DNA of 44,461 nt from an uncultured Bacteroides sp. (GTDB lineage: Bacteria > Bacteroidota > Bacteroidia > Bacteroidales > Bacteroidaceae). How positions within the stretch are numbered: position 1 is the stretch's first letter; each line of letters opens with the position of its first letter. The position numbers and the translations under genes are program-made. A model generated the notes under the pieces. The model saw only the letters and a program-made list of their open reading frames with translations, was not told where the DNA came from and did not search any database. The DNA lies in contig CAUHML010000023.1 in assembly GCA_959606905.1 (NCBI GenBank), positions 1 to 44,461 of the forward strand, read 5' to 3'. This document shows, piece after piece, positions 1-44,461 of this stretch.

Positions 1-2
1 TT

Positions 3-254
3 TGGGAACGATATAAAAAAGAAAGAATGGTAGAATTGGCTTTCGAACAACATCGTTTCTGGGATGTTCGCCGTTGGAAAGAAGGTGGCTTCACTAAAAT
101 CGGGCGTATGCAGATTACCCAAAAAGAGGATGGAAACTTCCTCTATGAGCGGACAAATAAATCATTGGTTTGGGATGATAAAATGTATTTCTTTCCGATT
201 CCGGCTTCGGAAATGCGTAAGAATCCGAATCTGAGCCAGAATCCGGGTTGGTAA
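3..254 (+). CDS. SusD/RagB-family glycan-binding lipoprotein, C-terminal fragment
   Basis: This is the last 83 residues of an outer-membrane SusD-family protein; the frame is open from base 3, so the gene begins outside the window. SusD proteins sit over a SusC TonB-dependent transporter and bind the target glycan at the cell surface. The family's C-terminal signature is clear: ERMVELAFEQHRFWDVRRWK, followed by a short tail with FPIPASEMRKNPNLSQNPGW, the usual ending of SusD proteins. A SusC gene should lie just upstream, outside the window. The next gene begins 28 bases downstream on the same strand, so this is part of the PUL operon. The ATG at base 27 is an internal Met, not the start. Confidence 0.93.
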   Translation, partial: WERYKKERMVELAFEQHRFWDVRRWKEGGFTKIGRMQITQKEDGNFLYERTNKSLVWDDKMYFFPIPASEMRKNPNLSQNPGW

Positions 255-282
255 GTTTTATTAATGATAAAAGATAAAAGCT

Positions 283-1176
283 ATGAAGTTGAATGTTAAA
301 TATATGATTGCAGCCTTTGCGCTTTTAGGACTGGTTGGCTGTGATAAGAATTTTGAAGAATTTGAAACATCGGGGGGAGGAAGTCCTGCTGCCGTTGAAC
401 TTTCTACGGTCGTGTCGGAGGCTTTGCCGGGACAGATTAAACTGACTTGGAAAGCACCGGAAGGAGATTACGCTTATATGCAGATTCGCTATTATGACCC
501 TTTACAAAAGAAAAATATCTGTAAGATTGCTTCTAAAGGAACAACGGAAATGTTGATAGAAAATACTCGTGCTCGTTTCGGAGACTATACTTTTTATTTG
601 CAGACCTTTAATGCGGCTCATGAAGCAGGAGCAGTTCAGGAATTGAAAGCACGGTCGGGAGCGATGCCGGCATCGTATACGGAGAAATCCCGTACACAGG
701 TCAGTCTGATAGTAGACCAATTATCTTGTAATTATCCGGACGCGTCTGAAGGGTATTTTGACCGTTTGATAGATGGTAAAACGGCGGATCCCTCTTTTTT
801 TCACACCAACTGGCATTCTCCGCAAGTTGACCTGCCGCATTATATACAGATCGATTTAAAGGAAGAACATGAAAATTTTGCATTCGAGTATTATACGCGG
901 GATACAGGTAACACGGACGGATTCCCTACTTCTGCGGAATTACAGATTAGTACGGATGGTGAACATTGGGAAACTGTTTCTACTTTGAGTGGATTGCCCA
1001 CAACACGTCAGACAAAATACGCTTCTGATTTTGTAATGCCGGGTAAGAAGTTTAAATATTTCCGTTTCAATGTATTGACAAGTTCGTTGAACAAGAAATA
1101 TTTTCATATAGGGGAGATTGCCTTTTTTGATGCGGATATTGAAAAGTATGACCCGGAAACAGTTCCTTTGGATTAA
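283..1176 (+). CDS. PUL surface lipoprotein with FnIII-like and F5/8 type C (discoidin) domains
   Basis: A 297-residue lipoprotein, probably a surface glycan-binding protein (SusE/F position) of the PUL. The signal peptide ends in LLGLVGC with lipidated Cys20, followed by the acidic run DKNFEEFE, which in Bacteroides favours export to the outer face of the outer membrane. Residues about 38-130 look like an FnIII-type beta-sandwich (VEALPGQIKLTWKAP start). Residues about 145-285 look like an F5/8 type C (DUF5000-like) carbohydrate-binding domain, with LIDGKTADPSFFHTNW, QIDL and YFRFNV segments typical of discoidin folds. It lies between SusD and the GH16 lipoprotein with gaps of 28 and 6 bases, so co-transcription is very likely. 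The ligand is not visible from sequence; a galactan side chain is inferred from the neighbours. Confidence 0.82.
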   Translation: MKLNVKYMIAAFALLGLVGCDKNFEEFETSGGGSPAAVELSTVVSEALPGQIKLTWKAPEGDYAYMQIRYYDPLQKKNICKIASKGTTEMLIENTRARFGDYTFYLQTFNAAHEAGAVQELKARSGAMPASYTEKSRTQVSLIVDQLSCNYPDASEGYFDRLIDGKTADPSFFHTNWHSPQVDLPHYIQIDLKEEHENFAFEYYTRDTGNTDGFPTSAELQISTDGEHWETVSTLSGLPTTRQTKYASDFVMPGKKFKYFRFNVLTSSLNKKYFHIGEIAFFDADIEKYDPETVPLD

Positions 1177-1182
1177 TTTAAA

Positions 1183-2730
1183 ATGAGACTTATGATGAAA
1201 ATGAATAAAATATGGATGGTCGCCTGTATGGCGGCCACCCTCATCGGTGGAGTATATGGCTGTGACGATGATAAAGATTTTAGTTATGAAGGTCAACTAG
1301 ATCTGAATTTGTTGAATCTGACGCAAGCCCGTGAAGTGTGGGATGGTGCGGAATGTAACGTGACTACGGATTTACGGCAAAGTGAGGATGAAACGCCTGT
1401 TAAAAACTTTACTTATAAGTTGAGCTTGTCTCTTTATCAAGGACGCACAGCCGGACAAGAAGCTAAAGTTAGCTTGGTTGTGAATAAAGATACATTGAAT
1501 AAAGTGCTAGCTAAGGTGGCGGAAGGAGGCATTTATGCAAAATATGACGGTGCGGAATTACTTCCAGAGTCCTATTATCATTTATCTTCTCAGACATTAA
1601 CGCTACAAGCTGGTGAAACAAAATCGGATGCCGTATCAGTAACAGTCTATTCTAGTGAACTGGTTGCAGCTTGCCAGGAAGCGGAGAGGAATTTGTTGTA
1701 TGTACTTCCGTTAGCGATTGAGGGCTCATCCTCTTATGGAATTAATTCTAAAACAAATACGTTGATGTTACTTTTCAATGTGACCTATGTAGAATCGGCT
1801 GAAGATGAAAAAGGACCGGAATATGTGCCTGATCCCAATGATGCACCGGAAACGACGGAAGAAGGACTGGTTTTGAAGTTTCATGATGAATTTAATGGAA
1901 CGGGAGAGCCGGACTGGAATGTATGGCGTTGGGAAGAAGGCTTCCAACGTAATCAGGAATTGCAATGGTATCAGAAAGAAAATGCTATTTGTAAAGACGG
2001 GGCATTGATAATTACAGGAAAAGAGGAACGGGTAAAAAATACGAATTATGAAGCTGGAAGTAGCGACTGGAAAAAGAATCGTGAATATGCTGAGTATACT
2101 TCGAGCTGCCTGATTACAAAAGATTATAGATTCCGGAAAGGACGAATGCTCGTCAGAGCCAAGATTCCTACGGCAATGGGAGCATGGCCGGCTATCTGGA
2201 CGACTGGTGGAAGCACTGACAGTTGGTGCTGGGAATGGCCGCTGGGAGGCGAAATTGATTTGCTTGAATATTATCTGGTAAATGGAAAGCCGAGCGTACA
2301 CGCCAATGTTTGTTGGGGATCGGACACCCGTTGGAACGGCAAATGGCAGTCTTATAACAGGCCGGTTGCTGAATTTATAGCGAAAGATAAAGATTGGGGG
2401 AATAAGTATCATATTTGGCGTATGGACTGGTGCCTGGATGAGGACGAGAATACCTTGAGACTTTATTTGGATGACGAATTGATGAATGAAATTAAGGATT
2501 TGAAAGCGACTACAGGAAATGGATCTGGTGGACTGGATGATTGGTGGAGAGGATCATATCGTAATCCATATCTTGATGAAGGTAATAACGCGGGTAAAGA
2601 GAATGATGAAGGATTCGGACAATGTATCTGGTTGAATCTGGCTTTGGGATCCAATGGAGGTGAACCGGACTTGTCTAAGTTCCCGCTTGAATATCATGTG
2701 GATTATGTTCGTGTTTATCAGTTTGAATAA
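1183..2730 (+). CDS. DUF1735-GH16 surface lipoprotein, probable endo-beta-1,3-galactanase/glucanase
   Basis: A 515-residue lipoprotein that probably makes endo cuts in a beta-1,3-linked backbone at the cell surface. The lipobox Cys is Cys27 (GGVYGC), followed by DDDKDF, an acidic export-like run. Residues about 35-200 match the DUF1735/BT_3987-like N-terminal beta domain common in Bacteroides PUL lipoproteins. Residues about 225-515 form a GH16 domain with the signature GEIDLLE: Glu357 (nucleophile), Asp359 and Glu362 (acid/base). Conserved WDVWRWEEGF-like, RARIPTAMGAWPAIW and HVDYVRVYQ segments are present (here WNVWRWEEGF, RAKIPTAMGAWPAIW, YHVDYVRVYQ). The substrate is inferred: GH16 enzymes beside GH43_24 enzymes in B. 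thetaiotaomicron act on arabinogalactan, but laminarin-type glucan is possible. Met4, Met5 or Met7 are alternative starts. Confidence 0.88.
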   Translation: MRLMMKMNKIWMVACMAATLIGGVYGCDDDKDFSYEGQLDLNLLNLTQAREVWDGAECNVTTDLRQSEDETPVKNFTYKLSLSLYQGRTAGQEAKVSLVVNKDTLNKVLAKVAEGGIYAKYDGAELLPESYYHLSSQTLTLQAGETKSDAVSVTVYSSELVAACQEAERNLLYVLPLAIEGSSSYGINSKTNTLMLLFNVTYVESAEDEKGPEYVPDPNDAPETTEEGLVLKFHDEFNGTGEPDWNVWRWEEGFQRNQELQWYQKENAICKDGALIITGKEERVKNTNYEAGSSDWKKNREYAEYTSSCLITKDYRFRKGRMLVRAKIPTAMGAWPAIWTTGGSTDSWCWEWPLGGEIDLLEYYLVNGKPSVHANVCWGSDTRWNGKWQSYNRPVAEFIAKDKDWGNKYHIWRMDWCLDEDENTLRLYLDDELMNEIKDLKATTGNGSGGLDDWWRGSYRNPYLDEGNNAGKENDEGFGQCIWLNLALGSNGGEPDLSKFPLEYHVDYVRVYQFE

Positions 2731-2746
2731 ACGATAGGATTAAGCA

Positions 2747-4654
2747 ATGGTATATTTGAAAAATTATTCAGTTATATTGCTGTTACTGACGACCTTGCCT
2801 TTGCTCGCAACTGCGCGGAATGACGATTGGAGGCTGGTCTGGAGCGATGAGTTTAATACGGAGGGGAGATTATCCCCTTCCGTATGGAACTATGAACAGG
2901 GTTATGTCCGCAATGAGGAGGCTCAATGGTATCAGCCGGACAATGCAGTTTGTAAAGGAGGCTTCCTTGTCATCGAAGCTCGGAAAGAGCGGAATCGTCA
3001 GAATCCTCTTTACATACCCGGTAGTAACGATTGGCGTAAAGAACGGGAATTTATAGAATATACTTCTTCATCGGTGACGACTGCCGGAAAAAAGGAGTTT
3101 CTCTATGGGCGTTTTGAAGTACGTGCCCGCATACCGGTGGCGAAAGGTGCATGGCCGGCTATCTGGACATTGGGTAGTAATATGGAGTGGCCTTCATGTG
3201 GAGAGATAGATATTATGGAATATTACCAAATCAAAGGAGTTCCTCATATTTTGGCAAATGCTGCGTGGGGCACGGACAAGCAATGGGGGGCTAAATGGAA
3301 TAGTAAGGCCACACCCTATATCCATTTTACGGAGAAAGATCCGGAATGGGCTTCCAAATTTCACATTTGGCGGATGGATTGGGATGAAGAAGTTATCAAA
3401 CTCTATTTGGATGATGAACTGTTGAATGAGATTCCTTTAAAGGATACTGTAAACGGAAGTATCGGCAAGAGGACGAATCCTTTTACGAAACCGCAATATC
3501 TTTTGTTGAATTTGGCTATTGGTGGTATCAATGGTGGTCCGATTGATGAGAGTGCTTTGCCGATGAAGTATGAAATAGATTATGTGCGGGTTTATCAGAA
3601 AGAGAAAAAAATTGTTTCTGGTAAGGTTTGGAGAGATACGGAGGGAAATGTGATTAATGCTCATGGTGGAGGCGTTTTGTATCATGAAGGAAAATATTAT
3701 TGGTTCGGTGAACATCGCCCCGATTCGGGCTTTGTGACCGAAAAAGGGATCAATTGTTATTCATCTACTGATTTGTTGAACTGGAACTATGAAGGAGTGG
3801 TGTTACCCATATCTGAAGCAAAAGGAAGTGATATTGAAAAAGGGTGCATCATGGAACGCCCGAAAGTTATTTATAATAAGCAGACCGGAAAATTCGTAAT
3901 GTGGTTTCATCTGGAATTGAAAGGCCGGGGGTATGGACCGGCCCGTGCTGCCGTCGCTGTCAGTGACTCACCAACTGGACCTTATTGTTTTATTCGTTCG
4001 GCTCGTGTAAATTCGAGTATCTATCCATTGAATATGACGAAGAAAGAGAAACGGATCAAATGGAATCTTTCAGAATATGAAAAATGGTGGACTCCGGAAT
4101 GGTATGATGCAGTTGAAAAGGGAATGTTTGTGAAAAGAGATTTGGAAGGAGGACAAATGTCCCGTGATATGACTTTGTTTGTGGATGATGATGGAAAAGC
4201 TTATCATATTTATTCTTCGGAAGACAATTTGACATTGCAGATTGCAGAATTGTCTGATGATTATCTTAGTCATACAGGCAAGTATATACGTATTTTTCCA
4301 GGTGGACATAATGAAGCTCCTGCTATTTTTAAAAAAGACGGAATCTACTGGATGATAACTTCCGGCTGTACGGGTTGGGAACCTAATAAAGCTCGTTTGT
4401 TGACTGCTACTTCGATTTTAGGGGAATGGAAACAACTACCAAATCCTTGTGTCGGAGAGAATGCGGATAAAACTTTCGGAGGGCAGAGCACGTATGTGCT
4501 CCCTTTGCAAGGGACTGAAAAACAATTTATTTTTATGGCAGATAGTTGGAGGCCGGAAAGTTTGGCTGACTCTCGTTACATTTGGCTACCTGTCCGGTTT
4601 GATGAGAAAGGAATACCTTTTATAGAATGGGTGGATAGGTGGAAACCTAATTAA
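2747..4654 (+). CDS. Two-domain GH16-GH43 (subfamily 24-like) enzyme, probable bifunctional galactanase
   Basis: A 635-residue secreted protein with two catalytic domains. A type I signal peptide (about residues 1-23, ending LLATA) has no lipobox Cys, so it is probably periplasmic. Residues about 25-285 are GH16 with GEIDIME: Glu153, Asp155, Glu158. Residues about 290-632 are GH43-like with INAHGGG, ERPKV (Glu370), NEAPA (Glu523) and GGQST (Gln580). These fit the exo-beta-1,3-galactanase subfamily GH43_24, in which a Gln takes the place of the usual Asp base. The GH43 half is a clear paralogue of the single-domain protein at 6062-7084 but carries about 48 extra residues near 424-472. The gap from the previous gene is 16 bases. 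An endo/exo pair on one chain suggests processive backbone trimming; this is inference. Confidence 0.88.
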   Translation: MVYLKNYSVILLLLTTLPLLATARNDDWRLVWSDEFNTEGRLSPSVWNYEQGYVRNEEAQWYQPDNAVCKGGFLVIEARKERNRQNPLYIPGSNDWRKEREFIEYTSSSVTTAGKKEFLYGRFEVRARIPVAKGAWPAIWTLGSNMEWPSCGEIDIMEYYQIKGVPHILANAAWGTDKQWGAKWNSKATPYIHFTEKDPEWASKFHIWRMDWDEEVIKLYLDDELLNEIPLKDTVNGSIGKRTNPFTKPQYLLLNLAIGGINGGPIDESALPMKYEIDYVRVYQKEKKIVSGKVWRDTEGNVINAHGGGVLYHEGKYYWFGEHRPDSGFVTEKGINCYSSTDLLNWNYEGVVLPISEAKGSDIEKGCIMERPKVIYNKQTGKFVMWFHLELKGRGYGPARAAVAVSDSPTGPYCFIRSARVNSSIYPLNMTKKEKRIKWNLSEYEKWWTPEWYDAVEKGMFVKRDLEGGQMSRDMTLFVDDDGKAYHIYSSEDNLTLQIAELSDDYLSHTGKYIRIFPGGHNEAPAIFKKDGIYWMITSGCTGWEPNKARLLTATSILGEWKQLPNPCVGENADKTFGGQSTYVLPLQGTEKQFIFMADSWRPESLADSRYIWLPVRFDEKGIPFIEWVDRWKPN

Positions 4655-4718
4655 ACTCGCATATATTACAGCTTTTGTATGAAAAATGGTTGTTTTGTAT
4701 CCCTTTTTTGATATAAAA

Positions 4719-4753
4719 TTGAACCTTACTCTTATGAGTATAAAGTATCTTTG
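4719..4753 (+). promoter_or_regulatory. Internal PUL promoter upstream of the DUF2264 gene
   Basis: A -7 box TATCTTTG (4746-4753) matches the Bacteroides TAnnTTTG consensus exactly. A TTG at 4719-4721 could be the -33 element, with a 24-base gap that is slightly long. Between them is the palindrome TACTC-TTAT-GAGTA (4727-4740). Transcription would begin near 4760, so translation must begin at the ATG at 4778, not at the upstream in-frame TTG at 4751. Confidence 0.6.
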
Positions 4754-4777
4754 CGTACGAAAATCCTAAATAATATC

Positions 4778-6034
4778 ATGAGATTGAATAAACATTGTAC
4801 ATTACTATTGCTGATCGCAATCTTGCTGATTCCGTCACAGGACTTATTGGCAAAAAAGAAGAAACAAGTAAAGGAACCGACTGACCGTGAATTATGGGCG
4901 GGGGTGTTGTACCGAATGGCTGCTCCGGTACTTAGTAATCTGAGTGAAGGGAAGCTGCAACAGAATATGCTGGTAGAAGTCAGTCCTACATGGGATGGGC
5001 GAAACAAGAAAGTAACCTATATGGAGTGCTTTGGTCGATTAATGGCTGGGTTAGCTCCTTGGATTTCTTTGCCGGACGATGATACGGCAGAAGGCATTCA
5101 ACGAAAACAATTGCGTGAATGGGCTTTGAAAAGTTACGTACAGGCTGTTGACCCCGAAAGTCCCGATTATCTTTTGTGGAGAAAAGAAGGGCAAACGTTG
5201 GTTGACGCAGCCTATATTGCAGAGAGTTTTATAAGAGGCTATGATGCTTTATGGATTCCTTTAGATAGTGTTACGAAACAACGTTATATAGCTGAGTTTA
5301 CACAACTTCGCCGAGTAGATCCACCTTACACAAATTGGTTGTTGTTTTCTGCTACGGTCGAAGCATTCTTGCGTAAAGCAGGCGCTCCAAGTGATACTTA
5401 CCGCATAGTTTCCGCTTTGCGTAAAGTAGAAGAGTGGTACGTAGGCGATGGTTGGTACTCCGATGGTCCGGGTTTTGCTTTTGACTATTATAATAGTTTT
5501 GTTTTGCATCCGATGTATATAGAACCTTTGGAAATCATGACAAATGCTGGTAAAAGTAAGATTTGGAACGCACCGGATTGTGACTATAACCGTGCAAAGA
5601 AACGGATGCAGCGTTTCGGAATGATTTTGGAACGGTTTATCTCTCCGGAAGGGGCGCTTCCGGTTTTCGGTCGTTCTATCACTTATCGTACAGGAACTTT
5701 GCAGCCTTTAGCTTTATTGGCATGGAGAGGATGGCTGCCCAAGGAATTACCGGATGGACAAGTTCGTGCAGCTATGACGGCAGTTATTAAAAGAATGTTT
5801 GGTGATGACCGTAACTTCAATGAAAAGGGATTTTTAACTTTAGGATTCAATGGCAAGCAGCCGAATATTTCCGACTGGTATACGAACAATGGCAGTCTAT
5901 ATATGGCATCACTTGCTTTCCTGCCGCTCGGACTTCCCGCCGACCATACATTCTGGACATCTCCTGCTGAAGATTGGACCAGTAAAAAGGCTTGGGAAGG
6001 AAAGGACTTTCCGAAAGATCATGCTTTTCATTAA
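4778..6034 (+). CDS. DUF2264 family secreted protein (GH154-like, candidate glucuronidase)
   Basis: A 418-residue protein with a signal peptide (LLLLIAILLIPSQDLLA). The body matches the DUF2264 family, an alpha/alpha-barrel-type fold: YMECFGRLMAGLAPW, VDAAYIAESFIRGY, NWLLFSATVEAFL and YVGDGWYSDGPGFAFDYYNSFVLHPMYIEPL. From memory, characterised Bacteroides DUF2264 proteins of arabinogalactan PULs are placed in GH154 and release glucuronic acid; assignment of this protein to that activity is inference. The ATG at 4778 is preferred over the TTG at 4751 because the -7 promoter box covers 4746-4753. It has its own promoter after a 123-base gap, the longest in the PUL, and is followed 27 bases later by a GH43 gene. 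Catalytic residues cannot be named by reading. Confidence 0.82.
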   Translation: MRLNKHCTLLLLIAILLIPSQDLLAKKKKQVKEPTDRELWAGVLYRMAAPVLSNLSEGKLQQNMLVEVSPTWDGRNKKVTYMECFGRLMAGLAPWISLPDDDTAEGIQRKQLREWALKSYVQAVDPESPDYLLWRKEGQTLVDAAYIAESFIRGYDALWIPLDSVTKQRYIAEFTQLRRVDPPYTNWLLFSATVEAFLRKAGAPSDTYRIVSALRKVEEWYVGDGWYSDGPGFAFDYYNSFVLHPMYIEPLEIMTNAGKSKIWNAPDCDYNRAKKRMQRFGMILERFISPEGALPVFGRSITYRTGTLQPLALLAWRGWLPKELPDGQVRAAMTAVIKRMFGDDRNFNEKGFLTLGFNGKQPNISDWYTNNGSLYMASLAFLPLGLPADHTFWTSPAEDWTSKKAWEGKDFPKDHAFH

Positions 6035-6061
6035 AATAAACTAACTAACAGAGATTGATAT

Positions 6062-7084
6062 ATGGCTAAACTATTATTACTATTTGTAATTTGCGTAGGC
6101 TTATTACCTGTGGCGGTACAGGCTCAGGAGAATACGGAGTTTATTCCCGGCGAAGTATGGAAAGATACGGATGGAAATCCGATCAATGCTCATGGTGGCG
6201 GGCTTCTTTATCACAATGGCACTTACTATTGGTATGGTGAATATAAGAAAGGAAAAACCGTTCTGCCCGAATGGGCTACGTGGGAATGTTATCGTACGGA
6301 TGTGACTGGAGTAGGTTGCTACTCTTCCAAGGACTTACTGAACTGGAAATTTGAAGGTATTGTGCTTCCGGCTGTTAAAAATGACCCGGATCACGATCTG
6401 CATCCGTCCAAAGTCTTGGAACGCCCAAAAGTGGTTTATAATAAAAAGACAGGTAAATTTGTGATGTGGGCACATGTGGAAAGTGCCGATTACAGCAAGG
6501 CTTGTGCCGGAGTTGCTGTTTCCGATTCTCCTGTCGGGCCATTTATTTATCAGGGAAGTTTCCGCCCTAACAATGCGATGAGTCGCGACCAGACCGTTTT
6601 TGTGGATGATGATGGCCGTGCTTATCAATTCTACTCTTCGGAGAACAATGCTACAATGTATATCAGCTTGCTGACTGACGACTATCTGAAACCGAGCGGA
6701 CGTTTTACACGTAATTTTGTGAAAGAATCCCGTGAAGCTCCTGCTGTCTTTAAATATGATGGTAAATACTATATGTTGAGTTCCGGTTGTACAGGCTGGG
6801 ATCCGAATGTAGCGGAGATTGCGGTTGCGGATTCTATCATGGGTACGTGGAAAACAATCGGTAATCCTTGCACGGGGCCGGATGCGGACAAGACATTCTA
6901 TGCACAAAGCACATACGTTCAGCCTGTTATTGGCAAGAAGGATGCATACATCGCTATGTTTGACCGTTGGAAAAAGAAAGATTTGGAGGATTCTCGCTAT
7001 GTCTGGTTGCCTGTATTGATAAAAGACGGGAAAATTACAATTCCCTGGCATGAGAAATGGGACTTTTCTATTTTTGATAAATAA
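6062..7084 (+). CDS. GH43 subfamily 24-like exo-beta-1,3-galactanase/galactosidase
   Basis: A 340-residue secreted enzyme with a cleavable signal peptide ending VQAQ. It is a single five-bladed-propeller GH43 domain. Glu120 (ERPKV), Glu225 (REAPA) and Gln282 (AQSTY) have nearly the same spacing (105 and 57) as the three active-site residues described for fungal GH43_24 exo-beta-1,3-galactanase (Glu102, Glu208, Gln263, recalled numbering). The N-terminal blade has INAHGGG with no Asp where most GH43 enzymes carry their base. It is the close relative of the C-terminal half of the GH16-GH43 fusion at 2747-4654 and lacks that protein's insertion. The gene lies 27 bases after the DUF2264 gene and 9 bases before the BNR_4 gene. 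The predicted role is removal of galactose units from the beta-1,3-galactan backbone in the periplasm. Confidence 0.87.
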   Translation: MAKLLLLFVICVGLLPVAVQAQENTEFIPGEVWKDTDGNPINAHGGGLLYHNGTYYWYGEYKKGKTVLPEWATWECYRTDVTGVGCYSSKDLLNWKFEGIVLPAVKNDPDHDLHPSKVLERPKVVYNKKTGKFVMWAHVESADYSKACAGVAVSDSPVGPFIYQGSFRPNNAMSRDQTVFVDDDGRAYQFYSSENNATMYISLLTDDYLKPSGRFTRNFVKESREAPAVFKYDGKYYMLSSGCTGWDPNVAEIAVADSIMGTWKTIGNPCTGPDADKTFYAQSTYVQPVIGKKDAYIAMFDRWKKKDLEDSRYVWLPVLIKDGKITIPWHEKWDFSIFDK

Positions 7085-7093
7085 AAAAGAAGA

Positions 7094-8395
7094 ATGAACA
7101 TGAGGCGAATATTGCTACTACTTTGCGGAATCATGTTTATTCCTGTACTATGTTACCCTCAACATTTGGTTGAAGTGGGGAAGGGATATAGTTGTACTTC
7201 GGTCAATACTACGGTATTCCGTAACAACTCCCTGATAACTCACGGTGATGAGCAGTATATCAGCTATTATGATGCTGAAGGTTATCTTGTATTGGGAAAA
7301 CGTAAACTGAATTCGGAACTGTGGACATTGCACCGTACACAATATCGTGGAAATGTGAAAGATGCTCATAATATCATCAGTATGATAATAGATGGAGAAG
7401 GGTATTTGCATATTTCGTTTGATCATCACGGGCATAAACTGAATTACTGCCGGAGCATTGCTCCCGCTTCTTTGGAATTGGGAGAGAAAATGCCAATGAC
7501 CGGAGTAGATGAAGGCAATGTTACTTATCCGGAATTTTACTCTTTGTCCGGTGGAGATTTATTGTTTGTTTACCGTTCCGGTTCTTCCGGACGTGGTAAT
7601 TTGGTAATGAACCGTTATTCATTGAAAGAACATAAGTGGAGCCGTGTTCAAGATGTCTTAATAGACGGAGAAAATAAGCGGAATGCTTATTGGCAGCTAT
7701 ATGTTGACGAGCAAGGAACGATTCACCTTTCCTGGGTATGGCGTGAAACTTGGCAAGTGGAGACAAACCACGATATCTGTTATGCCCGTTCATTTGATAA
7801 TGGTGTGACATGGTATAAATCAAGCGGAGAACAATACGAACTTCCGATTAAGTTGTCGAATGCGGAATACGCTTGTCGGCTACCCCAAAATAGTGAGTTA
7901 ATCAATCAGACCAGTATGAGTGCCGATGCTGGAGGAAATCCTTATATAGCTACTTATTGGAGGGACCCTGACAGTAATATACCTCAATATCGCATTGTCT
8001 GGAATGATGGGAAGGTATGGCATCATCGTCAGGTAACCGATCGGAAAACACCTTTCACGTTGAAAGGCGGCGGTACGAAAATGATTCCTATTGCTCGTCC
8101 GCGTATTGTTGTAGGGGGAGGGGAAGTTTTCTACATCTTTCGTGACGAAGAACGGGGAAGTTGTGTTTCAATAGCTCACGCTACTGATCTTGCTATCAGT
8201 CAATGGACGATAACGGATCTAACAGATTTCTCGGTGGATGCCTGGGAACCTTCACATGATACGGAGCTTTGGAAGAAACAACGGAAACTACATCTCTTTG
8301 TACAACACACTCGTCAGGGGGACGGCGAACGTATGGCCGAGATTGAACCTCAAATGGTATATGTGTTGGAAATGGATATGAATACAAAAAAATAA
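7094..8395 (+). CDS. BNR_4-type beta-propeller protein, candidate polysaccharide lyase (PL24/25/27-like)
   Basis: A 433-residue secreted protein with a signal peptide ending VLCYPQ. Segments typical of the BNR_4 seven-bladed propeller are visible: DAHNIISMIIDGEGYLHISF followed by DHHGHKLNY, then GNVTYPEFY, RSGSSGRGNLVMNRY, YWQLYVDEQGTIHLSWVWRE, and ARPRIVV. Lyases of this fold (ulvan lyases PL24/25; rhamnose-glucuronate lyase PL27) leave a 4,5-unsaturated uronic acid at the new non-reducing end. The gene directly downstream encodes GH105, the usual enzyme for such ends, so lyase action on a rhamnosyl-glucuronate cap is a reasonable inference. It could instead be a non-catalytic or hydrolytic propeller. 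The His pair HH and the Arg/Tyr residues around these blades are candidate catalytic residues but I cannot assign them. Confidence 0.75.
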   Translation: MNMRRILLLLCGIMFIPVLCYPQHLVEVGKGYSCTSVNTTVFRNNSLITHGDEQYISYYDAEGYLVLGKRKLNSELWTLHRTQYRGNVKDAHNIISMIIDGEGYLHISFDHHGHKLNYCRSIAPASLELGEKMPMTGVDEGNVTYPEFYSLSGGDLLFVYRSGSSGRGNLVMNRYSLKEHKWSRVQDVLIDGENKRNAYWQLYVDEQGTIHLSWVWRETWQVETNHDICYARSFDNGVTWYKSSGEQYELPIKLSNAEYACRLPQNSELINQTSMSADAGGNPYIATYWRDPDSNIPQYRIVWNDGKVWHHRQVTDRKTPFTLKGGGTKMIPIARPRIVVGGGEVFYIFRDEERGSCVSIAHATDLAISQWTITDLTDFSVDAWEPSHDTELWKKQRKLHLFVQHTRQGDGERMAEIEPQMVYVLEMDMNTKK

Positions 8396-8399
8396 AAAT

Positions 8400-9533
8400 A
8401 TGAAGAATTTATATGTAACTCTTTTTTCGGCTTTCCTTTTGGGAAGTACAATATGTACAGGTTGTGCGGAAAAGAAAACCGGTTCTTCGGGAGAAGTGAT
8501 AGAGATGATTCATAAAGTGAATGGCTATTGGCAGATGAATCATCCGGAACATGGTCGGTCCTTCTGGGATAATGCCGCCTATCATACCGGGAATATGGAA
8601 GTTTATTTCTTGACAAAGAAACCGGAATATCTGGAATATTCGAAAGAGTGGGCTGAGCATAATCAATGGAAAGGAGCTAAGTCGGACGATAAAACCTGCT
8701 GGAAATACAGCTATGGAGAAAGTGACGACTATGTACTTTTCGGAGATTATCAGATTTGTTTTCAAACCTATGCTGATTTATATAATTTGGAGCCAGATAC
8801 ACAAAAAATAGCCCGTGCCCGCGAAGTAATGGAGTATCAGATGAGTACACCTAACCGTGATTATTGGTGGTGGGCCGATGGACTGTATATGGTAATGCCG
8901 GTGATGACAAAGATGTATAATATCACCAAGAATCCACTTTACCTGGAGAAATTGCATGAATATCTCGTTTATGCCGATAGTATTATGTACGACGAAGAAG
9001 CCGGACTTTATTATCGGGATGGAAAATACGTATATCCGAAGCATAAAAGTGTGAACGGTAAAAAAGATTTTTGGGCACGCGGTGACGGTTGGGTATTAGC
9101 CGGACTGGCAAAGGTGCTGAAAGACTTGCCTAAAACGGATAAATATCGCCAGGAATATATAGACCGTTTCCGTACATTGGCTAAATCTGTTGCTGCTTGT
9201 CAGCAACCGGAAGGTTATTGGACACGCAGTATGCTTGATCCGCAACATGCACCGGGACCGGAAACCAGCGGAACAGCTTTCTTTGCTTATGGTCTGCAAT
9301 GGGGAATTAATAACGGTTTCCTGAATGCCGGCGAATATCAGCCGATAGTTGAAAAAGCATGGCAATATTTGATAACAGTTGCCCTTCAACCTGATGGGAA
9401 AATCGGTTATGTACAGCCTATCGGCGAAAAGGCTATACCGGGACAAGTAGTAGATGCTAATTCTACTTCCAATTTTGGAGTGGGAGCATTTCTGTTGGCA
9501 GCTTGTGAACGGGTACGTTATCTGAATAAATAA
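8400..9533 (+). CDS. GH105 unsaturated glycuronyl hydrolase, lipoprotein
   Basis: A 377-residue enzyme of the GH105 (YteR/YesR-like) alpha/alpha barrel family, which removes 4,5-unsaturated uronic acids left by polysaccharide lyases. It has a lipoprotein signal with Cys22 (TICTGC). Family segments are visible: NAAYHTGNMEVYFLT, YQICFQTYADLY, DYWWWADGLYMVMPVMTKMY with Asp160 as candidate general acid/base, and FWARGDGWVLAGLAKVL with Asp229. The length is normal. It begins 4 bases after the stop of the BNR_4 gene, suggesting tight coexpression with that candidate lyase. The PUL ends here: the next gene runs the other way with an 11-base gap and I see no hairpin terminator between them. Confidence 0.9.
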   Translation: MKNLYVTLFSAFLLGSTICTGCAEKKTGSSGEVIEMIHKVNGYWQMNHPEHGRSFWDNAAYHTGNMEVYFLTKKPEYLEYSKEWAEHNQWKGAKSDDKTCWKYSYGESDDYVLFGDYQICFQTYADLYNLEPDTQKIARAREVMEYQMSTPNRDYWWWADGLYMVMPVMTKMYNITKNPLYLEKLHEYLVYADSIMYDEEAGLYYRDGKYVYPKHKSVNGKKDFWARGDGWVLAGLAKVLKDLPKTDKYRQEYIDRFRTLAKSVAACQQPEGYWTRSMLDPQHAPGPETSGTAFFAYGLQWGINNGFLNAGEYQPIVEKAWQYLITVALQPDGKIGYVQPIGEKAIPGQVVDANSTSNFGVGAFLLAACERVRYLNK

Positions 9534-9544
9534 AATAGATGCTT

Positions 9545-10555
9545 TTAATTCAGCATAAGGCTCATATAGGGATTTAACGGTTGGAGGATTCTGTTAGTTA
9601 ATTCAGTGATATTCATTTGTATGTGTGCACCGGGCAAACGTTCGGTGCTATACATACATTTTCCTTTGCATAAGTAGTAATAACCATTATTTACAGATAA
9701 CTGCTTGTCTGATACCTCTATCTGCATTTCATCTTCCGGGAAAGTGGCAGCGTATAATTGTAGAACTTCTTTTGCATTGATGATGCGTGCCATTCCTAAT
9801 GCTTGTTGAGGCCGCTTTTTGTCAGGAGGTAATAATTGAATCATACGATTACATCCGGTATGTTGTTTGAGATGAAACAATAAACTATGTTCAGCGTCTT
9901 TAGTTTCTACGAGAAGTTCGTTGATAATGACGCTTTCGTCTCTTTTATACACAATCGCTATTCCGTTTATTTCGTTATTTAATTTGGCTACGAGCAAAAT
10001 ACCATTACTGATAGCGAGATCAGCCATAATTACCTCAAAATCTTCTGTTGTATGCTGGATGCAACAAGGGCGTTCCGCAAGTTTCTTATTCAAATAGGAA
10101 TATACTTCTTCCTTATATTCGGACACGATATCAACCTTTATTTCTTTGGAAGGAATAAACTCCGGAAGAATGATTTCTTTCGTAGAATATTGAAACACCG
10201 GAGCATATCCTATGCGTGCATAATAATCGAATAGCCACGGATTTGCCGGTATCAGTGTACTGAAGAAGATCCCGTTCGGTAGCATTCGGGCAAAAGCTTG
10301 TGATAAAAGCTGACGCATTACTCCTCTGTTCCGAAAGTCCGGATGAGTGCAGGCGCCGGATATATAAGAAGTAGCTACCTGTTTCCCGCAAAAACTCATG
10401 GGGTAAGGAAGCATTTGAAGGGCGGAAATCACTTCGTTCCCGCTTTCAATAACAACATTTATTTCACTCTTATACCGTAGTCTGAAGTACATATCGATGA
10501 ACTGATCACTATCGTCGAAACACAACTTCCATAATGCTTTTACTTTTTCTTTCAT
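9545..10555 (-). CDS. GNAT family N-acetyltransferase, two-domain Eis-like
   Basis: A 336-residue cytoplasmic protein. The first ~150 residues carry a GNAT fold with the acetyl-CoA binding loop in ACTHPDFRNRGVMRQLL (Q/RxxGxG/A-like RNRGVM) and a second motif near NPWLFDYYARIGY. The C-terminal half resembles a second GNAT-like domain followed by a small alpha/beta tail, as in Eis-type acetyltransferases, though it is shorter than the roughly 400 residues of mycobacterial Eis. The substrate is unknown. It faces the end of the PUL (convergent, 11-base gap) and looks like conserved chromosomal backbone rather than part of the PUL. A TACCTTTG box lies upstream on the - strand. Confidence 0.82.
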   Translation of the reverse strand: MKEKVKALWKLCFDDSDQFIDMYFRLRYKSEINVVIESGNEVISALQMLPYPMSFCGKQVATSYISGACTHPDFRNRGVMRQLLSQAFARMLPNGIFFSTLIPANPWLFDYYARIGYAPVFQYSTKEIILPEFIPSKEIKVDIVSEYKEEVYSYLNKKLAERPCCIQHTTEDFEVIMADLAISNGILLVAKLNNEINGIAIVYKRDESVIINELLVETKDAEHSLLFHLKQHTGCNRMIQLLPPDKKRPQQALGMARIINAKEVLQLYAATFPEDEMQIEVSDKQLSVNNGYYYLCKGKCMYSTERLPGAHIQMNITELTNRILQPLNPYMSLMLN

Positions 10556-10586
10556 TGTATGCTTAGGTTTTTTTTCGTTATTTCTG

Positions 10587-10594
10587 CAAAGGTA
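10587..10594 (-). promoter_or_regulatory. -7 promoter box for the GNAT gene
   Basis: On the - strand this reads TACCTTTG, an exact TAnnTTTG match 32 bases before the start codon. No convincing -33 TTTG is seen at the expected distance. Confidence 0.5.
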
Positions 10595-10706
10595 CCTTAA
10601 AAACGTATGAGGAGAGTAGAAATGTTCAATAATGTTTGTGATTTCATTCTTTTTTAGGTATTATTGCATAATTGATTTGCTGTTCTAACTCTTAAATTAA
10701 TATATT

Positions 10707-11549
10707 ATGAAAACAAAACTACTTAGTCTGATTATCTCTTTATTTGCTTGTTCACTATTAGTTGCACAGGAGCAACCGATACAGAAGGTGGATGTAAATG
10801 GCGTTTACCTGATTCCTGATAAAATGCCGGAGTATCCGGGTGGCGTTCCGGCCATGATGAAGTTCTTGTCTTCGAACGTCAAATATCCGGTGGAAGCACA
10901 GAAAAATGCTATCTCAGGGCGTGTTATTGTTCAGTTTGTAGTTATGGAAGATGGAGCACTAAGTCAGGCAAAGGTAATAAGAGGTGTTGACCCTTTATTG
11001 GATGAAGAGGCTTTACGTGTGGTAAAAGAAATGCCTAAATGGACTCCGGGAATAGTAGACGGCAAGACAGTCAAGGTGAAATTCACGGTTCCCATTATGT
11101 TCAGTCTACAAAAAAATAGTTCAAAAAATGTCCCGTTCAAACTTGTGATACCCAATGGACAGGAGATAAAGAATAAGAGAATGCAAGGGGTATGGCAGAC
11201 ATGTATGGTAGAATCGGTCGAAAAGGGTTACAGATTGTCACTAGGCCCATTGTTGAAATTTATCTCGGTCGATAATACATTCATGAATATCATTATTGAT
11301 ACTAATAAAATGGGTTCGGTAATTCTGGTTCAGGGCGAATATGAATTAAAGTCGGATAGTATCTATGTGGAGAACATTACAAAATCTGTTTACTCAGTTT
11401 TCCCCGCAGGTGTTGAAAACGAAATCAGTGTTGAACGCTTGCATGATAACTTAATTAAGTTGACATTTAAAATCCCGGGAAGAGAAGAACCGGGAGTAGA
11501 ATATTGGTATCGGGTTCCGTCACCGGATATAAAGATTATGGCTGATTAA
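10707..11549 (+). CDS. Secreted protein with TonB C-terminal domain and DUF4488-like C-terminus
   Basis: A 280-residue exported protein with signal peptide ending SLLVAQ. Residues about 38-135 form a TonB_C domain, recognisable by PEYPGGVPAMMKFLSSNVKYP, GRVIVQFVVMEDG, LDEEALRVVKEMPKWTPG and the closing VKVKFTVPIMF. The remaining ~140 residues resemble DUF4488 (MQGVWQTC, EYELKSDSIYVENITKSVYS), a small lipocalin-like beta domain; this match is from memory. It lacks the N-terminal transmembrane anchor and Pro-rich linker needed by an energy-transducing TonB, so it is probably a free periplasmic binding module, perhaps interacting with TonB boxes or peptidoglycan. It stands alone, with a convergent DUF2156 gene downstream. 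Confidence 0.8.
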   Translation: MKTKLLSLIISLFACSLLVAQEQPIQKVDVNGVYLIPDKMPEYPGGVPAMMKFLSSNVKYPVEAQKNAISGRVIVQFVVMEDGALSQAKVIRGVDPLLDEEALRVVKEMPKWTPGIVDGKTVKVKFTVPIMFSLQKNSSKNVPFKLVIPNGQEIKNKRMQGVWQTCMVESVEKGYRLSLGPLLKFISVDNTFMNIIIDTNKMGSVILVQGEYELKSDSIYVENITKSVYSVFPAGVENEISVERLHDNLIKLTFKIPGREEPGVEYWYRVPSPDIKIMAD

Positions 11550-11556
11550 TAAGTTA

Positions 11557-11617
11557 TATCAGATTCTGTGTGTTGTGACAATTAGGATTTTGTTGTTATA
11601 ACATACTGAATCTGATA
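11557..11617. terminator. Inverted repeat between convergent genes, possible bidirectional terminator
   Basis: Perfect 10-base arms TATCAGATTC (11557-11566) and GAATCTGATA (11608-11617) enclose 41 bases. It lies in the 84-base gap between two convergent genes, the position of a two-way terminator, but has no strong T-run. Confidence 0.4.
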
Positions 11618-11633
11618 CACCATAGGTTGTCTC

Positions 11634-12551
11634 TTACCATTTAACCATATTCATCGGATGATCTTGGAGGCAAGCCATATATTTTTCCAAAATTGTCACC
11701 GGCTGATAAGACAGTTTGGCTTTGCGTAAACCTTCGATGCCCAAATCTTCTTCTCTGTTTATATAGATATATTGTTCGGGAATTCGGTTGGCAAATTCAT
11801 AATTAATCATGGCATACGCTCCTTCAATGTTGGTGTCCGCTTTCTCTACATGTACACCGAACGTCTCATGATTGATAGGCATACCGAAAGTAAATGCAAC
11901 GATTTTGCTATTGACATGAAGAATGCCTCCGGTCAGCCCAAGGGCTTCAAAGTTATGGAGTGCATAAATAAGAGCTCGGCGTTCATTACCTGTTCCTTCC
12001 TGCTGATCGCAGTTATTCACTTTACACCATTCCGCTTCTAAATCCAAGCATTCCTGAATACGATCGGGAGTAATCGGTGTGTATTCATAATCCGGATATG
12101 TATTGCGGAAACGGTTGATGTGATTTCTTTTTGACTGGAATTTCTTTCCTTTTAATGTAGAAAGATCACTTTTCAAATAAATATAATCAGCATAATCACG
12201 ATCTTCCGTGAAAACAAACTGGCTGGGAAGAGTTGTTTCAAGATCTACACGCATATTACTGCAAACTCCTAACATACAGAAAGACTGCTTCTCTTTATCT
12301 GCATCTTCTATCAGTTTGCGTAATATAGCTTTTAAATCACCGGTTCCAATCGGCATCATATAGGCAAGTTGCTCTCCCGCCCAGAATTTGAACACCAGGA
12401 AATTGTCGGCTACTGCAAATTTAGTATCGTATAAAAATCTCCAACTGCAAAGGTTGGAAAAAGAAAGATCGCAGTTACGGCGATCACTTTTCATTGTGAA
12501 TGAGGTAATCGTGTCTTTATCTGCTAATGTGATATCTTTAAATGAAATCAT
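11634..12551 (-). CDS. DUF2156 family protein (phosphatidylglycerol lysyltransferase C-terminal-like)
   Basis: A 305-residue soluble protein of the DUF2156 family, a tandem GNAT-like fold related to the aminoacyl-transfer domain of MprF. Typical segments are SFSNLCSWRFLYD near the N-terminus, KGKKFQSKRNHINRFRNTYPDYEY in the middle, and NREEDLGIEGLRKAKLSYQPVTILEKY at the end. It has no membrane segments, so it is not a full MprF flippase-synthase. Proteins of this type occur widely as single genes in Bacteroidetes; the acceptor is unknown. It lies downstream of LrgAB on the other side of a 55-base gap and on the same strand, so it may or may not belong to one transcript with the upstream lrg genes. 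Confidence 0.83.
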   Translation of the reverse strand: MISFKDITLADKDTITSFTMKSDRRNCDLSFSNLCSWRFLYDTKFAVADNFLVFKFWAGEQLAYMMPIGTGDLKAILRKLIEDADKEKQSFCMLGVCSNMRVDLETTLPSQFVFTEDRDYADYIYLKSDLSTLKGKKFQSKRNHINRFRNTYPDYEYTPITPDRIQECLDLEAEWCKVNNCDQQEGTGNERRALIYALHNFEALGLTGGILHVNSKIVAFTFGMPINHETFGVHVEKADTNIEGAYAMINYEFANRIPEQYIYINREEDLGIEGLRKAKLSYQPVTILEKYMACLQDHPMNMVKW

Positions 12552-12606
12552 GTGATTGTTTTTTGCGTTTAACTCTTATATAACGAAAAATTGTGGATTT
12601 TTGTTT

Positions 12607-13302
12607 TTACAAAACACCCAATAATCGAAGGATAGTAGGTGTCAGTAATGCTGTGAATATTCCATTCAAGGTTAGGCCCAAGCTGGCATACGCTCCATAT
12701 TTACTACTGATATCCATTGCAGTGGAGGTTCCGACCGCATGTGCAGCCGTTCCCATTGAGAGACCTTGTGCTATCGGGCTACCTACATGCATGATTTTCA
12801 TCGTTTTAAAACCGCAAATAGCGCCTAGTAAGCCTACTGCAACCACGACAGCCGCAGTGAGTGACGGAATACCTCCGATAGCTTTGGTTACTTCCATGGC
12901 AATCGGCGTAGTGACGGATTTTGGAGCCAGTGAAAGAATAACCTCCTGCGAAGCTCCCATGAGTTTGGCTATCAGCACTACTGAAATAACTCCGACAATA
13001 CATCCTGCCAGTTGGGACAGAAGAATCGGTAAAAGTTGTTTCTTTATCATTTCCAACTGAAGATATAAGGGCACACCTAAAGCTACAACTGCCGGACGTA
13101 ACCAAAATTCGATAAGATGTCCGCCTTTGTTGTAAGTCTCATAAGAGATATGTGTCATTTTAAGAAAAATAATAAGCACTGCGATTGTAAGTAATATCGG
13201 GTTTAGCAATACTAGTCCTGTTTTCTTCTGGAGTAGTTTGGCGAAGAAGAAAATCCCGAAAGTGACAGCTAACAGGAAAAAGTCATTTTCTAAAAAGCTC
13301 AT
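12607..13302 (-). CDS. lrgB: LrgB/CidB family membrane protein
   Basis: A 231-residue integral membrane protein of the LrgB/CidB family. The conserved segments are present: FWLRPAVVALGVPLY, SQEVILSLAPKSVTTPIAMEV, GGIPSLTAAVVV and GTAAHAVGTSTAM. Hydrophobic stretches suggest six to seven helices. In Staphylococcus the family is tied to murein hydrolase control and autolysis, and in other bacteria and plants LrgAB-type proteins transport pyruvate or glycolate. Here it lies divergent from pta-ackA, which would suit a role in overflow metabolism, but that is inference. The start ATG overlaps the stop of the LrgA gene by four bases (ATGA), so the two are translationally coupled. Confidence 0.93.
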   Translation of the reverse strand: MSFLENDFFLLAVTFGIFFFAKLLQKKTGLVLLNPILLTIAVLIIFLKMTHISYETYNKGGHLIEFWLRPAVVALGVPLYLQLEMIKKQLLPILLSQLAGCIVGVISVVLIAKLMGASQEVILSLAPKSVTTPIAMEVTKAIGGIPSLTAAVVVAVGLLGAICGFKTMKIMHVGSPIAQGLSMGTAAHAVGTSTAMDISSKYGAYASLGLTLNGIFTALLTPTILRLLGVL

Positions 13303-13742
13303 TTGTCTTTATTCATTAAGTTGATTTTATCTTTTAAACGAAGTCTGTCCGATAGATGGAGATCCGGTAAATGAAGTTTACGCGCCAGTTTTATTTGGCG
13401 CGCCAGCCTGAACTTACGAACAATCTGGTGTACCCAACCCGTAACGACTAGCACAAGGGCGGTACTGACAATTGTTGCTATCACTATCGGCCAGAATTCG
13501 GCAGCAATTACATCAAAATATAGCATAAGCGCCACTCCGGGCGGAACGAAAAAGAAACCTAAGTTAGCTACCAGAAAGTCGGATAAGCCCTGCACCCAGT
13601 GTAGTTTAATCCAACCTAATTTCAAAAAAAGGGTGAGCAGCAGCATGCCTATGATGCTGGAGGGAAGTTTGATGCCTGTAAGATAAACTATTAATTCACC
13701 CAAAGCCAAACAGCCAAATAAAATGGCGCACTGACGTATCAT
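13299..13742 (-). CDS. lrgA: LrgA/CidA family holin-like membrane protein
   Basis: A 147-residue membrane protein with about four hydrophobic helices. LrgA/CidA hallmarks are ALGELIVYLTGIKLPSSIIGM, LLLTLFLKLGWI, and FFVPPGVALMLYFDVI. The basic C-terminal tail (RKFRLARQIKLARKLH...) should be cytoplasmic. It is the partner of LrgB, whose ATG overlaps this stop codon. Transcription probably begins from the TACCTTTG box at 13776-13783 on the - strand. The region upstream is shared with the divergent pta promoter. Confidence 0.9.
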   Translation of the reverse strand: MIRQCAILFGCLALGELIVYLTGIKLPSSIIGMLLLTLFLKLGWIKLHWVQGLSDFLVANLGFFFVPPGVALMLYFDVIAAEFWPIVIATIVSTALVLVVTGWVHQIVRKFRLARQIKLARKLHLPDLHLSDRLRLKDKINLMNKDK

Positions 13743-13775
13743 ACTAATTACCTATTGATTTGTTTGAAAACGCTG

Positions 13776-13783
13776 CAAAGGTA
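13776..13783 (-). promoter_or_regulatory. -7 promoter box for lrgAB
   Basis: On the - strand this reads TACCTTTG, an exact TAnnTTTG match 34 bases before the lrgA start. No clear -33 element is seen. Confidence 0.5.
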
Positions 13784-13848
13784 GAAAAAATAGAAGTACA
13801 GTGTTAAATATTATAATATTTTAGACTTGGGTTCGAAAAATGGGCGGA

Positions 13849-13884
13849 TTTGTAATGTGTATATTACAAAATTGAGTACTTTTG
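13849..13884 (+). promoter_or_regulatory. pta-ackA promoter with an interrupted palindrome (candidate operator)
   Basis: The -7 box TACTTTTG is at 13877-13884 and a TTTG at 13849-13852 may be the -33 element (24-base gap). The same TTTG begins a perfect interrupted palindrome, TTTGTAAT-N6-ATTACAAA (13849-13870), which sits between the two promoter elements. A dimeric regulator bound there would block or alter polymerase binding. The half-site does not match any regulator I can name with confidence. Confidence 0.6.
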
Positions 13885-13936
13885 CACCGCAAATTATAAA
13901 TTGTAACCAGGTTTTATAACATTATTCAATATTTCT

Positions 13937-14956
13937 ATGCTCAATTTAATCAACCAAATCGTGGCGCGTGCGAAAGCAAACCGCCAGCGTATTGTTCTTC
14001 CTGAAGGAACTGAAGAACGCACATTAAAAGCTGCCAATCAGATTTTGACAGATGAAGTTGCTGACCTTATTCTACTGGGTAAACCGGCAGAAATCATCGA
14101 ACTTGCTGTAAAATGGGGGTTGGGCAACATTGGTAAAGCTACTATTATTGATCCTGAGACTTCTCCGAAACACGAAGAATATGCACAATTGCTGTGTGAA
14201 CTTCGTAAAAAGAAAGGAATGACTATTGAAGAAGCTCGTAAGTTGACGAATGATCCTTTGTTCTATGGTTGTTTAATGATTAAGAGCGGTGATGCTGATG
14301 GCCAGTTGGCTGGTGCACGCAACACTACTGGTAATGTATTGCGTCCTGCTTTGCAGATTATCAAGACAGCGCCCGGAATCACTTGTGTATCAGGTGCAAT
14401 GTTGTTGCTAACTCACGCTCCTGAATATGGAAAGAATGGAATTTTGGTAATGGGCGATGTTGCTGTTACTCCGGTACCGGATGCTAACCAGTTAGCTCAG
14501 ATTGCTGTGTGCACAGCTCAAACAGCTAAAGCTGTGGCAGGTATCGAAAATCCGAAAGTTGCCCTGTTGAGCTTCTCTACGAAGGGTTCTGCAAAACATG
14601 AAGTGGTAGACAAAGTCGTGGAAGCTACGAAGATCGCTAAAGAAATGGCTCCGACTCTCGACTTGGATGGTGAAATGCAGGCAGATGCTGCTCTTGTTCC
14701 TGAAGTGGGTGCAAGTAAGGCTCCGGGTTCAGACGTAGCCGGACAGGCAAACGTTCTGATTGTTCCGAGCTTGGAAGTAGGAAATATTTCTTATAAACTG
14801 GTACAACGTTTGGGACATGCTGACGCTATCGGCCCGATTCTCCAGGGAATTGCTTGCCCGGTGAACGACCTGTCACGCGGTTGCTCTATCGAAGACGTTT
14901 ACCGTATGATTGCTATCACTGCTAATCAAGCTATTGCAGCAAAAGCTAACAAATAA
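13937..14956 (+). CDS. pta: Phosphate acetyltransferase
   Basis: A 339-residue short-form Pta, converting acetyl-CoA and phosphate to acetyl phosphate and CoA in the cytoplasm. It is recognised by RIVLPEGTEERTLKAA at the N-terminus, DGQLAGARNTTGNVLRPALQII, PVPDANQLAQIAV, FSTKGSAKHEVVDKV and GPILQGIACPVNDLSRGCS. It lacks the extra N-terminal domains of the enterobacterial long form. It lies 27 bases upstream of ackA, and together they make ATP and acetate, a main fermentation product of Bacteroides. The promoter region contains a 22-base interrupted palindrome that may report redox or carbon state. Confidence 0.98.
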   Translation: MLNLINQIVARAKANRQRIVLPEGTEERTLKAANQILTDEVADLILLGKPAEIIELAVKWGLGNIGKATIIDPETSPKHEEYAQLLCELRKKKGMTIEEARKLTNDPLFYGCLMIKSGDADGQLAGARNTTGNVLRPALQIIKTAPGITCVSGAMLLLTHAPEYGKNGILVMGDVAVTPVPDANQLAQIAVCTAQTAKAVAGIENPKVALLSFSTKGSAKHEVVDKVVEATKIAKEMAPTLDLDGEMQADAALVPEVGASKAPGSDVAGQANVLIVPSLEVGNISYKLVQRLGHADAIGPILQGIACPVNDLSRGCSIEDVYRMIAITANQAIAAKANK

Positions 14957-14983
14957 ATAACGGATATTAAATAATAAAACGAT

Positions 14984-16183
14984 ATGAAGATTTTAGTATT
15001 GAACTGTGGTAGTTCATCTATTAAATACAAATTGTTCGACATGACCACCAAAGAGGTAATTGCTCAAGGTGGTATTGAAAAAATCGGTCTGAAGGGTTCA
15101 TTCCTGAAATTGACTTTGCCGAATGGTGAAAAGAAAATCCTGGAAAAAGATATTCCGGAGCATACAGTGGGTGTGGAGTTTATCCTGAATACATTGATTA
15201 GCCCTGAATATGGAGCTATCAAGTCATTGGATGAAATCAATGCCGTAGGTCATCGTATGGTACACGGGGGAGAACGTTTCAGCGAATCTGTATTGCTGAA
15301 TAAAGAGGTATTGGAAGCATTTACTGCTTGTAACGACTTGGCTCCACTTCACAATCCTGCCAACTTGAAAGGAGTAAACGCAGTTTCCGCTATTCTTCCT
15401 AATATTCCGCAGGTAGGCGTATTTGACACAGCTTTCCACCAGACTATGCCGGATTATGCTTACATGTATGCTATCCCTTACGAATTGTACGAGAAATATG
15501 GTGTACGTCGTTATGGCTTCCACGGAACTTCTCACCGTTATGTATCAAAACGTGTGTGTGAATTTCTGGGTGTGAATCCGGAAGGAAAGAAAATTATCAC
15601 TTGCCACATCGGTAATGGCGGCTCTATTGCTGCTATCAAAGACGGTAAATGTATTGATACTACAATGGGACTGACTCCATTGGAAGGTTTGATGATGGGA
15701 ACTCGTAGTGGTGATATTGACGCCGGTGCAGTGACATTTATCATGGAAAAGGAAGGCTTGAATACAACAGGAGTTTCTAATTTGCTGAATAAGAAGAGCG
15801 GTGTATTGGGTATTTCCGGAGTATCAAGCGATATGCGTGAATTATTGGCTGCTTGTGCTGCCGGTAATGAAAAAGCAATTCTGGCTGAGAAGATGTACTA
15901 TTATCGTATCAAGAAATACATTGGTGCTTATGCTGCTGCATTAGGTGGTGTGGATATCATCTTGTTTACAGGTGGTGTAGGTGAGAACCAGATGGAATGT
16001 CGTCGTGAAGTTTGTAAAGACATGGAATTCATGGGTATCGAACTTGATAATGACGTGAATGCTAAGGTTCGCGGTGAGGAAGCAGTCATTTCTACTCCTG
16101 CTTCTAAGGTAAAAGTGGTAGTGATTCCGACAGATGAAGAATTGCTGATTGCTTCGGATACAATGGATATTCTGAATAAGTAA
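14984..16183 (+). CDS. ackA: Acetate kinase
   Basis: A 399-residue ASKHA-fold kinase that transfers phosphate from acetyl phosphate to ADP. The two acetokinase signatures are plain: VLNCGSSSIKYKLF at the N-terminus and GFHGTSHRYVSKRV in the middle, with CHIGNGGSIAAIKDGKCIDT and MGTRSGDIDAG. The length is the usual ~400 residues. It is the second gene of the pta-ackA operon and is followed by a hairpin with a T-run at 16208-16238 that should end the transcript. Confidence 0.98.
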   Translation: MKILVLNCGSSSIKYKLFDMTTKEVIAQGGIEKIGLKGSFLKLTLPNGEKKILEKDIPEHTVGVEFILNTLISPEYGAIKSLDEINAVGHRMVHGGERFSESVLLNKEVLEAFTACNDLAPLHNPANLKGVNAVSAILPNIPQVGVFDTAFHQTMPDYAYMYAIPYELYEKYGVRRYGFHGTSHRYVSKRVCEFLGVNPEGKKIITCHIGNGGSIAAIKDGKCIDTTMGLTPLEGLMMGTRSGDIDAGAVTFIMEKEGLNTTGVSNLLNKKSGVLGISGVSSDMRELLAACAAGNEKAILAEKMYYYRIKKYIGAYAAALGGVDIILFTGGVGENQMECRREVCKDMEFMGIELDNDVNAKVRGEEAVISTPASKVKVVVIPTDEELLIASDTMDILNK

Positions 16184-16207
16184 TAAACATACTTTTGTAT
16201 ATATGAT

Positions 16208-16238
16208 AAGGCGGCTCTATAAAAGTGTCGCCTTTTTT
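16208..16238 (+). terminator. Rho-independent terminator of pta-ackA
   Basis: AAGGCGGC (16208-16215) pairs with GTCGCCTT (16227-16234), with one G-T wobble and an 11-base loop, followed by more T residues to 16238. Confidence 0.8.
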
Positions 16239-16324
16239 AATGAATAGAAATTTATCATTCCTGTATCAGTCTCATTTTTTTTCCTTTACTTTGCATATCA
16301 AACAGTTATATCCAGTATTTTACT

Positions 16325-17314
16325 ATGCGTTACTCTGTCATAATCCCCGTTTACAATCGTCCCGATGAAGTGGATGAACTATTACAAAGTCTCACGGCAC
16401 AGTACTTTAAAGATTTTGAAGTTGTTGTAGTGGAAGACGGTTCTTCCATTCCCTGCAAAGAAGTAACAGACCGCTATATTGACCGGTTGAATATCAAATA
16501 TTTCTCTAAGCCAAATTCAGGACCGGGGCAAACACGTAACTACGGAGCGGAACGCAGCGAGGGTGAATACCTTATTATACTGGATTCTGATGTGATTCTC
16601 CCCGAGAGATATTTCGATGCCATCGAGGCGGAACTTCTCGCTTCTCCTGCCGATGCTTTCGGAGGTCCCGACCGCGCACACGATTCCTTTACGGATATCC
16701 AGAAAGCGATTAATTATTCCATGACTTCTTTTTTCACAACGGGAGGTATTCGTGGCGGAAAAAAGAAAATGGATAAATTCTATCCCCGTAGTTTCAATAT
16801 GGGGGTACGTCGGACGGTGTATGAAACCTTGGGAGGATTCTCAAAGATGCGTTTCGGCGAGGATATTGATTTCAGCATCCGTATTTTTAAAGGTGGTTAT
16901 ACCTGTCGGCTTTTTCCGGATGCCTGGGTATATCACAAGCGCCGGACAGACTTGAAGAAATTCTTCAAACAAGTGCACAACTCCGGTATTGCCCGTATCA
17001 ATCTTTACAAGAAGTACCCTGATTCGTTGAAACTGGTGCATCTGCTTCCGGCGGTCTTTACATTAGGAGTAGCTGTTTTATTATTGGGGACACCGTTTTG
17101 TCTGTTTAGTTTCACGCCTATTCTTCTTTATGCACTGTTGGTCTGTATAGACTCGACGATTCAAAATAAGAGTTTAAGTATCGGAATATATTCCATTGCT
17201 GCCGCATTTATTCAGCTTATAGGCTATGGTACAGGTTTCTGGCGTGCATGGTGGCAACGTTGCATCAGAGGAAAAGATGAGTTTGAAGCATTTCAAAAGA
17301 ACTTTTATAAGTAA
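16325..17314 (+). CDS. Family 2 glycosyltransferase with C-terminal membrane helices
   Basis: A 329-residue GT2 (GT-A fold) glycosyltransferase. The N-terminal domain has YSVIIPVYNRPDEVDELLQSL, VVVEDGSS (nucleotide-sugar binding) and the metal-binding motif LDSDVILP, then a GGFSKMRFGEDIDFSIRIF acceptor/catalytic region with an ED-type pair. Residues about 236-300 contain two or three hydrophobic helices, so it should be anchored on the inner membrane and act at the cytoplasmic face. Donor and acceptor are unknown; cell-envelope glycan or glycolipid is likely. It stands alone between the ackA terminator and the 22-base repeat array, which begins 73 bases after its stop codon and so could lie in its 3' untranslated region. 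Confidence 0.88.
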   Translation: MRYSVIIPVYNRPDEVDELLQSLTAQYFKDFEVVVVEDGSSIPCKEVTDRYIDRLNIKYFSKPNSGPGQTRNYGAERSEGEYLIILDSDVILPERYFDAIEAELLASPADAFGGPDRAHDSFTDIQKAINYSMTSFFTTGGIRGGKKKMDKFYPRSFNMGVRRTVYETLGGFSKMRFGEDIDFSIRIFKGGYTCRLFPDAWVYHKRRTDLKKFFKQVHNSGIARINLYKKYPDSLKLVHLLPAVFTLGVAVLLLGTPFCLFSFTPILLYALLVCIDSTIQNKSLSIGIYSIAAAFIQLIGYGTGFWRAWWQRCIRGKDEFEAFQKNFYK

Positions 17315-17387
17315 ACTCGTATGATTCTGAATTGTGTCTTCACGGTTATGAACTAGGATACTTATATGACTATAAATTAATACGGCA

Positions 17388-17560
17388 AAACCAATAGTTT
17401 CATGCATTGGAACCTTTGGTTTCGCCGTAGAGAAACTATAGTTTCACCGGTGGGAAACTTTAGTTTCATCATGGAGAAACTTTAGTTTCAGACGCTTGAA
17501 ACTAAAGTTCCCAAGGCTTGAAACTTTCAGTTTCCTATAGGGAAATACCACCGGTATTTT
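17388..17560. repeat. Tandem array of 14-base palindromes at an exact 22-base period
   Basis: Palindromic units begin at 17388, 17410, 17432, 17454, 17476, 17498 and 17520, each exactly 22 bases after the last. The consensus is GAAACTWWAGTTTC; units 3, 4 and 5 are perfect palindromes (GAAACTATAGTTTC, then GAAACTTTAGTTTC twice apart from the central bases), the outer ones carry changes. An eighth position at 17542 keeps the spacing but has a different hairpin, AAATACC-ACC-GGTATTT. The spacers between units are 8 bases and all different (atgcattg, gccgtaga, accggtgg, atcatgga, agacgctt, caaggctt; the last is 7). This fills most of the 314-base gap between the glycosyltransferase gene and radC. 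The function is unknown: binding sites on one DNA face or a chain of RNA hairpins are both possible. Confidence 0.85.
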
Positions 17561-17628
17561 ATTTTCTTTTCTATATCCCCTGCCATTAAATAAAATAAGT
17601 CTACCTTTACACTTTCAAAACATAGAAA

Positions 17629-18324
17629 ATGGAAAACAAACACAAGTTATCTATCAACCAATGGGCACCGGAGGATCGTCCGCGGGAGAAAATGATAGAG
17701 AAGGGAGCAGCCGCATTGAGTGACGCCGAACTACTCGCTATATTAATAGGCTCCGGGAATACGGAAGAAAGCGCTGTCGAACTGATGCGACGCCTGCTTT
17801 TGTCCTGTGATAATAACCTGAATGCTTTGGCGAAGTGGGAAGTGTGCGACTATTCCCGTTTTAAAGGAATGGGACCGGCAAAGAGCATTACGGTTATGGC
17901 CGCCCTTGAATTAGGCAAGCGGCGGAAATTGCAAAACATCAGAGAGAGACTTCGGATCACCTGCTCGAAAGATATCTACGAGATTTTTCAACCACTAATG
18001 TGCGACTTGGCGCAAGAAGAGTTCTGGGTACTGTTGTTGAATCAGGCAACGAAACTGATTGATAAGATACGTATCAGTTCCGGCGGTATAGACGGTACTT
18101 ATGCCGATGTGCGTTCCATTCTTCGGGAAGCATTGATGCAAAGGGCTACACAAATAGCTGTGGTGCACAATCACCCTTCCGGAAATATTCAGCCTAGCCA
18201 GCCTGACAGGACATTGACGGAACATATCCGTAAAGCGGCGGATACGATGAATATTCGCCTGATAGACCATGTCATAGTCTGTGAGGACGGCTTTTACAGC
18301 TTTGCAGATGAAGGGCTGCTCTGA
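17629..18324 (+). CDS. radC: RadC/MPN-domain protein (DUF2466)
   Basis: A 231-residue full-length RadC family protein. It has the N-terminal UPF0758 helix-hairpin-helix region (EKMIEKGAAALSDAELLAILIGSG, FKGMGPAKSITVMAALELGKR) and a JAB/MPN metal-binding domain with the motif VVHNHPSGNIQPSQPD (His-x-His-x6-Asp type) and LIDHVIVCEDGFYSFADEGLL at the end. Its historical link to DNA repair is doubtful; it is probably a metal-dependent hydrolase or nuclease-like protein with an unclear role. A weak promoter-like TACCTTTA lies at 17602-17609. The 22-base repeat array ends about 70 bases upstream, so regulation of this gene by the array is possible. Confidence 0.95.
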   Translation: MENKHKLSINQWAPEDRPREKMIEKGAAALSDAELLAILIGSGNTEESAVELMRRLLLSCDNNLNALAKWEVCDYSRFKGMGPAKSITVMAALELGKRRKLQNIRERLRITCSKDIYEIFQPLMCDLAQEEFWVLLLNQATKLIDKIRISSGGIDGTYADVRSILREALMQRATQIAVVHNHPSGNIQPSQPDRTLTEHIRKAADTMNIRLIDHVIVCEDGFYSFADEGLL

Positions 18325-18411
18325 AACGATTGATGAATATTTCCCGCAACAATTTAGTCTCTCGGTATGTTTTTTAGTTAGGTACGCATTCCGTGTCTAA
18401 TTTTTTATCTC

Positions 18412-18419
18412 TATCTTTG
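18412..18419 (+). promoter_or_regulatory. -7 promoter box for the DUF59-lpxH pair
   Basis: TATCTTTG, an exact TAnnTTTG match, 20 bases before the ATG at 18440. No -33 TTTG is evident at the expected spacing. Confidence 0.55.
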
Positions 18420-18439
18420 CAATACATAAATAAGAACGT

Positions 18440-18751
18440 ATGGAAAAGTTTGAAATAGAAGAAAAGATTGTAGCCATGCTAAAAACTGTGTACGATCCGG
18501 AAATCCCGGTGAATGTATACGATCTTGGGCTGATCTATAAGATAGATGTCTCTGATAATGGGGAAGTGGTGCTGGATATGACACTGACAGCACCGAACTG
18601 TCCGGCCGCTGATTTTATCATGGAAGATATTCGCCAGAAGATAGAATCTGTGGAAGGAGTGAACTCGGCTACCATTAATCTGGTGTTTGAACCGGAATGG
18701 GATAAGGATATGATGAGTGAGGAGGCTAAACTGGAACTGGGTTTTTTATGA
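18440..18751 (+). CDS. DUF59/MIP18 family Fe-S cluster assembly protein (SufT/PaaD-like)
   Basis: A 103-residue cytoplasmic protein of the DUF59 family. The core signature is present: LKTVYDPEIPVNVYDLGLIYKI, then LDMTLTAPNCPAADFI with the conserved Cys that is implicated in Fe-S cluster handling, and NLVFEPEWDKDMMSEEAKLELG at the end. In Bacteroidetes such proteins often accompany SUF genes, but here it is next to lpxH, whose ATG overlaps this stop by four bases. Translational coupling is therefore likely although no functional link between the two is obvious. Confidence 0.92.
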   Translation: MEKFEIEEKIVAMLKTVYDPEIPVNVYDLGLIYKIDVSDNGEVVLDMTLTAPNCPAADFIMEDIRQKIESVEGVNSATINLVFEPEWDKDMMSEEAKLELGFL

Positions 18752-19512
18752 AGAATGTCTATTTCCTTTCCGATGCACATCTTGGTTCCCGTGCTATTGA
18801 ACATGGGCGTACACAGGAACGGCGTTTGGTGAATTTTCTTGATAGTATAAAGCACAAGGCAGCTGCCGTTTATCTGCTGGGAGATATGTTCGACTTCTGG
18901 TATGAATTCCGGTTGGTCGTACCTAAGGGTTACACCCGTTTCCTGGGGAAAATTTCCGAGCTGACGGATATGGGAGTAGAAGTACATTTCTTTACCGGTA
19001 ACCATGATATTTGGTGCGGAGATTATCTTACCAAAGAGTGTGGTGTCATTATGCACCGTGAACCATTGACTACTGAGATCTATGGAAAAGAGTTCTATCT
19101 TGCTCATGGTGACGGACTTGGTGACCCGGATAAAAAGTTCAAATTACTTCGTTCCATGTTTCACAGCAAAACATTGCAGACCCTATTTTCCGCCCTTCAT
19201 CCTCGTTGGAGTGTGGAATTGGGATTGACATGGGCAAAACACAGCCGACAGAAACGGGCTGATGGAAAGGAACCGGATTATATGGGAGAAAACCAGGAAC
19301 ATCTGGTACTATATACGAAGGAGTATCTGAAAAGTCATCCTAATATCAACTTCTTTATTTATGGTCATCGTCACATTGAACTGGATCTGATGTTGAGTAC
19401 CACTTCACGCGTGTTGATTCTTGGGGACTGGATTAATTATTTTTCATATGCAGTATTCGACGGCGAAAACCTTTTCCTTGAAGATTATATAGAAGGAGAG
19501 ACACAAGCTTAG
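18748..19512 (+). CDS. lpxH: UDP-2,3-diacylglucosamine diphosphatase (LpxH family)
   Basis: A 254-residue calcineurin-like metallophosphoesterase of the lipid A pathway, splitting UDP-2,3-diacylglucosamine into lipid X and UMP at the inner membrane surface. The metal-binding motifs appear in order: LSDAHLGS, LLGDMFDFWYEF, TGNHDIW, LAHGDGLGD and IYGHRHIE. The ATG overlaps the DUF59 stop codon. It is followed by a 17-base perfect inverted repeat shared with the convergent alkaline phosphatase gene. LpxG or another phosphoesterase with the same core fold is the main alternative name, but the FDFWYEF motif is LpxH-like. Confidence 0.9.
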   Translation: MKNVYFLSDAHLGSRAIEHGRTQERRLVNFLDSIKHKAAAVYLLGDMFDFWYEFRLVVPKGYTRFLGKISELTDMGVEVHFFTGNHDIWCGDYLTKECGVIMHREPLTTEIYGKEFYLAHGDGLGDPDKKFKLLRSMFHSKTLQTLFSALHPRWSVELGLTWAKHSRQKRADGKEPDYMGENQEHLVLYTKEYLKSHPNINFFIYGHRHIELDLMLSTTSRVLILGDWINYFSYAVFDGENLFLEDYIEGETQA

Positions 19513-19516
19513 AAAT

Positions 19517-19584
19517 AAATAATAAGTATTAAGCATTAATTCTATGCAGTTATAGCGCAAACTAATACTTAATACTTATTATTT
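19517..19584. terminator. 17-base perfect inverted repeat between convergent genes
   Basis: AAATAATAAGTATTAAG (19517-19533) and CTTAATACTTATTATTT (19568-19584) are exact reverse complements, 34 bases apart. They fill the 78-base gap between the lpxH and alkaline phosphatase stop codons. All stem pairs but three are A-T. A two-way terminator is the simplest reading. Confidence 0.55.
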
Positions 19585-19590
19585 AATATC

Positions 19591-20991
19591 TTATTTGTAC
19601 CCTGCCGCTTTAGCAATTCTTTTGGGAATCTCCGTATTGTCTATTTTTTCACTGAACAAGTGAGAACCTGCCCCGATAGCGAATACAGGAACAAAACCTG
19701 CTGAATGGCCGCCGCTTACCCAGCCTACCATAGAGATTTCGTCCATTACTTCTTTGGCACATGCAGCCATTGGTTCACTTTTGGAATACATACTTTCAGC
19801 AAATACTACTTTGTTTTTGATGAATGACTTCTCAAATTCGTCGCGTAACTTCTTTTCTTGCTCCCAAGAAATAGGGAATTGTTTCCAAAAGCCCATTTCT
19901 TCACCAAGGAATGTTTTCATATCTTCCCAAGTCACTTTGTTTCCTTTGGATTTTCTTAGTTCGCTGATACGTTTGGAAAGGCCGTCAGCAGAATGTTTCT
20001 GATGTTGAAGTGCTTTCAGGTTCAATGCATATTTGCCTGTACCTAATACGATACCACCGGTTTCGTGATCGGCTGTTACTACGATAAGAGTTTCTTTCGG
20101 GTGTTTCTTGTAGAATTCATACGCTACTTTGATAGCATTATCCATGTCTTTTACTTCATTGAATACAGTAGCTGCGTCATTTGCATGGCAAGCCCAGTCG
20201 ATTTTTCCGCCTTCTACCATTAAGAAAAAGCCTTTATTTTTACCTTTAGTCAGAAAGTCAATAGCACTTTCGGTGATTTGGGCAAGAGTCAGATCATTGT
20301 CTTTACGGTCGATAGCATAAGGCAAACAGGAGGGATTTGCTCCTTCTTCCTGTATCAATATCATCTTTTCGGCATTCTGGGATTTTGCTTTGTAATCATT
20401 GTAACCGCGTGCTACGGTGTAACCGGCTTCTTCGAAAATAGGGAAGATGCTCGGAGCCTTTTTGTTGTCGAACGTAGTGGTTGGCTTTAGAAAACCACCG
20501 CCTGCGTAGAAATCGAAATTAGCTTTTGGCAGGTCTAGAGCGATTTCGTAATACATATTACGATCCGGTTGATGAGCATAAAATGCAGCAGGAGTGGCAT
20601 GGTCTACACTGACCGAAGTGGTGACACCTACTTTCTTACCGGCTTTCTTAGCCTTCTCGGCTACTGTTTGTATGGCATTTTTCTCTTCATTCACGGAAAT
20701 TGCATGGTTGTAGGTTTTCTTTCCGGTGGCGAGTGCTGTACCTGCGGCGGCAGAGTCGGTAACAGAATTTGTAGCGGAAAAAGTAGTGGCCATAGTAGCT
20801 ACCGGAAATTGTGTAAACAGTAGTGGCTCAACACCGATACGCCCGTTTTGCAATTCGGCTTGGAACATCTCTGTGCCATTGACTTGGTTGACTCCCATTC
20901 CATCTCCGATGAAATAGAATACGTACTTTGCCTGACCGTTTGCAACGACGGAGATGAGGACAAAGAATAACGTGTAGATTAACTTTTTCAT
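19591..20991 (-). CDS. phoA: Alkaline phosphatase (PhoA family)
   Basis: A 466-residue exported phosphomonoesterase. The start at 20991 gives a proper signal peptide (MKKLIYTLFFVLISVVANGQ); the longer open frame up to 21066 would run through the promoter. Metal and nucleophile motifs are clear: YFIGDGMG (Asp30), TDSAAAGTALATGKKT with Ser80 as nucleophile, HPKETLIVVTADHETGG and the final GGHSAGFVPVFAIGAG with a metal-binding His. It releases phosphate from organic phosphate esters in the periplasm. It is likely expressed from the TAACTTTG box at 21025-21032, which lies against the efp terminator. Confidence 0.93.
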   Translation of the reverse strand: MKKLIYTLFFVLISVVANGQAKYVFYFIGDGMGVNQVNGTEMFQAELQNGRIGVEPLLFTQFPVATMATTFSATNSVTDSAAAGTALATGKKTYNHAISVNEEKNAIQTVAEKAKKAGKKVGVTTSVSVDHATPAAFYAHQPDRNMYYEIALDLPKANFDFYAGGGFLKPTTTFDNKKAPSIFPIFEEAGYTVARGYNDYKAKSQNAEKMILIQEEGANPSCLPYAIDRKDNDLTLAQITESAIDFLTKGKNKGFFLMVEGGKIDWACHANDAATVFNEVKDMDNAIKVAYEFYKKHPKETLIVVTADHETGGIVLGTGKYALNLKALQHQKHSADGLSKRISELRKSKGNKVTWEDMKTFLGEEMGFWKQFPISWEQEKKLRDEFEKSFIKNKVVFAESMYSKSEPMAACAKEVMDEISMVGWVSGGHSAGFVPVFAIGAGSHLFSEKIDNTEIPKRIAKAAGYK

Positions 20992-21024
20992 TCTTTTATA
21001 TTTTTGTATAGAGTTAGTGTGGCA

Positions 21025-21032
21025 CAAAGTTA
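21025..21032 (-). promoter_or_regulatory. -7 promoter box for alkaline phosphatase
   Basis: On the - strand this reads TAACTTTG. A CAAA (TTTG on the - strand) at 21058-21061, 25 bases further, may be the -33 element; it lies in the loop of the efp terminator hairpin. Confidence 0.5.
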
Positions 21033-21034
21033 AT

Positions 21035-21070
21035 AAAAAACGGTGGAGATGCCGTAGCAAATCCACCGTT
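21035..21070 (-). terminator. Rho-independent terminator of efp
   Basis: Arms AACGGTGGA (21039-21047) and TCCACCGTT (21062-21070) enclose 14 bases. Read on the - strand the stem is followed by a T-run (complement of A at 21035-21040), as expected for efp. Confidence 0.85.
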
Positions 21071-21093
21071 TCTTTATGTCATTTATATAACAA

Positions 21094-21660
21094 TTATGCT
21101 TTCACACGTCCTACGTAGGAACCGTCGCGTGTATCAATTTCAATTGTTTCGCCTTCGTTGATGAATAACGGAACGCGTACTGTTGCACCAGATTCTACCG
21201 TTGCCGGTTTCAGTGTGTTGGTAGCTGTATCACCTTTCAGGCCTGGTTCTGTATATGTGATTTTCATCTGAACTTTGATAGGCATGTCTGCATAGAGTAC
21301 AGTTTCTGTAGAAGCATCGGAGACAACGTCCAAAGTCATGCCTTCGAGCAAGAAGTCAACGCCGTTAATCAAATCGTGAGCGATAGGATGTTGGTCGAAA
21401 GTTTCCTGATTCATGAAGATATAATCATCTCCTTCTTTATACAAAAACTGATATGGACGACGTTCTACACGTACATCTTCCAGCTTTTCGCCGATGTTGA
21501 AACGACGTTCAAGAACGTATCCGCTAACTACATCTTTGAGTTTTGTACGCATGAAAGTATTACCTTTACCAGGTTTTACATGTAGGAATTCGATACAGAA
21601 ATAGAGCTTTCCGTCCATACGGATACAAGTTCCGTTTTTGATGTCTTGAGCATTAATCAT
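21094..21660 (-). CDS. efp: Translation elongation factor P
   Basis: A 188-residue EF-P with the three beta-barrel domains of the family. It relieves ribosomes stalled at polyproline stretches by binding between the P and E sites. The N-terminal KOW-like domain has the loop KPGKGNTFMRTKLK with Lys32 at the tip, the position modified in many bacteria; the C-terminal OB domains end in EGETIEIDTRDGSYVGRVKA, the family's closing signature. It is divergent from rpmH and has a well-formed promoter at 21719-21750 and a hairpin terminator at 21035-21070. Confidence 0.98.
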   Translation of the reverse strand: MINAQDIKNGTCIRMDGKLYFCIEFLHVKPGKGNTFMRTKLKDVVSGYVLERRFNIGEKLEDVRVERRPYQFLYKEGDDYIFMNQETFDQHPIAHDLINGVDFLLEGMTLDVVSDASTETVLYADMPIKVQMKITYTEPGLKGDTATNTLKPATVESGATVRVPLFINEGETIEIDTRDGSYVGRVKA

Positions 21661-21718
21661 ACTGCTATTTTTCTTATTATATTATTGTTATTTAATTGTT
21701 TTCGCAGGAATTCGACTG

Positions 21719-21750
21719 CAAAAGTAATCTAAATCAGTAAAAAACACAAA
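21719..21750 (-). promoter_or_regulatory. efp promoter
   Basis: On the - strand the -33 element TTTG (21747-21750) and the -7 box TACTTTTG (21719-21726) are separated by 20 bases, a full match to the Bacteroides sigma-ABfr consensus. Confidence 0.8.
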
Positions 21751-21777
21751 AACTTTTGAGCAAAAATGAGTTATCTC

Positions 21778-21808
21778 TTGGTTAATTTAAAAAAAGTGCC
21801 TATTTTTG
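21778..21808 (+). promoter_or_regulatory. rpmH promoter
   Basis: TTG at 21778-21780 and the -7 box TATTTTTG at 21801-21808 are separated by 20 bases. Start of transcription would be near 21815, giving a leader of about 38 bases before the ATG at 21853. Confidence 0.75.
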
Positions 21809-21852
21809 CAGCCCGATTACGTAGAATAATAACATAAAAACAAGATACAGTA

Positions 21853-22014
21853 ATGAAAAGAACATTTCAACCCTCTAACAGAAAGAGAAAAAACAAACAC
21901 GGTTTCCGTGAGAGAATGGCATCGGCTAATGGTCGTAGAGTATTAGCTGCTCGCCGTGCAAAAGGCAGAAAGAAACTGACTGTTTCTGATGAGTACAATG
22001 GACAGAAGTGGTAA
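21853..22014 (+). CDS. rpmH: 50S ribosomal protein L34
   Basis: A 53-residue, strongly basic ribosomal protein: [19 protein letters not shown] at the start, then the family signature [21 protein letters not shown], here followed by the short tail [12 protein letters not shown]. The N-terminus is the standard L34 start. It lies alone between a consensus promoter and a very strong hairpin terminator, so it is a single-gene transcript. It is not next to rnpA, its usual partner in many bacteria. Confidence 0.98.
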
Positions 22015-22023
22015 TCACTAGTC

Positions 22024-22078
22024 ATCAGAAGAAACAAAAAGGCGAAGAATAACTCTTCGCCTTTTTGTTTCTTCTGAT
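22024..22078 (+). terminator. rpmH terminator with a 25-base perfect stem
   Basis: The left arm 22024-22048 and the right arm 22054-22078 are exact reverse complements over 25 bases, with a five-base loop (ATAAC). The core is GGCGAAGA...TCTTCGCC followed by CTTTTTG, so termination can occur inside the right arm. It begins 10 bases after the rpmH stop codon. Confidence 0.9.
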
Positions 22079-22220
22079 TTTTAATTTGCTAATAGAATGT
22101 TAAAACATTCAGCTGTTTATTCTTGTTTGTTGCTTTTTTGCTTTTCTTTGTGATATGAATCAGTATTTGTAGACAAGCTGTGTATAATATGGGAATATAT
22201 TCGGGAAATGAACCCCCCGG

Positions 22221-22307
22221 ATGAAAATAATAAGGTTGTTGAAATCTATAGGAGTGGGGATTATAGTTGCAACAATTCCGGCAATGATAAGTGTCCTAAC
22301 ATCATGA
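22221..22307 (+). CDS. Possible 28-residue hydrophobic membrane peptide
   Basis: The frame encodes a peptide starting MKIIRLLKSIGVGIIVATIP and ending AMISVLTS: three basic residues near the N-terminus and then a continuous hydrophobic stretch long enough to span a membrane or act as a signal-like helix. The stop codon lies inside the loop of the hairpin at 22292-22316. The size and make-up recall type I toxins and other small membrane peptides, but no promoter, ribosome site or antisense RNA is convincing. It could be a chance frame. Confidence 0.25.
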   Translation: MKIIRLLKSIGVGIIVATIPAMISVLTS

Positions 22308-22321
22308 GGTAGGACATTTTT
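22292..22321 (+). terminator. Hairpin with T-run, possible terminator
   Basis: TGTCCTA (22292-22298) pairs perfectly with TAGGACA (22310-22316) across an 11-base loop and is followed by TTTTTC. It would end a transcript coming from 22079-22291. Confidence 0.5.
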
Positions 22322-22357
22322 CATTGCCTACTATTCAAAAATTCAACTATTTTGTCG

Positions 22358-22365
22358 TATCTTTG
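22358..22365 (+). promoter_or_regulatory. -7 promoter box of the PASTA-rluD-ddl cluster
   Basis: TATCTTTG, an exact consensus match 22 bases before the ATG at 22388. It rules out the upstream in-frame start at 22352. No matching -33 element is seen. Confidence 0.6.
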
Positions 22366-22387
22366 GCGCATATTAACAGCAAAGCGT

Positions 22388-23038
22388 ATGACTATTAAAG
22401 AATTCTTTTCTTTTAAAACAAATAAATTTTTCTGGCTGAATATTGTTGCCATGATTGTGGTAGTGGTAGTAATGATATTCGGTGTGCTGAAATGGATGGA
22501 TGTGTACACCCATCATGGAGAAACTGTGGTTGTGCCTGATGTGAAAGGTATGACTACGGAAGAGGCTGCAAAGATGTTCCGCAATCGTGGATTGGTGGCG
22601 GTGATCTCGGATACTAAGTATGTTAAGGATAAAGCGGCAGGAATTATTCTTGAACTGAAGCCGGGGGCCGGTGAGAAAGTTAAAGAAGGACGTACGGTCT
22701 ATCTGACGGTTAATACCTTGGATGTGCCGTTGCGTGTGATTCCGGATGTTGCTGATAACAGTTCGCTTCGCCAAGCACAGGCTAAGTTGCTGAGTGCCGG
22801 GTTTAAATTGAACGAAGTACAGTTGGTCAATGGAGAGAAAGACTGGGTGTATGGTGTGAAATATCAGGGACGCCAATTAACGGCAGGGGAGAAAATCCCT
22901 ATGGGAGCCTCCTTGACATTAATGGTAGGAGATGGAGCCGGTGATACAGTGGAAGAAGATTCTATTGATATCGATCTAGACACGGAAGAGCCGGTGGCGT
23001 CAGAATCATCATCCACACAAGATGATAGTTGGTTTTAA
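22388..23038 (+). CDS. Membrane-anchored PASTA domain protein
   Basis: A 216-residue bitopic protein: a short cytoplasmic N-terminus, one strong transmembrane helix (about residues 16-37, AMIVVVVVMIFGVL core), then about two to three PASTA repeats. These are seen in VPDVKGMTTEEAAKMFRNRG, IPDVADNSSLRQAQAKLLSAG and the LKPGAGEKVKEGRTVYLTVN / GASLTLMVGDG closing strands. The acidic tail (EEDSIDIDLDTEEP) is probably disordered. PASTA domains bind peptidoglycan fragments or beta-lactams in Ser/Thr kinases and PBPs, but there is no kinase or transpeptidase domain here. It heads a cluster with rluD and ddl; location beside ddl suggests a cell wall role. Start chosen from the promoter position. Confidence 0.9.
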   Translation: MTIKEFFSFKTNKFFWLNIVAMIVVVVVMIFGVLKWMDVYTHHGETVVVPDVKGMTTEEAAKMFRNRGLVAVISDTKYVKDKAAGIILELKPGAGEKVKEGRTVYLTVNTLDVPLRVIPDVADNSSLRQAQAKLLSAGFKLNEVQLVNGEKDWVYGVKYQGRQLTAGEKIPMGASLTLMVGDGAGDTVEEDSIDIDLDTEEPVASESSSTQDDSWF

Positions 23039-23064
23039 TTGATAAACAACAGAAACAGACTCGC

Positions 23065-24138
23065 ATGATAGAGGAAGAACTTCCTGATGAATTGGAAAAT
23101 GACTTGGATGATATAGAACCTGTCGGTGACGAATCGCAACTCTACGAACACTTCCGTGTAGTGGTAGATAAGGGGCAGGCGATGGTCAGAGTCGACAAAT
23201 ATCTATTCGAACGTATTGTCAACGCTTCGCGTAACCGCATTCAGAAGGCTGCCGAAGACGGATTCGTTATGGCTAACGGCAAGCCGGTGAAGAGTAGCTA
23301 TAAGGTGAAGCCGTTGGATGTCATTACTGTGGTAATGGATCGTCCGCGTTATGAAAATGAAATTATTCCTGAAGATATTCCTCTTAATATCGTATATGAA
23401 GATAAGTATGTAATGGTTGTGAATAAGCCTGCAGGGCTGGTAGTACATCCGGGACACGGAAACTATCACGGCACTTTGGTGAATGCACTGGCCTGGCACA
23501 TGAAAGATGTGCCTGATTATGATGCTAATGACCCTCACGTCGGGCTTGTTCATCGGATTGATAAAGATACTTCCGGGTTGCTGGTGATTGCCAAAACACC
23601 GGATGCTAAAACAAATCTGGGATTGCAGTTCTTTAATAAGACAACCAAACGCAAGTACCGTGCTTTGGTGTGGGGAACTGTGGAACAGGATGAAGGAACG
23701 ATTGTCGGTAACATTGCCCGTAATCCGAAGGACCGGATGCAAATGGCGGTGATGTCCGACCCGGCAGTAGGAAAACATGCCGTAACTCATTATCGGGTAT
23801 TGGAACGGTTGGGATATGTCACTTTGGTGGAGTGCATACTTGAAACCGGACGTACTCATCAGATTCGTGTTCACATGAAACATATCGGGCACGTACTGTT
23901 TAACGACGAGCGTTATGGTGGTCATGAGATATTGAAAGGTACTCATTTTAGTAAGTACAAACAGTTTGTAAATAATTGCTTTGACACTTGTCCCCGACAG
24001 GCTTTGCATGCTATGACGTTGGGGTTTGTGCATCCCGTCACAGGTGAGGAGATGTACTTTACTTCCGAACTTCCGGATGACATGACCCGGCTTATCGAGA
24101 AGTGGAGAGGCTATATAAGTAATAGAGAATTAGAATGA
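23065..24138 (+). CDS. rluD: RluD-family 23S rRNA pseudouridine synthase
   Basis: A 357-residue RluA/RluD-type enzyme that converts uridines of 23S rRNA (helix 69 in the RluD case) to pseudouridine. An S4 RNA-binding domain is at about residues 40-105 (VRVDKYLFERIVNASRNRIQ), followed by the catalytic domain with the signature HRIDKDTSGLLVIAK, whose Asp is the nucleophile, and the ETGRTHQIRVHMKHIGH motif. An acidic N-terminal stretch of about 30 residues is not part of the family core. The ATG at 23065 is preferred; the frame further up uses TTG at 23029 and would overlap the PASTA gene. Its stop overlaps the ddl ATG by four bases. Confidence 0.93.
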   Translation: MIEEELPDELENDLDDIEPVGDESQLYEHFRVVVDKGQAMVRVDKYLFERIVNASRNRIQKAAEDGFVMANGKPVKSSYKVKPLDVITVVMDRPRYENEIIPEDIPLNIVYEDKYVMVVNKPAGLVVHPGHGNYHGTLVNALAWHMKDVPDYDANDPHVGLVHRIDKDTSGLLVIAKTPDAKTNLGLQFFNKTTKRKYRALVWGTVEQDEGTIVGNIARNPKDRMQMAVMSDPAVGKHAVTHYRVLERLGYVTLVECILETGRTHQIRVHMKHIGHVLFNDERYGGHEILKGTHFSKYKQFVNNCFDTCPRQALHAMTLGFVHPVTGEEMYFTSELPDDMTRLIEKWRGYISNRELE

Positions 24139-25109
24139 AACGCAACATCGCTATCGTAGCAGGAGGGGATACCTCTGAAATCGTAGTTTCCCTGCGTAGT
24201 GCACAGGGTATTTACTCCTTTATTGACAAGGAAAAGTATAATTTGTACATCGTAGAGATGGAGGGCCGTCGCTGGGAGGTACAATTACCGGACGGAAATA
24301 AAGTACCGGTAGACAGAAATGACTTTAGTTTTATGAACGGAACGGAAAAGGTTGTGTTCGATTTTGCTTATATCACCATTCACGGTACGCCGGGTGAGGA
24401 TGGACGTTTGCAAGGTTATTTCGATATGATGCGTATTCCGTATTCTTGTTGTGGAGTGTTGGCTGCTGCCATTACCTATGATAAGTTTGCTTGCAATCAA
24501 TATCTGAAAGCCTTTGGAGTGCGTATTGCCGAATCATTGTTATTGCGTCAGGGACAATCGGTGTCCGACGAGGATGTCTTGGAAAAGATTGGTTTGCCTT
24601 GCTTTATCAAACCAAGTCTGGGTGGCTCCAGTTTTGGAGTTACGAAGGTGAAGACGAAAGAACAAATCCAACCGGCTATTGTTAAAGCTTTCGGTGAGGC
24701 GGAAGAAGTGCTTGTGGAAGCTTTTATGGAAGGTACGGAATTGACTTGCGGTTGTTATAAAACCAAGGAAAAGTCAGTAGTTTTTCCGCCTACGGAAGTA
24801 GTGACTCATAATGAGTTTTTCGATTATGATGCTAAATATAATGGGCAGGTAGACGAGATAACTCCTGCACGCATTTCGGACGAATTGACCGACCGGGTGC
24901 AGATGTTGACTTCGGCTATCTATGATATATTGGGGTGTTCCGGCATTATCCGTGTGGATTATATTGTTACAGCCGGTGAAAAGATTAATCTTCTTGAAGT
25001 GAATACCACTCCGGGAATGACTGCGACAAGTTTTATTCCCCAGCAAGTACGTGCTGCCGGTCTGGAGATAAAGGATGTGATGACTGATATTATCGAAAAT
25101 AAATTTTAA
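24135..25109 (+). CDS. ddl: D-alanine--D-alanine ligase
   Basis: A 324-residue ATP-grasp ligase that joins two D-Ala for peptidoglycan precursors in the cytoplasm. Motifs: GGDTSEIVVSLRSAQGIY at the start (the usual Ser-Glu-x2-Ser-like D-Ala site), FDFAYITIHGTPGEDGRLQGYF, LPCFIKPSLGGSSFGVTKV (ATP grasp), VDYIV and LEVNTTPGMTATSFIPQQ (metal binding and second D-Ala site). Length is within the family's range. The ATG overlaps the rluD stop. It is followed after 8 bases by an acyltransferase gene. Confidence 0.97.
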   Translation: MKRNIAIVAGGDTSEIVVSLRSAQGIYSFIDKEKYNLYIVEMEGRRWEVQLPDGNKVPVDRNDFSFMNGTEKVVFDFAYITIHGTPGEDGRLQGYFDMMRIPYSCCGVLAAAITYDKFACNQYLKAFGVRIAESLLLRQGQSVSDEDVLEKIGLPCFIKPSLGGSSFGVTKVKTKEQIQPAIVKAFGEAEEVLVEAFMEGTELTCGCYKTKEKSVVFPPTEVVTHNEFFDYDAKYNGQVDEITPARISDELTDRVQMLTSAIYDILGCSGIIRVDYIVTAGEKINLLEVNTTPGMTATSFIPQQVRAAGLEIKDVMTDIIENKF

Positions 25110-25117
25110 TTACCGTT

Positions 25118-26266
25118 ATGGATCTGACAGAGTTTAATGAGATTCGTCCTTATAATGATGAGGAGCTTCCTCAAATCTTTGAGGAACTGATTGCCGATCC
25201 GGCTTTTCGGAAAGCTGCTACCGGAGCTATACCGAACGTTCCATTTGAACTTCTGGCGCAGAAAATGCGTACGTGTAAGACGAAACTTGATTTCCAGAAA
25301 GCATTCTGTTATGGTATTTTGTGGAAGATAGCGGAAGAACATACAAATGGACTGACATTAGATCACAATGCTTTGCCGAATAAGAAGAAAGCCTATACAT
25401 ATATTTCAAATCACAGGGATATTATCTTGGATTCAGGCTTCCTTTCTATTCTGTTGGTCGATCAGGGAATGGATACGGTAGAGATTGCTATTGGTGATAA
25501 CTTACTTATTTATCCTTGGATAAAGAAGCTGGTGCGTGTCAACAAGTCTTTTATTGTTCAGCGGGCACTTACGATGCGCCAGATGTTGGAGGCTTCGACG
25601 CGGATGTCCCGATATATGCATTATACCATTGCAGAGAAAAATCAATCTATTTGGATTGCACAGCGTGAAGGACGGGCGAAGGATTCTAATGACCGCACGC
25701 AAGATAGTGTCCTGAAAATGCTGGCAATGGGAGGTGAAGGAGATTTGATAGATCGCTTGAAGGAAATGAATATTGCTCCGCTTGCCATTTCATACGAATA
25801 TGATCCTTGCGACTTCCTGAAAGCACGTGAATTTCAGTTGAAAAGGGATATAGAAGGATATAAAAAAACAACACAAGACGACTTGATTAATATGCAAACC
25901 GGGCTTTTCGGATATAAAGGTAAGGTGCATTTTCAAGTTGCTTCTTGCATAAATGATGAACTGGAACAAATAGACCGCTCGTTACCGAAACCGGAATTGT
26001 TTGCTGCTATTTCTGCTTGTATTGATCAGAGAATTTATCGTAATTACCGGATGTATCCGGGAAATTACGTTGCTTATGACTGGTTGAATGGGACGACAGA
26101 GTTTACCGGGATTTATTCGCAGGAGGAGAAACAGCAGTTTGTAGGCTATATTGAGCAACAATTGGGTAAAATAGAGATTCCTAATAAGGATGAAGCTTTT
26201 CTGCGTGAGAAGTTGTTATTAATGTATGCCAATCCATTAATAAACCATTTAGCTGCGTGTCGATGA
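25118..26266 (+). CDS. PlsC/GPAT-like acyltransferase
   Basis: A 382-residue acyltransferase likely used in phospholipid or lipid synthesis at the inner membrane. The acyltransferase motif I is SNHRDIILD (His99 to Asp105, an H-x5-D form rather than the common H-x4-D), and WIAQREGRAKDSNDRTQ is a motif III resembling EGxRSR/K of glycerol-3-phosphate acyltransferases. The remaining ~150 C-terminal residues have no motif I recognise. No clear transmembrane helix is present. It lies within the ddl cluster; its stop codon overlaps the NigD gene's ATG by four bases. Acceptor (glycerol-3-phosphate, lysophosphatidate or an ornithine lipid) is not clear. Confidence 0.83.
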   Translation: MDLTEFNEIRPYNDEELPQIFEELIADPAFRKAATGAIPNVPFELLAQKMRTCKTKLDFQKAFCYGILWKIAEEHTNGLTLDHNALPNKKKAYTYISNHRDIILDSGFLSILLVDQGMDTVEIAIGDNLLIYPWIKKLVRVNKSFIVQRALTMRQMLEASTRMSRYMHYTIAEKNQSIWIAQREGRAKDSNDRTQDSVLKMLAMGGEGDLIDRLKEMNIAPLAISYEYDPCDFLKAREFQLKRDIEGYKKTTQDDLINMQTGLFGYKGKVHFQVASCINDELEQIDRSLPKPELFAAISACIDQRIYRNYRMYPGNYVAYDWLNGTTEFTGIYSQEEKQQFVGYIEQQLGKIEIPNKDEAFLREKLLLMYANPLINHLAACR

Positions 26267-26970
26267 GAATAAGAAAGTTACATATAGTCTGGTTTTGGGG
26301 ATTACTTTTGCTGATGTCCGCTTGTGGGGAGGATGATTATTATTATCCGTCGGTTAAATTGGAATTTGTAACAGTGAAGGCTGGAACGGATGGTAGTATA
26401 CAGACGTTGATACCTGATAATGGGGAAGCGTTGACTGTATCTAAAGATCGTACGGGTTCTGCTATTTCGCCAAATACTTCCAGGCGTGTAATGAGTAATT
26501 ATGAAACGCTTTCGAACGGGCACACGGCTACAGCTGTGATTTATTCTTTGCAATCTCTTGTTACGCCGACACCTAAACCGGCAGATGATCCAACTTATAA
26601 AGACGGGTTAAAGCATGATCCGGTAGATGTTGTCAGTATCTGGTTGGGAAGAGGTTATCTGAATATGATTCTGAATCTCAAGGTTAATGGTGGTAAACAG
26701 CATGTTTTCGGCATAGTGGAAGATTTGTCCGAATTTGAAACAAATGGTACTGTAAATATGTTATTGTACCATGATGCGAATGGTGATGAGGAGTACTATA
26801 ATCGTCGTGCTTATCTCTCTGTTCCTTTGGATAAATATGCGGATGCAGAGAATCCCGGTCAAAAGATAACGATTAAGTTCAAATATTATACGTATGATAA
26901 GGACGGCACTGCAATAGAATCTGGTAAGTACTGTAACCCCGGATTTGAATATGTTCCGGATAAGAATTGA
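26263..26970 (+). CDS. NigD-like lipoprotein
   Basis: A 235-residue lipoprotein of the Bacteroidales NigD family (bacteriocin/immunity-linked name; function not known). It has lipobox LLMSAC with Cys21 followed by the acidic run GEDDYYYPSVKLEFVT, typical of NigD N-terminal OB-like domains, then a beta-sandwich C-terminal region (VVSIWLGRGYLNMILNLKVN, RRAYLSVPLDKY, ITIKFKYYTYDKDG). The frame could begin at the GTG at 26257, but ATG at 26263 is preferred and forms an ATGA overlap with the acyltransferase stop. It is followed 10 bases later by a rhodanese lipoprotein. Confidence 0.85.
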   Translation: MRIRKLHIVWFWGLLLLMSACGEDDYYYPSVKLEFVTVKAGTDGSIQTLIPDNGEALTVSKDRTGSAISPNTSRRVMSNYETLSNGHTATAVIYSLQSLVTPTPKPADDPTYKDGLKHDPVDVVSIWLGRGYLNMILNLKVNGGKQHVFGIVEDLSEFETNGTVNMLLYHDANGDEEYYNRRAYLSVPLDKYADAENPGQKITIKFKYYTYDKDGTAIESGKYCNPGFEYVPDKN

Positions 26971-26980
26971 ATAATAGAGT

Positions 26981-27376
26981 ATGATGTTTAAAATGAATCA
27001 ACTAGCTGTGGGATTATTTTTATTTCTCTCTTCTCTTTTCTCTTGTCAGCAGAAAGGAGATTTCAAGTCTATGAACGTGGATGATTTTGATAACCTCATT
27101 CAGAATGAGGATATACAGCGTTTGGATGTCCGTACTTTGGCAGAGTATTCGGAAGGACATATTGCAAAGACAATCAATATCAATGTAATGGATGATTCTT
27201 TTGCTTCAATGGCAGATTCGCTGTTGCAAAAAGATAAACCGGTAGCTGTGTATTGCCGTAGCGGCAAGCGGAGCAAAAAGGCTGCGAATATTCTGAGTGA
27301 GAAAGGGTATAAGGTCTTTGAACTTGATAAGGGATTCAATTCTTGGCAGGAGGCAGGCAAGGAGATTGAGCATTAG
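26981..27376 (+). CDS. Rhodanese-domain lipoprotein
   Basis: A 131-residue exported protein with a single rhodanese domain (sulfurtransferase fold). The signal peptide ends SLFSC with lipidated Cys22. The domain runs about residues 35-128: LDVRTLAEYSEGHIAKTININ, then the active-site loop VYCRSGKRSKKAA with Cys92, and FELDKGFNSWQEAG at the end. Single-domain periplasmic rhodaneses are common in Bacteroides and may serve in thiol or sulfur handling; the substrate is unknown. It is the last gene of the + strand cluster that begins with the PASTA protein. Met2 or Met5 could also be the start. Confidence 0.9.
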   Translation: MMFKMNQLAVGLFLFLSSLFSCQQKGDFKSMNVDDFDNLIQNEDIQRLDVRTLAEYSEGHIAKTININVMDDSFASMADSLLQKDKPVAVYCRSGKRSKKAANILSEKGYKVFELDKGFNSWQEAGKEIEH

Positions 27377-27398
27377 TCGATGTGGTGAAAAATATAGG

Positions 27399-27480
27399 TT
27401 TTAGACATGGATTAATTGGTTTGACGGTGTGGCGGTGATATTAATAGAGAATTGTCTATTCGTTTAGTCCATGTCTAAAA
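27399..27480. terminator. 13-base perfect inverted repeat between convergent genes
   Basis: TTTTAGACATGGA (27399-27411) and TCCATGTCTAAAA (27468-27480) are exact reverse complements 56 bases apart, in the 116-base gap between the rhodanese gene and the convergent secreted-protein gene. The A/T runs at the outer ends would serve as T-tracts in either direction. Confidence 0.5.
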
Positions 27481-27492
27481 ATAAAAAGTTGA

Positions 27493-28197
27493 TCACTCTT
27501 TCTCAGCTTTAAGCTCTATTCCTATTACAAAATAATGGGGTATGTCTTTAAGGATTTCTGCTTTCATTTCCGGATCAATTTCTCTTTCTCCACAAAATCG
27601 GATGATGTCATGTTGCTTGTCCAGCCAAGCGGAACCATATAAAATTAAAGGAATTTTCAAATGGTCTGTGTCTTGTATAGGCTGAAATTTAAATAGGCGC
27701 GGGTAATAAATATAAGAGTGGTATTTTTCTATTGCCTGTAATTTTAATGGTGCACCACCTTTCATCGTTCCCGGTACATTAATAGTGCAAACTGAAGTCG
27801 AATCATTGGACTTTCTAAGATATATTGACATCTCTTTGATATTCTCCCATTCGTTCTTGCCTTCCGGAATATGTTTTATTTCCCGGAAAGCTTGACGATG
27901 TTCTTCTGGTACTGCATTTAAAGACTGAATGTTTTTCCCGAGTCTGATATTATGCACTTGTTTGGGGGATTTTCCATTTTCATACTCATCCATGTAGACA
28001 GTGACCGTATATACTTTGTTCAGAAACTCTTTTAATTCAAAACGGAACATGTGAATGTCCATAGCTTCCAGTACATTATAGATATCTTCTAATTGTGGTT
28101 CTGACTGTATTACTTGAGGCTTTTTTTCTTGGGCATTTGCTATGCCTGCAACAACGCACAGGCATAGCAATATGATTATTAGTTTACTTTTGAACAT
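27493..28197 (-). CDS. Secreted protein of unknown function
   Basis: A 234-residue protein with a signal peptide (LIIILLCLCVVAGIANAQ) and no lipobox, so probably periplasmic. The body is mixed alpha/beta with segments such as LEDIYNVLEAMDIHMFRFELKEFL and PHYFVIGIELKAEKE; I recognise no domain or catalytic motif. Start at 28197 is preferred, since the upstream ATG at 28215 would overlap the argF' coding region. The gene begins 4 bases after the argF' stop, so it is probably the last gene of the proB-proA-argF' transcript, although no metabolic connection is evident. Similar to family-specific Bacteroidales hypothetical proteins, but I cannot name the family. Confidence 0.75.
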   Translation of the reverse strand: MFKSKLIIILLCLCVVAGIANAQEKKPQVIQSEPQLEDIYNVLEAMDIHMFRFELKEFLNKVYTVTVYMDEYENGKSPKQVHNIRLGKNIQSLNAVPEEHRQAFREIKHIPEGKNEWENIKEMSIYLRKSNDSTSVCTINVPGTMKGGAPLKLQAIEKYHSYIYYPRLFKFQPIQDTDHLKIPLILYGSAWLDKQHDIIRFCGEREIDPEMKAEILKDIPHYFVIGIELKAEKE

Positions 28198-28201
28198 GAT
28201 G

Positions 28202-29155
28202 TTATAGACTTTCAAGTAATTTCTTTAAGACGACTGTCGCTGAGATCTCACGGTTAGCAGCTTCCGGAATAACGATAGATTGCGGGCTTTCGATAACGTC
28301 ATCCGTCACAATCATGTTTCTGCGTACAGGAAGACAGTGCATGAAGAAAGCGTTATTAGTCACTTCCATTTGTCGGTCGCTGACAGTCCATTCTCGGTCT
28401 TTACTCAATATCTGTCCGTAATTGTCGCCTGCATAGGCTGCCCAGTTCTTGGCATATATAAAGTCGGCTCCTTCGAAAGCCTTCATTTGGTCGTATTCCA
28501 CCTTGGCATTTCCTACAAATTGTGGAGCCAGTTCATAGCCTTCGGGATGAGTAATGACGAAATCATAGTCGGTGGCGTTCATCCATTCGGCAAATGAGTT
28601 GGGAACAGCCTGTGGTAATGGACGCGGATGCGGAGCCCAAGTCATAACCACTTTCGGGCGTACAGTTTTTTTGTATTCTTCGATGGTGATCAAGTCTGCG
28701 AAACTTTGCAACGGATGGCGGGTTGCTGCTTCCATAGAGAATACGGGGCGTCCCGAATACTGGATAAATTGATTCAGAATCGTTTCCTGATAATCGAAAT
28801 CACGATTCTCGAAGCGTGCAAAAGAGCGTACTCCGATTATATCGCAGTAACATCCCATGACGGGGATGGCTTCCAGTAAATGTTCGGGTTTGTCGCCGTC
28901 CATGATAACACCGCGTTCTGTTTCCAGTTTCCATGCACCCTGGTTGATGTCCAACACCATTACGTTCATTCCCAGATTTAAAGCGGCCTTCTGTGTGCTG
29001 AGGCGTGTACGTAGACTGGAATTGAAGAAGATCATCATTAATGTCTTGTTACGTCCTAATTCTACATACTTGAAGCGGTCTTTTTTGATTTCAAATGCTT
29101 CTGCAAGGGCTGATTTTAAATCGCCGATGTCCTGTACACAAGTAAATTTCTTCAT
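28202..29155 (-). CDS. argF': N-succinylornithine carbamoyltransferase
   Basis: A 317-residue transcarbamylase of the arginine pathway. It transfers the carbamoyl group of carbamoyl phosphate to acylated ornithine. Conserved segments: FFNSSLRTRLS (carbamoyl phosphate loop), NQGAWKLETERGVIMDG, MEAATRHPLQSFADL and MHCLPVRRN. With the start at 29155, residue 90 is Pro (GDKPEHLLEA). From memory, Pro90 in the Bacteroides fragilis enzyme marks use of N-succinylornithine, while Glu at the same place marks the acetylornithine enzyme of Xanthomonas. The longer frame to 29212 is not needed. It lies 84 bases after proA on the same strand. Confidence 0.92.
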   Translation of the reverse strand: MKKFTCVQDIGDLKSALAEAFEIKKDRFKYVELGRNKTLMMIFFNSSLRTRLSTQKAALNLGMNVMVLDINQGAWKLETERGVIMDGDKPEHLLEAIPVMGCYCDIIGVRSFARFENRDFDYQETILNQFIQYSGRPVFSMEAATRHPLQSFADLITIEEYKKTVRPKVVMTWAPHPRPLPQAVPNSFAEWMNATDYDFVITHPEGYELAPQFVGNAKVEYDQMKAFEGADFIYAKNWAAYAGDNYGQILSKDREWTVSDRQMEVTNNAFFMHCLPVRRNMIVTDDVIESPQSIVIPEAANREISATVVLKKLLESL

Positions 29156-29239
29156 GTTTTCTATAATTAATTCGTTATTATACGATTTATCTTTCAACTG
29201 TTTGCTATTCACAGTTTATAGTTCACTATTACATACATA

Positions 29240-30493
29240 TTACCATCTTGTCTGTCCATTTCCTTCAATGACCCATTTATATGAGGTCATTTCTTCCAAT
29301 CCCATGGGACCACGTGCATGCAATTTCTGGGTACTGATACCTATTTCTGCTCCCAAACCGAATTGGGCTCCATCGGTGAAGGCCGTAGAGACATTAGTAT
29401 ATATACAAGCAGCATCTACTATTTTAGTAAACAACGCTGCACGTTCCTTGTTCTCTGTGACGATGCATTCGCTGTGTCTGGAACTGTTTTCTTGGATATG
29501 CCTCAAAGCATCTTCAAAACTCTTCACTGTTTTAACCGCCATTTTATAGTCCAAGAACTCTGTGCCGAAACTTTCTTTCGTTGCAGGTTGCAGAAGTTCG
29601 GCAGGATAATGGCCGTCTAATGCCTGATAGGCTCGCGGATCGGCATATATAATCACATTGCTGTCTTTTAACTTTTCGCAAAGCAAAGGAAGCTTATCCA
29701 GTCTTTTTTCATGTACGATAGTACAGTCCAATGCATTACATACACTGACTCTGCGTGTTTTGGCATTATAAATAATATCTGCCCCTTTACTTACATCTCC
29801 AAACTCATCAAAGTAAGTGTGGCAAATACCGGCCCCTGTTTCAATGACCGGGATTTTTGCATTGTTGCGTACAAAATTGATAAGGTTACTACTTCCTCTG
29901 GGGATAACCAGATCGATATAACCTACTGCATTTAGTAATGCTGTTGTAGCTTCTCTATCGACTGGGAGTAGCTCGACAATATGTGGATTGATATTGAATT
30001 CTTTTAGTACTTCGTGAATAACACAGATAATGGCCCGGTTGGAATAATCGGCGTCGCTTCCTCCTTTCAATACACAGGCATTTCCGCTTTTCAGGCAAAG
30101 GGAGAATACATCGAAACTCACATTAGGTCGTGCTTCGTAGATGATTCCTATTGCTCCGAAAGGCACGCTGATTTTGGTCAGTTTCATTCCGTTGGGGCGT
30201 ATGGTCTCTTTCAACACCCTTCCTAAGGGAGAGGGAAGCGTTGCAACATTACGTGTATCTGTGGCAATGTCTTTCAAACGCTCCTCTGTCAGTTTCAACC
30301 GGTCATACTTTGGATCATTCTTATCCATTCGTGCGAGGTCTTTTTCATTTTCTGCCAGAATAAACGGTGTCTCTGCAATAGCTGCATCAGCTACTGCATT
30401 TAGTATCTGATTGATTATTGTGTCATCCAGGATTGCCAATTCACGGCTAGCTGCTTGTACGGCAGCGAAGGTTTCGTTTAAGTTAGTAACCAT
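29240..30493 (-). CDS. proA: Glutamate-5-semialdehyde dehydrogenase (gamma-glutamyl phosphate reductase)
   Basis: A 417-residue NADPH-dependent aldehyde dehydrogenase fold enzyme for the second step of proline synthesis. Typical segments: [89 protein letters not shown] with the catalytic Cys in the VCNALD loop, and [11 protein letters not shown]. The length is as expected. It follows proB with a 23-base gap, the usual order. Confidence 0.97.
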
Positions 30494-30516
30494 ACACTTT
30501 TTTTTCTTTCGATTAA

Positions 30517-31599
30517 TTATTCAATGTATAGATAGTCGTAATGTACTACCGCTTTTTTACCATGTTTTCCTATAGCTTCCTTTGCTTGTCTAGCATCACA
30601 ATTTACTTTCCCTATTCCTACCTGATTTCCCTGAAAATCCATGATACGCACAATATCGTCTTTTTCAAATTCTCCTTCAATACGTGTAATACCGATCGGA
30701 AGAATACTGACTGCATTTTCAGAATTTAGTATTTCGGTAGCACACTTATTAATGTGAATTTCACCTTTTGCGAATCCCTCACTGTGGGCAATCCATTTTT
30801 TTACGCTGGATACCGGTTCGTTGGAAGGAATGAATCGTGTGCAGAGAGTTTCATCCGGATGTTGAAGCAGGTCGACCAGGATATTATCTCGTTTCCCATT
30901 GGCGATAATTACCGTAATCCCTTCATCTGCTACTTTGCGGGCTATATTGGTCTTTGTCAACATCCCCCCTCGGCCGAAACTGGACTTGGAAGCTTGGATA
31001 TAGTTGGATAGATCTTTTCCATGCTCAATCTCACGAATGACGGAAGAATCCGGATTTGAAGGAGAACCATTATAAATTCCGTTTATATTGCTGAGGATAA
31101 TCAATGCTTGTACATTCATCATCGAGGCAATGAGTCCGGATAGTTCATCATTATCGGTGAACATCAGTTCACTGACAGAAATCGTATCGTTTTCATTTAC
31201 AATCGGAATTACTCCATTTGCAAGCATCACTGTCATACAGTTTTTCTGATTGAGATAATGGCGGCGTGTGCCAAAACTTTCTTTTGTAGTCAATACCTGG
31301 CCAACAGGAATATTATGTTCGCGGAAAAGCTCATAATAACGATTGATTAACTTTGCCTGTCCTACTGCAGAAAACAATTGGCGTTGGTCTACACTGTCGA
31401 GTTTTTTTTGTGGGGATACTTCACTACGTCCTGACGCTACTGCTCCTGACGAAATGAGAATAATCTCCACTCCCGATTTATGCAATTCTGCTATCTGATC
31501 AACAAGCGCTGACATACGAGTAACGTCCAGCGTCCCATCTCGGCGTGTTAATACATTGCTACCGACCTTTACTGCAACCCGTGTAAATACCTGTTTCAT
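30517..31599 (-). CDS. proB: Glutamate 5-kinase
   Basis: A 360-residue cytoplasmic kinase forming gamma-glutamyl phosphate, the first step of proline synthesis and the usual target of proline feedback. The amino acid kinase domain is shown by [63 protein letters not shown] (split by family order) and [21 protein letters not shown]. The last ~85 residues form a PUA domain ([32 protein letters not shown]). Start at 31599 is preferred because the promoter box TATATTTG lies at 31630-31637; the longer frame to 31632 would start within it. Confidence 0.96.
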
Positions 31600-31629
31600 T
31601 TTTGCTAATTTACTGACGATTTGAAAGTA

Positions 31630-31663
31630 CAAATATAGAACTTTTTATCGATATGTTACCAAA
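31630..31663 (-). promoter_or_regulatory. proBA-argF' promoter
   Basis: On the - strand, TTTG (31660-31663) and the -7 box TATATTTG (31630-31637) are separated by 22 bases. Transcription would begin near 31624, setting the proB start at 31599. Confidence 0.7.
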
Positions 31664-31712
31664 ACGGGCTGAAAAGAATTATCTTAGCATCCTGATAGAG
31701 AAAAAGTAAATA

Positions 31713-31874
31713 ATGAGATATACGAATCTACAAGTAGAACAGATGACTTCCTTCATCATATTTGAAAGTGCACACATCAATATTACTCCCTGTGTCAATT
31801 TGGGTACGGGAGATGAAAAATATACATACGGTCCTCCTAGGCCAATTCACTGGAGAATATCAGAGAAGGCCTGA
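31713..31874 (+). CDS. Possible 53-residue protein, unknown
   Basis: An open frame of 53 codons in the 248-base gap between proB and the DUF2007 gene, opposite in strand to both. The ATG is preceded by an A-rich stretch (agaaaaagtaaata), which is usual for Bacteroides ribosome sites. The peptide begins MRYTNLQVEQMTSFIIFESA and ends in a Pro/Arg/aromatic tail containing YTYGPPRPIHWRIS. No promoter is evident and I recognise no family. It may be a small gene, a decayed fragment or a chance frame. Confidence 0.3.
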   Translation: MRYTNLQVEQMTSFIIFESAHINITPCVNLGTGDEKYTYGPPRPIHWRISEKA

Positions 31875-31880
31875 AGTGTA

Positions 31881-32114
31881 TTAGTCGTTATCTTTTTCTG
31901 CTCGACTTCTGATTAGTTCGGTGGCGGATTCGTATTCGTCTTCAGTGACAAGGACAGAGACTGCCGGAGCAATATAGGGTGCCAATGTACCCATAATTCC
32001 ATCTTTGATAACGCAGCGAATGTCATTGCTTTCTAATAATCCCTTGATGATTTCTGCCTCCCACGGAGAGCCGGAGAATACTTCTATCGACTTGCTGTAA
32101 TCTTCTTCTTTCAT
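31881..32114 (-). CDS. DUF2007 domain protein (putative signal-transducing protein)
   Basis: A 77-residue acidic protein of the DUF2007 family: IEVFSGSPWEAEIIKGLLESNDIRCVIKDG and SVLVTEDEYESATELIRSR. The fold is a small ferredoxin-like alpha/beta unit related to PII-like and GlnB-like modules, often described as signal transducing, but the partner is unknown. It is full length. It lies downstream of murI on the same strand, with its own TATATTTG box at 32144-32151, so it is probably transcribed separately. Confidence 0.88.
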   Translation of the reverse strand: MKEEDYSKSIEVFSGSPWEAEIIKGLLESNDIRCVIKDGIMGTLAPYIAPAVSVLVTEDEYESATELIRSRAEKDND

Positions 32115-32143
32115 GATCTTATGGTATTAAGGGTTGTTGTTTA

Positions 32144-32151
32144 CAAATATA
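32144..32151 (-). promoter_or_regulatory. -7 promoter box for the DUF2007 gene
   Basis: On the - strand this reads TATATTTG, 30 bases before the start codon. No -33 TTTG at the usual distance. Confidence 0.45.
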
Positions 32152-32190
32152 ACAAGAAATGGCAATAAATAGTTATTCTTTTCCAGAATT

Positions 32191-33033
32191 TTATTCGAGC
32201 GTGATTCGTTTTACATTAATCTGTTGGTTTAGGAAAGTCGAGGCTGACTCGATGAACTTATCTTCCGCTTCTGTTGTATAAAACAAACAACTGTTATTTT
32301 TAGTACATTTAATATCCATTTCCGGGTGTCTGCACAAATAATCTTTTAAGCTTTCGGCGACATATTCACCTTGTGCGATCACGCGGATATTATCCGGAAT
32401 ATATTGCTGAATTTTCGGAAGTAGCAGAGGGTAATGTGTACAACCCAGAATCACAGTGTCAATCTGTGAGTCTTTCTGCAATAACTGATTTATATATTTC
32501 CGGATGAAATAATCTGCTCCTTCATTCTGTGCTTCATTATTTTCTACTAATGGTACCCACATCGGGCAGGCAACTCCCTTTACTTGAATATCGGGGTATA
32601 GTTTATGAACTTCCAGCGGGTAAGACTCTGATTTGATTGTACCTGCTGTCGCTAATATTCCGATATGTCGGCTTTGTGTTATATTCCCTATGCACTCTAC
32701 CGTGGGACGGATTACTCCGAGTACACGACGTTCCGGATCTATCTTCGGTAGATTGTTCATCTGTATACTACGCAATGCTTTGGCAGAGGCTGTGTTGCAA
32801 GCTAATATAACAAGATGGCAGCCCAATTCAAATAACTTGTTGACTGCTTGTAGAGTGAATTCGTATACGATTTCAAAAGAACGTGTTCCGTAGGGTGTAC
32901 GGGCATTATCTCCCAGATAAATATAGTCATATTCAGGTAATATCTCTCTTATCTTATTGAGAATAGTCAGTCCGCCGTATCCGGAGTCAAATACTCCGAT
33001 CGGTCCGGGTGTATAGGGTAACTGTTGTTTCAT
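32191..33033 (-). CDS. murI: Glutamate racemase
   Basis: A 280-residue cofactor-independent racemase supplying D-glutamate for peptidoglycan. The two catalytic Cys motifs are seen as LVILACNTASAKALR and TVILGCTHYPLLLPK, with the N-terminal PIGVFDSGYGGLTIL signature and YLGDNARTPYGTRS. The start at 33033 is preferred over the frame's upstream Met at 33066, which would lie at or before the promoter box TACATTTG (33056-33063). The gene is separated from the upstream ompH gene by a long hairpin, so it is probably its own transcript. Confidence 0.96.
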   Translation of the reverse strand: MKQQLPYTPGPIGVFDSGYGGLTILNKIREILPEYDYIYLGDNARTPYGTRSFEIVYEFTLQAVNKLFELGCHLVILACNTASAKALRSIQMNNLPKIDPERRVLGVIRPTVECIGNITQSRHIGILATAGTIKSESYPLEVHKLYPDIQVKGVACPMWVPLVENNEAQNEGADYFIRKYINQLLQKDSQIDTVILGCTHYPLLLPKIQQYIPDNIRVIAQGEYVAESLKDYLCRHPEMDIKCTKNNSCLFYTTEAEDKFIESASTFLNQQINVKRITLE

Positions 33034-33055
33034 AACGGATGAGAATTTATATACG

Positions 33056-33063
33056 CAAATGTA
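33056..33063 (-). promoter_or_regulatory. -7 promoter box for murI
   Basis: On the - strand this reads TACATTTG, 22 bases before the ATG at 33033. No -33 element is visible; the region upstream is taken up by the terminator of the ompH operon. Confidence 0.5.
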
Positions 33064-33067
33064 CATG

Positions 33068-33118
33068 AAAAAAAGGGAAAGAGAAAGAAGTCTGTGCTTC
33101 TTTTCCCTTTCCCTTTTA
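33068..33118 (-). terminator. Terminator after the bamA-ompH operon
   Basis: A purine-rich arm (AAAGGGAAAG, then GAAAGAAG) pairs with CTTCTTT and CTTTCCCTTTT with a small bulge and a six-base loop. On the - strand it is followed by the T-run complementary to the A-run at 33068-33074. Confidence 0.8.
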
Positions 33119-33138
33119 GAATTTCTTACTCTTATTGC

Positions 33139-33654
33139 TTATTTAATACCGAGATTAGCTTTTACCTTGTTAGTCAGGTTGATGCTTAATGTCTCATTAA
33201 CATAAGGTATTGGAGTTCTTGCAAGGTCGAAGATGTAAATTACTCCTTCAGCGGCACCAACTGCCTTGATAGCGTCATCTAATTTTTTGTAAATAGGAGC
33301 CATTGCATCATTTTGTGCCTTTGCCATTTGTTGCTGAGCATCTTGCTGGAACTGTTCTTGTCTTTGCATCATATCCTGCAACTCTTTCTGTCTTCTTTCA
33401 GCGATATTAGCCGGAAGAGAATCCTTAGCGATAGCTTGCTGGAATTCCTGATATTTCTTGTTGAATTCTTCTTGGGTTCTTTGAAGTTCAGCAGTAAGTT
33501 GTTTTTCTAAATTCTGAATGTCATTTTGAGCCTTTGTGAATTCCGGCATCACAGTGATAATTTCCTGTGCGTTAATATGACCGAATTTTAAGTTCTGTGC
33601 AAATACACCCATTGGGAGTGCAAGCAACATTACAAGTGCGATTTTTTTTAGCAT
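33139..33654 (-). CDS. OmpH/Skp-family periplasmic chaperone (copy 2)
   Basis: A 171-residue exported protein (signal peptide ending MGVFAQ) of the OmpH/Skp family, which holds unfolded outer membrane proteins on their way to the BAM complex. After the signal comes LKFGHINAQEIITVMPEFTKAQNDIQ, the family's N-terminal strand and helix, then about 80 residues of heptad-like coiled coil rich in Gln/Glu/Lys (LEKQLTAELQRTQEEFNKKY onward), and a C-terminal beta segment (GVIYIFDLARTPIPYVN). It is the last gene of the operon uppS-bamA-ompH-ompH, 56 bases after its paralogue of the same length. Confidence 0.9.
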   Translation of the reverse strand: MLKKIALVMLLALPMGVFAQNLKFGHINAQEIITVMPEFTKAQNDIQNLEKQLTAELQRTQEEFNKKYQEFQQAIAKDSLPANIAERRQKELQDMMQRQEQFQQDAQQQMAKAQNDAMAPIYKKLDDAIKAVGAAEGVIYIFDLARTPIPYVNETLSINLTNKVKANLGIK

Positions 33655-33710
33655 AGTTCTATAATTTATTTGAATGATTTTTAGTTATTTCCAGTTGCAA
33701 ATGTATGAAA

Positions 33711-34226
33711 TTAATTTGAATATCCTAATCTTCTTAATATTTCATCGCTGATATCAATGCGCGGATTTGCAAAAATTATGCCTGCGGCAGAGGCTCTATC
33801 GACTACCATGTCGTATCCATGTTGTTGAGATACAGCCTTTACTGCTTCATAAATTTCATCTTGAATCGGAGTAATCAGCTTGTTTCTCATCTTTGCCAAT
33901 TCACCCTCCGGACCAAAATAAGTACGTTTTAGTTCAGCGGCAGCCTTCTCTTTGGCTACGATTTCATCCTCTTTCTTTGTTTTTTGTGCAGCAGAAAGAG
34001 TTGACGATTTCGCTTGGTAGTCCTGAAACATTTTCTGTGCCTCTTTTGCCAAGACTTCTACTTCAGCCTGATATTTCTTCGTAGCTTCTTGCATTTGTTC
34101 ATTAGCGCTTTGAGCAGCCGGAATATTCTTCATAATATATTCCGTATCGATCAATGCAAATTTCTGTGCGTTAGCTGCCATACTAATGGCAAACAGCAGA
34201 GTGATAAATAGAACAGACTTTCTCAT
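33711..34226 (-). CDS. OmpH/Skp-family periplasmic chaperone (copy 1)
   Basis: A 171-residue Skp-like protein with a signal peptide ending MAANAQ. It starts FALIDTEYIMKNIPAAQSANEQM, continues with a long coiled coil (ATKKYQAEVEVLAKEAQKMF and ELKRTYFGPEGELAKMRNKL) and ends GYDMVVDRASAAGIIFANPRIDISDEILRRLGYSN, the common C-terminal form in Bacteroidetes. It begins 26 bases after the bamA stop codon. The two copies differ strongly in the coiled coil and end, so they probably have separate clients or form mixed trimers; this is inference. Confidence 0.92.
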   Translation of the reverse strand: MRKSVLFITLLFAISMAANAQKFALIDTEYIMKNIPAAQSANEQMQEATKKYQAEVEVLAKEAQKMFQDYQAKSSTLSAAQKTKKEDEIVAKEKAAAELKRTYFGPEGELAKMRNKLITPIQDEIYEAVKAVSQQHGYDMVVDRASAAGIIFANPRIDISDEILRRLGYSN

Positions 34227-34252
34227 GACGTTTAGTTTTTTGGTGATACATT

Positions 34253-36907
34253 TTAGAATTCTTGTCCTAAGATAAAGTGGAATTGGCTTCCTCCATATTG
34301 TTTAGAACCAAATACCTTGTCGAAACCGTAACCCCAGTCAATACCCATCATACCAATCATCGGCAGGAAGATACGCACACCAACTCCGGCAGAACGTTTC
34401 AAATCGAACGGATTGAATTTCTTGATATCATTCCAAGCGTTACCAGCTTCCAAGAAACCTAACACATAAATGTTGGTACTTGTTTCCAGCATTAACGGAT
34501 ATCTTAATTCAATTCCGAGACGTGTGTAAGCATAACCTTCGGAACCGTATGGTGTCAATGAGCTATTTTCATAACCACGCAATGCGATACTTTCTGTTGC
34601 GTAGCTTGAGTAACCGGTCATACCATCACCACCGACATCAAATGTACCGAATGGTGATTTCTTGTATTCATTGTAATGACCCAACAAACCGAATTCTGTA
34701 CGTGTCATCAATACCAGACACTTCGGATGAGCAATAGGGTCCATTAACGGGGTATATGTTTTACCTTTAAATTTCCATTTGTGGTATTCTACCCATTTAT
34801 GAAGTTTGTTCATTTTGTCTTGGGTGATACTACCTGTTTTAGGGTTAGAGTAGTAACCTTTATAATCCTTGCCATCGAAAGCTGAATACGGCGGAGTGAA
34901 CTGTACTGATAATGAGAAATCCGAACCGGAGCGCGGGAAGATCGGGTTGTCAATAGAGTTACGTGCCAACGTCAATGAAATGCTCAAATCATTACACTTA
35001 CCGTTAGTTACCGGGAAGTACTGCCAGTCTTTCAGGTTGTAGCGTTGATAAGCCAACTCTGCAGAAAGGGTGAAGTAGTCATCGGGCCATTTAAGACGTT
35101 TACCCCAACCAACGGAAAGTCCCCACATTTTGATAGACTTGTCCGGGTCATAGTAGTTCTCGTAGTTATTGTAGTTGCCATAATTGTACATGCCATAACC
35201 ACCATAACCGCTATACATACTGTTGTAGTAGTTGTTAAAGTAGCTGGAATTGTAGTAACGGCTACTGATATCCGTTTGTACAGAGAAGAAGGCGGATACG
35301 GAGAATGAGTTCGGACGTTTACCACCAAACCAAGGATCGAAGAATGAAATACTATACGATTGATAATACTTAGCATTTGTCTGTCCGCTGATAGTCAATG
35401 TCTGTCCGTCACCCTGTGGCAGGATACCGCGATAATTTTCCCCCGGATGCAGCAGATTGGCTATGGAGAAGTTGGTGAACTTCAAACTCAGTTTACCAAT
35501 GATACCAGTCTGTCCCCAACCGGCAGAGAATTCTACCTGGTCATTGGCTTTAGAAGTCAAAGGCAAACCTATGTCAACGGTTCCGTTCATAGGATCCGGT
35601 TGGATATCCGGTTGCAATTTTTCCGGGTCAAAGTGTCCCATTTGCTGAATCTCACGTAAAGAACGCATCAAGTCTTCTTTGCTGAACAATTGTCCCGGAC
35701 GGATACGAAGCTCACGACGGACTACGTTTTCATACAAACGGTCGTTACCACTAATATTGATTTTATTAATAGTAGCCTGGCGGCCTTCATAGATTCTCAT
35801 TTCGAGGTCGATAGAGTCACCTACAATATTTACCTCGACCGGATCGAGATTATAGAATAGGTAACCGTTGTTATAGTATAAGTTGCCGATAGCGTCATCG
35901 TCTGTGGAAATACGCTCGTTCAGTAACTTTTGGTTGTAAACGTCACCCTTCTTCATGCGAAGCAGGTAGTTTAATTGTTCCGACGGATAGAGCGTATTAC
36001 CTACCCATGCAACGTTACGGAGATAATATTTCTGACCTTCATCTATATCCAGAAAGACGTTAACTGTTTTTTCGTCATACTGTGATATGCTGTCCTTTAC
36101 AATCATTGCATCACGGTAGCCTAATTCATTATATTTGTCGATGATAAGCTGTTTATCCGCTTCATAGTTTTCCGGTACGAATTTTTTAGTACGGAACAAG
36201 TTACGAAGTTTACCTTTTTCATTGGTTTTCTTCATTACTCGTTTCAACTTGGAAGCTTTGATAGCTGTATTTCCAACGATTTGTATCTCGTGGACTTTTA
36301 CTTTTTCCTTCTTGTCGATATCGATATCTACAAGAACCTGGTTCTCGCTGGATGGATCATCTTTTTGTGAAATGATCACTTCGGCATTTTTAAATCCTTT
36401 GTCATCAAAATATCGTTTGATAAGTGTCTTTGCGCGGTCTACGGTATTCGGAGTGATCTGCATACCTTTTACCATTCCCAGCTTACCTTCCAAATCGGTG
36501 CGTTCCGACTTCTTAACGCCGTGATAACGTACCTCAGAGATACGGGGACGCTGCGTTAGACTGATTTTTAACCAGATCTTGTTACCCTCTATTTTTTCGG
36601 CTGTAATTTGTACGTTGGAGAATAAACCATGACGCCAGTAGCGTTTGATTGCTCCAGTGATTTCATCACCCGGCACAGTAATTGTTTGTCCTACCGATAA
36701 TCCGGATATTCCAATCAATACATAGTCTTCATAATTCTTCACGCCTTCGACTTTGATATCCGCTATCTCATACTGTTTCGGTGTACCGGAGTATAAGATG
36801 ACAGGTTTCGAGTCTTCATCAGTGTTGGCTTCTTGCGCAATGCCTGTTGTTACAAAACAGAACAGACAGATAAACGTTACGAATATAAAGGAAATACGAT
36901 AATGCAT
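34253..36907 (-). CDS. bamA: Outer membrane protein assembly factor BamA
   Basis: An 884-residue Omp85 protein, the core of the BAM machine that inserts beta-barrel proteins. It has a signal peptide ending GIAQ, about five POTRA domains over residues 45-445 (for example YEIADIKVEGVKNYEDYVL, KVKVHEIQIVGNTAIKASKL, YYLRNVAWVGNTLYPSEQL, ATINKINISGNDRLYENVVRREL), and a 16-strand barrel ending in FHFILGQEF with a terminal Phe. The conserved loop region IALRGYENSSLTPYG is present near 780. It is longer than E. coli BamA (about 810), partly because of a Tyr/Asn/Gly-rich stretch at residues 550-586. Neighbours uppS and two skp-like genes on the same strand make an envelope operon. Confidence 0.96.
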   Translation of the reverse strand: MHYRISFIFVTFICLFCFVTTGIAQEANTDEDSKPVILYSGTPKQYEIADIKVEGVKNYEDYVLIGISGLSVGQTITVPGDEITGAIKRYWRHGLFSNVQITAEKIEGNKIWLKISLTQRPRISEVRYHGVKKSERTDLEGKLGMVKGMQITPNTVDRAKTLIKRYFDDKGFKNAEVIISQKDDPSSENQVLVDIDIDKKEKVKVHEIQIVGNTAIKASKLKRVMKKTNEKGKLRNLFRTKKFVPENYEADKQLIIDKYNELGYRDAMIVKDSISQYDEKTVNVFLDIDEGQKYYLRNVAWVGNTLYPSEQLNYLLRMKKGDVYNQKLLNERISTDDDAIGNLYYNNGYLFYNLDPVEVNIVGDSIDLEMRIYEGRQATINKINISGNDRLYENVVRRELRIRPGQLFSKEDLMRSLREIQQMGHFDPEKLQPDIQPDPMNGTVDIGLPLTSKANDQVEFSAGWGQTGIIGKLSLKFTNFSIANLLHPGENYRGILPQGDGQTLTISGQTNAKYYQSYSISFFDPWFGGKRPNSFSVSAFFSVQTDISSRYYNSSYFNNYYNSMYSGYGGYGMYNYGNYNNYENYYDPDKSIKMWGLSVGWGKRLKWPDDYFTLSAELAYQRYNLKDWQYFPVTNGKCNDLSISLTLARNSIDNPIFPRSGSDFSLSVQFTPPYSAFDGKDYKGYYSNPKTGSITQDKMNKLHKWVEYHKWKFKGKTYTPLMDPIAHPKCLVLMTRTEFGLLGHYNEYKKSPFGTFDVGGDGMTGYSSYATESIALRGYENSSLTPYGSEGYAYTRLGIELRYPLMLETSTNIYVLGFLEAGNAWNDIKKFNPFDLKRSAGVGVRIFLPMIGMMGIDWGYGFDKVFGSKQYGGSQFHFILGQEF

Positions 36908-36937
36908 TTATGTTATAATTTGATGTTTCGAATAATG

Positions 36938-37672
36938 TTAGCTGATTTGTTCACTGGTTTTGCCGAACCTGCGTTCTCTTTGTTGATATTCGCAGATAGC
37001 TTTATAGAGTTCTTCGTTGTCAAAATCCGGCCAAAAGGTATCACAAAAATAAAGTTCCGAATAAGCACATTGCCATAACATATAGTTGCTTAACCGGATT
37101 TCTCCCCCCGTGCGGATCAACAGATCCGGATCAGGCATGAAGTTTGTTGATAGGTGAGAGGATATGTACTCATCTGTTATTTGTTCAGGAGATATTTCTC
37201 CTGCTTTAACTTGTGCTGCTATTTGTCGGGCTGCTTCAGTTATCTCCCAACGGGAAGAATAACTAAGAGCTAACACCAGACACATACCTGTATTATGAAC
37301 TGTATGTTCTATGCATGCTTTCAGACTAGCTTGCACATCAGCAGGTAATTTCATGAAATCACCGATGACTTGAAAGCGGAGATTATTCTTCATCAATGTC
37401 TCCTCTTCAATAGAATCTAACAATAGATTCATCAGAGCCGACACTTCTTTCTGTGGTCGATTCCAGTTCTCGGTTGAGAAGGTGTATAAAGTCAGATACT
37501 TAATTCCCAACCGTGCAGCGTCTTCTGTGATTTTCTGCACTGTTTCCGCGCCTGCGTGGTGACCGTAAGTACGTTCTTTTCCCCGTTGCTTAGCCCACCG
37601 TCCGTTGCCATCCATAATAATAGCTACGTGTTGGGGGATCCGAGTTTTGTCTATTTGCTCTATATAGGACAT
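36938..37672 (-). CDS. uppS: Isoprenyl transferase (undecaprenyl diphosphate synthase)
   Basis: A 244-residue cis-prenyltransferase that makes undecaprenyl diphosphate, the lipid carrier for peptidoglycan and surface glycans. Signature segments are [27 protein letters not shown] with the catalytic Asp, [48 protein letters not shown] and FWPDFD. Length and motif order are standard. It lies 30 bases upstream of bamA on the same strand. Confidence 0.97.
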
Positions 37673-37698
37673 CTTCTTATTTTAAACGTATACGTTTA

Positions 37699-39192
37699 TT
37701 ATTTACCGGCATTTAGCGGATCCTTGTCAAACCATAGCTGGTTCAAACGACCGCGCCATACTTCAGATTCATAAGTGTAGGTATGTGTTTTAGTAGCTTT
37801 ACTACTTTTTTCCTCATCTTCCTCATCTTCCACTTCTTCCTCAAAACTAGCAGTTCCTCCGCTAAATAAAATATATATATAGTCATTCTTGTCGTCTAAT
37901 ACAGAGGAATAGGTTTCTCTACCTCTGAATTCCGGTTGCTCTTTACTTGGCTTAAAATCAGCTTCGCTCCAGTCCTGATAAGGGAAAGAGAACTTTTTAT
38001 TTGCTTTTTTCCATGCAAGACCTGCTTCTGAGGTATAGAATGATTCAAATTTCTCTCCAAAGATATAGAACTGGTTGTTATAATACATAATGGTAGGGGT
38101 TTGTAGTACCGGGCAGCTTGTCTCTTCGTTATTTGGTGGGAATGAAACCCATATACTGCCCATATATCCCCATGGAACGATAGCTTCAATATCTCCGGCT
38201 ATTGGCTGTTTAGCATGTTCTCCGATGAGCATAATTCCTTCAAGACCAGTTGCTGTAGTATAAGTTGTATAAGATATGTTTCCAATAGGGAAGTCATCTG
38301 GTACAACTTGAAGTTCTTGGTCTGTTTTTGCGTTGGAAGTTATTTCATTAGTAGAAGCAAAAACTTTTGTTTCATTTATTGTCTTGATGTATGTTATTTT
38401 ATTACTTAAAGGAGCTAGGAGTAGATTTACATGTTCATTTTCAAATAAGCCTGAAGTCTCCCATTTTATACCATTGGTAGATTCATACACGTTACCGTCA
38501 TTATTATCGGCTGTTGTTGCATATAATTTATTGTTGTATGACAATATTGAAGAAGGAAGACTATTCTTAAATGGATTCTCTTCCAAAGAGTTTGAGACCC
38601 ATGACATTGCGTTTCCTTTTTGTGCAATATATACTTTGAGGACATTATCCACTACAGAATAAGTAAGAATGTTCTCTCCTAAAATGACTGTTTTTTGTTC
38701 TTTAATGGACTCAGAATTACTAATATTAGCAACATAATTCCACCTCAATGAATCCGGATCATGCTTATGTACTCGTACACTAATCGTGTATTCTCTTGTT
38801 TGATCAGGAGAAGTGCCGGCCAATGCTTCTGTTGACCATACTTTAAGTTTGATAGGCTTTCTGAGATCAATAGAATCTGCGATGTTAATGATAGAATCCT
38901 TGCCGCTTTGGTCTTTCATTGTCACGACACCGGACGCTGTAGTCAATTTAGTTATTAGAATTTTATCAATAATGGTATCAGCATGAACAGGAAGTGAATC
39001 TTCATTATAGATTTCACTTTTCAATTGGTCAATAGTGAATTTATACTTCCCAAGGCCTGTTGTATCAAGTTCAAACGCATGTATAGTCGCGTCCGGACTA
39101 TATTCGATGTTGTTATCATCGTCAAGACATGACGTTATAACGAATGACACCATGAAAAAACTCGCAATAAATGATAAAAACTTTATTCTCAT
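37699..39192 (-). CDS. DUF6242-type lipoprotein of unknown function
   Basis: A 497-residue lipoprotein: signal peptide ending FVITSC with Cys22 followed by LDDDNNIEYSPDATIHAFEL. The first ~150 residues look like a beta-sandwich domain (IDLRKPIKLKVWSTEALAG, REYTISVRVHKHDPDSLRWNYV), and the rest like a beta-propeller with repeated short strands such as SILSYNNKLYATTADNNDGNVYESTNGIKW and PTIMYYNNQFYIFGEKFES. The C-terminal part has a very acidic stretch near residues 450-470 (EEEVEDEEDEEKSSK). This layout is that of the Bacteroidales DUF6242 family, named from memory. It is 26 bases upstream of uppS and may lead that operon. Confidence 0.78.
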   Translation of the reverse strand: MRIKFLSFIASFFMVSFVITSCLDDDNNIEYSPDATIHAFELDTTGLGKYKFTIDQLKSEIYNEDSLPVHADTIIDKILITKLTTASGVVTMKDQSGKDSIINIADSIDLRKPIKLKVWSTEALAGTSPDQTREYTISVRVHKHDPDSLRWNYVANISNSESIKEQKTVILGENILTYSVVDNVLKVYIAQKGNAMSWVSNSLEENPFKNSLPSSILSYNNKLYATTADNNDGNVYESTNGIKWETSGLFENEHVNLLLAPLSNKITYIKTINETKVFASTNEITSNAKTDQELQVVPDDFPIGNISYTTYTTATGLEGIMLIGEHAKQPIAGDIEAIVPWGYMGSIWVSFPPNNEETSCPVLQTPTIMYYNNQFYIFGEKFESFYTSEAGLAWKKANKKFSFPYQDWSEADFKPSKEQPEFRGRETYSSVLDDKNDYIYILFSGGTASFEEEVEDEEDEEKSSKATKTHTYTYESEVWRGRLNQLWFDKDPLNAGK

Positions 39193-39220
39193 TTGAAAGA
39201 TTGTGTTTATTTACAAGTTG

Positions 39221-39228
39221 CAAAAATA
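39221..39228 (-). promoter_or_regulatory. -7 promoter box for the DUF6242-uppS-bamA operon
   Basis: On the - strand this reads TATTTTTG, 28 bases before the start codon. I see no -33 TTTG at the usual distance. Confidence 0.5.
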
Positions 39229-39288
39229 GAAACATTTTTTCCGATAAAGAACATTCCCAGCAAGTTTTATATAAAATTATAGATAATA

Positions 39289-39307
39289 ACGTCGATTTTA
39301 TCGACGT
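39289..39307 (-). terminator. Hairpin after ribD, probable terminator
   Basis: ACGTCGAT (39289-39296) and ATCGACGT (39300-39307) are perfect arms with a three-base loop. On the - strand they follow the ribD stop by 18 bases and are followed by a T/A-rich stretch. Confidence 0.65.
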
Positions 39308-39325
39308 AAAACTCCCTGAATAGGA

Positions 39326-40372
39326 CTATTTTAGCTTATCTTGATGAATGTAATGCCAAAACTGTCTTCCGAAGTGTTCTTCTGTCGAATAACTAAATTT
39401 ATCGCATATTTCAGGTGCTTTAACACCGGAATATAGCTTGTTGGGGCACTTCTCGATATATATTTCATCCCATAACTCATTGGCTATAAATGACTGAAGA
39501 AGTTGGCTGCCTCCTTCCACCAGTAATGATTGTATTTTTCGTTGATAGAGTTCTTCCATTATCTGAGTGAATAGGTTGTGATTAAAGTCGATTGTGATAT
39601 ATGTGATATTCTTTGCTTCCGGATGTTTGTTTGCTGTAAAGACTAATGTTGGCACATTGCCGTCAAATAGCTGCAAATCATTAGGAAGAGACAACGTACG
39701 GTCTAATACGACACGTATCGGATTTCGTCCATACCAGTTACGTACGGTCAGAGAAGGATTGTCTAGTAATGCTGTTCGCCTGCCTACCATGATAGCAACA
39801 GATTCTGCTCTTCTTTTATGTACGAGCATTGAAGTCAGAGGAGAGGAGAGTACAACAGGTTGCCCGTCCGTTCGTTCCAAGTCAATAAAATGATCGGCAG
39901 ATTCCGCCCATTTAAGAGTAATATAAGGCCGATGAAGCGTGTTGAAAGTGATGAAACGACGAATCAACTGTCTGCATTCACTTTCTAATACGCCTACAAT
40001 TACTTCCCGTCCTGCATCTTTTAGTTTTTGGATACCCCTTCCTGCAACTTGTGAAAACGGGTCCTGGCAACCGATAACAATACGTGGAATCTGTTTCTCT
40101 ATAATCAAGTCAGCGCAAGGTGGCGTTTTTCCGTAATGGGAACATGGCTCCAGACTGACATAAATAGTAGAACGTTTTAATAATGATTCGTCTTTGACGG
40201 AACGAATCGCATTAACTTCTGCGTGCGCTTCTCCACAACGAATGTGATAACCTTCGCCGATAATACGTCCGTCGCATACAATGACAGCCCCTACCATTGG
40301 GTTGGGGGCAGCGTTACATAGACCATTTTTTGCCAGCTCAATGCAACGCCTCATGTATTTTTCTTCTTCCAT
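39326..40372 (-). CDS. ribD: Bifunctional riboflavin enzyme RibD (deaminase/reductase)
   Basis: A 348-residue enzyme carrying the two middle steps of riboflavin synthesis: deamination of the pyrimidine ring and reduction of the ribose chain. The N-terminal zinc deaminase has HAEVNAIRSV (catalytic Glu) and EPCSHYGKTPPCADLII with the two Cys ligands. The C-terminal reductase starts near residue 148 (RPYITLKWAESADHFIDL) and has SLLVEGGSQLLQSFI. Length is normal. It is divergent from prmC with a 54-base gap, too short for an FMN riboswitch on either side. Confidence 0.96.
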   Translation of the reverse strand: MEEEKYMRRCIELAKNGLCNAAPNPMVGAVIVCDGRIIGEGYHIRCGEAHAEVNAIRSVKDESLLKRSTIYVSLEPCSHYGKTPPCADLIIEKQIPRIVIGCQDPFSQVAGRGIQKLKDAGREVIVGVLESECRQLIRRFITFNTLHRPYITLKWAESADHFIDLERTDGQPVVLSSPLTSMLVHKRRAESVAIMVGRRTALLDNPSLTVRNWYGRNPIRVVLDRTLSLPNDLQLFDGNVPTLVFTANKHPEAKNITYITIDFNHNLFTQIMEELYQRKIQSLLVEGGSQLLQSFIANELWDEIYIEKCPNKLYSGVKAPEICDKFSYSTEEHFGRQFWHYIHQDKLK

Positions 40373-40406
40373 TTTGGTGCTCTTCGCTATATTATTCTTA
40401 CTTTTG
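40373..40406 (+). promoter_or_regulatory. prmC-recX promoter
   Basis: TTTG at 40373-40376 and the -7 box TACTTTTG at 40399-40406 are separated by 22 bases. The ATG follows 20 bases later. Confidence 0.7.
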
Positions 40407-40426
40407 CACTCCGAAATTGTGAAAAT

Positions 40427-41263
40427 ATGAATCGTATCACTACTTACATCCGTCAGTCATTACAGGATATTTATCCTCCGGAAGAGGTAAAAGCTCTTTC
40501 GATGTTGATCTGTTGCGACATGTTAGGTTTAGATGCGCTTGATATTTACATGGGCAAAGATATAATTTTATCCGAATGCAAACAGCGTGAATTAGAAAAC
40601 ATTATATTCCGTTTGCAGAAAAATGAGCCGATACAGTACATTCGCGGCTTTGCTGAATTTTGCGGAAGGAAATTTAAAGTTGCTCCCGGTGTCTTGATTC
40701 CTCGTCCGGAAACGGCAGAGCTGGTAGAATTGATAGTGAAGGAGAATCCGGGTGCCCGTCACCTATTAGATATAGGTACGGGGAGCGGATGTATCGCAAT
40801 CTCTTTGGATCAGAACCTTCCGGATGCAGAAGTAGAGGCTTGGGATGTTTCGGAAGAGGCGTTAGCCATAGCTAGTGAAAATAATAAAGAGTTGGACGCT
40901 CGGGTTATGTTTCGACGGAGAGATGTGCTGTCTGATGAACTCGGCGCGACTTCTTGTTATGACGTTATTGTCAGCAATCCACCTTATATAACTGAGGCGG
41001 AGAAGCAGGATATGGAAGCCAATGTACTTGATTGGGAACCGGGACTTGCCCTGTTTGTCCCCGATGATGATCCTTTGCGGTTCTATCGTCGGATTGTCCG
41101 TCTGGGGTGCGACTTACTTTTGCCGGGTGGCAAGCTTTATTTTGAAATCAACCAGGCTTATGGCCGGGAAACAGCACACATACTTGAAATGAACCAATAT
41201 CGTGATGTTCGTGTTATAAAAGACATATTTGGAAAAGATAGAATAGTTACAGCTAACCGATGA
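40427..41263 (+). CDS. prmC: Peptide chain release factor N5-glutamine methyltransferase
   Basis: A 278-residue SAM-dependent methyltransferase that methylates the Gln of the GGQ motif of release factors. The N-terminal helical domain ends near residue 75 (NEPIQYIRGFAEFCGRKFKV), PRPETAELVELI leads to the SAM site LDIGTGSGCIAISLD, and the catalytic tetrapeptide is seen in VSNPPYITEAEK. It is the first gene of a pair with recX, whose ATG overlaps this stop by four bases. Confidence 0.96.
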   Translation: MNRITTYIRQSLQDIYPPEEVKALSMLICCDMLGLDALDIYMGKDIILSECKQRELENIIFRLQKNEPIQYIRGFAEFCGRKFKVAPGVLIPRPETAELVELIVKENPGARHLLDIGTGSGCIAISLDQNLPDAEVEAWDVSEEALAIASENNKELDARVMFRRRDVLSDELGATSCYDVIVSNPPYITEAEKQDMEANVLDWEPGLALFVPDDDPLRFYRRIVRLGCDLLLPGGKLYFEINQAYGRETAHILEMNQYRDVRVIKDIFGKDRIVTANR

Positions 41264-41742
41264 GTGCACAATTAACTGATGAAGAGGCTTTGAATCGCGT
41301 AGCCTCTTATTGCTCTACTGCCGAGCATTGTCGGGCAGAGATAAATGAGAAATTACAACGTTGGGGAATTGCCTATGAAACCATTGCGCGCATTCTAGAC
41401 CAACTGGAGACGGAAAAGTTTATTGATGATGAACGCTTCTGTCGTGCTTTTGTGAATGATAAGTTCCGTTTTTCCAAGTGGGGAAAGATGAAAATCGCCC
41501 AAGGACTTTATATGAAAAAGATTCCTTCTGACGTGGCATGGCGTTATCTGAATGAGATTGATGAAGAAGAATACCTCTCCGTTCTGCGCGACTTGTTAGC
41601 TTCAAAGCGGAAAAGTATTCATACCAGTGATGACTATGAATTGAATGGAAAGTTAATGAGGTTTGCGATGAGTCGTGGATTTGAACTAAAAGATATCAAG
41701 CGTTGTATCGATGTTCCTGAAGAAGAGGAATTGGTCGACTAA
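41260..41742 (+). CDS. recX: Regulatory protein RecX
   Basis: A 160-residue all-helical protein of the RecX family, which limits RecA filament growth. The three-helix repeats are visible: ALNRVASYCSTAEHCRAEINEKLQRWG, ARILDQLETEKFIDDERFCRAFVNDKF and RFSKWGKMKIAQGLYMKKIP, followed by a further repeat with YELNGKLMRFAMSRGFELKDIKRCI. It is translationally coupled to prmC rather than to recA, which is not in the window. Confidence 0.93.
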   Translation: MSAQLTDEEALNRVASYCSTAEHCRAEINEKLQRWGIAYETIARILDQLETEKFIDDERFCRAFVNDKFRFSKWGKMKIAQGLYMKKIPSDVAWRYLNEIDEEEYLSVLRDLLASKRKSIHTSDDYELNGKLMRFAMSRGFELKDIKRCIDVPEEEELVD

Positions 41743-41785
41743 AAAAATATAACGGATTCTTCTTTTTATTCTCGTTCAATTTCTG

Positions 41786-41793
41786 TACTTTTG
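41786..41793 (+). promoter_or_regulatory. -7 promoter box for pyrE
   Basis: TACTTTTG, exact consensus, 28 bases before the ATG at 41822; no -33 TTTG is seen. Confidence 0.55.
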
Positions 41794-41821
41794 CGGCAAA
41801 TAATTAATAGTTAGTTTAGTT

Positions 41822-42460
41822 ATGAAAAACTTAGAGAGACTATTTGCGGAGAAACTGTTGAAGATTAAAGCTATTAAACTTCAACCCGCTAACCCTTTTA
41901 CATGGGCTTCTGGATGGAAATCCCCCTTTTACTGTGACAACCGTAAAACTCTGTCCTATCCTTCTCTTCGTAATTTTGTGAAGATTGAAATTACACGTCT
42001 GATATTGGAACGATTCGGACAGGTGGATGCGATTGCCGGTGTAGCTACAGGTGCTATTCCGCAGGGAGCTTTAGTAGCTGATGCATTAAATCTGCCGTTC
42101 GTGTATGTTCGTTCTACCCCGAAAGACCACGGATTGGAAAACTTGATTGAAGGTGAACTTCGTCCGGGTATGAAAGTTGTAGTGGTTGAAGATTTAATTT
42201 CTACAGGTGGTAGTAGTTTGAAGGCAGTAGAGGCAATCCGTCGCGATGGTTGCGAAGTAATCGGTATGGTTGCAGCCTTTACTTATGGATTCCCGGTTGC
42301 CGAAGAGGCATTCAAAAATGCGAAAGTGTCTTTGGTGACATTAACCAATTATGAAGCGGTGCTTGATGTGGCACTTCGTACAGGTTATATCGAAAAAGAA
42401 GACATACAAACATTGAATGAATGGCGTAAGGACCCCGCGCATTGGGATGCTGGAAAGTAA
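41822..42460 (+). CDS. pyrE: Orotate phosphoribosyltransferase
   Basis: A 212-residue phosphoribosyltransferase converting orotate and PRPP to OMP in pyrimidine synthesis. The PRPP-binding motif is VVVVEDLISTGGSS, and the substrate loops are FTWASGWKSPFYCDNRKTLSYP at the start and IAGVATGAIPQGALVAD, with the flexible catalytic loop YVRSTPKDHGLENLIEG. Length is standard. It is followed by a hairpin terminator at 42491-42533. Confidence 0.97.
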   Translation: MKNLERLFAEKLLKIKAIKLQPANPFTWASGWKSPFYCDNRKTLSYPSLRNFVKIEITRLILERFGQVDAIAGVATGAIPQGALVADALNLPFVYVRSTPKDHGLENLIEGELRPGMKVVVVEDLISTGGSSLKAVEAIRRDGCEVIGMVAAFTYGFPVAEEAFKNAKVSLVTLTNYEAVLDVALRTGYIEKEDIQTLNEWRKDPAHWDAGK

Positions 42461-42490
42461 GATTTTATTGTTAATTCAAATATTTAAAAG

Positions 42491-42533
42491 AAAGAACCAT
42501 TCGGACAGTAACTGTTCGGGTCGTTCTTTTTTT
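42491..42533 (+). terminator. Rho-independent terminator of pyrE
   Basis: AAAGAAC (42491-42497) pairs with GTTCTTT (42523-42529); inside, CGGACAGT pairs with ACTGTTCG with one wobble, leaving a small internal loop. A T-run continues to 42533. Confidence 0.8.
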
Positions 42534-42554
42534 ATTTTATACTAACAGATATTT

Positions 42555-42965
42555 ATGGCAAATTTTGAGAGTAGTGTCAAGGTAATACCTTATAGTCAGG
42601 AACGTGTATATAATAAGCTTTCGGATTTAAGCAATCTGGAAGCTATCAAAGACCGTTTGCCACAGGATAAAGTGGAAGATTTAAGTTTTGATTCGGATAC
42701 GTTGAGTTTTACAGTCTCTCCCGTAGGGCAGTTGACGCTGCAAATTGTAGAACGTGATCCTTGTAAATCCATTAAACTGGCAACTACCAATTCACCGCTT
42801 CCTTTTAATATGTGGATTCAACTGGTTGAAACTGCTGAGGAGGAATGTAATGTGAAAGTGACTATCGAAATAGATATTAATCCGTTTATGAAAGCGATGG
42901 TACAGAAACCGCTTCAGGAGGGGTTGGAGAAAATGGTTGAAATGCTGGCTGTTATTAATTACTAA
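42555..42965 (+). CDS. SRPBCC (START-like) family protein
   Basis: A 136-residue small cytoplasmic protein with the helix-grip fold of SRPBCC/polyketide cyclase-like proteins. The pattern is a first strand (FESSVKVIPYSQERVYNKLSDLSNLEAI, where substrate-binding cavity begins), a run of beta strands (DTLSFTVSPVGQLTLQIVERD, LPFNMWIQLVETAEEECNVKVTIEIDIN), and a long C-terminal helix (MVQKPLQEGLEKMVEMLAVIN). The ligand is unknown; such proteins bind lipids or hydrophobic metabolites. It is followed 11 bases later by argH. Confidence 0.85.
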   Translation: MANFESSVKVIPYSQERVYNKLSDLSNLEAIKDRLPQDKVEDLSFDSDTLSFTVSPVGQLTLQIVERDPCKSIKLATTNSPLPFNMWIQLVETAEEECNVKVTIEIDINPFMKAMVQKPLQEGLEKMVEMLAVINY

Positions 42966-42976
42966 TACTTGTTTTT

Positions 42977-44317
42977 ATGGCACAGAAACTTTGGGAGAAA
43001 TCCGTACAGGTGAATAAAGATATCGAACGTTTCACTGTAGGTCGTGACCGCGAAATGGACCTTTATCTGGCTAAACATGATGTGATCGGTTCTATGGCTC
43101 ATATCACAATGCTCGAAAGTATCGGTTTGTTGACAAAGGAGGAACTCGTGCAATTGTTGGCAGAGTTGAGGAATATATATGCTTCGGCCGAAAAAGGTGA
43201 ATTTGTGATAGAAGAAGGAGTGGAAGACGTACATTCACAGGTGGAACTGATGTTGACCCGGCGTTTGGGTGACATAGGAAAGAAGATACATAGCGGGCGT
43301 TCACGCAATGACCAAGTGTTGCTGGATTTGAAACTCTTTACCCGTACCCAAATTAAAGAAATCGCTGAGGCGGTAGAGCAACTTTTCCATGTGCTGGTTA
43401 ACCAGAGTGAGCGATATAAGGATATACTGATGCCGGGATATACACATTTACAGATTGCTATGCCGTCCTCTTTCGGACTGTGGTTCGGTGCATATGCCGA
43501 GAGCTTGGTAGATGATATGTTATTCTTGCAGGCTGCCTTTAAGATGTGCAATCGTAATCCGCTGGGCTCTGCTGCCGGATATGGTTCTTCTTTTCCATTG
43601 GATCGGACGATGACAACTCGTTTGCTCGGTTTTGATTCGCTGAACTACAATGTAGTATATGCTCAAATGGGACGTGGAAAAATGGAGCGTAATGTGGCTT
43701 TTGCTTTGGCAACCATTGCCGGAACAATATCCAAACTAGCTTTTGATGCTTGTATGTTCAACAGTCAGAACTTCGGTTTTGTAAAGTTGCCGGATGATTG
43801 TACTACGGGGTCCAGTATTATGCCACACAAGAAGAACCCGGATGTCTTTGAATTGACACGTGCCAAATGTAATAAATTGCAATCGCTTCCTCAACAGATC
43901 ATGATGATTGCGAATAATCTGCCATCCGGCTATTTCCGTGACTTGCAGATTATAAAAGAAGTCTTTATTCCTGCTTTCCAGGAATTGAAAGATTGCTTGC
44001 AGATGACGACCTATATAATGAACGAGATAAAAGTGAACGAACATATTCTTGACGATGATAAGTATCTGCTTATCTTCAGTGTAGAAGAAGTGAATCGTTT
44101 GGCTCGTGAAGGTATGCCTTTCCGTGATGCTTATAAAAAGGTGGGACTGGATATTGAAGCCGGAAAATTCTCTCATGGTAAAGAAGTACATCATACGCAC
44201 GAAGGCAGTATTGGTAATTTATGTAATGCCGAAATCTCCGCATTGATGCAGCAGACCGTTGAAGGTTTCAATTTCTGTGGGATGGAAGAAGCAGAAAAGG
44301 CACTTCTTGGGCGATAA
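42977..44317 (+). CDS. argH: Argininosuccinate lyase
   Basis: A 446-residue lyase splitting argininosuccinate into arginine and fumarate, the last arginine step. It has the superfamily's three conserved regions: EDVHSQVELMLTRRLGDIGKKIHSGRSRNDQV, TMTRLLGF/DKRYTHLQ-like region as MPGYTHLQIAMPSSFGLWFGAY, and the signature GSSIMPHKKNPDVFEL with the catalytic Ser. HTHEGSIGNL near the C-terminus is typical. The signature has His in the place of the usual Gln (IMPHKKNP versus IMPQKKNP), a variation seen in Bacteroidetes in my recollection. The gene is about 14 kb from argF'. Confidence 0.95.
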   Translation: MAQKLWEKSVQVNKDIERFTVGRDREMDLYLAKHDVIGSMAHITMLESIGLLTKEELVQLLAELRNIYASAEKGEFVIEEGVEDVHSQVELMLTRRLGDIGKKIHSGRSRNDQVLLDLKLFTRTQIKEIAEAVEQLFHVLVNQSERYKDILMPGYTHLQIAMPSSFGLWFGAYAESLVDDMLFLQAAFKMCNRNPLGSAAGYGSSFPLDRTMTTRLLGFDSLNYNVVYAQMGRGKMERNVAFALATIAGTISKLAFDACMFNSQNFGFVKLPDDCTTGSSIMPHKKNPDVFELTRAKCNKLQSLPQQIMMIANNLPSGYFRDLQIIKEVFIPAFQELKDCLQMTTYIMNEIKVNEHILDDDKYLLIFSVEEVNRLAREGMPFRDAYKKVGLDIEAGKFSHGKEVHHTHEGSIGNLCNAEISALMQQTVEGFNFCGMEEAEKALLGR

Positions 44318-44323
44318 ACAGCA

Positions 44324-44358
44324 TTTCGAAGGATAGTTTTTTAAACTTTCCTTCGAAA
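44324..44358 (+). terminator. Hairpin after argH
   Basis: A 16-base stem with one mismatch (44324-44339 and 44343-44358, outer arms TTTCGAAGG and CCTTCGAAA) and a TTT loop, beginning 6 bases after the argH stop. There is no T-run after it, so termination efficiency is uncertain. Confidence 0.5.
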
Positions 44359-44361
44359 AGA

Positions 44362-44393
44362 TTTGGCAGAAACAAGTAAACTGTTTATCTTTG
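44362..44393 (+). promoter_or_regulatory. tRNA-Gly promoter
   Basis: TTTG at 44362-44365 and the -7 box TATCTTTG at 44386-44393 are separated by 20 bases, a full match to the Bacteroides consensus. The tRNA begins at 44410. Confidence 0.85.
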
Positions 44394-44409
44394 CACCCGT
44401 TGAAAATAC

Positions 44410-44461
44410 GCGGAAATAGCTCAGTTGGTAGAGCATAACCTTGCCAAGGTTAGGGTCGCGA
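44410..44461 (+). tRNA. tRNA-Gly (anticodon GCC), cut by the window end
   Basis: The first 52 bases of a tRNA are present. The D arm (GCTC...GAGC) and an anticodon stem TAACC/GGTTA around loop TTGCCAA are clear, with GCC at 44443-44445, reading glycine codons GGC and GGU. The T arm and acceptor 3' end lie outside the window. It follows its own promoter. Confidence 0.93.

Follow-up and report, generated by a model that had tools for sequence, protein, structure and literature searches.

Extragenic palindromes that are dispersed through chromosomes and grouped in mosaic arrays are known as REP/BIME sequences, which are moved by RAYT. In Porphyromonas gingivalis, dispersed tandem repeats have been described as BrickBuilt, a MITE with a 23-nt repeat lacking spacers, 19 copies in one genome and ends of a GAGACC type that resemble IS elements of the same species (PMC4596501, excerpted text). 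Plasmid iteron origins, as covered in the excerpted text of PMC4980987, hold two to seven repeats, commonly of 17-22 bp and of 22 bp in R6K and pPS10. Cooperative binding of the Rep protein, whose winged helices contact the DNA, is sensitive to helical phasing. On the protein side, BT4734 is assigned to the primase superfamily in the excerpted text of PMC5862659, where VirE/VapE ATPases are predicted to be mobile-element helicases acting in replication.

Here we describe a palindrome array in a window of 44,461 nucleotides, the whole stretch of DNA analyzed, from an uncultured Bacteroides sp. Judged by comparison, its nearest described counterpart in kind is BrickBuilt, and its nearest counterpart in layout is the plasmid iteron. 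Arrays of this family are dispersed extragenic palindromes like REP/BIME, but their unit is shorter and the Y1 transposase (PF01797) is missing in four of five carriers (none in G001, G002, G010 or G022, one in G013), and an assignment to REP/BIME with RAYT was rejected. Nor do the arrays have the layout of a CRISPR, the spacers being about 8 bp rather than tens of bases and many of them recurring between arrays. The likeness to BrickBuilt lies in a tandem repeat that is dispersed, intergenic and about two helical turns long, in the leader and tail with inverted ends, and in the variable repeat number (PMC4596501, excerpted text). Unlike BrickBuilt, the units here consist of a palindrome plus a spacer, the element ends differ from the GAGACC type, and the unit-to-unit step was 22 in 491 of 559 cases (127 distinct arrays of at least three units, taken from the retrieved loci), which places the arrays outside BrickBuilt. 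The BrickBuilt text contains no word beginning with 'palindrom-', and its excerpted parts contain no link to VapE.

The array lies between a glycosyltransferase gene and radC:

16325..17314, + strand, flanking glycosyltransferase family 2 gene (Pfam PF00535)
17380..17534, unstranded, block 96.1% identical over 155 bp to the paralogous array L152 (in G001, inverted)
17388..17534, unstranded, array of seven palindromic units at 22-bp steps, units of 14 bp (the last 15 bp) and spacers of about 8 bp
17542..17560, unstranded, eighth hairpin, in the same 22-base register as the seven units
17629..18324, + strand, flanking radC gene (Pfam PF04002)

At its far end (44410-44461), the window holds the start of a tRNA gene that is cut by the window end (Rfam match).

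The preliminary description of this DNA had reported at least seven palindromes at 22-base steps, and seven are confirmed. Unit starts fall at 17388, 17410, 17432, 17454, 17476, 17498 and 17520, each step being 22. Allowing up to two mismatches, GAAACTNNAGTTTC matches ten times in the whole window, five of them inside the array, against an expectation of 2.54 +/- 1.47, and none of 100 shuffles reaches ten. Tandem Repeats Finder returns the array with a score of 92 and a period of 22. Its lag-22 self-similarity of 0.716 is the maximum when lags 12-40 are compared over the whole window, the next lag reaching 0.50 and the next lag-22 place 0.43. The consensus proposed for the units holds in part: GAAACTNNAGTTTC is exact in three of them (17432, 17454 and 17476), and the others are changed, with two mismatches at 17410, one at 17498, a looser match at 17388 and a 15-mer at 17520, unlike the 14-bp others. 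Two further claims were borne out, namely that the spacers all differ from one another and that the hairpin at 17542 keeps the register. The stretch 17388-17560 recurs letter for letter in G001, the nearest of the genomes compared, which shares 84% of the window's sampled 31-letter words. We found no Rfam match at the array at gathering thresholds, no leader or tail module near it with nhmmer module profiles, and no VapE match in the window.

Arrays of the same family are dispersed. A two-unit pattern with at most one mismatch has matches in 6 of 61 relatives, all of the same genus (35 forward matches in G001, 26 in G010, 17 in G013, 16 in G002, 14 in G022 and one in G035), and its reversed control gives zero in every relative. 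At up to three mismatches there are 54 matches in G001, and the best 50 of these 54 form 19 clusters; G001 thus holds at least 19 clusters of the family. Among the matches listed, a longer pattern occurs in records of Bacteroides, Porphyromonas, Parabacteroides, Phocaeicola and Prevotella, and in single Prevotellaceae and Treponema bins. The preliminary description had held that the repeat would probably be a local accident if no other genome carried such arrays; they occur in these relatives and in further genera. Mobile replicons gave little: one distant match among phages in INPHARED, no match to a three-unit pattern in viral_contigs, and weak matches in 9 and 10 plasmid records, from Bacteroides and Parabacteroides.

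Placement is almost entirely intergenic (93 of 96 placeable arrays, with three overlapping an open frame; the other 31 of the 127 lie too near a sequence end to be placed), and the intergenic arrays stand between tandem (58), divergent (18) and convergent (17) neighbors. The 19 G001 clusters show no spacing bias (variance P 0.69) and no half-chromosome or replichore bias (15 of 19 in a half circle, P 0.17), and the genes flanking them look unrelated by eye. Many dispersed intergenic copies without a transposase of their own are thus found, as in a MITE; the window copy lacks the terminal inverted repeats of one.

The radC site appears to have a history of its own. The closest paralogue, L152, lies elsewhere in G001 and adjoins a conserved leader-type element end. 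At the orthologous radC site, G010 and G013 carry arrays with a period of 22 and other unit sequences; lag 22 ranks first in G010 (0.67) and G013 (0.59) and 15th in G069. By eye, the flank with the 17542 hairpin aligns to the last unit of the resident arrays in G010 and G013, so this hairpin probably belongs to an older array resident at radC. Most simply, recombination with a paralogue probably brought the present units into this older array, which they replaced in register.

Elsewhere, the arrays are found in elements that contain a gene of about 700 codons with a BT4734-like N-terminal domain (PF08800), a VapE-like domain (PF05272) and DUF3874 (PF12990). Such VapE genes occur at L046/L071, L062, L149 and, in part, L123 (Pfam was applied to L046, L149 and the L123 piece; L071 and L062 were assigned by tblastn likeness), and the array lies 126-237 bp upstream of the VapE start. 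Among 29 lags, lag 22 ranked first upstream of 25 of 28 VapE genes, downstream of one of 28 and inside none of 28 (650 bp upstream; 30 of 50 carrier matches retrieved, less the fragments L268 and L276). Among upstream regions of non-carriers used as controls, 2 of 122 had lag 22 first and at 0.5 or more; an earlier control set that included carrier loci gave 11 of 182. In six non-carrier species of the genus, lag 22 was first at 6 of 20 hand-picked VapE genes, lag 23 at two, and neither at 12. Most arrays upstream of VapE genes lack the GAAAC unit, and groups have a unit of their own, for example CACGTACGTG or CACTNNAGTG. Some sit between divergent HU-HIG and VapE genes, and arrays upstream of BT4734/VapE genes are seen across clades, HU-HIG modules included. 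The association of 22-bp arrays with VapE genes is well supported. Upstream of VapE in G004, L289 and L291 have a best lag of 23 (0.52), the length of the BrickBuilt repeat.

The match between protein and array type is not strict. L251 and L252 encode a VapE 84% identical to that of L249, yet have a different repeat with a best lag of 21, and the sister proteins of L267 and L270 have differing array types. That close VapE proteins can carry different arrays makes strict protein-site matching doubtful; VapE may recognize arrays loosely, or their reader may be a different protein.

The protein combines a primase-like fold without DxD, an AAA+ domain and a winged-helix-like C-terminus. The ATPase motifs are retained. 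All 28 array-labelled proteins lack the primase DxD motif, a loss that weakens the term 'replication origin' in its strict sense. Since the AAA+ part of the structure model has low confidence, only the N- and C-terminal domains are interpreted structurally. The layout of an iteron origin, with repeats of 17-22 bp adjoining a gene, is seen in the relatives, and VapE is predicted to be the replication protein; in contrast to the iteron origins covered in the excerpted text of PMC4980987, the units here are palindromic, many copies stand without a rep gene, and the primase domain is degenerate. The protein families are those of the BT4734-like primases and VirE/VapE ATPases, with the catalytic DxD lost here, and in the excerpted text of PMC5862659 cis-acting arrays and orphan copies do not appear and 'iteron' has no occurrence. 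With 2100 homologues at E<=0.001 among 7998 candidates scored, BT4734/VapE is a large family. In the open-licence literature we found no paper joining BT4734/VapE genes with 22-bp arrays and none stating a role of BT4734/VapE in Bacteroides chromosomes.

Were the arrays part of VapE elements, the unit types seen upstream of VapE genes would be expected to turn up as scattered copies chiefly in the genomes that supplied them; each type tested was taken from the VapE upstream regions of genomes later showing scattered copies. The GAAAC type is present in G001, G002, G010, G013 and G022 and not in G004. CACTNNAGTG has 12 forward matches in G001, 13 in G010, 14 in G013, 19 in G022 and none in G002 or G004; the four genomes with copies are those with that VapE type, the absence of CACT-type VapE being based on 7 of 12 matches in G002 and 8 of 9 hits in G004. 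CACGTNNGTG has five forward and eight reverse matches in G002, distributed over two VapE sites and three further ones, with one stray each in G010 and G013 and none in three genomes. The CTCA..TGAG type has 17 forward and 16 reverse matches in G004, where they fall at three VapE sites and at ten further sites, and none in the five other genomes. All four types are therefore scattered in genomes with the matching VapE and nearly absent from the others tested. At 12 distinct VapE-free loci of these types, lag 22 ranks first and no 100-codon frame covers the array. The flanks match modules beside VapE or HU-HIG genes at eight of the 12; among the remaining four, L315 has no flank match, and the likeness of L320-L322 to VapE loci is confined to the array. 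Two loci in G001, L308 and L312, share a stretch of about 1.2 kb at 98% identity; it contains a CACTNNAGTG-type array and, on the left, lacks any frame of 100 codons. The same array recurs in a third place.

Two flank modules recur in Bacteroides: a leader marked by CTGTCAYCTGTCAC and GTGACAGCA boxes, and a tail marked by CCTATCACC boxes. Module profiles match at 9 of 19 G001 arrays (E<=1e-3), five of the nine loci having been among the training copies. Inverted end modules of about 100-140 bp bracket several gene-plus-array units. Of 10 VapE loci tested, nine have inverted ends of at least 99 bp, and in six of the nine these enclose both VapE and array. At three CACTNNAGTG-type loci they enclose an HU-HIG gene (PF18291 in L258 and L264, by likeness in L261) and the array, with VapE outside. 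At ten orphan loci of other array types, self-comparison found no inverted ends, and several of these have flanks that match sister copies in inverted order. DUF6078 genes lie directly beside VapE/array elements at L046:2083-2517, L158:4110-4544, L256, L257, L260 and L262 (PF19555 confirmed for L158, the rest assigned from sequence likeness), and in several cases their last codons overlap the leader-type end. A phage-integrase-family gene (PF00589) at L046:616-1662 lies near the VapE element, outside its leader-type end; none was noticed beside the other elements read, a minority of whose neighbors were Pfam-scanned.

Downstream of queC, an array-bearing insertion is present in each of the five array-rich carriers, and the six non-carrier loci read have no array. 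Four of these six have little or no spacer (segments of 36, 29, 11 and 0 bp, lengths that include 15 bases of flanking genes); the other two have segments of 297 and 325 bp. In G019 (L230) this site carries direct repeats, several tens of bases long (GGTTCAACACGGAGAACACAGAG...), with no apparent relation to the 22-bp arrays. VapE proteins with 84-90% identity to the L249 protein belong to elements that occupy three different surroundings across four species: L249 and L250 have both flanks in common, and L251 and L252 none. The loci L256, L257 and L260 have a DUF6078-bearing flank in common, and this on just one side. Eleven elements read by eye, whose exact ends are uncertain, showed no clear target-site duplication.

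Array and gene do not always occur together. In G035, a GAAAC array lies in a 3-kb locus without VapE. GAAACT arrays occur without a PF08800 hit in two Porphyromonas uenonis genomes, P. somerae and Prevotella jejuni, and the VapE-domain loci of P. uenonis and Prevotella jejuni have no 22-bp array (L283 being partly masked). Phocaeicola coprophilus has an array and two PF08800 genes, neither at a locus with a 22-bp array. The P. uenonis arrays lie in other leader/tail elements; loci such as L031, L058, L100 and L125 hold very many GAAACT arrays in a conserved leader and tail of their own, and some of these adjoin genes for leucine-rich-repeat surface proteins. The largest recurrent group of genes near Porphyromonas arrays encodes leucine-rich-repeat surface proteins, which we took to be a coincidental rather than a functional partner.

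On balance, and with modest conviction, we favor the reading that these are iteron-like recognition arrays of selfish VapE elements, with binding and movement as predicted properties; the window array, lacking element ends, is in our judgment rather probably an orphan copy of such an array. A cooperative protein-binding array, one option raised in the preliminary description, fits best among those named there and now has a candidate protein, the binding itself being predicted. Another of its options, an integration or recombination scaffold, is addressed only indirectly, by the arrays that are found in elements with inverted ends. In this likely mechanism, each 22-bp unit would be a binding site for the element's own DNA-binding machinery and, as 22 bp makes two helical turns, all units would face one side of the helix. 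The most likely binder would be the VapE protein itself, joined in some cases by the neighboring HU-HIG protein. The bound array would start copying or movement of the element, control the VapE promoter, or both, and orphan arrays would be non-autonomous or decayed derivatives.

The inverted ends, the intergenic placement (93/96), the expanded number of units in L160 and the P. uenonis arrays in leader/tail elements without PF08800 would also suit a MITE-like element with an internal minisatellite, moved by a transposase that recognizes the inverted ends, with VapE and HU-HIG as passengers and the array amplified by slippage and recombination. Passengers hardly fit the 22-bp arrays found upstream of VapE across clades, Y1 is missing in four of five carriers, and no transposase was noticed among the listed open frames, some of them Pfam-scanned; we regard this account as unlikely, if worth keeping in mind. 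The arrays could instead be host regulatory or chromosome-organizing sites bound by HU-HIG/VapE modules, their mobile look being due to old duplications. Arrays between divergent HU-HIG and VapE genes and the several orthologous loci that retain arrays across species while units turn over are consistent with this, but the G001 clusters lack spacing or replichore bias, the flanking genes look unrelated by eye, the species distribution is patchy and array types vary between species, and we judge host sites quite improbable.

A chain of RNA hairpins at the 3' end of the glycosyltransferase gene, serving as terminator, mRNA stabilizer or processing signal, would predict paired changes in the half-sites. 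Splitting the arrays by genus (46 Bacteroides and 75 Porphyromonas arrays of the 127, other genera excluded), we found compensated changes in Bacteroides in 3 of 246 cases within units and 10 of 136 (0.074) across spacers, both within the largest of 500 shuffles. In Porphyromonas, across-spacer covariation (24 of 108, 0.222) exceeds all shuffles (maximum 0.10). The pooled across-spacer signal of all genera (34 of 265) is driven by Porphyromonas. The earlier proposal that base changes preserve palindromic cores through selection for structure thus finds no support in Bacteroides, and its RNA hairpin chain finds pairing across spacers in Porphyromonas but none beyond shuffles in Bacteroides. The window array has a fold z of -9.3, which is uninformative since any palindrome array would fold strongly. 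With arrays between tandem, divergent and convergent genes alike and no Rfam match at the window array at gathering thresholds, an RNA function here seems very unlikely. A local chance repeat is contradicted by the shuffle excess in the window and by the 35 forward G001 matches at up to one mismatch against zero for the reversed control, which leaves it a negligible probability.

Going beyond the iteron-like reading, the elements might form a class that is possibly new: bounded by inverted repeats and transposase-free, driven by a dead-primase/AAA+/winged-helix protein with, at times, an HU-HIG partner, which would work through an array type of its own made of palindromes at a 22-bp period, spreading non-autonomous copies and replacing array types rapidly between species. 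We offer this fuller picture tentatively and consider it rather doubtful in its entirety. For BT4734/VapE, a large and little-studied protein family of gut bacteria, the arrays provide candidate DNA target sites. If they are the targets of VapE, then binding to DNA, mobility and regulation could all be tested directly, and a cause would be at hand for many intergenic repeats now lacking one. The fast change of array types between related proteins would, if true, exemplify in bacteria how a protein and its dispersed sites can turn over rapidly.
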